A stretch of DNA of 34,516 bases from the NCBI RefSeq assembly GCF_002155965.1, contig NZ_MUMH01000127.1:1-34516 (forward strand). The letters are read 5' to 3'. This DNA comes from Allokutzneria sp. NRRL B-24872. GTDB lineage: Bacteria; Actinomycetota; Actinomycetes; Mycobacteriales; Pseudonocardiaceae. Positions 1-34,516 of the stretch are shown piece by piece (positions within the stretch are counted from its first letter, which is position 1; each line of letters starts with the position of its first letter). The position numbers were made by a program, and so were the translations under genes. The notes under the pieces are model-generated. The model was not told the DNA's origin and made no database searches. It saw only the letters and a list, made by a program, of their open reading frames with translations.

Positions 1-197
1 AGGGAGTTGGAGAGGATGTGGTCGGCGCCACGACGGGAGATGTGCAAGGCGCAGGCGACCTCATTCTGCACATACCGGTAATCACGATCATCGGCAGCGT
101 TCTGGAATGCGGTCAAGGCCGAAGCGAGATTCGCTTTCGCATGACACAAAGCAGCGTGACTCGCCTCAACCTCGACCAACAAATCTTCGAGGGTCAT
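1..197 (-). CDS. DUF222-domain protein (13E12 repeat/HNH endonuclease type), N-terminal fragment
   Basis: Partial gene read from 197 down to the window edge with no stop, so only about the first 65 residues are visible. The start reads MTLEDLLVEVEASHAALCHA, and the later stretch NEVACALHISRRGADHILSN matches the helical segment typical of DUF222 proteins (members usually read like DEVALALRVSPRTA). This family is multicopy in actinobacteria, is the core of the mycobacterial 13E12 repeats, and usually ends in an HNH nuclease domain, which would lie outside the window. The ATG at 197-195 has no good Shine-Dalgarno, but TAGAAT sits 6 nt upstream, which suggests a leaderless transcript. Codons are clearly less GC-rich at third positions than in neighbouring genes, consistent with mobility. 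Family call from motif memory; nuclease activity is not shown here. Confidence 0.6.
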   Translation of the reverse strand, partial: MTLEDLLVEVEASHAALCHAKANLASALTAFQNAADDRDYRYVQNEVACALHISRRGADHILSNS

Positions 198-507
198 ACC
201 TCGATTCTACGCCAATAAAATAGTCGATCATGGTCCTAAAGAATGAATTCCCAGGCGCCCGAAACGCCGAAAGCCCCACGCTGGAACGCAAGGCGCACAA
301 CCCAACCGTGGCTTTACCTGGGGTGCGCGTGCCATACGCTCGCGCGAGGGCCGGGTTCACCACCCGTGCCCCTGTAAGGCCCAGGGGCACGCGCAAGGGG
401 TTCCCAGGTCAAGCCGACCCCACGCTGGTACCGGCGCAAGCTGGAAGCCCAGCCGTACCCGACCCACCGCTGGTACCGGCGCGAGACGCCGGTACCAGCG
501 ACAACAC
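198..507. repeat. Gene-free region rich in inverted and direct repeats
   Basis: No convincing gene on either strand. The region holds a long imperfect inverted repeat (316-333 against 386-409: ACCTGGG plus TGCGCGTGCC, answered by GGCACGCGCA plus CCCAGGT). A 10-bp perfect hairpin (365-374/382-391, CGTGCCCCTG/CAGGGGCACG) competes with it. A 14-bp perfect hairpin lies at 468-500. Near-identical direct copies of the motif CCACGCTGGTACCGGCGC start near 419 and 465, and a weaker one starts near 277. This looks like REP-like or MITE-like intergenic repeat DNA, or a structured transcript end. I cannot tell which without other copies. Confidence 0.5.
468..500 (-). terminator. Perfect 14-bp hairpin just after the GH92 stop codon
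   Basis: CGCTGGTACCGGCG (468-481) and CGCCGGTACCAGCG (487-500) are perfectly complementary around the 5-nt loop CGAGA. It begins 7 nt beyond the GH92 stop codon (510-508, TAG), the right place for an intrinsic terminator of that minus-strand gene. There is no clear U-tract, as is common in actinobacteria. Confidence 0.6.
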
Positions 508-3500
508 CTACCCCAACGTCACAGCATAAACAGAAACCCGCGGATCATTCGGCAAAGAAACAGACCGAACTCCCTTCCCCGGCAACGCAAAAGAAGCCGA
601 GAACAACTTCACGGGAGGTCCATCCACCCCCGCCCCAGCCTTGATCCGATGTGGCATCCCCAAAGCCACCTCGCTCCCCGCAGGCGTAGCCCCAGCCCAA
701 TCGCCGACAGTCACCGCAACCTCAGCGCTGCTCCCATCGGTAAAACGCACAGTCACCACACCCGACGCCGGACCGCTGTGCGCCGCGGAAACCACGCTCA
801 ACTTCTTGTAAGACCCCGCTGGCAAAAGCAACGTCTGCCCCCGAGCCTCCACGAAGTTCGGCGAAGTCCCGTTCGGTTCGGGCGTCGCGTACGTGACACC
901 GCCCCACGTGACCGTCCCGCGAGGAGGCAGCAGCGCGGCGTCGTAGCTCCAGCCGCTGCCGTCGAAGTCGCCCTGCGCGGACTGCGCGACGGTGGCCGTG
1001 CCGTCGTGGTTGAGGTCGCGGGTCAGATCGACCGCGCAAGCGCCAGAAACGCCGGGAACGCACGTCGGGGCTGGCCGGAGCTCGATGGAGACTGAGCGCG
1101 TGACCGCTGGGGCGCCCGGCGCGGAAACCTTGACCTGCAAGGGATAGGTGCCCTCCTTGGTGCTTGCAGGAATCCGCAGCCGAAGCGGAACGGTCTCCTG
1201 GGTGGGCGAGGTGAAGGACCTCAGGATCAGCGGGGGCTGGTGCGCCACCTGCCATCCCGGGGGCGCGGTCGGCTGTACGAGCACGGGCAGCACGCCGGGG
1301 GACTGGCCGAGCACGTCGAGGTTGACCGTCAGTTCCGTGGAGCCAAGGGGAGCGGCCACGGTGGGCTCGCGCAGTGAAGCGTCGAGGTGCCAACGGGAAT
1401 CGCGCTGGGCGCGGTTCACCGAAGGCGGTTCGGCGCCGGGGGTGGTGCCCCACTGGGACGGCTTGGTGTCGAGCGTGTGCGCGAGGGTGCCGCCGCGCGC
1501 GATCTTGCTCCAGTCGACCCACGTCTGCCGGACGTCGCGCCCGTTCAGCGCCACACTTCGGACGTAGCGCTTCGTGTCGCTCGCACCCGGCGCGGTGATC
1601 GACAGCGTGCCGCCCTGCGAGCCGCCGAACTGTCCGATCCGAACGGTCGCGGACTCGAACTGCGGGCTGGACAGCGCGAGGAACGTCGCACCGTTCATCG
1701 TCGGGTACAGGCCGAGCGAGGAGAACACGTACCACGCCGACATCGTGCCGAGGTCGTCGTTGCCGGTCATACCGTCCGGGCCCGTGGTGAACAACGTCAT
1801 CGCCGCGCGCACGACCGTCGCGGTCTTCGCCGGAGCGCCCGCCCACAGGTACATGTACGGCGCGTGCAGGTCGGGTTCGTTGTTCGGGTTGTAGGTCGGC
1901 TTGCCGTAGTAGTCGTAGGGCTGCGTGATCCAGTCCTTGCGCACGGTGCCCGACGGGTCCGCCAACAGCTTGTCGTAGGCGAAGAAACCGTCGAGCCGCT
2001 TCTCCGTGGCCTTGCGCCCGCCCATCAGATCGACGAGCCCGGCGGGGTCCTGCGGGACGAGCCACTGGTACTGGTGCGCGCCGCCCTCGTGGAACTGGTG
2101 TCCGGCGTCGACGGGGTTGTACGGCGTCATCCAGGTGCCGTCGACGGTGCGCGGACGGAACTGGCCGATCGAGGAGTCCCACAGGTTGCGGTACCACTGG
2201 CCGCGTTCGGCGAACATGCGCGCGTCGGCGCGGTGACCCAGCTTCTCCGCCATCAGCGCGAGCGACGCGTCAGCCGCCGCGTACTCCATGGTTGCCGAGG
2301 CCGGGTGCTTGCAGTCGTTGTCGCCGCCCTTGTGCGCGCAGTCCGTTCCGAGCTTGAGTCCCGACGGGATGTAACCGCGTTTCTTGTAGTACTCCACCCC
2401 GGAACGGCCGTTGTACGGCGAATCCGCTGGGGGAGTGCTGGTGGCGTTGGTCTTCATCAACGCGTACGCCTCGGCCTCGTGCCCGGCGAGCAGTCCCTTC
2501 GACCACGCCTCCACCAAGAACGGCACCACGGGGTCACCGGTCATGATGTTGGTTTCGCTGCCCGCGAGCGCCCAGCGCGGCAACCAGCCACCGTCGCGAC
2601 CGATCGCGATGACGGACAACGCGACGTCGCGCGCGACCTGTGGCTCGATCACCTGCAACAGCTGGTTCTGCGGCCTATAGGTGTCCCACAGCGAGAAGTT
2701 CTGGTACGGCGTGTAACCCGACGCCGTGTGCACCTTGTTGTCGAAGCCGATGTAGCGGCCGTCCACGTCACCGGCGACGTTCGGGTGCATCTGCGCGTGG
2801 TAGAGCGAGGTGTAGAACGCGCGCTGCCGCTCCGTGGTGCCACCACTGATCTTGATGGCGCCCAGCTTCTCCACCCACGCCTGGCGCAGTTTCGCGCGCG
2901 TGGCGTCGAAGTCGTAGGAGTCGGCCGTCTCCGCGGCGAGGTTCTTCCGCGCGCCTTCGATGCCCGTGTAGGACAGGCCGACCTTCACCACGACGTCGCG
3001 GTCGGTCTTCGCGTCGAAGCTCACCCAGCCGCCGTTGCCGCCGCTGCCCGCCGCGTCGCGACTGCCCGGCGTGATCGTCGAGCCGCGCCACGTGCCGTGC
3101 GCGGTGAACGGCCGGTCGAAGGTCGCGGTGAAGTGCACGGTGTGCTTGTCGCGCCCCGCGCAGAAACCGCCCGCGAGCACGCGGCCCTCAATGGTGCGGT
3201 CACCGACGATGTGGATCTCGGAGTCGTAGACGGTCTGGTTCGCCTTGCTCGTGTTGAACAGGACGTTCGCCTCGCCCGTCGCGGGGAAGGTGTAGCGCTG
3301 CCAGCCGGTGCGCGGCGTCGCGGTCAGCTCCGCGTTCACGCCGTACTTCGCCAGTCCCACGCGGTAGTAGCCCGGTGTGGATTCCTCGTCGGAGTGCGAG
3401 TACTTCGACTTGTAGGCGTTGTGGTCGACCGTGCTCACCGCGCCGGTGGTGGGCATCATCGGCAGCTCGCCCATGACGCCGCAGCCCACGCCGGACAGGT

Positions 3501-3759
3501 GCGTCTGGCTGAAGCCGTAGATCGAGTCCTGCTGGTAGTCGTACCCGCCCTGGCCGCCCGTGTCCGGGCTGACCTGCACCATGCCGAACGGCGCGCTCGC
3601 GCCGGGGAAGGTGTTGCCGAAGTTCTGCGTGCCGATGAAGGGGTTGACCAGCTCCACCCCGTCGACCGGCGGAGCGGCGTGCGCGGTCCCGGCCAGCAGC
3701 CCGGCGAGCAGCATGCCCGCCGCCGCCCCGGCCACGCCCCGCCTACGGGAAGCCCACAT
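508..3759 (-). CDS. Secreted GH92 family alpha-1,2-mannosidase with NEW3-type and C-terminal beta-sandwich domains
   Basis: 1083-residue exo-acting mannosidase (the family is calcium-dependent and inverting) that trims alpha-mannose from fungal or plant glycans outside the cell. The start is ATG at 3759: AAGGAGGTG lies 7 nt upstream, and the protein opens with Arg residues, a hydrophobic segment and an AHA-A signal-peptide cut near residue 30. The GH92 N-terminal domain shows FGNTFPGASAPFGM, and the (alpha/alpha)6 domain shows GGWLPRWALAGSETN and GNDDLGTMSAWYV, the family signatures. After about residue 780 comes a region like the alpha-galactosidase NEW3 domain (LRIPASTKEGTYPLQVKV). A final beta-rich module follows (GDFDGSGWSYDA onward), of the type often attached to actinobacterial GH92 enzymes. 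It is monocistronic, with its own promoter, operator and terminator. Substrate specificity within GH92 is inferred. Confidence 0.93.
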   Translation of the reverse strand: MWASRRRGVAGAAAGMLLAGLLAGTAHAAPPVDGVELVNPFIGTQNFGNTFPGASAPFGMVQVSPDTGGQGGYDYQQDSIYGFSQTHLSGVGCGVMGELPMMPTTGAVSTVDHNAYKSKYSHSDEESTPGYYRVGLAKYGVNAELTATPRTGWQRYTFPATGEANVLFNTSKANQTVYDSEIHIVGDRTIEGRVLAGGFCAGRDKHTVHFTATFDRPFTAHGTWRGSTITPGSRDAAGSGGNGGWVSFDAKTDRDVVVKVGLSYTGIEGARKNLAAETADSYDFDATRAKLRQAWVEKLGAIKISGGTTERQRAFYTSLYHAQMHPNVAGDVDGRYIGFDNKVHTASGYTPYQNFSLWDTYRPQNQLLQVIEPQVARDVALSVIAIGRDGGWLPRWALAGSETNIMTGDPVVPFLVEAWSKGLLAGHEAEAYALMKTNATSTPPADSPYNGRSGVEYYKKRGYIPSGLKLGTDCAHKGGDNDCKHPASATMEYAAADASLALMAEKLGHRADARMFAERGQWYRNLWDSSIGQFRPRTVDGTWMTPYNPVDAGHQFHEGGAHQYQWLVPQDPAGLVDLMGGRKATEKRLDGFFAYDKLLADPSGTVRKDWITQPYDYYGKPTYNPNNEPDLHAPYMYLWAGAPAKTATVVRAAMTLFTTGPDGMTGNDDLGTMSAWYVFSSLGLYPTMNGATFLALSSPQFESATVRIGQFGGSQGGTLSITAPGASDTKRYVRSVALNGRDVRQTWVDWSKIARGGTLAHTLDTKPSQWGTTPGAEPPSVNRAQRDSRWHLDASLREPTVAAPLGSTELTVNLDVLGQSPGVLPVLVQPTAPPGWQVAHQPPLILRSFTSPTQETVPLRLRIPASTKEGTYPLQVKVSAPGAPAVTRSVSIELRPAPTCVPGVSGACAVDLTRDLNHDGTATVAQSAQGDFDGSGWSYDAALLPPRGTVTWGGVTYATPEPNGTSPNFVEARGQTLLLPAGSYKKLSVVSAAHSGPASGVVTVRFTDGSSAEVAVTVGDWAGATPAGSEVALGMPHRIKAGAGVDGPPVKLFSASFALPGKGVRSVSLPNDPRVSVYAVTLG

Positions 3760-3778
3760 GCAAGCGCACCTCCTTGAT

Positions 3779-3832
3779 GACAACGTTGTCCAAAGGTGAC
3801 TGGACTTCACCAAGGTGGCCAGGGGGTGTCAA
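3779..3832 (-). promoter_or_regulatory. GH92 promoter with LacI-type operator GACAACGTTGTC
   Basis: On the minus strand, TTGACA (3832-3827) is followed after 17 bp by TGAAGT (3809-3804), putting the start of transcription near 3797. The perfect 12-bp palindrome GACAACGTTGTC (3779-3790) lies just downstream of that start and upstream of the Shine-Dalgarno. Its form, with a central CG, is typical of LacI-family operators in front of actinobacterial glycosidase genes. No LacI-family gene is present in the window, so the repressor would act in trans. Confidence 0.65.
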
Positions 3833-3922
3833 TGCCTTACAAGCACCCTGTCCGGTCTTGTCCGGTTCAACCGCTTCTGAAGCCTCGGCACGCGGCACCT
3901 CCGCTGTGCCATGGTGGAGTGC

Positions 3923-4648
3923 ATGCCTGATCACTCCACAGTTGTTGATGACGCGGTCGAGAACGACTACGACACGTTCGGCGAGGCTTACTCGAAGGAG
4001 AACGAGCAGAGCCTCATCAACAACTACTACACGCGACCCGCGATCGCGAACCTCGCGGGCGACGTGGCCGGACGGCGAGTCCTCGACGCGGGCTGCGGCT
4101 CCGGCCCCATCATGGCCTCACTGCGCGAGCGCGGCGCCGAGGTCTCCGGTTTCGACTTCAGCGCCACGATGGTGCGCCTGGCCCGTGAACGCCTCGGCGA
4201 GGACGTGGACCTGCGGGTCGCCGACCTCACCGAGCCGCTGCCGTACGCCGACGGCGAGTTCGACGACGTCGTCTCGGCGCTGGTGCTGCACTACTTCGAG
4301 GACTGGGACGCGCCACTGGCCGAGCTGCGGCGGGTGCTCAAGCCCGGTGGGCGGCTGATCCTGGCCGTGAACCACCCGAGCGTCTACAAGTTCATCCGGC
4401 CAGACGGGAACTACTTCGAGGTCGAGAAGTGGGCCGACGACTACGTCTTCGCCGGTCAGAAGGCTGTGCTGACGTACTGGCACCGCCCGTTGCACGCCAT
4501 GACCGACGCCATCACCGCTGCCGGTTTCCGGATCTCCGTCATCAGCGAACCGCACCCGGCGCCCGAGGCCTACGACCTGTTCCCCGACGATTTCCAGGAC
4601 CGCAAGGCGTTCCTCTGCTTCCTCTTCTTCGTCCTGGAAGCCGTCTAG
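3923..4648 (+). CDS. Class I SAM-dependent methyltransferase (UbiE/Methyltransf_11 type)
   Basis: 241-residue cytoplasmic methyltransferase. The S-adenosylmethionine-binding motif I is VLDAGCGSGP near residue 50, followed by the acidic loop residue in GFDFSATMV, motif II-like LPYADGEFDDVVSALVLHYF, and the post-motif LKPGGRLILAVNHP. This is the usual order for small-molecule methyltransferases of the UbiE type. The substrate cannot be read from the sequence. ATG codons at 3911 and 3923 are both in frame. I prefer 3923 because GGTGGAG ends 3 nt before it, though the spacing is short and 3911 stays possible. It is divergent from the GH92 gene and convergent with the response regulator, and the stop codons of the latter pair overlap (4645-4648). 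Confidence 0.85.
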   Translation: MPDHSTVVDDAVENDYDTFGEAYSKENEQSLINNYYTRPAIANLAGDVAGRRVLDAGCGSGPIMASLRERGAEVSGFDFSATMVRLARERLGEDVDLRVADLTEPLPYADGEFDDVVSALVLHYFEDWDAPLAELRRVLKPGGRLILAVNHPSVYKFIRPDGNYFEVEKWADDYVFAGQKAVLTYWHRPLHAMTDAITAAGFRISVISEPHPAPEAYDLFPDDFQDRKAFLCFLFFVLEAV

Positions 4649-5283
4649 CGGCGGGGTTTGTTGAGGCTGAGCAGGCCGCGTTCGAGTGCGACGGTGACGG
4701 CGGCGGTGCGGTCGTCGACGCCGAGCTTGGTGAAAGCGTGCACGAGGTGCGTCTTCACCGTCGCCTCGGAGATCGAGAGCTCGCGGCCGATCGCGCGGTT
4801 GGTGTGGCCCCTCGCCACGAGGGCCAGTACCTCTATCTCGCGCTCGGTCAGCGACTCCTGCTTCGGCGTGCGCAACCGGCCGAACAGCTTCGCGGTCAGC
4901 TCGGGCGCGAGCACGGACTCCCCACGCGCTGCGGCACGCACGGCGCGGAACAGCACTTCGCGCGGCGCGTCCTTGAGCAGGCACCCCGTGGCCCCGGCTT
5001 CGACCGCGCGCACGATCTCGGTGTCCGCGTCGTAGGTGGTCAGCACGAGCACCTGCACCGACGGATGCGTGGACTGGAGCCGTGCGATCGCGCTGACCCC
5101 GTCGAGCACGGGCATGCGGAGGTCCATCAGCACCACGTCGGGCACCTCGCGCGCCACGACGTCCAGCGCGACACTGCCGTTCTCCGCCTCGCCGACGACC
5201 TCGAAGTCCGCTTGTCCCGCAAGCATTCCGCGCAGTCCGTCGCGCACGACGGGGTGGTCGTCCACCACCACGACCCGGATCAC
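4645..5283 (-). CDS. NarL/FixJ-family response regulator
   Basis: 212-residue transcription factor of a two-component system. The receiver domain has the acidic pocket D8/D9, phospho-acceptor D54 (VVLMDLRMP), T82 and K104 (LLKDA). The C-terminal LuxR-type HTH contains LTEREIEVLALVARGHTNRAI followed by the recognition helix region ISEATVKTHLVHAFTKLGV. The start is GTG at 5283, which overlaps the kinase TGA by 4 nt (GTGA), so the two are translationally coupled. It should be phosphorylated by the kinase encoded immediately upstream and probably regulates the ABC exporter of the same operon. That link is inferred from gene order. Confidence 0.93.
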   Translation of the reverse strand: MIRVVVVDDHPVVRDGLRGMLAGQADFEVVGEAENGSVALDVVAREVPDVVLMDLRMPVLDGVSAIARLQSTHPSVQVLVLTTYDADTEIVRAVEAGATGCLLKDAPREVLFRAVRAAARGESVLAPELTAKLFGRLRTPKQESLTEREIEVLALVARGHTNRAIGRELSISEATVKTHLVHAFTKLGVDDRTAAVTVALERGLLSLNKPRR

Positions 5284-6404
5284 GACGGCACCGACGCGGC
5301 GATGGTGGTGCCCTGTCCGGGCTCGCTCTCGATCGTCAGCTCGCCGCCGACGCCCTCGATGCGCTCGCGCATGCCCACCAAGCCAAATCCGCCCTCTCGC
5401 ACGGCGGTGATGCCCGCGCCGTCGTCGTCCACGTCCAAGGTCACTGTGTCTCCGAGGTAGGACAGTGACACGATCACCCGGTTCGCGCCCGCGTGCCGCG
5501 CCACGTTGGTCAACGCCTCCTGCGTGATCCGTAGGAGCGCGGTCTCGGTCTCGGGGCGGAGCACGGTGACGGAGCCCGTGGTCCGAAGCTCCGCGCGCAC
5601 TCCGGATGTCGCCGACCACCGCGTGAGCGTGCGTTCGAGTGCCTGCGGCAACGAGCGTTCCTCCAACAGATCCGGCCGTAGTGCCTGCACGGAGCGACGG
5701 ACCTCGTCGAGCCCTTCGCGAGCCGTGCTGCGCGCGGTGAGGACGTGCTCGCGCGCGTCCTCGGCGCGGTCGTCGAACGCTTGGTCAGCGGCTTCGAGGT
5801 GCGTGACGATACTGGTGAAGCTCTGCGCGACGGTGTCGTGCAGTTCGCGCGCGAGGCGTTCGCGCTCCTCAAGCACTCCCGCGTGCCGCGAAGCGACTGC
5901 CAGCTCAGCGCGGGTGTCTCGCAGCTTCTCGTGCTGGCGCAGCAACGTGTTCACGAAGAGCGCGATCAGCAACGCGACGGCCGTGGAGCTGAGCACGCTC
6001 AACAGCACTCCGCGCGGCGCGGACGGCCCCGCGAGCAGCCATGCGACCGCGCCGGTGACACCCGCGACGGGCAGCAGACCCCACCAGTCCAGTGTCACGA
6101 ACATCAAGGGGTACAAGGCGTACAGCACCACGGAGTAGCTCTGGTGCACCGACACCATGCCCAGCACCAGACCGGACGCCCCGGTCCAGTACACGGTCAT
6201 GGGCAGCACGCGGGTCCACCACTCCGGGCGGCGAGCCACCATCAGCCAGTGCCACAGCAACGCCACAACCGACAGGCCGAGCGCGAGGACCTGGTCCGAG
6301 CCGGGCACACGCGGGTCGGACAGTGTGATCGTGGCGGCCACGACCATCATCGCGACGAGCAGGGCGTGCAGTACGCCGATCCGCTCCCACAGGCGCTCTT
6401 CCAC
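5280..6404 (-). CDS. Membrane sensor histidine kinase (HisKA_3, NarX/DesK-like)
   Basis: 374-residue kinase. About five or six hydrophobic segments fill residues 12-155 with no large extracellular loop, so it probably senses something in or at the membrane. The dimerisation/phosphotransfer helix carries ERERLARELHDTVAQ, with phospho-acceptor H189 followed by D190. The ATPase domain shows an N-box (ITQEALTNVARHAGA), a G1 box (DDDGAGI) and a G2 box (GFGLVGMRERI). The GTG start at 6404 directly abuts the permease stop codon, with GGGAG about 9 nt upstream inside the permease gene. Its stop overlaps the regulator start. Pairing with a drug-type ABC exporter resembles antibiotic or cell-envelope stress modules; the signal is unknown. 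Confidence 0.92.
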   Translation of the reverse strand: MEERLWERIGVLHALLVAMMVVAATITLSDPRVPGSDQVLALGLSVVALLWHWLMVARRPEWWTRVLPMTVYWTGASGLVLGMVSVHQSYSVVLYALYPLMFVTLDWWGLLPVAGVTGAVAWLLAGPSAPRGVLLSVLSSTAVALLIALFVNTLLRQHEKLRDTRAELAVASRHAGVLEERERLARELHDTVAQSFTSIVTHLEAADQAFDDRAEDAREHVLTARSTAREGLDEVRRSVQALRPDLLEERSLPQALERTLTRWSATSGVRAELRTTGSVTVLRPETETALLRITQEALTNVARHAGANRVIVSLSYLGDTVTLDVDDDGAGITAVREGGFGLVGMRERIEGVGGELTIESEPGQGTTIAASVPS

Positions 6405-7127
6405 CTACCGTGACTCCCACCTGAACGTGCGCAGCGCGATGACCGTACCGATCACGGCGGTTCCCAGCAGCACGAGGAGCGCGGTGCCGTCGAGCGTCCC
6501 GTGCGCCCACGCCGCCCTGATGCCGTTCACAGCGTAGGTGACCGGTATGACATCGCCGATCTGCCGCGCGAACTCCGGCAGCGCCTCGCGCGGTAGCAAC
6601 ACGCCGGACACGAAGATCGACGGGAAGTACAGCGCTGCCGCCACGGCCTGGGTCATCCGCACTGTAGGCAGCACAGAGCCCAGCACGAACCCGATCGCCA
6701 GAATGCAGCACGCAGCCGCCGCCGACACCAGTAGTACCAAGGGAATCGACGTGGGCCACGACAGTCCGAAGAACGTCGAAGCGACCGCGATCAGCAGCAC
6801 CGCGCCGAGCACGCTTATAAGCAAGTTCATCAGCGCGTGCGAGCCCAAGATCTGCCACGGGCGCAGCGGGCTCACACGCATCCGGCGCAGGATTCCCTTG
6901 TCCCGGTAGTCCGCAAGCGTCTCGGCCAGCCCCATGATCCCGGAGGTCGTCAAGACGTAGACGAGGTAACCGGCGATGATGGCATCGATGTACTGACGGT
7001 TGCCCGTAGAGCCGTTGAAGGTCAGCAGTGCCAACGGCATCGCGATGGTGAAGAACACTGCGGCAGGCTCACGCAGGAACAGTGCGCACTCCACGCGCGT
7101 GAGCACGAACAGCGGACGCATTCTCAC
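6405..7127 (-). CDS. ABC-2 type transporter permease (DrrB-like)
   Basis: Integral membrane subunit of an ABC exporter, 238-240 residues with about six hydrophobic segments. The N-terminal stretch RVECALFLREPAAVFFTIAMPLALL and the later FPSIFVSGVLLPREALPEF are typical of the ABC-2 (daunorubicin-resistance DrrB) family. GTG at 7127 gives a 4-nt GTGA overlap with the ATPase stop, and ATG at 7121 is the alternative two codons later; I list the overlapping start. It pairs with the ATPase encoded upstream and shares an operon with a two-component system. A role in drug or lipid-like substrate export is inferred from family only. Confidence 0.9.
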   Translation of the reverse strand: MRMRPLFVLTRVECALFLREPAAVFFTIAMPLALLTFNGSTGNRQYIDAIIAGYLVYVLTTSGIMGLAETLADYRDKGILRRMRVSPLRPWQILGSHALMNLLISVLGAVLLIAVASTFFGLSWPTSIPLVLLVSAAAACCILAIGFVLGSVLPTVRMTQAVAAALYFPSIFVSGVLLPREALPEFARQIGDVIPVTYAVNGIRAAWAHGTLDGTALLVLLGTAVIGTVIALRTFRWESR

Positions 7128-7837
7128 GCGGCCTCCTTGGTCAGCGAAAGGTAAGCGGACTCCATGCTGGAGTGGGCGCCGCGTAGCTCCGCAGGGGTTC
7201 CCGCGGCGACCACGCGACCGCCTGCGATCACTACGAGCCGGTCGCACAGCTGCTCGGCCTCGTCCATCGAGTGCGTCACGAGCAGCACGGACACTCCTCG
7301 CGCTCGCAACGCCCTTACCAAGGACCACGTCTCACGCCGCGCGGCTGGATCAAGGCCCGTGGTCAGTTCGTCCAGCACTACGACCTCTGGCTGGCCAAGC
7401 AACGCCAGTGCGATGAACAGCCGCTGCTTCTGCCCGCCGGACAATGCGGCGAACGCGGCGCCGTGGTGCTCGGCCAAGCCCCATTCAGCCAACAGCGTCT
7501 CGGTGTCCGCGTGGCGGAGATAAGCAGACGCGAACAGCTGCACCGCCTCGCGCACCTTCATCCGGTTCGGCAGCACGGCGTGCTGGAGCTGCACACCGAC
7601 CCGATGTCGCACGGAGGGATCGGTAGCCGGATTTCGCCCAAGCACGCGCACGGTGCCACTGTCGGGCTCGCGCAGCCCAGCAGCGCACTCGACGGTTGTG
7701 GTCTTCCCGGCGCCGTTCGGGCCGAGTACGCCGAAAACCTCGCCGCGCACCACCTCCAGCGAGATCCCGTCCACGGCGACCTTCGCGCCATACGCCTTGC
7801 GGAGGTCCCTGACCGAGACCACTACCTCGTTCTCCAT
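7124..7837 (-). CDS. ABC transporter ATP-binding protein (DrrA-like)
   Basis: 237-residue nucleotide-binding subunit. Walker A is GPNGAGKTT (39-47), the ABC signature is LSGGQ (132-136), Walker B is VVVLDE (152-157) followed by a D-loop-like GLDP, and the switch histidine is H189 (VTHSM). The sequence after Walker B reads DELTTGLD where most members have DEPT. The ATG at 7837 begins MENEVVVSVRDLRKAYG, the natural start of the domain. It is the first gene of a four-gene operon (ATPase, permease, kinase, regulator) with all junctions overlapping or abutting. About 90 nt upstream lies the double palindrome at 7924-7967, which could also influence this promoter. Confidence 0.93.
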   Translation of the reverse strand: MENEVVVSVRDLRKAYGAKVAVDGISLEVVRGEVFGVLGPNGAGKTTTVECAAGLREPDSGTVRVLGRNPATDPSVRHRVGVQLQHAVLPNRMKVREAVQLFASAYLRHADTETLLAEWGLAEHHGAAFAALSGGQKQRLFIALALLGQPEVVVLDELTTGLDPAARRETWSLVRALRARGVSVLLVTHSMDEAEQLCDRLVVIAGGRVVAAGTPAELRGAHSSMESAYLSLTKEAA

Positions 7838-7923
7838 GTCGATCAGCGTCGTGCGCGGACCGGGGTGCGGACATCGTGCGAGCGCTGGGGTCCGCATCCA
7901 TCGTTCGGTTGAGATCGCGGGGA

Positions 7924-7967
7924 GCTTGTCAGGGTGGACCTGACATGTCAGGCTGGACCTGACAAGC
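7924..7967 (+). promoter_or_regulatory. Tandem double operator (TGTCAGG-N5-CCTGACA twice) over the promoter
   Basis: Two adjacent 19-bp palindromes, 7927-7945 and 7946-7964, each TGTCAGG, five bases (gtgga or ctgga), then CCTGACA. Together with GC flanks they make a 44-bp symmetrical site centred at 7945/7946. A plausible promoter lies inside it: TTGTCA (7926-7931), 17 bp, CAGGCT (7949-7954), with a start near 7961. A bound dimer pair would therefore cover the whole core promoter of the gene at 7980. AGGAGG (7969-7974) follows directly. Confidence 0.7.
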
Positions 7968-7979
7968 GAGGAGGTTGCT

Positions 7980-8321
7980 GTGGACACCCGTTGCTCGTTC
8001 TGCGCCAAACACCACACCGAGGTCAACAAGGTCGTCGCCGGGCCGGGGGTGTTCATCTGCGACGGCTGCGTCGGCATGTGCGTGGAGATCATCGCCAGCT
8101 CGGCGGAGGCACCCGTCGAGTGGCCCGACTCGACCCAGATGACCGACGAGGAGATGCTGGAGGCGCTGCCGCGCGTGGCCGCCGTGGAGAAGCAGGTCGA
8201 CGTGGCGCTGCGGATCTGGGTGGCGCGGCTGCGCGAGCGCGGTGTGGCGTGGGGCCGCATCGGCGAAGCGCTCGGTGTCACGCGGCAGACCGCGTGGGGC
8301 CGGTTCTCCGGGGAGGAATGA
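7980..8321 (+). CDS. ClpX-type C4 zinc-finger protein with C-terminal helix-turn-helix
   Basis: 113-residue protein. Residues 4-35 are a ClpX-like zinc-binding domain: CSFC, then [14 protein letters not shown], a CxxC/CxxC pair spaced as in ClpX (CSFCGK...AGPGVYICDEC). There is no AAA+ domain. The C-terminal half ([30 protein letters not shown]) reads as a helix-turn-helix, so this is probably a small DNA-binding regulator. The ClpX-type finger may mediate dimerisation or contact with Clp components. The start is GTG at 7980, with AGGAGG 5 nt upstream. It sits immediately behind the double palindrome 7924-7967, so autoregulation is an obvious hypothesis. The pirin gene starts 4 nt after its stop. 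Confidence 0.85.
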
Positions 8322-8325
8322 CCAG

Positions 8326-9234
8326 GTGGAGATCCTGACAGCGCGGGACGTCCCGCTCGGTGGACCGCGCGCGATGACAGTGCGCCGTACGCTGCCGCAA
8401 CGACACCGGTCGCTGATCGGCGCGTGGTGCTTCGTCGACCACTACGGGCCCGGCGAGGTCAGCATGGACGTCGCGCCGCACCCGCACACCGGGCTCCAGA
8501 CGGTGAGCTGGCTGTTCAGCGGCGAGATCGAGCACCGCGACAGCCTCGGCAGCCACGCGCTCATCCGTCCCGGCCAGCTGAACCTGATGACCAGCGGCGA
8601 TGGCATCTGCCACTCCGAGGTTTCCACAGCCTCGACAGAGGTGCCGCTGCACGGCGTCCAGCTGTGGGTCGCGCTGCCGGAAGCGCACCGCCGCACCGCG
8701 CGCGACTTCGTCAGCTACACAGCGGAGCCTGAGCGGTACGAAAGCGCGTCGCTGTGCGTCTTCCTGGGCAGTCTCGCCGGGAGCACGTCACCGGTCACCA
8801 CGTTCACACCGCTCGTCGGTGCGGAGATCGTGCTGGACGCGCACGCGCGCGTGGAACTGCCGCTCGACCCGGACTTCGAACACGGAGTGCTGCTGGACAC
8901 CGGCCGCGTTTCGGTCGCGGGAACCGATGTGAAACCCAGTGACCTCGCGTATCTGCCAGTGGGAGCATCGCGTTGCGAGCTGGTGAACCACGGCGCCGAA
9001 CCCGCGCGCCTGCTGCTGATCGGCGGAGAACCGTTTCAGGAGCAGATCCTCATGTGGTGGAACTTCGTCGGCCGCACGCACGAGGAGATCGTCGCATTTC
9101 GTGAAGCGTGGCAAGGGGAATCCGACCAGTTCGGCAGCGTCGACGGCTACGCGGGCCCGGTCCAGCGCCTGCCCGCGCCCGCGCTGCCCGGAGTGACCCT
9201 CAAGCCACGCGCCCTGCCGAAGGAGAACTCGTAG
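8326..9234 (+). CDS. Pirin family protein
   Basis: 302-residue bicupin. The N-terminal cupin has the four metal ligands expected for pirins: H52 and H54 (HPHTG), H96 and E98 (CHSEVS). Pirins bind iron. Some act as quercetin dioxygenases or redox-sensing co-regulators, and the role here is open. The start is GTG at 8326, with GGAGG 9 nt upstream overlapping the end of the preceding gene. The upstream in-frame extension to 8242 lies inside the zinc-finger gene and is rejected. The last base of its stop codon is the first base of the peptidase GTG, so the two are translationally coupled. Confidence 0.9.
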   Translation: MEILTARDVPLGGPRAMTVRRTLPQRHRSLIGAWCFVDHYGPGEVSMDVAPHPHTGLQTVSWLFSGEIEHRDSLGSHALIRPGQLNLMTSGDGICHSEVSTASTEVPLHGVQLWVALPEAHRRTARDFVSYTAEPERYESASLCVFLGSLAGSTSPVTTFTPLVGAEIVLDAHARVELPLDPDFEHGVLLDTGRVSVAGTDVKPSDLAYLPVGASRCELVNHGAEPARLLLIGGEPFQEQILMWWNFVGRTHEEIVAFREAWQGESDQFGSVDGYAGPVQRLPAPALPGVTLKPRALPKENS

Positions 9235-11132
9235 TGCCCGAACTGACAGCTGACCTGATCGTCGACGGCAAGGTGCCGAGGAACCCGGTGATCTCCCCGG
9301 ACGGCCGCTGGGTGGTCTTCCCCGCGCACCCGCTGAGCAAGGCGGGGGAGCACCCGGTCAGCGCGTTGTGGGTCGCGGCGACGGACGGCAGCGCGCCGCC
9401 GCGCCAGCTCACCGCCGGTGCCGCCGCTGACACCGCGCCGAAGTGGTCGCCGGACTCCGCGACCGTCTACTTCCTCTCCGACCGCGCCGACCGGGGAACC
9501 CGGCAGCTGCACCGCATCCGGCTCGACGGCGGTGAGGCCGAAGCGCTCACCACGTGGAAGAGCGGGATCGACGACCACCTGCCGCTGGCCGACTCCACCA
9601 CGGTCGCGCTGACCGCGGTGGACGAGCCCACCGAGGAGGACGAGCGGCGGGAACGCGAGCGCGACGACGCCCGCGTGTACGGCGAGCGCGTCCCCAACGC
9701 CCGGCTCCGGTTGCTTTCCTTGGCGGACAAGGAGGTCAGCACTCCGGTCGGCCTTCCGGACCGGCACGTGACCGCGCTGGCGCAACGGCACGACGGTGGC
9801 CCGCTCGCGCTGCTGAGCCAGGTCGACCCCGAGGTCTCCTCCGCGTTCAGGGACACCCGGCTGTCCGTTTTCGATCTTGTGACCGGGCAGGTGCGGGAGC
9901 TGTGCGGCACCCCGGCCGAGCCGTCGGGGCTGACCTGGTGGCGCGCCGGGGACGACTGGCGGATCGCCCTGCTCGCCACCACTCCGCCCGCGCTCGTCGG
10001 CGGCGCGGCCGTGCTGTCGGTCGACGACACCGGCGAGATGACCAACCTCAGCGAGGGGATGCCGGTGTGCCCGGTCTCCCTTGCCGCGCCCGCCACCGGC
10101 GGACTGCTCGCGCTGTTCGCGGACGGGCTCGACACCGCGCTGTACCGGCTCTCCGGTGACGAGCTCACCGAAGTGTCCACTGTGGACGGATTCGCCAACT
10201 CGCTCACGGCCAGCGCTTCCGGTGAGGTCGTCGCCGCCGTGATGAGCACGAGCTACCAGCCGATCGAGGTCCACGCGGGACCGCCTTCCGGGCCGCACGC
10301 GCGGCTCACCGACATGCGGCCGGAGCTGGCCGGGATCACCTGGGGTCGCCAGGAACGCTTGGCGTACAAGGCCTCCGACGGGCTCGCCCTGGACGGGCTG
10401 CTCGTCCTCCCGCCCGGCACGACCCGGGCCGACGGGCCGTTCCCGCTGGTCACGATCGTGCACGGCGGCCCGTACTACCGCCAGGCCGACGAGCTGACCG
10501 TGCACTGGGTGCCGACCGGGCAGTGGCTCGCGGCGGCCGGCTTCGCGGTGTTCCTGCCGAACCCGCGCGGCGGCTCCGGGCACGGCCACGAGTTCGCCGC
10601 GAGCGTCGCGGGCGCGGTCGGCGTCGACGACTGGACCGACATCGTCACCGGGATCGACCTGCTGGTGGCGGAAGGCGTCGCCGACCCCGAGCGGCTCGGC
10701 ATCGGCGGCGGCAGCCAGGGCGGCTTCATGACGGCGTGGGCTGTCGGCCAGACCGACCGCTTCCGCGCGGGCGTGATGCTCGCGGGCATCAGCGACTGGG
10801 GCCAGATGATCGGCGGCGGTGAGATGGCCGAGTACGACGGCACGCTCGGCGGCAGCACCGGCTGGGAAGGCGTTGGCCCGCACCGGCACGACGAGCTGAG
10901 CCCGATCTCCTACGCCTCGAAGGTGACGACGCCCGTGCTCATCCTGCACGGCGAGGTCGACCCCAATGTGCCGCTGGCGCAAGGGGAGTACTTCCACCGG
11001 GCACTGCGCGCGCACGGTGTCGAACACTCCTACGTGATCTATCCAAGGGAACCGCACAGCATCGCCGAACGCGCGCACCAGATCGACGTGTTGCGGCGCA
11101 GCCGCGCGTGGTTCACCCAGTGGTTGCAGTGA
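9234..11132 (+). CDS. S9 family prolyl oligopeptidase / dipeptidyl aminopeptidase-like
   Basis: 632-residue serine peptidase without signal peptide, so probably cytoplasmic. Residues 1 to about 370 form a WD/TolB-like beta-propeller (repeats such as PVISPDGRWVVF and PKWSPDSATVYFLSDR). The C-terminal alpha/beta-hydrolase domain has the triad S494 (GGGSQGGFM), D576 (LHGEVDPNVP) and H608 (PREPHSI), all in family positions. It cleaves short peptides, typically after proline or releasing N-terminal dipeptides; exact specificity is unknown. The GTG start overlaps the pirin stop by 1 nt, with GAAGGAG upstream. It is the third gene of the operon behind 7924-7967. Confidence 0.92.
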   Translation: MPELTADLIVDGKVPRNPVISPDGRWVVFPAHPLSKAGEHPVSALWVAATDGSAPPRQLTAGAAADTAPKWSPDSATVYFLSDRADRGTRQLHRIRLDGGEAEALTTWKSGIDDHLPLADSTTVALTAVDEPTEEDERRERERDDARVYGERVPNARLRLLSLADKEVSTPVGLPDRHVTALAQRHDGGPLALLSQVDPEVSSAFRDTRLSVFDLVTGQVRELCGTPAEPSGLTWWRAGDDWRIALLATTPPALVGGAAVLSVDDTGEMTNLSEGMPVCPVSLAAPATGGLLALFADGLDTALYRLSGDELTEVSTVDGFANSLTASASGEVVAAVMSTSYQPIEVHAGPPSGPHARLTDMRPELAGITWGRQERLAYKASDGLALDGLLVLPPGTTRADGPFPLVTIVHGGPYYRQADELTVHWVPTGQWLAAAGFAVFLPNPRGGSGHGHEFAASVAGAVGVDDWTDIVTGIDLLVAEGVADPERLGIGGGSQGGFMTAWAVGQTDRFRAGVMLAGISDWGQMIGGGEMAEYDGTLGGSTGWEGVGPHRHDELSPISYASKVTTPVLILHGEVDPNVPLAQGEYFHRALRAHGVEHSYVIYPREPHSIAERAHQIDVLRRSRAWFTQWLQ

Positions 11133-11201
11133 CCGCGAACGATCCGACATCGGTCGCATAACTCAACGTAAAAGAGCAGTTCCTCACCGTCACTTCGCGC
11201 G

Positions 11202-11232
11202 TATGTTCGATGTGGAGAGAGGGAGAGGGGGT
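11202..11232 (+). promoter_or_regulatory. Probable -10 box and strong Shine-Dalgarno before the sigma-like gene
   Basis: TATGTT (11202-11207) fits an actinobacterial -10, predicting a start near 11214. An unusually long purine-rich stretch (GAGAGAGGGAGAGGGGG, about 11216-11232) precedes the ATG at 11238. No convincing -35 is visible, so an alternative sigma factor or activator may be needed. Confidence 0.4.
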
Positions 11233-11237
11233 GCGTC

Positions 11238-12188
11238 ATGTCCGCCTACGACGAGTTACGCGAACACCGCCGGTTCGGGCCGCTGTGCCTCGCGCTGACC
11301 TTCCGGTTGCTCAGCGAGGAGGTGCGGAGGTTCCCGGCGCTCACCCCGGAGCAGGGCTGGCAACCCGCCGAGCTGGAGGACCTGCTCGGCGAGTTCCTGG
11401 TCGACCGGATCAAGCCCGTCACCGCCAACCTGCTGGCGCTGGCCACCGACGAGGACTCGCTCGGCAAGCTGCTGCGGACCTCGATCCGCCGGTGGCTGGT
11501 CGACCGGGCTCGCACGACGGCGGTCGGCGCGCTGCGCCGCGCGCTGGAGAAGGTGCTCTCCACCACCTCCGATTTCGAACAGGTGCCCGCCTCCGAACCG
11601 GGCGCGGGCAGGTGGCGGCTGGCGGGCAGCGGTGGCGCTCCGTGGGGCGGGAAGTTCGAGCACCTGGTCGAGGCCGCGCGCGGGGTGCCCAACGTCAAGA
11701 TCCCCAAGTGGTCCAGCGAGACCCGCAGGGCCCCGGTCGCCGACTCCGCCTCGATCGCGGCCGTGGCCAAGGCGGTGCTCACCGCGGCGGGTGGCAGCCT
11801 GGAGCTGGGCCAGCTCGTCGTGGTCTTCCTCGCGCGCTTCCCCGTCGTGCTCGATCCCGTGGTGATCTCGCTGGACGAGGACGCGGGCACCCCGGTCGAC
11901 CTCGGTGACGAGCTGACCCCGGAGGAGCAGGTCGTCGCCGCCGAGCAGGAGCTGGAGGCCGCGGTCGTGGCCGCCGAGATCGTCGGCATGCTGGCGCCGA
12001 GGGAGCGCAAGATCGTGCCCTACCTGGACAACCCCAGGGCGATCCAGGCGCTGCTGGGCATCGGCCGCAGCCAGGCCTACCAGCGGGCGAAGCGGCTCAA
12101 GGAGAAGCTCGCCCAGCTCATCGGCGACAGCGGCGACGCCAGCGCCGTGGCCCGCGAGGTCATCTGGCTGTGCAAGAACGGACGGTGA
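11238..12188 (+). CDS. Sigma-factor-like protein of unknown function
   Basis: 316-residue cytoplasmic protein, not a recognised named family. Residues 10-108 are helical and resemble sigma70 region 2 in layout (a helix bundle with AELEDLLGEFLVDRI and RTSIRRWLVDRAR). Residues 168-205 could be a small winged helix. Residues 225-296 look like region 4: an acidic helix with LTPEEQVVAAEQELEAA, then MLAPRERKIVPYL, then a helix-turn-helix (RAIQALLGIGRSQAYQRAKRLKEKL). I infer a divergent sigma factor or sigma-derived DNA-binding protein. A transcription factor with no RNA polymerase contact is the alternative. It is the first gene of a unit with an HTH protein, an ImmA/IrrE protease and a kinase-fold protein. 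Confidence 0.6.
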   Translation: MSAYDELREHRRFGPLCLALTFRLLSEEVRRFPALTPEQGWQPAELEDLLGEFLVDRIKPVTANLLALATDEDSLGKLLRTSIRRWLVDRARTTAVGALRRALEKVLSTTSDFEQVPASEPGAGRWRLAGSGGAPWGGKFEHLVEAARGVPNVKIPKWSSETRRAPVADSASIAAVAKAVLTAAGGSLELGQLVVVFLARFPVVLDPVVISLDEDAGTPVDLGDELTPEEQVVAAEQELEAAVVAAEIVGMLAPRERKIVPYLDNPRAIQALLGIGRSQAYQRAKRLKEKLAQLIGDSGDASAVAREVIWLCKNGR

Positions 12189-12272
12189 ACACCGGATACC
12201 GGACGAATGACGAGTTGTGCCGTCAGTCAGGGATGCCAGACCCCGAATGGCCGACCAGGACGGGAGTGCACC

Positions 12273-13217
12273 ATGAGTGACCCGGGATTGCCACAGCGTT
12301 TTCTCGACCTGCTCCAGCAGGCGGGAGGGCCGGCGAGCTCCTTCGGCGGACACGCCGGGACCGAGATCGAGACCGGTCAGCTGTGGCGGGCCAGATGGGA
12401 CGGGGACCGCGTCCTCGTCCTCATCCTGAGCGTGGAGGGCCGGGACGTCATCGGCGCCCCGGTCACCCTCGACCCACCGGCGGAGGACGACCTCTGCCTG
12501 GTCGTGGACGAGTCCCGGAACGGTTCCGGAGTGCCCGCGACGCTGTGGGCCGGACTGACCGGCCCCGTCCCCATCCGCGTGCTGGACCAGCCCGTGGAGC
12601 AGTGGGGGCAGGACATCGTGCACTGGGCGGCGACCGCCGTCCCGGTGCCCGCCGAGGAGGTGCCCCCCGGCACCCGCCGAGGCCGCGCCATCGACTCGGC
12701 GCTTGAGCCCGCCGCCGAGGTGCGCGCGGAGCTGGACGACACCCTCGACCGGCTGCGGCTGGCCCCGGCGCTGCCCGTGGTCAAGCCCGGCGACGCCCCG
12801 ATCACCCTGGCCGCGCTGCTGGGCAAGGGGCCGAAGATCGACCTGCTGCGCTCGGCGCTGGGCCTGCCGCAGCACGAGGTGATGAAGCTGCTCAGCGGTA
12901 CCCGGCCGCTCACCCCCGACCTCGCGGCGGTGGTGGCGGCGGAGACCGGACTGTCCACCGAGGACGTCACGCAGGCGGTGCTCGCGCTGCCCCCGGAGCT
13001 GGTCTCCGAGGTCGAGCACCCGCGCTGGCGCACGACCTGGACCGACCTCGCCGGGCGCGACGGCGTCGACGAGGCCACCGCCCGGCTGACGGCGAGCTAC
13101 GGCACGTTCGCGCTGGCGGGTCGGCAGACAGGGGGAGCCGCACCCGACTGGCGCGGGCGGGTGCGGCAGTTCCTCAGCCGACCGGCCGACCCCGAGCCCC
13201 CGAGGGAGGATCACTGA
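12273..13217 (+). CDS. Beta-rich N-terminal domain plus XRE-like helix-turn-helix protein
   Basis: 314 residues, function unknown. Residues 33-125 are beta-rich (TGQLWRARWDGDRVLVLILS onward) and resemble a small SH3-like barrel, distantly recalling PemK/MazF-type folds; that resemblance is weak. Residues 140-165 are a charged helix. Residues 187-232 (LLRSALGLPQHEVMKLLSGT, then RPLTPDLAAVVAAETGLSTE) read as an XRE/HigA-type helix-turn-helix. The ATG at 12273 has GGGAG 8 nt upstream, and an in-frame ATG at 12207 lacks one. The gene ends in a run overlapping the Shine-Dalgarno of the protease gene. By analogy with XRE-repressor/ImmA pairs, this HTH protein is the likely substrate of the protease encoded next. 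Confidence 0.6.
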   Translation: MSDPGLPQRFLDLLQQAGGPASSFGGHAGTEIETGQLWRARWDGDRVLVLILSVEGRDVIGAPVTLDPPAEDDLCLVVDESRNGSGVPATLWAGLTGPVPIRVLDQPVEQWGQDIVHWAATAVPVPAEEVPPGTRRGRAIDSALEPAAEVRAELDDTLDRLRLAPALPVVKPGDAPITLAALLGKGPKIDLLRSALGLPQHEVMKLLSGTRPLTPDLAAVVAAETGLSTEDVTQAVLALPPELVSEVEHPRWRTTWTDLAGRDGVDEATARLTASYGTFALAGRQTGGAAPDWRGRVRQFLSRPADPEPPREDH

Positions 13218-13228
13218 CCCGCACGCTG

Positions 13229-13885
13229 GTGTCCGCGCAGGTCCGGGCCATGCTCGCGGTCCTCGACCGCAGGTGGCCCGGAGCCGCGCGGCGGCTGCGC
13301 CCCCATCCGATCGTGGAGCTGGCCTCGTGGCCGGAGATCCGCGTGCGGCTCGTCGAGGAACAGCTCGGCGGGTCCGGGTGCGCGGTGTCCGGCAGCTACC
13401 ACCCGGAGTTGACCCCGCCGACGTTGCTCATCGGCCGATCGCTGTCGCACCGGCGGCGCGCGTTCACCGCGCTGCACGAGCTGGGCCACCACCTCCAGCA
13501 GACCGACGTCGCGCTCGGCGAGCGCACGTTCGAGGCCGAGAACCCGTTGCTGTTCCAGGAGAAGGTGTGCGACGCGTTCGCCGCCGAGGTGCTGCTGCCC
13601 GCATCGGCGGAGCCCCGCACCGCTCAGGACGTCGTCGCCGCGTACTTCGACTCGGCCGCTTCTCGGGAAGCTTGCTGCGTCTGGGCTTCGCAGCGCATTC
13701 GCGGGACCGTCGCGTTGGTCGACGGTGCCGGGAAGGTGCTTTTCGCTTCGCGACGGGGATTTTCGGGGAGCCCGCTCGTTCGGGCCGCTCTGCGCTCCCG
13801 CTCCGCCGTGTCGGATGCGACCGGCGACGCCGCGTGGTGCGACGGCTACCTCATCGTCGTTCTTCACGTAGCTTCGTCTGCGTGA
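13229..13885 (+). CDS. ImmA/IrrE family metallo-endopeptidase
   Basis: 218-residue protease of the DUF955 family. The zinc motif is H83-E84-L-G-H87 (FTALHELGHHLQQ), and the downstream DAFAAEVLLP supplies the usual third-ligand Glu region. ImmA/IrrE proteases cleave XRE-type repressors to switch on phage, mobile-element or stress genes. After residue 130 is a short alpha/beta tail without a recognised partner domain. GTG at 13229 is the standard start, but its distance from GGGAGGA (13204-13210) is about 18 nt. An in-frame CTG at 13214 would overlap the upstream TGA by 4 nt with better spacing. Its stop overlaps the kinase gene start (GTGA). Confidence 0.85.
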   Translation: MSAQVRAMLAVLDRRWPGAARRLRPHPIVELASWPEIRVRLVEEQLGGSGCAVSGSYHPELTPPTLLIGRSLSHRRRAFTALHELGHHLQQTDVALGERTFEAENPLLFQEKVCDAFAAEVLLPASAEPRTAQDVVAAYFDSAASREACCVWASQRIRGTVALVDGAGKVLFASRRGFSGSPLVRAALRSRSAVSDATGDAAWCDGYLIVVLHVASSA

Positions 13886-14913
13886 CCTTGTCTGCGCGCA
13901 TTGCCGACCACGGCGCGGTGTCCACCGCTCTGACCCTGCTCAGCGATTCCCAGCTGGCCTCCTCCGTCGCGGAGGCTCCCGTCCTGAGCGTGGGGATCGG
14001 CGGGACCGCGTCGCTGATGGAGATCGAGGGCGTTCGCGTCTTCGTGAAGCGCGTTCCGGTCACTGACGCTGAGCGGTCGAACGTGCTGTCCACCGCGAAC
14101 GTCGACGGTGTTCCGGCGTACTTGCAGTACGGGGTGGGGACGCCGAACTCCAACGTCGGGTCTTCGGGTTTCAGCGTGTGGCGCGAGGTCGCCGCGAACG
14201 TCATGACCACGAACTGGGTGCTCGACGGCTCGTGCGAGAACTTTCCGCTGACCTATCACTGGCGGATGGTGCCCTCTGCGCCCTCGCTTCCCGATCCGTC
14301 CGAAGTGGACGAGACCGTGGAGTTCTGGCACGGCTCGCCAGCCGTTCGCGCTCGGATCGAGGCCAAGGCGCGCGCCACGTCGAGCGTCGTCCTGTTCCAG
14401 GAGTACCTGCCCGGTGATTTCTCGGCCTGGCTGGAGAAGCAGGACCCCGTTGTTGTGGAGTCGCAGCTGCGGTCCACGGCGGCGTTCATGAACTCGCGCG
14501 GGCTGTACCACTTCGACGCGCACTTCGGGAACATGGTGACCGATGGGCGTTCGGTGTACTTCGCGGACCTCGGGCTGGCGACGTCACCGCGCTTCGAACT
14601 GTCCGCGGAGGAGTCGGCGTTTCTTGAGCTGAACGCCAGTCACGACGAGGTCTACGTGACGATGCGCGTGGTGAACTGGCTGGTGTTCTCGCACACGGGG
14701 CTCGGTCCCGCTGAGCGCAACGCCTACATCCGGGAGTGCGCTTCGGGCCGGGCTCCGGTTGAGCTGCCCCCTGCCGCTGCGGAGATCGTCGTGCGGAACG
14801 CGCCGGTCGTGGCGGTGATGAACGACTTCTACTGGGGGTTGTTCACCGAGAGCCGGTTGACCCCGTACCCGGCCGCTGCCGTCGCTGAGGCGGGGTTCGT
14901 CGCGCGAGCGTAG
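13882..14913 (+). CDS. Protein-kinase-fold phosphotransferase of unknown substrate
   Basis: 343-residue protein with the full set of kinase-fold landmarks: a glycine-rich loop (VGIGGTAS, 37-44), beta3 lysine K56 (VFVKRVP), helix-C glutamate E102 (WREVAANV), the hinge stretch FQEYLPGDF, the catalytic loop H210-x-D212 to N217 (HFDAHFGN), and the metal-binding D229-L-G (FADLGLA). This arrangement fits Ser/Thr-kinase-like or aminoglycoside-phosphotransferase-like enzymes. It should be ATP-dependent, but whether protein or small molecule is phosphorylated is unknown. The GTG start at 13882 overlaps the protease stop by 4 nt, and GTG 13918 is an alternative. The overlap argues that it works with the ImmA-type protease and HTH protein. 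Confidence 0.75.
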   Translation: MTLSARIADHGAVSTALTLLSDSQLASSVAEAPVLSVGIGGTASLMEIEGVRVFVKRVPVTDAERSNVLSTANVDGVPAYLQYGVGTPNSNVGSSGFSVWREVAANVMTTNWVLDGSCENFPLTYHWRMVPSAPSLPDPSEVDETVEFWHGSPAVRARIEAKARATSSVVLFQEYLPGDFSAWLEKQDPVVVESQLRSTAAFMNSRGLYHFDAHFGNMVTDGRSVYFADLGLATSPRFELSAEESAFLELNASHDEVYVTMRVVNWLVFSHTGLGPAERNAYIRECASGRAPVELPPAAAEIVVRNAPVVAVMNDFYWGLFTESRLTPYPAAAVAEAGFVARA

Positions 14914-15066
14914 CGGCTTCCGCGCTGGTGATGTCGACGAGCGCCAGTTTCGGTGCCGCCCGCGCGGGAAGCGTCCACTGTGGACGACGAAGTCGTGGTG
15001 AAGTTGCTGCATCCGGGTGAAGGATTGCCTACGTGGCAAGCTCGTTCCGTTCGTATTTTTCGGACT
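14914..15066. promoter_or_regulatory. Intergenic region with probable leaderless promoter for the DUF1963-like gene
   Basis: TATTTT (15054-15059) lies 7 nt before GTG 15067, the pattern of a leaderless transcript. The palindrome GTCCACTGTGGAC (14973-14985), which recurs elsewhere in the window, lies in the middle. No gene seen. Confidence 0.4.
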
Positions 15067-15750
15067 GTGCAGCCCACGAACCCGCCGACCAACCCGCCGA
15101 CCAACGCGGACCTCGTCTCCGTCGCACTGCCCGCCATGCGCCTGCACCCGACACCCGGGCGACCGGGAACGGGACAGAGCCACATCGGCGGGCCCCTGCT
15201 GTGGCCAGCCGACGAGGCGTGGCCGAGCGCGGCCTACAGCGAGCTCCAGCTCTACCGCAAGGACTTCCCGAGCCTGCCCTTCCCCAGGGGCACCGACCTG
15301 CTCCAGGTGCTCCTCTGCCCAGGAGGGACCCTGGACGGGCCGGGCGCGCAGGTCATCTGGCGCGCCTCCCGCGCCGTCACCGACGTGATCGCGGAGCCAC
15401 CGCCGCGCCCGCTCTACGACGACGACCACTTCCACGCCAAGCCCTGTGTGCTGGAGCCGTGCCGGATCGACGAGCACCCGCTCTCGGTCACCTTCGCGCA
15501 GGGGTGCAAGGTCGGCGGGTGGACCACCTGGTACGGCGGGGAACCGCACCACCTGCTGCGCTGCCCGCAGTGCGCGGAGGTGCGGCGGCCGCTGATCGGG
15601 CTGGACACCTACGAGTTCCCGCACCGCTCGTGCGCCCACCAGCCGAAGACGGTCAACCCGGTCGGCTGGAAGTTCGGCAGCCTGGGCGCCCTCTACGTCT
15701 TCGCCTGCGCGCGGGACCCGAGGCACCCGGCGATCACGTTCGAGGACTGA
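15067..15750 (+). CDS. DUF1963-like protein
   Basis: 227 residues, cytoplasmic, function unknown. The motif HIGGPLLWPADEAWP followed by LPFPRGTDLLQVLLCP is characteristic of DUF1963/YwqG-like proteins of actinobacteria. The C-terminal part (GGWTTWYGGEPHHLLRCPQC and GSLGALYVFACARDPRHP) carries a CPxC and further cysteines that may bind metal. The start is GTG 15067, preceded at 7 nt by TATTTT. An upstream in-frame extension to 14953 has no initiation signal. The N-terminus contains a short 12-bp tandem repeat coding NPPTNPPTN, a possible replication-slippage site. Confidence 0.65.
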   Translation: MQPTNPPTNPPTNADLVSVALPAMRLHPTPGRPGTGQSHIGGPLLWPADEAWPSAAYSELQLYRKDFPSLPFPRGTDLLQVLLCPGGTLDGPGAQVIWRASRAVTDVIAEPPPRPLYDDDHFHAKPCVLEPCRIDEHPLSVTFAQGCKVGGWTTWYGGEPHHLLRCPQCAEVRRPLIGLDTYEFPHRSCAHQPKTVNPVGWKFGSLGALYVFACARDPRHPAITFED

Positions 15751-15818
15751 CCAGCGCAGTCGAACAGGAAACAACACGAAGCCGCTCGCCATTGGGCCGA
15801 TCGGCGGTGTGGGTGTTC

Positions 15819-15875
15819 AAAGTTGATGAAAGCTGATCGAAGGCGTTGACACCTGTTCGCCCACGACGGTGGAAT
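15819..15875 (+). promoter_or_regulatory. GH2 promoter with phased direct repeats
   Basis: Perfect -35 TTGACA (15846-15851), an 18-bp spacer and TGGAAT (15870-15875). Directly upstream are two copies of AAAGYTGAT (15819-15827 and 15829-15837) spaced exactly 10 bp apart, one helical turn, as for an activator binding one DNA face. The predicted 5' UTR is about 60 nt. Confidence 0.55.
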
Positions 15876-15941
15876 GGGTCCCGGTCGATGCCCCAGCCGC
15901 CTGCATCCGCCTGTTGGTCCTCCTGAGAAGGGTGTTCGACA

Positions 15942-18437
15942 GTGCTGTCATCCCGAAGAGCGGTACCGCGGTTCCTGACCACCGCGGCCGCGTTAGCCTC
16001 CGCCCTGCTGATGACCACCTCCGCGGCGACGGCCGCCGCGCCGCAGTGGTCACCGGCCAAGCCCCGCATGGTCACCCCGTGGACCCACCAGGTGGGACCG
16101 AACAACGCCCTCCCCGAGTACCCGCGGCCCCAGCTCGTCCGCAAGGACTGGCAGAACCTCAACGGGCTCTGGGAGTTCGCGGGCGCCGCGCCGGGGCAGG
16201 CGCCACCGGTCGGCAAGCCGCTCCCCGAGCGCATCCTGGTCCCGTACCCCGCGGAGTCGGCGCTCTCCGGCATCCAGCGGCACGAGGACAACATGTTCTA
16301 CCGCCGCACCTTCACCGTTCCCCGCAGCTGGAAGGTCGGCGAGAACCGGCTGAAGCTGAACTTCGGCGCGGTCGACTACAAGGCCGTGGTCTGGGTCAAC
16401 GGCAAGCAGGTCGCCACGCACCAGGGCGGCTTCGGCGCGTTCTCCGCCGACGTCACCTCGGCGCTGACCGCCTCCGGTCCGCAGGAGCTGATCGTCGGGG
16501 TCGAGGACCGCGCCGACGCGACCTGGCAGCCGGTCGGCAAGCAGCGCCTCGTTCCTGACCGGGGCATCTTCTACGAGGGTGCCTCCGGCATCTGGCAGAC
16601 CGTGTGGATGGAGCCCGTGGCTCCCGCCCGCGCCGAGACGCTGGACATGGTGCCCGATCTGCGCTCCGGCAGCCTGCGGCTCACGGTCGGCACCGGGGGC
16701 TCCGCCGCAGGTCACACGGTGGAAGCCGTGGTGCGCGACGGCCGCAGGGTGGTCAGCAGGACCGAGGGCCGGGCCGACCAGCCGATGAGTTTGCCAGTAC
16801 CGCAAGCGAAGCTCTGGACGCCCGACACACCGTTCCTCTACGACCTCGACGTCGTGGTCAAGGACCGTGGCAGGCCCGTCGACCGCGTCTCCTCCTACTT
16901 CGGGATGCGCGAGATCGGCAGCACGCGCGGCAAGGACGGCAAGCTCAGGCTGACCCTCAACGGGAAGATCCTCTTCCAGATGTCCACGCTCGACCAGGGT
17001 TACTGGCCCGACGGCATCTACACCGCGCCCACGGACGCCGCGCTGCGCTTCGACCTCGAACAGCACAAGGTGCTCGGCTTCAACACGGTGCGCAAGCACA
17101 TCAAGACCGAGCCCGACCGCTGGTACCACCACGCCGACAAGCTCGGCCTGCTCGTGTGGCAGGACATGCCGTCCATGAAGACCGGCGGCCGTCCGCCCGT
17201 GGACGCGCAGCAGCAGTTCGAGCGCGAGCTCCAGGAACTGGTGCGGCAGAAGAAGAACTGGACCTCCGTGATCGGCTGGGTGCCGTTCAACGAGGGCTGG
17301 GGCGAGTGGAACCGGGAGGCCACCGGCCGCATCGCCGACGCCGTCCGCGCGCAGGACCCGTCGCGGCCGGTGAACGCGCACAGCGGGGTCAACTGCTGCG
17401 ACTCCCTCGGCGACTCCGGCAAGGGCCAGGTGCTCGACTGGCACGCCTACCCCGGGCCCGCCAAGCCGATGCCGGACGCCACCCGCACCGCCATCGACGG
17501 CGAGCACGGCGGCTACGGCCTCGAGGTCGAAGGCCACATGTGGTTCGGCGAGGGCCACGCCTACGAGATGGTGAAGGACAAGGACACCCTCACCAAGCGC
17601 TACGTGCAGAACCAGAAGGACGTGCTGGCCGCCGCGCGGGGCTGCGCCATCAGCGGGGCGATCTACACCCAGATCACCGACGTGGAGCACGAGGTCAACG
17701 GCTTCTTCACCTACGACAGACAGGTGAAGAAGATGGACTTCGGCCAGGTACGCGCGGTCAACGAGGAGGTCATCCGGGGCGCGGACGGCAGCGGGGGCGG
17801 ACAGCCCGAGCCCGGGCCGGGCACGCCGGGGCTCAGCGGCGTGCACGCCTACAAGTTCGACGAGGGCAACGGCTCCACGGCCAACGACGCGGTCGGCAAG
17901 GCGCACGCGTCGCTGACCGGTGCGACCTGGACGGGCGGGGTGACCGGCGCCGCGGTGTCCTTCGCGGGCACCGGCCAGGCCGACACGGGCACCACCCAGA
18001 TCGACACCTCCAGCAGCTACTCGGTGTCGGCGTGGGTCAAGCTCGACGAGGCCGGGGGCGCGTTCCAGACCGTGGTCAGCCAGGACACCGGGCGGGACAG
18101 CGCCTTCTTCCTCCAGTACTCCGGCCAGGAACAGCGCTGGGCGATGAGCTTCGTCGGCCTGCGCGCGCTGTCGCCGACCAAGCCGGAGGTGGGGAAGTGG
18201 TACCACCTCACCGGGGTCCGCGATGCCAAGGCGGGCACGCTGTCGCTGTACGTGGACGGGGCCAAGGCCGCCGAGCAGAACGCGTGCATGGTCGCGAAGT
18301 CCACCGGCAACACCGTGATCGGCCGGGGCCAGTACGGCGGCAACCAGGTCGACCACCTGAAGGGAGCCGTCGACGACGTCCGCGTCTTCGACCGCGCCCT
18401 CAGCCCCACCGAGATCGCCACGCTCGCCCGACGGTGA
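15942..18437 (+). CDS. Secreted GH2 family glycoside hydrolase with C-terminal LamG-like domain
   Basis: 831-residue exported enzyme. A signal peptide (RR, then FLTTAAALASALLMTTSAATA) ends near residue 32. GH2 sugar-binding and Ig-like domains span about 45-320, followed by a TIM barrel with acid/base E451 (PFNEGWGE, N450 preceding) and nucleophile candidate E521 (IDGEHGGYG, at the position of the usual EFGG motif). After a Gly/Pro-rich linker (residues about 612-630), residues 635-831 form a LamG/concanavalin-like lectin domain (SYSVSAWVKLDE, WYHLTGVRD, VDDVRVFDRAL) that should bind polysaccharide. The exact glycosidase activity within GH2 is unknown. GTG start with GAAGGG upstream. Codon 18 (15993-15995) is the rare leucine codon TTA. 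Confidence 0.9.
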   Translation: MLSSRRAVPRFLTTAAALASALLMTTSAATAAAPQWSPAKPRMVTPWTHQVGPNNALPEYPRPQLVRKDWQNLNGLWEFAGAAPGQAPPVGKPLPERILVPYPAESALSGIQRHEDNMFYRRTFTVPRSWKVGENRLKLNFGAVDYKAVVWVNGKQVATHQGGFGAFSADVTSALTASGPQELIVGVEDRADATWQPVGKQRLVPDRGIFYEGASGIWQTVWMEPVAPARAETLDMVPDLRSGSLRLTVGTGGSAAGHTVEAVVRDGRRVVSRTEGRADQPMSLPVPQAKLWTPDTPFLYDLDVVVKDRGRPVDRVSSYFGMREIGSTRGKDGKLRLTLNGKILFQMSTLDQGYWPDGIYTAPTDAALRFDLEQHKVLGFNTVRKHIKTEPDRWYHHADKLGLLVWQDMPSMKTGGRPPVDAQQQFERELQELVRQKKNWTSVIGWVPFNEGWGEWNREATGRIADAVRAQDPSRPVNAHSGVNCCDSLGDSGKGQVLDWHAYPGPAKPMPDATRTAIDGEHGGYGLEVEGHMWFGEGHAYEMVKDKDTLTKRYVQNQKDVLAAARGCAISGAIYTQITDVEHEVNGFFTYDRQVKKMDFGQVRAVNEEVIRGADGSGGGQPEPGPGTPGLSGVHAYKFDEGNGSTANDAVGKAHASLTGATWTGGVTGAAVSFAGTGQADTGTTQIDTSSSYSVSAWVKLDEAGGAFQTVVSQDTGRDSAFFLQYSGQEQRWAMSFVGLRALSPTKPEVGKWYHLTGVRDAKAGTLSLYVDGAKAAEQNACMVAKSTGNTVIGRGQYGGNQVDHLKGAVDDVRVFDRALSPTEIATLARR

Positions 18438-18472
18438 GCTGGCGCCGGGCCCCGTTTTGTAGGCTGGACAGC

Positions 18473-18958
18473 ATGTCCGGTGCACAAGACGGGGTCCGGC
18501 TCCACCCGATGACCGAGGCGGAGCACGAGCCGTACCACCGCCGCGCGATCGAGAACTACGCCGCGATCAACGTCGAAGCCGGCAACTGGGGAGCCGAGCG
18601 CGCCCAGGGCCTGGCCGAAGCCGAGTACGCGGAACTCCTCCCGGACGGCCCCGCCACACCGGGACACCACTTCTTCACCGCCCGCGACGAGGACACCGTC
18701 GTCGGCACGCTCTGGATCGCCGAACGCGACGAGCGCACCGGCCGCTTCGCCTACATCTACGACGTCCGCGTCGACGAGGGCGCGCGCGGCAAGGGCTACG
18801 GCGAGGCGATCATGCGCGCCGCCGAGGCTGAAGCGGGCGCGCTCGGCGTCGACGCGATCAAGCTCAACGTGCACGGTCACAACGTGGTCGCGCGCTCGCT
18901 CTACGCGAAGCTCGGCTACGGCGAGGTGAACATCCTGATGACGAAGCGGCTCACCTGA
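18473..18958 (+). CDS. GNAT family N-acetyltransferase
   Basis: 161 residues. The acetyl-CoA-binding motif A is seen as IYDVRVDEGARGKGYGEAIM (the R/Q-x-x-G-x-G/A pattern RGKGYG), followed by the usual motif B helix and VHGHNVVARSLYAKLGYGE near the C-terminus. It transfers acetyl from acetyl-CoA to an amine; the substrate is unknown. ATG at 18473 is preceded at 7 nt by TAGGCT and has no good Shine-Dalgarno, suggesting a leaderless mRNA starting at the ATG. It lies 35 nt after the GH2 gene, but the separate -10 argues for its own transcription. Confidence 0.88.
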   Translation: MSGAQDGVRLHPMTEAEHEPYHRRAIENYAAINVEAGNWGAERAQGLAEAEYAELLPDGPATPGHHFFTARDEDTVVGTLWIAERDERTGRFAYIYDVRVDEGARGKGYGEAIMRAAEAEAGALGVDAIKLNVHGHNVVARSLYAKLGYGEVNILMTKRLT

Positions 18959-19005
18959 GCCGTTTCCGCTGGCGATCAAGCACAGGACGCTCCTAGCGTG
19001 TCCGC

Positions 19006-20040
19006 GTGCCGCTGTTCCTGACCAGACTCCTCGCGCGCTTCGCCGTGCTCAGCAGCTGGCTGACGCCCGTCGTGGTGATCGCGTTCGTCTTCACGACCAG
19101 CTGGCCGTTGATGGCGCTCGCCGAACCCGCCGACAGCGAGCTGGTCCAGCCCGCCAACTACTGGTGGTACTTCGTGGTCACGGCGGCCACGGTCGGCTAC
19201 GGCGACCTCTACCCGAAGACCGGGTTCGGCCACGTGGTCGGCGCCTACGTGATCGTCGGCGGGATCGCCGCGCTGACGACGGTCTTCACCAAGCTCACGT
19301 CGGTGCTGGAGCGATCGAGGGGACGCCGCATGCAGGGCACGAACACCGTCACCGCCTCCGGGCACATCGTCGTCCTCGGCTACGAGCCCGGACGGACCGA
19401 GCGCATCATCGCGCAGCTGCTCGCCGAAGCCGAGGGCTCGCACCGCATCGTGCTGTGCGCCTGGGACGAGGTCGCCACGCACCCGATGCCCGCGCAGGAC
19501 ATCGACTTCGTGCGCGGCGAGCTGACCGACGAGGACGTGCTGCGCAGAGCCGGGGTGCACCGCGCGGCGGCCGTGCTCGTCGACGCCCGCGACGACAACG
19601 AAGCCCTGTCGATCGCGGTTGGAGTCGATCACCTGAACACCGGGGCGCACGTGGTGGTCGCCTTGCGGGACATGGAGCGCGCGACGCTGCTGCACTACGT
19701 GGACGCGGAGATCCACTGCGTGCCGTGGCACACGCCGCGCATGATCACCGAAGAGTTGACCTCGCCCGGCATCGCAGAGGTCTACGCGGACCTGATGACC
19801 CACGGCGGCGCGAACACCTATTCTGTGCGCTTGCCCGACTCCGTGGGCGCCGTGTCGGTCGAGCACTGCCAGACCGCGTTGGGGCGCAAGCACGGCGTGC
19901 TCGTGCTGGCGGTCAGGGACGCGGGCGGAGCGCTCGTGGTCAACCCGAACTGGGCTTCACATCTGTCAGCGGGCGCGACGCTCTACTACGTCAGCGAGCG
20001 CAGGCTCAGCACCCACGAAGTGGTGGAAGCGCTGAACTGA
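19006..20040 (+). CDS. Potassium channel protein with RCK (TrkA-N) domain
   Basis: 344 residues. Two transmembrane helices flank a pore helix with the K+ selectivity filter TVGYGDLYP (about residues 64-72). A cytoplasmic Rossmann-type RCK/TrkA-N domain follows (HIVVLGYEPGRTERI, VRGELTDEDVLRRAGVHRAA). A second, less conserved regulatory lobe ends the protein. This two-TM MthK-like layout makes a ligand-gated potassium channel or efflux pathway. The nucleotide-binding glycines are partly altered (GYEPGRT in place of GxGxxG), so the ligand is uncertain. GTG start at 19006 with TAGCGT 6 nt upstream, a leaderless pattern. Confidence 0.9.
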   Translation: MPLFLTRLLARFAVLSSWLTPVVVIAFVFTTSWPLMALAEPADSELVQPANYWWYFVVTAATVGYGDLYPKTGFGHVVGAYVIVGGIAALTTVFTKLTSVLERSRGRRMQGTNTVTASGHIVVLGYEPGRTERIIAQLLAEAEGSHRIVLCAWDEVATHPMPAQDIDFVRGELTDEDVLRRAGVHRAAAVLVDARDDNEALSIAVGVDHLNTGAHVVVALRDMERATLLHYVDAEIHCVPWHTPRMITEELTSPGIAEVYADLMTHGGANTYSVRLPDSVGAVSVEHCQTALGRKHGVLVLAVRDAGGALVVNPNWASHLSAGATLYYVSERRLSTHEVVEALN

Positions 20041-20089
20041 TCTGCGCGGGCGCAGTCGAATCGCGCGGAAGTCCGGCACGATCGGCGCG

Positions 20090-21439
20090 ATGAGCACGCG
20101 CGCGGTAGTGATCGGTGGCGGACTCGCGGGCATGCTCGCGGCGGCGGCCCTGAGCAGTTGCTTCGACGAAGTCGTTGTCCTGGAACGAGATGTGCTTCCA
20201 GCAGGCGCCGAGCTGCGCAGGGGCGTGCCGCAGGCCAAGCACGCGCACCTGCTGCTCTCCGGCGGCGCGCGCGTGATCGACGCGCTGGTTCCGGGCTTCC
20301 TGGCGCGCGTCTACGCGGAGGGAGCGCACGAGCTCAACGCCCCAGGTGACCTCGTCGCGATGACCACGGCGGGATGGATGCCGAGGCGGTCCGGAACGCA
20401 GTTCCTGGTCGGGGCCTCACGGCCGCTGATCGACTGGGTCGCGCGCGACCTGGTGACGCGGGACCCGCGCGTGCACGTCCGCGACGAGAGCCCGGTGACC
20501 GAGCTGATCGGCGACGCGAAGCGGGTTCGCGGAGTGCACGGGCCGGACGGCGTCATCGAAGCCGATCTCGTCGTGGACGCCGCGGGACGGGGGACACGGG
20601 CACCGAAGTGGCTCGCCGAGCTGGGCGCGGGTGACGTCCGGACCGAGGTGATCGACTCGGGAGTCGCTTACGCCACAAGGATTTTCCAAGCTCCAGCCGC
20701 CGCGCGCCGCGACTTCCCGGTGATCACCATGCAGGCCGACTCGCGGGGAGAGGGGCCGGGCAGGGGTGGGGCGGTGCAGCCGATCGAAGGCGGGCGCTGG
20801 ATCGTCACGGTCTCCGGCACCCGGGGTGGCGAGCCACCGACCACAGTGGACGGTTACACCGATTTCGTGCGCTCCGGCCCGCGCCACCCGATCCTGGGCG
20901 AGCTGATCGAGCACGCCGAACCGCTCACGGAGGTCTGCGCGAGCCGGTCGACGGCGAACCAGCGCCACCGCTACGACGAGGTGGAACTGCCGGAAGGCTT
21001 TGTGGCACTGGGAGATTCGGTCGCCGCGTTCAACCCGGTGTACGGGCACGGGATGTCCGTCGCCGCGCACGGCGCGCACGTGCTGCGCTCGGTGCTCGCC
21101 GCCGGGGGATCGACGCGGCAGGCCCAGCGCTCGATCTGCGGGATCGGTGTCGGAGCGTGGGAGATGGCCGCCGGGCAGGACGTGCACTTCCCGGGCGTTC
21201 GAGGAGCGAGCCCGACCCGCCGCGACCTCGCGCGCCGCGCCTTCGTCGACCGGATGAACAGGACTGCGGTCAGCCGGAAGCGGGTCTACGACGCGATGGT
21301 CGGCGCCTTCATGCTGGCGAAGCCGATGAGTTCGCTGATGGCGCCCGGCGTGCTGCTCGACGTGCTGCGCGGGCCGATCGACCCGCCGCTGACCGAACCG
21401 CCGCTGACAGCCGACGAGCGCCGGAGGGCGGGTCTCTGA
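20090..21439 (+). CDS. FAD-dependent monooxygenase/oxidoreductase
   Basis: 449-residue flavoprotein. The N-terminal dinucleotide-binding motif is VIGGGLAGMLAAAAL. A second FAD contact is seen at VALGDSVAAFNPVYGHGMSVA (the GD motif), and DAAGRGTRAPKWL lies between, as in aromatic hydroxylase/epoxidase-type class A monooxygenases. The substrate is unknown; secondary-metabolite or isoprenoid tailoring are options. CACGAT lies 7 nt before the ATG and there is no clear Shine-Dalgarno, so it may be leaderless. It is followed by the GH64 gene, which has its own strong promoter. Confidence 0.85.
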   Translation: MSTRAVVIGGGLAGMLAAAALSSCFDEVVVLERDVLPAGAELRRGVPQAKHAHLLLSGGARVIDALVPGFLARVYAEGAHELNAPGDLVAMTTAGWMPRRSGTQFLVGASRPLIDWVARDLVTRDPRVHVRDESPVTELIGDAKRVRGVHGPDGVIEADLVVDAAGRGTRAPKWLAELGAGDVRTEVIDSGVAYATRIFQAPAAARRDFPVITMQADSRGEGPGRGGAVQPIEGGRWIVTVSGTRGGEPPTTVDGYTDFVRSGPRHPILGELIEHAEPLTEVCASRSTANQRHRYDEVELPEGFVALGDSVAAFNPVYGHGMSVAAHGAHVLRSVLAAGGSTRQAQRSICGIGVGAWEMAAGQDVHFPGVRGASPTRRDLARRAFVDRMNRTAVSRKRVYDAMVGAFMLAKPMSSLMAPGVLLDVLRGPIDPPLTEPPLTADERRRAGL

Positions 21440-21453
21440 ACGACCTTCGGACG

Positions 21454-21495
21454 TTGACAGGGGGAGTGGCGCGCGGTCACGATGAGAGCGCTCTC
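21454..21495 (+). promoter_or_regulatory. GH64 promoter with LacI-type operator GAGAGCGCTCTC
   Basis: Perfect -35 TTGACA (21454-21459), an 18-bp spacer and CACGAT (21478-21483), predicting a start near 21490. The perfect 12-bp palindrome GAGAGCGCTCTC (21484-21495) covers that start. Its core AGCGCT matches the class of the CebR/CelR box TGGGAGCGCTCCCA, known from actinobacterial LacI-family control of glucan-degrading enzymes. Repression relieved by an oligosaccharide is therefore likely. Confidence 0.65.
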
Positions 21496-21554
21496 GCATC
21501 GGGCGGGAGCTGCCGCCTCGTCTGCTCGACCCCTCACTCAACGAGGAGTGACCC

Positions 21555-22724
21555 TTGCGAACGAGACTGTTCTCGTGGCTGGCGGCGATCGCGGTCCTGC
21601 TCGGCCTGACCGCGGTCCCGGCCCAGGCCGCGCCGAGCCTGCTGCCGCTGACCGTGACCAACAACTCCGGCCGCGCCGACCAGGTCCACCTCTACGTCTT
21701 CGGTGTCTTCAACGGCCGCCTCGGCCACGTCAACGCGGCGGGCGCGTTCACCCCGTGGTCCGGGGGCGGGAACCCGCCGGTGCCCGCGCCGGACGTGTCG
21801 ATCGCCGGACCCGGCCAGGGCGGGTCGAAGACGCTCAACATCCCGATCAACCTCGCGGGCGGGCGGCTGTACATGTCGTTCGGGGAGAAGCTGAAGTTCT
21901 TCCTGACCCCGGACGGCCTCGTGCAGCCCGCGCCGTGGAACCCCAGCGACCCCAACCGCAACATCCTCTTCGACTGGAGCGAGTTCACCTACAACAACGG
22001 CGGCCTGTGGCTGAACTCCTCGCAGGTGGACATGTTCAGCGTGCCGCACGCCGTCGAGGTGACCGCGAGCGACGGCCAGGTGAAGAAGACCGGCGAGCTG
22101 GTTTCAGGGGGCCGCAACAAGATTCTCGACGGCCTGCGCAACCAGAGCGGTGACTGGGGCAGGCTCATTCACACCCGTCCTGACGGCACGCGGGTCCGTG
22201 TGCTGGCGCCGAGGCTGGGCATCGAGTCCGGGATCTTCGGCGCGAACTACTTCGACAGCTACACGCAGAGCGCCTGGAACACCTACCGCAACACCGATCT
22301 GACCGTGGTGCCCTACGAGAACGAGCCGGGCCGGAGGTTCATCGGCCGCACCGACGGCGGCGGCGTCATGCACTTCACCAACTCCGCCGGTGCGCGCGTA
22401 GCGTCCTTCCAGCAGCCGACCTCCAAGGACATCTTCGGCTGCGACGGTCGCTTGGCCGCGCCGAACAACGACATCGGCGCGATCGCTCGCACCCTCTGCG
22501 CGGCGCTGCACCGCTCCACCCTGGGCTTCCTGCACACCCAGCCCACGGTGAACGCCTCGGAGTTCTACACCCGCGCGATCACCGACCACTACTCGAAGAT
22601 CATCCACGCGAACATGGTGGACGGTAAGGCCTACGGCTTCGCCTTCGACGACGTCGGCCACTTCGAGTCGCTGGTGCACGACGGCAACCCGCGCTCCGCC
22701 AGGGTGATCCTGACTCCGTTCTGA
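21555..22724 (+). CDS. Secreted GH64 family endo-beta-1,3-glucanase
   Basis: 389-residue exported enzyme. Signal peptide residues 1-26 (FSWLAAIAVLLGLTAVPAQA). The mature part is the GH64 laminaripentaose-producing beta-1,3-glucanase fold, which has a thaumatin-like domain. E143 (FDWSEFTY) and D159 (SSQVDMFS) are 16 residues apart, the spacing I recall for the catalytic Glu154/Asp170 pair of the Streptomyces enzyme. It attacks fungal cell-wall glucan. TTG start at 21555, with GAGGAG 9 nt upstream. No carbohydrate-binding module is attached. It is monocistronic, with the promoter/operator above and a shared bidirectional terminator below. Confidence 0.92.
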   Translation: MRTRLFSWLAAIAVLLGLTAVPAQAAPSLLPLTVTNNSGRADQVHLYVFGVFNGRLGHVNAAGAFTPWSGGGNPPVPAPDVSIAGPGQGGSKTLNIPINLAGGRLYMSFGEKLKFFLTPDGLVQPAPWNPSDPNRNILFDWSEFTYNNGGLWLNSSQVDMFSVPHAVEVTASDGQVKKTGELVSGGRNKILDGLRNQSGDWGRLIHTRPDGTRVRVLAPRLGIESGIFGANYFDSYTQSAWNTYRNTDLTVVPYENEPGRRFIGRTDGGGVMHFTNSAGARVASFQQPTSKDIFGCDGRLAAPNNDIGAIARTLCAALHRSTLGFLHTQPTVNASEFYTRAITDHYSKIIHANMVDGKAYGFAFDDVGHFESLVHDGNPRSARVILTPF

Positions 22725-22732
22725 CGACTGGG

Positions 22733-22762
22733 GACCGCGCGGGCTACCGGGCTCGCGCGGTC
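22733..22762. terminator. Bidirectional terminator hairpin between convergent genes
   Basis: GACCGCGCG (22733-22741) and CGCGCGGTC (22754-22762) form a 9-bp perfect stem with a 12-nt loop. It lies just after the GH64 stop and overlaps the last codons of the ChaB gene on the other strand. Confidence 0.6.
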
Positions 22763-23112
22763 TCGCGGTCGTTGGCCTTCTGCAAGGCCTCGACCAACTC
22801 GTCCTTGGTCATCCTGGAGCGCCCCGGCACGCCGAGCTTCTTCGCCTGCTCGTACAGGTGTTGCTTGGTGGCGTTGGTGTCCACACCACCCGCAGTGTTG
22901 TCCCGTTCGTCAGAACGTCCCTTGTGGTCCTTGGCTTCCCAATGGTCGCCGACCTTCTCGTGGGTGTGCTTCAGTGCCGCGAACGCGACGCGGTGCGAGC
23001 GCTCACCCTCGCCGTAGCTGTCCACGGCGGAGTCGTGCGCCTTGACCCATGTGCGCTGGGCCTTCTTGGACGAACGCTTCAAGGTCGAGGGCAGTGCTTC
23101 CCTACCAGGCAT
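22744..23112 (-). CDS. ChaB family protein with Rho N-terminal/SAP-like tail
   Basis: 122-residue charged cytoplasmic protein. Residues 5-65 match ChaB (LPSTLKRSSKKAQRTWVKAHDSA, then AFAALKHTHEKVGDHW). Residues 84-116 (TKQHLYEQAKKLGVPGRSRM, then TKDELVEALQ) form a helix-extended-loop-helix like the Rho N-terminal domain, which often contacts nucleic acid. ChaB was named as a possible regulator of a cation antiporter, and its true role in actinobacteria is unclear. ATG at 23112 has GGGAGGTG 6 nt upstream; longer in-frame starts are rejected. Divergent from the epimerase-like gene. Confidence 0.85.
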   Translation of the reverse strand: MPGREALPSTLKRSSKKAQRTWVKAHDSAVDSYGEGERSHRVAFAALKHTHEKVGDHWEAKDHKGRSDERDNTAGGVDTNATKQHLYEQAKKLGVPGRSRMTKDELVEALQKANDRETARAR

Positions 23113-23176
23113 GGCGTTCACCTCCCGGGCACGGAATTCCCCTGGTGAACAGCTCCAAACAACTACGGTGGCGCAC

Positions 23177-24082
23177 ATGCCACTTCATGTGATCGTCGGG
23201 GCCGGAGCGGTCGGCTCGGCGGTAGCTCGACAGCTCGCCGACGCGGGCGAGGACGTCCGCCTGCTCACGCGGCGCGGCGGCGGGCCCGAGCACGCGCGGA
23301 TCGAGCGCGTGCTAACGGACGCTACCGATGCTGAAGCTCTTGCGCGGCAAGCGAAAAGCGCTGTGGCGATCTACAACTGCGCTGGCCCGGCCTACCACCG
23401 CTGGCCCACGGACTGGCCGCCGTTGGTCGTCGCGCTGGTGCGGGCCGCCGAGGCCACGGGCGCGGTGCTGCTCACGACCGGCAACCTCTACGGCTACGGC
23501 CAGGTCGACGCGCCGATGACCGAGGACCTGCCGGTGCGGCCGAACTCGGTCAAGGGGCAGATCCGCGCTGAGCTGTGGGCTCAGCAGCTGACCGCGCACG
23601 AAGCGGGGCGCATCCGCACGGCCGAGGTGCGCGGCTCGGACTTCCTGGGCGCGAACACGCTGTCACCGTTCAGCGCCGTGGTGCTGCCCAAGGTCGTCGC
23701 GGGGCGGCGCGCCTCGGTCCCGGCTGATCTGGACGCGCCGCACAGCTGGACCTACGTCGGCGACGTCGCCCGGACGCTGATCGCGGTCGCTGCCGACGAG
23801 AAGGCTTGGGGGCGCCCGTGGCACGCCCCGACGCCGCCGCCGGTCTCCATGCGCGAGCTCGCCGTTCGCACCGCGAAGCTCGCCGGAGCACCCGCCGCGC
23901 GCATCGCGAGGATGCCCGCGATCGCACTCCGCCTGGCCGGGTTCTTCACCCCCGCGGCACGCGAGATGGTTGAGGTGCAGTACCAGTTGCAGCGACCGTT
24001 CGTCGTCGACTCCTCGGCGGCGGAGCAGGCGTTCGGGATCACGCCGACGCCGACGGAGGACGCCCTGCGAGAAATGCTGTAG
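23177..24082 (+). CDS. NAD(P)-binding epimerase/dehydratase-like protein
   Basis: 301 residues, an atypical (extended) short-chain dehydrogenase. The Rossmann motif is VIVGAGAVGSAVARQL (residues 5-20). The usual catalytic Tyr-x-x-x-Lys is not clear: the region around TGNLYGYGQVD carries the family's Tyr, but the Lys lies later (PNSVKGQIRAEL). It may therefore be a reductase or a non-catalytic NAD(P)-binding protein. Substrate unknown. ATG 23177 is preceded at 7 nt by TACGGT, a leaderless pattern. Its last 44 nt overlap the convergent AraC gene, unusually long for convergent genes. Confidence 0.82.
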   Translation: MPLHVIVGAGAVGSAVARQLADAGEDVRLLTRRGGGPEHARIERVLTDATDAEALARQAKSAVAIYNCAGPAYHRWPTDWPPLVVALVRAAEATGAVLLTTGNLYGYGQVDAPMTEDLPVRPNSVKGQIRAELWAQQLTAHEAGRIRTAEVRGSDFLGANTLSPFSAVVLPKVVAGRRASVPADLDAPHSWTYVGDVARTLIAVAADEKAWGRPWHAPTPPPVSMRELAVRTAKLAGAPAARIARMPAIALRLAGFFTPAAREMVEVQYQLQRPFVVDSSAAEQAFGITPTPTEDALREML

Positions 24083-24803
24083 GTGTGCGGCCGAAGGCTC
24101 GCCGGAACACGTCGATGAACGCGCTGGCCGAGGACCACCCGCACGCGTGCGCGACGCTGGTGACCGGCGTGTCCTCGGCCAGCAGCACGAGGGCGTGGTG
24201 CAAGCGCATCTGTGTGCGCCACTGCGGGAACGTGAGGCCGAGGTCGGCCCTGCACAGCCGAGCCAGCGTGCGGTCGCTCGCGCCGACCTCCTTGCCCAGT
24301 TCGGCCAGCGTGCGGCCGTCGGCCGGATCGGCGCGCAGGATCTCGCGCAGCGCGCGCAGCCGGGGATCTGTCGGAGCGGGCAGGCGCACCGGCTCCTGCG
24401 GCGAGAGGCGCACCTGGTCGAGCAGCACCGCGCGGAGCCGGCGGCGCTCCGGGCTGTTCTCGTGCGGCGCGCGGGTGTAGACCAGGATCAGCTCGCGCAG
24501 CAACGGGTTCACGCTGAGCACGGTCGGCTCGGTGAGTCGCAGTGGATTCACCTTGGCGGGCAAGCCGATCAGGTGCAGTTCGAGTTCCCCGTGCGCCTCG
24601 TGCGCGTGCGCGGTTCCCGCGGGTACCCAGATCGCGCGGTTGGCCGGAGTGATCCACGAGCCCGCGTCCGTCGTGATCGCCAGGACTCCGCGCGCCGCGT
24701 AGATGATCTGGTGGTCGTCGTGGCGGTGCGCGTCGATGGTGGCCCTGGACGCCAGCCGCCGCGCCCGGGTCGGCGCGACCGGCATGTGGCGGGTTTGCGT
24801 CAT
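24039..24803 (-). CDS. AraC family transcriptional regulator
   Basis: 254 residues. An N-terminal cupin-type sensor (HRHDDHQIIYAARG, WVPAGTAHAHEAHG) is followed by a C-terminal double helix-turn-helix (AELGKEVGASDRTLARLCRA and VTSVAHACGWSSASAFIDVF). ATG 24803 begins MTQTRHMPV; TAAACT lies 8 nt upstream, suggesting a leaderless transcript. The MFS transporter gene starts 56 bp away on the other strand, so it most likely controls that transporter. This AraC/MFS divergent arrangement is common for export of toxic small molecules. The 3' end overlaps the epimerase-like gene by 44 nt. Confidence 0.9.
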   Translation of the reverse strand: MTQTRHMPVAPTRARRLASRATIDAHRHDDHQIIYAARGVLAITTDAGSWITPANRAIWVPAGTAHAHEAHGELELHLIGLPAKVNPLRLTEPTVLSVNPLLRELILVYTRAPHENSPERRRLRAVLLDQVRLSPQEPVRLPAPTDPRLRALREILRADPADGRTLAELGKEVGASDRTLARLCRADLGLTFPQWRTQMRLHHALVLLAEDTPVTSVAHACGWSSASAFIDVFRRAFGRTPTAFLAGRPPSASA

Positions 24804-24858
24804 TGTTTGGCAGTTTATCGAAAGCGCGCCACCGCGCCGGGGTGCTGAGCTGACTGCT

Positions 24859-26004
24859 GTGCGGAAGAACAACACCGTCGTGCTGCTCGCCGTTGGACAC
24901 GCGTGCGTGGACGTCTACCAGGGCTCCGTCGCCGCGCTCGTCCCGTTCTTCGTCGCCGAGCGCGCCTACACCTACGCCGCGGTCTCCGGCGTCGTGCTCG
25001 CCGCGTCGCTGCTGTCGTCGGTGGCCCAGCCGCTGTTCGGCGTCCTGACCGATCGCTGGCCGATGCCGTGGCTGCTGCCGGTGAGCACGCTCCTCGGTGG
25101 GGTGGGGATCGCGCTGAGCGGGGTCGGCGGCTCGTACGCGTGGACGCTGTTCTTCGTGGCGGTGTCGGGGATCGGCGTCGCCGCCTACCACCCGGAGTCC
25201 GCGCGCCTCGCCCGCGTCGCCGCGCGGGGGAGCCACACCGCGATGGGCTGGTTCTCCCTCGGCGGCAACATCGGCTTCGCCCTCGCGCCGCTCATGGTCG
25301 CCGCCGTCGTGGCTCCGGGAGGTCTGCGGCTGTCACCGCTGCTCGTGGTGCCCGCACTGGTCGGCAGCGTGCTGTGCCTGCCCGTGCTGCGCGCGCTGAG
25401 CGGACCGGTCACGACGGGCTCCGGAGCCGCTTCGGCCGGGCCTGATGACGTCGCGTCGTTCGTGCGGCTCGCGCTGGCGGTGTCGTGCCGTTCGGTTGCG
25501 TTCATCGGGCTGAGCACGTTCATCTCGCTCTACGCCCAGCAGCGCACGGGTTTCGGCGCGACCGGGGGAGCCGTGGCGCTGTTCGTGCTGTACCTGGGCG
25601 GAGCGGTCGGCACCGTGCTCGGCAGCAGGCTCGCCGACCGGTGGGACCGCGTCACCGTCGCGCGGTGGTCCTACCTGCTGGCCGTCGTGGCGGTGGCGGG
25701 TGTGGTGTTCGTGCCGGGGCCGGCCCTCTACGCGTTCGTCGCGCTGACCTCGGTCGGCCTCTACGTGCCGTTCTCGTTGCAGGTCACCCTCGGCCAGGAC
25801 TACCTGCCCAGCCGGGTCGGCACGGCGGGCGGTGTCACGCTCGGGCTGACCGTGAGCGTCGGCGGCGTCGCGGGCCCCCTCATCGGGAGCCTCGCCGACG
25901 CCGCCTCGCTCCAGCTCGCGCTGACCCCGCTGATCGTCATGCCCGCGCTGGCCTGGCTGTTGTTCCGGTCCCTGCCCGAGCCCCGTCCACTGTGGACGGA
26001 CTAG
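24859..26004 (+). CDS. MFS transporter (fosmidomycin-resistance-like)
   Basis: 381-residue transporter with about 12 hydrophobic segments. The opening VVLLAVGHACVDVYQGSVAALVPFF resembles the Fsr group (GHxxxDxxxG), and the loop GVLTDRWPMPW carries the MFS motif A variant. Export of an antibiotic-like compound is inferred. The start is GTG 24859 (VRKNNT); longer in-frame versions run back into the AraC gene and are rejected. Its 3' end contains the recurrent palindrome GTCCACTGTGGAC (25985-25997), which forms a hairpin and may also help terminate. The GH25 stop lies 7 nt beyond on the opposite strand. Confidence 0.9.
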   Translation: MRKNNTVVLLAVGHACVDVYQGSVAALVPFFVAERAYTYAAVSGVVLAASLLSSVAQPLFGVLTDRWPMPWLLPVSTLLGGVGIALSGVGGSYAWTLFFVAVSGIGVAAYHPESARLARVAARGSHTAMGWFSLGGNIGFALAPLMVAAVVAPGGLRLSPLLVVPALVGSVLCLPVLRALSGPVTTGSGAASAGPDDVASFVRLALAVSCRSVAFIGLSTFISLYAQQRTGFGATGGAVALFVLYLGGAVGTVLGSRLADRWDRVTVARWSYLLAVVAVAGVVFVPGPALYAFVALTSVGLYVPFSLQVTLGQDYLPSRVGTAGGVTLGLTVSVGGVAGPLIGSLADAASLQLALTPLIVMPALAWLLFRSLPEPRPLWTD

Positions 26005-26011
26005 GCCCCGT

Positions 26012-26821
26012 CTACCCCATGGCCAGCGCGATCAGCCTGTCGTAGCCGCCGTTGAAGGAGTTCTGGTCGATCGGCGTCGACGAGTACTGCCAGATGGTGT
26101 AGACCCGCCACGCGTGCGGCAGGGTCCCGGTGGCGGCGGCGTAGCGCGCGACCCACAGCGGGTTGTTGTTGCTGAAGTCGCCCGCGTGCCACCCGGTGCA
26201 CATGGCCCACCAACTGGTGCTGGTGTAGATCACCGGCCAGCGGCCCGTGCGGTGGTGGTAGGTGTCGGAGAAGTCCTTGAGCCACCGCGTCATCGTCGGC
26301 TGGTCCAGCCCGTAGCACTTGTTCTCGCTGTACGGGTTGTACTCGATGTCCAGCGCTCCGGGCAGCGTCTTGCCGTCGCGCGACCAGCCGCCGCCGTTGT
26401 TGACGAAGTAGTTCGCCTGGTCGGCGCCGGAGGAGCGGTCCGGCAGCGCGAAGTGGTACGAGCCGCGGATCATCCCGACGTTGAACGAGCCGTTGTACTG
26501 CTGGCCGAAGTGCGGGTTGACGTAGCCGGTGCCCTCGGTCGCCTTGACGTAGGCGAAGCGCACCCCGTTGTTCCAGTGCAGGTGCCAGTCCACGTCGCCC
26601 TGCCAGCGGCTGACGTCGATGCCGGGAACGGCCACGCCGGTCGCCGGGTCGACGGGGGGACCGAAGTCGCGCCCGGTCCCCTCCGCCACACCCTCGTGCT
26701 TGGCGATCTGCGACCCCATCGGGGTGTCGCCGAGTACCGGCTCGGCCAGGGCCGCAGGACTACTGAGCGTCGCGGACGCCAGCAGCGCTGCTGTGAGTAA
26801 AATTCGCGTCGAGACCGCCAT
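26012..26821 (-). CDS. Secreted GH25 lysozyme (1,4-beta-N-acetylmuramidase)
   Basis: 269-residue exported muramidase that cleaves peptidoglycan. The signal peptide (ILLTAALLASATLSSPAALA) ends near residue 26. The GH25 domain begins VPGIDVSRWQGDVDW (D69) and has the catalytic D158-I-E160 pair (ALDIEYN). FAYVKATEGTGY and WQYSS are also typical. No cell-wall-binding repeat is attached. ATG 26821 has GGGAG 6 nt upstream, while GTG 26827 is less well placed. Codon 8 (26800-26798) is the rare leucine codon TTA. A possible -10 is TACCCT (26847-26842). Convergent with the MFS gene. Confidence 0.92.
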   Translation of the reverse strand: MAVSTRILLTAALLASATLSSPAALAEPVLGDTPMGSQIAKHEGVAEGTGRDFGPPVDPATGVAVPGIDVSRWQGDVDWHLHWNNGVRFAYVKATEGTGYVNPHFGQQYNGSFNVGMIRGSYHFALPDRSSGADQANYFVNNGGGWSRDGKTLPGALDIEYNPYSENKCYGLDQPTMTRWLKDFSDTYHHRTGRWPVIYTSTSWWAMCTGWHAGDFSNNNPLWVARYAAATGTLPHAWRVYTIWQYSSTPIDQNSFNGGYDRLIALAMG

Positions 26822-26921
26822 CTGCACTCCCGTCGGTCGTCAGGGTACGCGGAAGGTCAGCATCACCCCATTCCGATCGTCACGCAGAGTTGCTCACTCG
26901 AACCGGTTACCGTGGCCGTGT

Positions 26922-26942
26922 CCCGGCGCGGCGCGGGCCGGG
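26922..26942 (-). terminator. GC-rich hairpin after the PheS-like gene
   Basis: CCCGGC (26922-26927) and GCCGGG (26937-26942) pair around a 9-nt loop, just downstream of the PheS-like stop (26952-26950). The self-complementary GGCGCGCGCC (26941-26950) adjoins it. No U-tract is present. Confidence 0.4.
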
Positions 26943-26949
26943 CGCGCGC

Positions 26950-28026
26950 CTAAGATCTCCGGCCCAAGGCCCACTGGTGCGCGCTGCCGCAGTGCACGGC
27001 GGCGTAGACCCGGTCCCGCAGCTCGTTCGCCTCGGCGTCGGAGAGCGTGCGGTCCAGCCGTCGCAACACGATCCGGACGAGAAGATTCTTCTGTTCTTCC
27101 CGTGCTCCGAGCCGTTCCCGCGCTCGCGGGGGCAGTAGCGCGCAGGGCGTCTCGGACATGATCTCCACCGACTCCACGCAGTCCTCGCCCACCGCGTCGC
27201 GCACCCGGTCGCCCAGGTCCTCGGCCAGGTCGTCGGCCGCCACGGCCACGGAGAGGTCCCGCGTGATCGGCGGCATCGTGGAGACCGGGCGGTAGGGGAG
27301 CAGGTCCAGCAGCTGCGGATCGTCGGAGCGCAGGATGCGGATGTCCGGGATTCCCTTGCGCAGCATGAGGATTCGGTCGAGCCCGAGGCCCATCGCCAGT
27401 CCGCTCCACGGCGCGTCCAGTCCAGCTCGCGCCAGCACGTCGGGGTGCGCCAGGCCGCATTCGCCGATCTCCACCCACTCGTCGCCGTGGCGGAGGTCCA
27501 CCTGAAGACCGTCCACTGTGTACGGATGGACGCGGGGGGCGACGCGGTGCTCGGCGTCGCCGACCAACGCCGCGATCATGTCCTCCAGCCGTCCCAACGG
27601 TTTCCGGCTGATCCGCCACAGGTCGAGCTGGTGCGGGGTCCCGGTGTGCAGTCGGTCGATCGAATCGCGGCGGTAGACGATGCCCGGGCACACCAACAGC
27701 ACGTCGTCGACGGGATCGGCGGCGAGCGCGCGCAGTGCCGCCGGGACCATCGCGCTGGAATGACTGCGCAGCATGCGATTCGCGTCCACGTAACGGGTGT
27801 AGCGCGCGTCGCGGGTCACCGCGGCTGAGTCGTAGCCGAGGTTGTCGTAGTTGTCGGCGATGCTGACCACGCGATCGCTTCTGCACCAACGGACTTCGCA
27901 GCCCCAGCGGCGGGCGAGCGCGTCGACGAGGTCGTTCAGGACGAGCTGGACGGCGTGCGAACCCGTTGCGGGGTCGGTGAGATCGCGAACGGCGAGGTCG
28001 CGGGCGAGCTGTTCTGCGGTGAGCAC
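26950..28026 (-). CDS. PheS-related class II ligase paralogue fused to an FDX-ACB domain
   Basis: 358 residues. Residues about 10-250 are a class II synthetase core like PheRS alpha: motif 2 CPGIVYRRDSIDRLHTGTPHQLDLW (PheS: GRVYRRD..DATH....HQ) and motif 3 MGLGLDRILMLRKGIPDIRIL. Residues about 265-350 match the ferredoxin-fold anticodon-binding domain of PheT and mitochondrial PheRS (PPITRDLSVAV ... DRTLSDAEANELRDRVYA). The N-terminal tRNA-binding coiled coil of PheS is missing. It is therefore not the housekeeping enzyme. I recall public annotations of such actinobacterial proteins as a PheS-related mystery ligase (SrmL) but cannot check. It may aminoacylate a tRNA, a peptide or a small molecule. 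GTG start 28026, with AGAGG 5 nt upstream. Confidence 0.75.
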   Translation of the reverse strand: MLTAEQLARDLAVRDLTDPATGSHAVQLVLNDLVDALARRWGCEVRWCRSDRVVSIADNYDNLGYDSAAVTRDARYTRYVDANRMLRSHSSAMVPAALRALAADPVDDVLLVCPGIVYRRDSIDRLHTGTPHQLDLWRISRKPLGRLEDMIAALVGDAEHRVAPRVHPYTVDGLQVDLRHGDEWVEIGECGLAHPDVLARAGLDAPWSGLAMGLGLDRILMLRKGIPDIRILRSDDPQLLDLLPYRPVSTMPPITRDLSVAVAADDLAEDLGDRVRDAVGEDCVESVEIMSETPCALLPPRARERLGAREEQKNLLVRIVLRRLDRTLSDAEANELRDRVYAAVHCGSAHQWALGRRS

Positions 28027-28064
28027 GATGGCCTCTTCCGGGAGGAGTGAGCGGGTGGGCGACT

Positions 28065-28150
28065 CCCCCTGACCCGCGGGCTCCTGCGAAGGGCTCCGTC
28101 AGCGCGGCGCGGCGACGCTGGCCCCAGGACGCCCGTTCGGGGTCAGGGGG
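28065..28150 (-). promoter_or_regulatory. 11-bp long-range inverted repeat in the PheS-like leader
   Basis: CCCCCTGACCC (28065-28075) and GGGTCAGGGGG (28140-28150) are perfect complements separated by 64 nt. On the minus-strand transcript one arm lies inside the leader ORF 28099-28179 and the other between its stop and the PheS-like start. Ribosome progress on the leader would break the pairing, the layout of an attenuator or translational switch. Confidence 0.45.
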
Positions 28151-28179
28151 CCGGTAAATCGGCGCGCGAGCACGGTCAC
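28099..28179 (-). CDS. Possible 26-residue leader peptide upstream of the PheS-like gene
   Basis: GTG at 28179 opens a 26-codon ORF (begins MTVLARRFTGPLTPNG, ends SVAAPR, TGA at 28101-28099). It is preceded 6 nt upstream by TAGGCT (28191-28186), the same leaderless -10 pattern seen at several other genes here. The ORF contains a single Phe codon, TTT, rare in such GC-rich genomes. It ends 72 nt before the PheS-like start. It could be a regulatory leader peptide, or a small peptide substrate of the ligase; coincidence is a real alternative because GC-rich DNA yields short ORFs easily. Confidence 0.35.
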   Translation of the reverse strand: MTVLARRFTGPLTPNGRPGASVAAPR

Positions 28180-28236
28180 GACGCCAGCCTAGCGTCGCCT
28201 GTTCGGACGAGGCCAATGGTTTGTACCTTTGCGAGG

Positions 28237-28290
28237 CGCGCGACGCTATGAATGGCGGATGGGTGCCTCGACCCTTCATAGCGCCGCGCG
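28237..28290. repeat. Inverted repeat around the DeoR-like start codon
   Basis: CGCGCGACGCTATGAA (28237-28252) and TTCATAGCGCCGCGCG (28275-28290) match in 15 of 16 positions when inverted, with a 22-bp spacer holding the start ATG (28259). It could be an operator with widely spaced half-sites, a hairpin at the 5' end of the mRNA, or a dispersed palindrome. Confidence 0.55.
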
Positions 28291-28816
28291 ACACCGCTTG
28301 GCCGAACGCGCCGCCGTGCTGGTGCCTCCCGGCCGGGTGACCGTGGCCACGACCGGCGGAGCCGCGACCGCCGCCGTGCGCGCGCTGCTGGCTCGGCGCC
28401 GTGGCCTCACGCTCGTCACCACCGCGTTGACCCCGGTCCACGCGCTCCGCGGCGGCGCCAAGGTCGTGCTCACCGGCGGAGCCGTCCGCGACCCCGCGCA
28501 GGGCTGCGTCGGCGAGGTGGCCGAGGCCGCGCTCCGCGCCCGCCTGATCGACATCGCCGTGGTGTCCGTCTGCGGCATCGACCACGACGGCCTCAGCACC
28601 GCCGACCCCGACCAGGCCAGCCTCATCCGCACCCTCGTCCACCACGCCCGGCGAGTCGTCGCGCTCGCCGACCGCTGTGCCCTCGGCCGCGTCGAGGCCA
28701 CGCACATCGCGTCCCTGACCTCGGTGCACGACATCGTCACCGACGCCTCCGCGCCGCCGCCGACCTTGCGCCTGCCAGCCGGTCCCCGCCTGCACCTGGC
28801 AGGCTGGTCATCGTGA
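28259..28816 (+). CDS. DeoR-type sensor (DeoRC) domain protein lacking the helix-turn-helix
   Basis: 185 residues, against about 255 for a full DeoR regulator. The visible sequence is only the C-terminal ligand domain: LAERAAVLVPPGRVTVATTG (the GTT-type phosphosugar loop is reduced to ATTGGAA), ALRGGAKVVLTGGAVRD, GEVAEAALRARLIDIAVVSV, HHARRVVALADRCALGR and VHDIVTDA. The roughly 60-residue N-terminal HTH is absent, and no HTH is encoded upstream in any plus frame. ATG 28259 is my start; an in-frame TTG at 28229 would add 10 residues. Its TGA overlaps the GNAT GTG by 4 nt. It may be a decayed regulator, or a sensor acting on another protein. Confidence 0.7.
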   Translation: MGASTLHSAARHRLAERAAVLVPPGRVTVATTGGAATAAVRALLARRRGLTLVTTALTPVHALRGGAKVVLTGGAVRDPAQGCVGEVAEAALRARLIDIAVVSVCGIDHDGLSTADPDQASLIRTLVHHARRVVALADRCALGRVEATHIASLTSVHDIVTDASAPPPTLRLPAGPRLHLAGWSS

Positions 28817-29301
28817 CCGGTGAAGTTGTCCTGGAGACGGAACGACTGCTGCTCAGACCGTGGCGGGTGGCCGACGCCGTGGTTCAGCGCGAGCTGTGGA
28901 CCGAGCGCGATCCGCGCGTGCCGCCGCACCGCAGGATCGACGCCGACGGCCACCCCACGGTCGCCGATCTCGAAGATGCGATCCGAGCCCGGAAGTCACC
29001 TGGTTTGTTCGCGATCGAGCGCAAGGCCGAGCACGACGTCATCGGCTACTGCGGGCTGGTCGACGGGGAACTCGCCTTCGAGCTGCTGCAACGGGTCTGG
29101 GGTCAGGGCTACGCCACCGAGGCCGCCACAGCGGTGCTCGACCGGGCGAGATCGTCCGGCCACGAGCGCCTGTCGGCCACCGTGCGGGAGTGGAACACGA
29201 CGTCCCGCCGAGTGCTGGCCAAGCTCGGGTTCACCGAGATCGAGCGGCGGGACGTCGACTCCGTCCACGGCACCACCCTCGTCACAGCGAAGCGCCTTTA
29301 A
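28813..29301 (+). CDS. GNAT family N-acetyltransferase (RimJ/RimL-like)
   Basis: 162 residues. It begins VLETERLLLRPWRVADA, the typical opening of RimJ/RimL-type acetyltransferases. QRVWGQGYATEAATAVLDRA is the acetyl-CoA-binding motif A (Q-x-x-G-x-A form), and NTTSRRVLAKLGFTEIERR is the motif B region. It acetylates an amine of a protein or small molecule; the substrate is unknown. GTG 28813 overlaps the DeoR-like stop by 4 nt (GTGA), so both are made together. Co-expression with an HTH-less sensor domain is odd and gives no clear pathway. Confidence 0.88.
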   Translation: MTGEVVLETERLLLRPWRVADAVVQRELWTERDPRVPPHRRIDADGHPTVADLEDAIRARKSPGLFAIERKAEHDVIGYCGLVDGELAFELLQRVWGQGYATEAATAVLDRARSSGHERLSATVREWNTTSRRVLAKLGFTEIERRDVDSVHGTTLVTAKRL

Positions 29302-29343
29302 CACCAAGGGGCGCTGGACGAAGCGGATGCTCGCCATGACGAT

Positions 29344-30603
29344 GTGGTCGTGGACCCGATCAAGCTGCTCGACGACCTGACCTCCGCCACAGTCGCGGCG
29401 CACCAGAGGCCGGGCTTCTTCGACCAGCGGTTGAGACGGGCAGAGGTGCTCCTGCCCACGGCCGAACTGGTGATCGCGATCGACCCCGACCGGGCCATGG
29501 GCTTCGCCCGCGCGTTGCCCGTGGCCGATCACCGGCACGCGGCGCTGGCCGTCATGGCCGCCGAGCTCGTCGGCACCGACCCCGGCCGGGCGAACACGCT
29601 GTTCGCCGATGTCGAGCACAACGCGACGTCGTGGTCGGCACGCACTGCGGTGGGTGTGGTGCGGATGGCCGTCGCGCTGCACCGCACCGATCGGCGCCGC
29701 GCCGAGAGGCTGCTGCGCCAAGCGGAGGCGCGACTGCTCGCCGACACTCCCGCGCAGACCGCCTGTTTCGCGGGCGAGTTCGCCACCGCCCTGGCCGTCC
29801 TCGATCGTCGCCGAGCCGAGAAAGCCCTGGACAAGGCCGCTACCCGGCCCTTGTCACCGGAAGAGATGGGCGACGACACGTGGGCGGCGGGCTCGGAGCA
29901 GCGGCTCATGGTCGCCGTGGCGATGGTGGCGTATTCGCCACGCAAGGCGGAGCAGATCCTCGCTCGCGTTCACGCCCCCTACGACCGGGACTGCCTGCGA
30001 CCCAGGTTGATCAAGGCGATCGCCGCTGTCGACCTCGCTCACGCCGAACGCTTGGCCCGCGCCACCACCAACGCCTACCACCGGGTGGTCTGGCTGGGGG
30101 AGACCGCCGAGATCTCCGCGCGACGCGAGCCCGCGCGTGCCGATCGGCTGATCCGAGAAGCGCGCGGCATGGCCGAGGCGATGACGGACGGCACGCAGTA
30201 CCGGTGGTCGATGTCGGCGGCGCTGAAGGCCGTCGCGGTCCGCGAGCCCGAGCGCGCGGACCGCTTGGCAACCTCGATCGGCGACGTCTGGCTGAGCGGC
30301 AGCCTCGCGGGCGCCATCGCGGCCACGAACCCCGCGCGAGGACTGGAGCTCGCGCGATCCGTTCCCGACAAGGAGATGCGCACGCGTTTGCTCGCCGAGG
30401 CCGCGCAGGAGATCGCCGCCGTCGACCCCGCGCTCGCCGAGGACGTTGTGCGCGAGGGCCTTCCGAGCTGGGAGGTCGCGGACGTCCTCCTGCGCATGGT
30501 TCCTGTGGACCCGGACCGCGCGGCACGCCTGGCCCGGAAGGTCGGCCACCACCCTCCGCGAGCTTCCGTGTTCGTCGCGCTGCTCAGCACAATGCGTGGG
30601 TGA
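29344..30603 (+). CDS. Alpha-helical tandem-repeat protein, function unknown
   Basis: 419 residues, no signal peptide or membrane segment, not a family I recognise. The whole protein is a series of about 11 degenerate repeats centred on a DPxRAxxLxR motif: near residues 46, 78, 115, 153, 197, 229, 261, 300, 328, 360 and 388 (IDPDRAMGFA, TDPGRANTLF, TDRRRAERLL, REPERADRLA, VDPDRAARLA and so on), spaced 28-44 residues. This predicts a two-helix solenoid like HEAT/TPR proteins, hence a binding scaffold. GTG 29344 is the first in-frame start and GTG 29350 the next; neither has a strong Shine-Dalgarno. The gene lies 42 nt after the GNAT gene. Its 3' end overlaps the convergent TetR gene by 20 nt. 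Confidence 0.7.
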   Translation: MVVDPIKLLDDLTSATVAAHQRPGFFDQRLRRAEVLLPTAELVIAIDPDRAMGFARALPVADHRHAALAVMAAELVGTDPGRANTLFADVEHNATSWSARTAVGVVRMAVALHRTDRRRAERLLRQAEARLLADTPAQTACFAGEFATALAVLDRRRAEKALDKAATRPLSPEEMGDDTWAAGSEQRLMVAVAMVAYSPRKAEQILARVHAPYDRDCLRPRLIKAIAAVDLAHAERLARATTNAYHRVVWLGETAEISARREPARADRLIREARGMAEAMTDGTQYRWSMSAALKAVAVREPERADRLATSIGDVWLSGSLAGAIAATNPARGLELARSVPDKEMRTRLLAEAAQEIAAVDPALAEDVVREGLPSWEVADVLLRMVPVDPDRAARLARKVGHHPPRASVFVALLSTMRG

Positions 30604-31189
30604 GCGCACGCGCCGAGGAGGTCCACACGCGCTCTTCGACCGAGCCGGGCTTGAGGACGTGCTGCTGGGCCAGCCCCCGCATGAGTGCGGTCAGCGCCAC
30701 CGCCATCCGTCGCGCCCGCTCCTCGTCGAGCGGTCCGGAGTCGGTGCGGCGGTTGGTCAGCAGGTGCACGACGTCCTCCGACCGCGTCAGGTCCCGCTCG
30801 GTGACGCGCTCCCGCATCCGCTCGTCGCGCAGGGTCAGCGCGAGCGCTTCCAGTTCGAGCCGGAGCACCCGCTGTCCGTCCAACGAGGACACGATGGCGC
30901 GGTAGGCCGCCGCGTAGCCCTCCAGCACCTCCTCGGCGCTGAGCCCGGAGTCCTGCCGCAACGGCAGCACGGCCGCGCCCAACTGGTCGAAGACCTCGTC
31001 CAGCACGGCCAGCAGCAGCCCGTGCTTCGCGCCGAAGATCGAGTAGATCGCGCCGGTGGTCAGGCCCGCCTCCTCGGCGATCGCCTCGATGCCGACGGCC
31101 TCGTAGCCGTGCTCGGTGAACAGCCCGCGCGCCGCGCTCACCAGTGCGTCGGTGTTGCGCCTGCGGTTCTCGGCGCGCTTGCCAGTCAT
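30584..31189 (-). CDS. TetR family transcriptional regulator
   Basis: 201 residues. The N-terminal HTH matches TetR (LVSAARGLFTEHGYEAVGIE, AIAEEAGLTTGAIYSIFGAK); the helical C-terminal ligand domain is variable. ATG 31189 has TAGGTT (31201-31196) 6 nt upstream, a leaderless pattern. The SDR gene starts 54 bp away on the other strand with its own -10-like CACCGT (31232-31237), so the regulator probably represses the SDR gene and itself from this shared region. The 3' end overlaps the helical-repeat gene by 20 nt. Confidence 0.9.
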   Translation of the reverse strand: MTGKRAENRRRNTDALVSAARGLFTEHGYEAVGIEAIAEEAGLTTGAIYSIFGAKHGLLLAVLDEVFDQLGAAVLPLRQDSGLSAEEVLEGYAAAYRAIVSSLDGQRVLRLELEALALTLRDERMRERVTERDLTRSEDVVHLLTNRRTDSGPLDEERARRMAVALTALMRGLAQQHVLKPGSVEERVWTSSARALTHALC

Positions 31190-31243
31190 CGGGCGAACCT
31201 ACACCGCTTGTGGCGCAACGTCTTTTCGTGACACCGTCGACGG

Positions 31244-31972
31244 GTGAGCACCAAGGAGCTGTTCGGAACCGTCGCGCTGGTCACCGGCGCCTCCAGCGGC
31301 ATCGGCGAGGCCGTCGCCCACGACCTGGCCCAGCGCGGCGCCACGGTGGTGGTCGTCGCCCGGCGCCGCGAGCGGCTGGCGCGTGTGGTCGCCGAGATCG
31401 AGGGCAAGGGCGGCCGGGCCTTCGCCGTGCCCGCCGACCTCACCGACCGCGACCAGGCGACCGCCGCGGTGACCGAGGCGGTGAAGGCGACCGGGCGGCT
31501 GGACATCCTGGTCAACAACGCCGGGATCGGCTTCGTCGAGCACGCGCTGGACGCCGACCTCGACCGCTGGCGGCAGACCGTGGAGATCAACCTGCTCGCC
31601 GTGCTCTCCTGCACCCACGCCGCGCTGCCGCACCTGGTCGCCGCCGCCGAAGGACCGCGCGGGATCGCCGACGTGGTCACCGTCAGCTCGGTCGCCGGAC
31701 GGGTCACCGCGCCCGGCTACAGCGTCTACGCCGCCACCAAGCACGCCGTCGGCGCGTTCAGCGACTCCATCCGCAAGGAGCTGGTCGGCCGCGTGCGCGT
31801 GGGCCTGGTCGAGCCGGGCGCGGTGGACACGGAGCTGACCGACGCCAGCAACGCGGAGTTCGAATGGCTCCAGCCCCAGGACGTCGCCGACGCCGTCTCT
31901 TACCTCGTCACCCGGCCCAGGCACGCCGCCGTCTGCGAACTGCTGCTGCGCCCCTCCGCCCAGGAACGCTGA
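31244..31972 (+). CDS. Short-chain dehydrogenase/reductase (classical SDR)
   Basis: 242-residue NAD(P)-dependent oxidoreductase. The cofactor motif is TGASSGIGE (residues 14-22). RRRERL after the second strand suggests NADPH preference. NNAG stabilises the fold, the catalytic Ser is in VSSVAG, and Tyr/Lys are in YSVYAATK. VEPGAVDTEL follows as in classical members. Substrate unknown. GTG start 31244 with CACCGT 6 nt upstream. Divergent from the TetR gene, its likely regulator, and followed by a strong hairpin. Confidence 0.92.
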   Translation: MSTKELFGTVALVTGASSGIGEAVAHDLAQRGATVVVVARRRERLARVVAEIEGKGGRAFAVPADLTDRDQATAAVTEAVKATGRLDILVNNAGIGFVEHALDADLDRWRQTVEINLLAVLSCTHAALPHLVAAAEGPRGIADVVTVSSVAGRVTAPGYSVYAATKHAVGAFSDSIRKELVGRVRVGLVEPGAVDTELTDASNAEFEWLQPQDVADAVSYLVTRPRHAAVCELLLRPSAQER

Positions 31973-31974
31973 GA

Positions 31975-32006
31975 CCCCGCCCCGCGCCCGTGAGCGCGAA
32001 GCGGGG
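31975..32006. terminator. Hairpin terminator between SDR and I36 genes
   Basis: CCCCGC (31975-31980) pairs with GCGGGG (32001-32006), and within it CGCGC (31983-31987) pairs with GCGCG (31994-31998). On the plus strand it is followed by ATTCGTTT. It lies between convergent genes and can serve both. Confidence 0.6.
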
Positions 32007-32020
32007 ATTCGTTTGGCGGA

Positions 32021-32560
32021 TCAGCCCCAGGAGTAGACCGATGATGCCTTGTCGTGCTCACGGGGGACCAGGTTGTAGGGCTTGTCAGTCCAGTTCATGT
32101 TGTGGCGCTCGCCGCGTCCGTCCTTGTCGAAGTACCACCACCAGGTCTTGCTGGTCTTGTTGACGAACGACGACATCTGGTCGTTGAACGTGCCACCGCA
32201 CGACTCGCAGCCGATGCGGGAGAAGTCGTCGTGCCCGTTGCGGCCACTGCCCGGGTCCTCCAGGATGAAGGCCGCACCGCCGCCGTTCTCGTGCTGGTAC
32301 AGGCAGAGGAAGTCGACAGGGCAAGAGAACACGGCCTTGGCCTGGAGCGTGGTGTTCTTCGCCTTGGCGTAGTCGGGTTCCGTGCTGGTAGTGATCTTGC
32401 CGTCAGCATGGACCTTCGTGATGGTGCGGGTCGGCAGGCTGGCCTCCTCGGACGCCTGCGCCGGAACGGCGGCGAACAGGGTGCCGGCGAGCGCGCCCCC
32501 GACCGCGAGCACCTTGGCGACGTTCCCCATGCGCCGTGCCAGCGAACTCTTAGTGGACAT
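32021..32560 (-). CDS. Secreted peptidase inhibitor family I36-like protein
   Basis: 179 residues with signal peptide (KVLAVGGALAGTLFAAVPAQA, cut near residue 36). The mature C-terminal part (FSCPVDFLCLYQHENGGGAAFIL onward, with paired cysteines CESCGG) resembles the beta-gamma-crystallin-like I36 inhibitors of Streptomyces metalloproteases such as SMPI. A role in inhibiting extracellular proteases, or binding calcium, is inferred. ATG 32560 has GAGGGGGA 5 nt upstream. It is monocistronic and ends at the shared hairpin. Confidence in the family is moderate because many secreted actinobacterial proteins of this class are uncharacterised. Confidence 0.75.
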   Translation of the reverse strand: MSTKSSLARRMGNVAKVLAVGGALAGTLFAAVPAQASEEASLPTRTITKVHADGKITTSTEPDYAKAKNTTLQAKAVFSCPVDFLCLYQHENGGGAAFILEDPGSGRNGHDDFSRIGCESCGGTFNDQMSSFVNKTSKTWWWYFDKDGRGERHNMNWTDKPYNLVPREHDKASSVYSWG

Positions 32561-32644
32561 TGTTTCCCCCTCGTGGTGAGCAATGCCCCTTCACGTTATT
32601 TCCGCGCGGGAGGGCCGATGTCCACCGGTCGACTGATGACTTCC

Positions 32645-33865
32645 TCAGCCGCGCACACGCTTCGCCGAAAGTCGTAATGCTTGCGCGAGGTCGGCGGAAA
32701 CCTTGGTGCGAGCGGGCTTTCCGGCGACGAGGACCGACTCGATGTTGCCGGGGTGCCCGCAGGTCACCACCGCTTCGATCAGGTCGTGCTCGCCGCCGAC
32801 GAGGTTCGCGTCGGTCGCGCGCAGCACCACGAGGTCGGCCTGCTTGCCGACGCTGAGCGAGCCGATCCGCTCGGCCATGCCCAACGCCGCCGCTCCCTCC
32901 ACAGTGGACAGTCGGAGCACGTCGGCCGCGCTGAGGGAGCTGGTCTGGAGGGTCGCGCGCATCAGCGAGAACATGTCGCCCGCGACCGTGGTGACGACGT
33001 CGACGCCGAGCCCGGTGGTGACCCCGTGCGCGGCGAGGCGGTCGGCCATGGGGGCGCCGTGGCCCATCCGCGCCTCGACAGCGGGGCAGATTGAGACGGC
33101 AGCGCGCGCGGTGGAGATGAGCGCGAGTTCGCTGTCCGCCAACGAGTTCCCGTGCGCGAACGTGATCTCCGAGCTGAGCAGGCCCGCTTGGCGGAGGGCG
33201 TCGACGGGGTGTTCGGCGACCGGACCGCTGCCGACGTGGGTGTAGACGCGCAGGCCCAGCTCCTCGGCCAGCGCCCAGTCCGCGCGCACGTTCTCCATCG
33301 ACGAGTACGACGGGCCGGTCGCGGCGAGCGCCATCGTGACGAGCCCGGTGCTGCCGCTGAAGTGCTCCGCGTGCACGGCCCGAACGGCGCCCGAGCCGCT
33401 GCCTTCGCCGAAAACGGGCTGCCCGTAGGCGAAAACCGCGCGGATGCCGGATTCGCGCAGCGCTGACACCGACGCGTCCGCGTGTGCCTTGGTGTAGGCG
33501 ATGTGCGCGAAGTCCTGCACGGTCGTGACGCCGGAGGCCAGTGCCTCGATCGCACCGGCGAGGGTGCTGGCGAAGACGTCGTCGGGGTGGTACCTCGGCG
33601 CGATGCGGCCCAGCACCAGGTCCAGGTAGGCCATGAGGCCCATGTCGGCGGTGCTGCCGCGCAGCGCGGTCAGCCACGTGTGCCGGTGGGTGTCGACGAA
33701 GCCGGGCAGCACGATCCGGTCGGTGCCGTCGACCACGCTTCGGCCCGTCGTGGGCAGGCCGACGCCGACCGCGGCGATGCGGCCGTGCTCGACGAGCAGG
33801 TCGTGGCCGCGCAGCACCACCGGCGCGGGGGAGGTGTCGATCAGGGTCGCGTTCTGGATGAGCAC
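32645..33865 (-). CDS. Amidohydrolase family protein (cytosine deaminase/AtzF-TRZ-like)
   Basis: 406-residue metal-dependent hydrolase of the amidohydrolase superfamily. Metal ligands H60 and H62 are in PGFVDTHRHTW; later histidines are in YTHVGSG and FAHGNSL, and the Asp is in GLGVDVVTT. The final SVGKQADLVVLRA closes the composite beta-domain. It probably deaminates a purine/pyrimidine-like or s-triazine-like compound; the substrate is unknown. GTG start 33865 has TAAAGT (33879-33874) 8 nt upstream. Divergent from the MarR gene with a palindrome between, so it is the likely target of that regulator. Confidence 0.87.
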   Translation of the reverse strand: MLIQNATLIDTSPAPVVLRGHDLLVEHGRIAAVGVGLPTTGRSVVDGTDRIVLPGFVDTHRHTWLTALRGSTADMGLMAYLDLVLGRIAPRYHPDDVFASTLAGAIEALASGVTTVQDFAHIAYTKAHADASVSALRESGIRAVFAYGQPVFGEGSGSGAVRAVHAEHFSGSTGLVTMALAATGPSYSSMENVRADWALAEELGLRVYTHVGSGPVAEHPVDALRQAGLLSSEITFAHGNSLADSELALISTARAAVSICPAVEARMGHGAPMADRLAAHGVTTGLGVDVVTTVAGDMFSLMRATLQTSSLSAADVLRLSTVEGAAALGMAERIGSLSVGKQADLVVLRATDANLVGGEHDLIEAVVTCGHPGNIESVLVAGKPARTKVSADLAQALRLSAKRVRG

Positions 33866-33926
33866 GGCGAGGTACTTTACAGAAAGCTTTCGAAAAAGCT
33901 ATCTCGTTGTCGAATATCGTGACCGG
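33866..33926. promoter_or_regulatory. Divergent promoter region with nested palindromes (amidohydrolase/MarR)
   Basis: GAAAGCTTTC (33882-33891) is a perfect 10-bp palindrome and overlaps TTTCGAAA (33888-33895). It lies just upstream of the minus-strand -10 TAAAGT (33879-33874) and 24 bp before the plus-strand -10 TATCGT (33915-33920). A MarR dimer bound here could block both genes. Confidence 0.5.
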
Positions 33927-34433
33927 GTGAGCGACAGGGTCGACCGGCTGATCGCGTCCTGGCAGGCGGAGCTGCCCGAGGCGCTCGGACCGACATCGGA
34001 GCTGGTCAAACGGGTGCTGCTGCTGGCGGGCGACCTCGACGCGGCGACCCGCCGCGAGCTGCCGGAGCTGGGCCTGACCACCGCCGAGTTCGACGTGCTG
34101 GTCGGCCTGCGCCGCTCCGGGGCGCCCTACCGGCTCAAGCCGAGCGAGCTCGGCCGCTCCCTGCTGCTCTCCAGCGGCGGCACCAGCAACATCATCACCA
34201 GGCTGACCTCGCGCGGGCTCGTGCGCCGGGAGAGCGATCCCGACGACGGGCGCGGCACGCTGATCGTGCTCACCGAGGCGGGCCGCGAGCTGGCCGAGTC
34301 GGCCGTCCTGGCCAACTCCGCCGCCCACGCCGAGGTCTTCGCCGCGCTCCCCGAGGACACCCTCAAGGCGGCCACCGACGCCCTCCGCGAGGTCTTCGCC
34401 GCACTCGACAAGAAACCCACCCGCCGCCCCTAG
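33927..34433 (+). CDS. MarR family transcriptional regulator
   Basis: 168 residues with the MarR winged helix: LTTAEFDVLVGLRRSG, then LKPSELGRSLLLSSGGTSNI (recognition helix), ITRLTSRGLVRRESDPDDGR and the wing GTLIVLTEAG. N- and C-terminal helices form the dimer. GTG start 33927, with TATCGT 6 nt upstream and no Shine-Dalgarno. It most likely controls the divergent amidohydrolase gene and itself, inducible by an aromatic or heterocyclic compound. Ligand unknown. Confidence 0.9.
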   Translation: MSDRVDRLIASWQAELPEALGPTSELVKRVLLLAGDLDAATRRELPELGLTTAEFDVLVGLRRSGAPYRLKPSELGRSLLLSSGGTSNIITRLTSRGLVRRESDPDDGRGTLIVLTEAGRELAESAVLANSAAHAEVFAALPEDTLKAATDALREVFAALDKKPTRRP

Positions 34434-34467
34434 CCCCCGCGTCCCCCAGGTACGCCAAAACCCGTTT

Positions 34468-34516
34468 CGTACTTATAGCGGGAAATGGGAGCGCTCCATT
34501 TCCCGTTAGGAGTACG
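34468..34516. repeat. 49-bp imperfect inverted repeat at the window edge with embedded CebR-like core
   Basis: Arms 34468-34488 and 34496-34516 match in 18 of 21 positions around the 7-nt centre GAGCGCT. The inner 10 bp (CGGGAAATGG/CCATTTCCCG) and outer 6 bp match perfectly. The centre contains GGAGCGCTCC (34488-34497), the core of the CebR/LacI-type box TGGGAGCGCTCCCA. It lies 35 bp after the MarR stop. It may be a terminator, a dispersed repeat, or an operator for a gene beyond the edge. Confidence 0.55.

Follow-up and report, generated by a model that had tools for sequence, protein, structure and literature searches.

The genes g1, g2 and g3 of Allokutzneria sp. NRRL B-24872, encoding a sigma-70-like protein, a predicted MazF-fold protein with an HTH domain and an ImmA/IrrE protease, form a conserved triad that recurs in front of immune operons. 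On balance it is somewhat probable that the triad is a portable controller of such operons in Actinomycetota, which would consist of a sigma factor, its inhibitor and the protease that releases it. The window, that is, the whole stretch of 34,516 nt under study, corresponds to positions 1–34,516 of contig NZ_MUMH01000127.1 (forward strand). A sequence-only reading had placed g1 to g3 and a kinase gene, g4, in it, and the four ORFs were found at the same coordinates, except for the start of g2, which is most likely at position 12273.

Conservation and Distribution of the Triad

In the homologue search, the order and strand of g1-g2-g3 were kept in 26 loci, and with g3 as the sole query a complete triad was present in 15 of the 20 loci recovered. 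Same-strand immune genes lie 3′ of the triad in 19 of the 26 loci. The expectation that the sigma-like, HTH and protease genes form a conserved unit is therefore borne out, and the unit is located at immune operons. The claim of four co-occurring genes holds for this three-gene core and fails for the kinase outside the genus of the window, since all four genes are found together in only three genomes, all of this genus. A module confined to the genus can be rejected, as the triad recurs in other soil bacteria. One further candidate relative of g1 (L012/L132) was dropped as a chance match, because the identity is 26% over part of the protein and neither g2 nor g3 adjoins it.

Comparison with two congeners gave dN/dS values of 0.12–0.15 for g1, 0.15–0.18 for g2, 0.30–0.37 for g3 and 0.27–0.33 for g4. 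All are clearly below 1, and the four genes are under purifying selection. The fastest-evolving of the four are g3 and g4.

The Three Proteins of the Triad

The g1 gene (11238–12188, plus strand) encodes 316 aa with a region-2-like part at residues ~48–99 and a region-4-like part at ~243–299. The window protein matches TIGR02937 at E = 0.037, below the model cutoff; 2 of 16 g1 members match it at E ≤ 0.1, and none of the g1 proteins reaches the cutoff of a curated sigma model. The region 4 evidence is the stronger. In detail, the profile alignment gave P values of 2e-4 to 7e-4 and scores of 28.5–31.6, against a maximum of 12.5 for shuffled sequences and 20.9 for an HTH control, and the relative at locus L130 matches Sigma70_r4 at 8.9e-5 (22.4 bits; cutoff 24.1). 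Judged by sequence, g1 appears to carry the region 4 HTH of sigma-70/ECF sigma factors. The region 2 alignment has the right order and register (P 0.017–0.027), matches no curated model and scores 20.6–21.8, above shuffled (maximum 10.7) and reversed (15.4) sequences and level with the profile of the unrelated g2 HTH used as control (20.9). The structure model of g1 (pLDDT 82.6) retrieved weak Foldseek matches, with sigma factors at ranks 2–4 (E > 1) and nothing at E ≤ 1e-3. The likeness to sigma-70 is real but remote, and we infer a sigma function from it.

The g2 gene (12273–13217, plus strand; 314 aa) encodes a putative anti-sigma factor or repressor. Its start is most likely the ATG at 12273 rather than position 12207, because the latter falls within the promoter-like element described below and alignments with the closest relatives begin at a shared MSD. 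The N-terminus, previously noted as beta-rich, is predicted to adopt a MazF-type fold (model pLDDT 83.7; Foldseek 6kyt_E, E 8.7e-4, prob 1.00), and the XRE-like HTH is corroborated by profile matches to HigA (2icp, 2.4e-4) and phage CI (3kz3, 8.3e-4). The highest-ranked row of that profile search, a designed repeat protein, was discounted because it arose artificially from the summing of weak matches. The motif HxxxCxxC is present within the first 70 aa in 2 of the 25 g2 relatives scanned (L055 and L131), with a background of 8 in 3,085 ORF rows, two of which are the same L131 gene. A zinc anti-sigma domain in the g2 of L131 was considered and found confirmation neither in Pfam, where zf-HC2 is absent from this protein, nor in the own-genome profile, and for this reason the feature is treated as a motif only. 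The zf-HC2 profile reached the g2 of L055 at E 0.48 only, and that of L131 not at all at E ≤ 10.

The g3 gene (13229–13885, plus strand; 218 aa) encodes an ImmA/IrrE zinc protease, as had been recognized from its HELGH motif, here at residue 83. It matches Peptidase_M78 (2.2e-8) and capP (3.3e-8), as well as the CapP structure 7t5t. Compared with its relatives the window protein is ~120 residues short. It has neither their Cys-rich domain at the C-terminus nor one of their internal segments; the Cys-rich domain is missing from g3 in all three kinase-carrying genomes (218, 214 and 221 aa).

A Twin Promoter-Like Element

In most payload-bearing triad loci, a promoter-like element is placed 5′ of g2 and again 5′ of the immune operon. 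In the window it has the form GGAC-N16-CGTC (GGACGAATGACGAGTTGTGCCGTC) and lies at 12201–12224 on the plus strand, between g1 and g2 and thus before g2-g3-g4, with a -35-like block at 12201–12204 and a -10-like block at 12221–12224. With a matrix trained solely on the payload gaps of other loci, this site ranked 1 of 68,986 window positions; none of 1,975 random windows scored as high, and the element is identical in two congeners. Within 250 nt upstream of g1, the top-scoring site is weak (rank 13 of 68,986).

The elements are subtype-specific, that of the window subtype being GGACGAT-N9-TGTCCCGTC. For the 150 nt 5′ of g2, the best leave-one-out score was compared with random windows; this 150-nt span and the start positions assigned to g2 in L033, L043 and L048 were chosen after the sites were known. 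Seventeen loci belong to a trained subtype; among them, the best score was reached by 0 of ~1,960 random windows in 13, and by 13/1960 (L044), 21/1955 (L042), 62/1956 (L046) and 79/1964 (L031) in the remaining four. The test failed for L036, where 383 of 1942 random windows reach the score, and L037 is similar by rank. Subtype 2 shows a single conserved block with no clear -35, and L131 carries a third version, GACA-N16-CGTT, at both places with the spacing kept. In L052, L053 and L055 a recognized payload and a subtype-1 site are both absent, and a free motif search gave no convincing common element.

A regulon beyond the module is not indicated, because the exact pattern GGAC-N11-TGTNNCGTC has 3 matches in the 8.19 Mb of the own genome, the window site being one of them, against 2 for the reversed pattern; a genome-wide regulon was rejected on this count. 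When one mismatch is permitted, the window has 1 match to the pattern where shuffles lead one to expect 1.84, which is neither a depletion nor an enrichment.

These sites also bear on a different reading, in which the twin element is an operator for the HTH of g2, g3 cleaves g2 as a repressor in the manner of CapH/CapP, and g1 serves as an activator or an accessory DNA-binding protein instead of being the sigma factor of these promoters. This reading is the chief alternative, if rather doubtful. It agrees with the clear XRE/HigA-like HTH of g2, with the capP and 7t5t matches of g3 and with the position of the element before g2 and payload, which is also compatible with autorepression. Outer GGAC...GTCC arms occur in 11 of 16 subtype-1 sites, palindromic pairs number as many as 8 of 10, and in locus L034 (M. 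chubuense) both sites persist although no g1 was found beside g2. On the other hand, 12 of the 16 sites have merely 4–6 of 10 palindromic pairs (raw counts that carry no chance level), and the information is held in two blocks at an invariant spacing: in the payload gaps, GGAC and CGTC are 16 nt apart at 6 sites and 10–15 or 17–20 nt apart at none. Furthermore, g1 is retained in 26 loci, and four g2-g3 loci that lack g1, which are distant and have no recognized payload, share no common element.

Payload Operons and the Kinase Gene

A CBASS cyclase (CD-NTase) is encoded downstream in 12 triad loci and an operon with an E1/ThiF gene in 7. For instance, the relative at L021 has the CBASS set of CD-NTase, SAVED effector, E1-E2 and JAB, with matches to SMODS (3.6e-15), SAVED (1.5e-28), ThiF (4.3e-21) and Prok-JAB (2.1e-11). 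Where other triads carry such payloads, the window has the lone gene g4 (13882–14913, plus strand), which encodes a protein-kinase-fold protein. Family profile searches gave no cyclase match among g1–g4 or the ORF at 14953–15750, and no E1 match for g4 or this next ORF.

The kinase assignment of g4 was upheld, with K56, E102, H210, D212, N217 and D229 all present and invariant across the 30 aligned rows, the window among them; another count, of 21/21 rows, was set aside because the HxD..N motif had in part guided the choice of those rows. There is no Pfam match, and Bud32 is reached at 2.1e-4, far below that model's cutoff. The 4-nt overlap with g3 (GTGA, 13882–13885) was likewise confirmed.

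In the cascade drawn from the sequence-only reading, kinase g4 would detect stress and pass the signal on to g3, whereupon g3 would free g1. Such a cascade would suit the intact residues of g4 in 30/30 rows and its translational coupling to g3. The kinase could also have replaced a sensor, because g3 has lost its C-terminal Cys-rich domain in the kinase-carrying genomes, and a kinase that controls immune operons has a precedent in CapK/CapS (PMC13373217), though CapK is a GHKL kinase and of another fold. However, only three of the 26 triad loci, from a single genus, have the kinase, and it is lacking in the other 23. Members of its family are frequent (in 39 of 150 family genomes; 49 plasmid records), and no triad gene was found within the 1.5 kb flanks of 28 kinase loci that lie outside the triads of these three genomes (one from the own genome and 27 from others). 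Moreover, g4 lies downstream of the promoter-like element, at the payload position of other triads. The kinase as a conserved part of a four-gene cascade was consequently rejected, and its role as the sensor is highly improbable. Since the family is common and keeps no triad beside it elsewhere, g4 is most simply the controlled gene of the triad in this genus, and more likely a payload than a sensor.

It is unlikely that the window copy is a decaying relic, which would have lost its ancestral payload and part of g3, gained a resident kinase by deletion and be functionless now. The ~120 residues missing from g3, the higher dN/dS of g3 and g4 and the want of cyclase or E1 family matches in g4 and the next ORF would fit such decay, but dN/dS is clearly below 1 in all four genes, and the active-site motif and promoter-like site are kept in three species.

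Proposed Mechanism

The most economical reading of the triad is that of protease, inhibitor and sigma factor. Under it, g1 would act as an alternative sigma factor whose private promoter lies 5′ of g2 and of the controlled operon, and g2 would hold g1 inactive and might also occupy the promoter. By analogy, the trigger of g3 could be ssDNA from phage or DNA damage. Once triggered, g3 would cleave g2 as a CapP/IrrE-like protease, and the freed g1 would turn on g2-g3, re-setting the brake, together with the payload, i.e., CBASS, an E1/ThiF ubiquitin-like operon or, in the genus of the window, g4.

Comparison with Known Systems

How suicidal bacterial immune operons are kept silent is an open question, and the triad may be one more way to keep dangerous immunity genes off until needed. 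Among the papers listed from the openly licensed PMC literature, titles and abstract openings gave no description of a sigma-HTH-ImmA unit. It seems about evenly balanced whether the triad adds another class to the immune-operon controllers CapW, CapHP and CapKS: a self-contained cassette of sigma factor, MazF-HTH anti-sigma factor and ImmA protease whose twin promoters change together with the sigma factor, which has moved among CBASS, ubiquitin-like and other operons across Actinomycetota, and which in the genus of the window lost the C-terminal domain of the protease and gained a coupled kinase as payload or substitute sensor. If so, the switch would be a positive one, by means of a dedicated sigma factor, in contrast to the repressors CapW, CapH and CapS (PMC13373217). 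The readable promoter signature would also allow further hidden immune payloads to be found, such as the kinase of the window.

CapK with CapS and CapW/BrxR are portable controllers on many different immune operons, CapK being a GHKL kinase, CapS a STAS-wHTH repressor and CapW a WYL protein (PMC13373217). Portability would be common to these and the triad; by their descriptions, they differ from g1–g4. In CapHP, an HTH protein is cleaved upon activation by ssDNA (PMC13373217). Relatives of the triad similarly have an HTH protein and an M78 protease adjoining CBASS or ubiquitin-like operons, the window itself having no recognized immune operon. They differ in the conserved third gene, the sigma-like g1, and in the two-block promoter-like element repeated 5′ of g2 and payload. 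CapH is not known to have a MazF-fold domain such as that predicted in g2.

The layout of ECF promoters resembles the GGAC-N16-CGTC type. As in ECF sigma/anti-sigma pairs, the sigma-like g1 adjoins a probable inhibitor and an element of this type is present. In contrast, g1 is ~316 aa with a long linker and falls below sigma cutoffs, the inhibitor would be the MazF-HTH protein g2, and the pair is linked to a protease and immune genes.

In the Calp immune response, a sigma factor is set free when a protease cuts its anti-sigma factor (PMC12751052, PMC11229360); MazF is unmentioned in the main text of both sources. The logic proposed for the triad resembles that of CalpL-CalpT-CalpS in type III CRISPR, with protease, anti-sigma and sigma factor. 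CalpT is MazF-like, and a MazF fold is predicted in g2, whose anti-sigma role is putative. The differences are that the Calp protease is a SAVED-Lon and that of the triad an ImmA/IrrE (Peptidase_M78) enzyme, that the flanking proteins scanned around the triad include no CRISPR gene, that g2 bears an additional HTH, and that the triad would control CBASS, ubiquitin-like operons or a kinase. If the proposal is right, CBASS and ubiquitin-like operons would be tied to a Calp-like logic outside CRISPR.

Distribution of the triad

The four ORFs lie where the sequence-only reading had placed them: a sigma-70-like gene (g1, 11238-12188, +), a gene for a MazF-fold and HTH protein (g2, + strand, its start best put at 12273 and its end at 13217), a protease gene (g3, 13229-13885, +) and a kinase-fold gene (g4, 13882-14913, +), the last two sharing a GTGA overlap. 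The proposed association of all four was upheld for the first three genes; g1-g2-g3 recurs in 26 loci, and the kinase accompanies it in only three.

Among 150 genomes of the family, g1 and g2 each had matches in five (own genome counted in each), and the two genes are adjacent in genomes G034, G068 and G030. Plasmid searches gave five records with g1 and seven with g2. A scan of named genomes using g3 as the sole query produced 20 loci, 15 of which (L041-L055) are g1-g2-g3 with order and strand kept; the remaining five are three g2-g3 pairs, one broken g3 and one locus at a contig edge. The 26 triads are those of the window, L021-L023 (L022 and L023 from its congeners), L031-L033, L035-L037, L041-L055 and L131; three S. 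longwoodensis plasmid records were taken as one, L035 and L038 represent a single plasmid, and L034 was excluded for having no g1 beside g2. The module is rare, with full-length g1 present, among the matches listed, in four of 394 class genomes and fragments in a fifth.

Genes downstream of the triad

The position after the triad is occupied by a CD-NTase in 12 loci, an E1/ThiF operon in seven, a kinase in three and, in L047, only by a small gene common to L032, L046 and L054. In the last three (L052, L053 and L055) no payload was recognised among the two flanking ORFs scanned per locus. The CD-NTase is immediately downstream on the same strand (L021, L031, L033, L036, L037, L041, L042, L044, L045, L048, L049 and L051), with four calls from family models, seven more from a BLAST cluster and L037 from its N-terminal sequence. 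In L021 (genome G030), the triad sits within a type II CBASS operon, having a TIR-SAVED effector immediately upstream and CD-NTase, E1-E2 and JAB downstream. L031 also encodes an E2 (1.4e-79) and a 1TM effector (6.9e-27). The E1/ThiF operons (L032, L035, L043, L046, L050, L054 and L131) include, where scanned, Multi_ubiq, DUF6527, DUF6791, E2 or JAB.

A group of three genes (L021:3046-6703, +; 190, 775 and 254 aa) that precedes the TIR-SAVED gene had no convincing match in Pfam or PADLOC, and is possibly an unknown defence unit. An AAA ATPase and an IetS-like subtilase lie directly upstream of g1 at L035:4292-7824 and L043:3437-7098 (models were run on L035, L043 being assigned by BLAST cluster). 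Both loci have a Multi_ubiq/E2/ThiF operon downstream, so that one controller is flanked by two candidate defence units.

In the window, L022 and L023 the payload position is occupied by the kinase. All six of its landmarks are present as described, and none of them varies across the 30 aligned rows (the window's among them), the relatives having been selected by BLAST alone. The kinase was absent from the other 23 triad loci (13.6-20.9 kb each). Its relatives are found in 39 of 150 family genomes and in 49 plasmid records; in three annotated plasmids the genes around them are unrelated, and 28 further kinase loci, with 1.5 kb flanks, showed no triad gene nearby. A second family copy in the own genome (G000:C431, L133:5358-6353), about 50% identical, is near an ORF judged by eye as polyketide-synthase-like, without the triad.

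After the kinase and ahead of the following gene, the congeners have related ORFs that look HNH-like on inspection (L022:5539-7742 and L023:13474-14727); none was called in that interval of the window. The same interval of L022 has an ORF resembling a beta-lactamase gene. The protein of window:14953-15750 carries PTNPPTNPPTN, a small repeat expansion of the single PTN of the congeners.

The proteins of the triad

The likeness of g1 to sigma factors is remote, and clearest for region 4. Pfam gave no match for the window protein, TIGR02937 remained under its cutoff (E = 0.037; two of 16 members at E <= 0.1), and the predicted model (pLDDT 82.6) had no confident Foldseek match, sigma factors being at ranks 2-4 with E > 1. 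In profile alignments to own-genome sigma-family sets of 21 or 27 proteins, the C-terminus of g1 matched region 4 (P 2e-4 to 7e-4), scoring 28.5-31.6 against a shuffled maximum of 12.5 and an HTH control of 20.9. The N-terminus matched region 2 (P 0.017-0.027) with scores of 20.6-21.8, above the shuffled maximum (10.7) and the reversed value (15.4) but on a par with the unrelated control (20.9). The two matches follow the correct sigma order. A 21-row g1 profile has matches in 147 of 394 class genomes, which among the matches listed are C-terminal segments only outside five genomes; of 25 such segment loci checked against the own-genome sigma profile, 14 match at E <= 2.3e-5 and 11 do not.

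A distant member in L130:1-7930 (genome G658) is a clearer sigma relative of g1 (Sigma70_r4, 8.9e-5, 22.4 bits, cutoff 24.1). It is followed by a g2-like gene and an AAA-like ORF, both recognised by eye, and then by a gene that weakly matches DUF6079 and on inspection resembles BrxC. This locus raises the possibility that BREX-like systems come under the same kind of control.

The predicted model of g2 (pLDDT 83.7) has an N-terminal barrel of MazF type (6kyt_E, E 8.7e-4, probability 1.00, target TM 0.68), the single match at E <= 1e-3, with 49 of the 50 matches listed MazF-family by title. It also carries a HigA/CI-like HTH, and two relatives contain HxxxCxxC. The assignment of g3 to the ImmA/IrrE (DUF955) proteases was confirmed (Peptidase_M78/ImmA-IrrE, 2.2e-8). 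In kinase-bearing loci g3 is short (218 aa in the window, 214 in L022, 221 in L023, vs 338-350 aa), and in L054 the match is spread over two overlapping frames.

A promoter-like element before g2 and before the payload

GGAC-N16-CGTC occurs in g3-payload gaps (the interval plus the last 45 nt of g3) of six of 20 loci, L034 included and the window's genus left out, against an expectation of 0.19 derived from those loci. Loosening CGTC to accept Y for C at its two ends raises the count to eight, against 0.39. Of the spacings 10 to 20, these gaps show only 16. The same element is found again in the g1-g2 interval of L021, L022, L023 and the window (at 12201-12224), and a matrix built on seven payload gaps from outside the window's genus puts the window site first of 68,986 positions. 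When one mismatch is allowed, the window contains 1 match where shuffles predict 1.84, so this looser form is not enriched there; nor is the exact pattern enriched genome-wide, with 3 matches against 2 for the reversed pattern.

A second subtype (GARTTACGTCGTCTGTCCC), found in ten loci, likewise returns before g2. There it ranks second across the entire locus in eight of the ten, third in L032 and eleventh in L046; in four of those eight (L033, L044, L045 and L048) it falls within the end of g1, outside the first-examined gap. L131 has a third version, GACA-N16-CGTT, at both places with the spacing unchanged. The leave-one-out comparisons searched a 150-nt stretch before g2 that, like some g2 starts, was fixed with the sites already known, and related loci do not count as independent trials. 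The score was reached by none of about 1,960 random windows in 13 of 17 loci, the exceptions being L044 (13/1960), L042 (21/1955), L046 (62/1956) and L031 (79/1964). None reached it in the window, L022 or L023; L036 failed (383/1942). A subtype-1 site was not found in L052, L053 or L055, and for subtype 2 L053 gave 5/1955.

The conserved triad with its payloads and the twin element are shown here, as are the family of g3 and the fold predicted for g2, and a mechanism may be proposed on them. The g1 protein would be a sigma factor acting on the element, and g2 its inhibitor, as the MazF fold, the HxxxCxxC of two relatives and the Calp parallel suggest; g3 would cleave g2 as CapP does CapH, and by analogy the trigger would be ssDNA. 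The strongest competing explanation makes the element an operator of g2, because GGAC...GTCC arms are present in 11 of 16 subtype-1 sites. The absence of a shared element from four g2-g3 loci without g1 favours g1 as its reader. In L034, an M. chubuense plasmid whose g3 is split into two annotated pieces, both sites are kept and the ORF beside g2 is unrelated to g1, which does not help the reading by g1.

Comparison with known systems

Among the titles and abstract openings listed, the literature search found no portable controller of CBASS and ubiquitin-like operons that joins a sigma-like factor to a MazF-HTH protein and an M78 protease. Calp already has the protease-anti-sigma-sigma arrangement (PMC12751052, PMC11229360) here proposed for g3-g2-g1, and CapHP, in which CapP cleaves CapH (PMC13373217), already pairs an HTH protein with an M78 protease, as g2 and g3 do. 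The component logics are known, and the novelty would lie in their combination.
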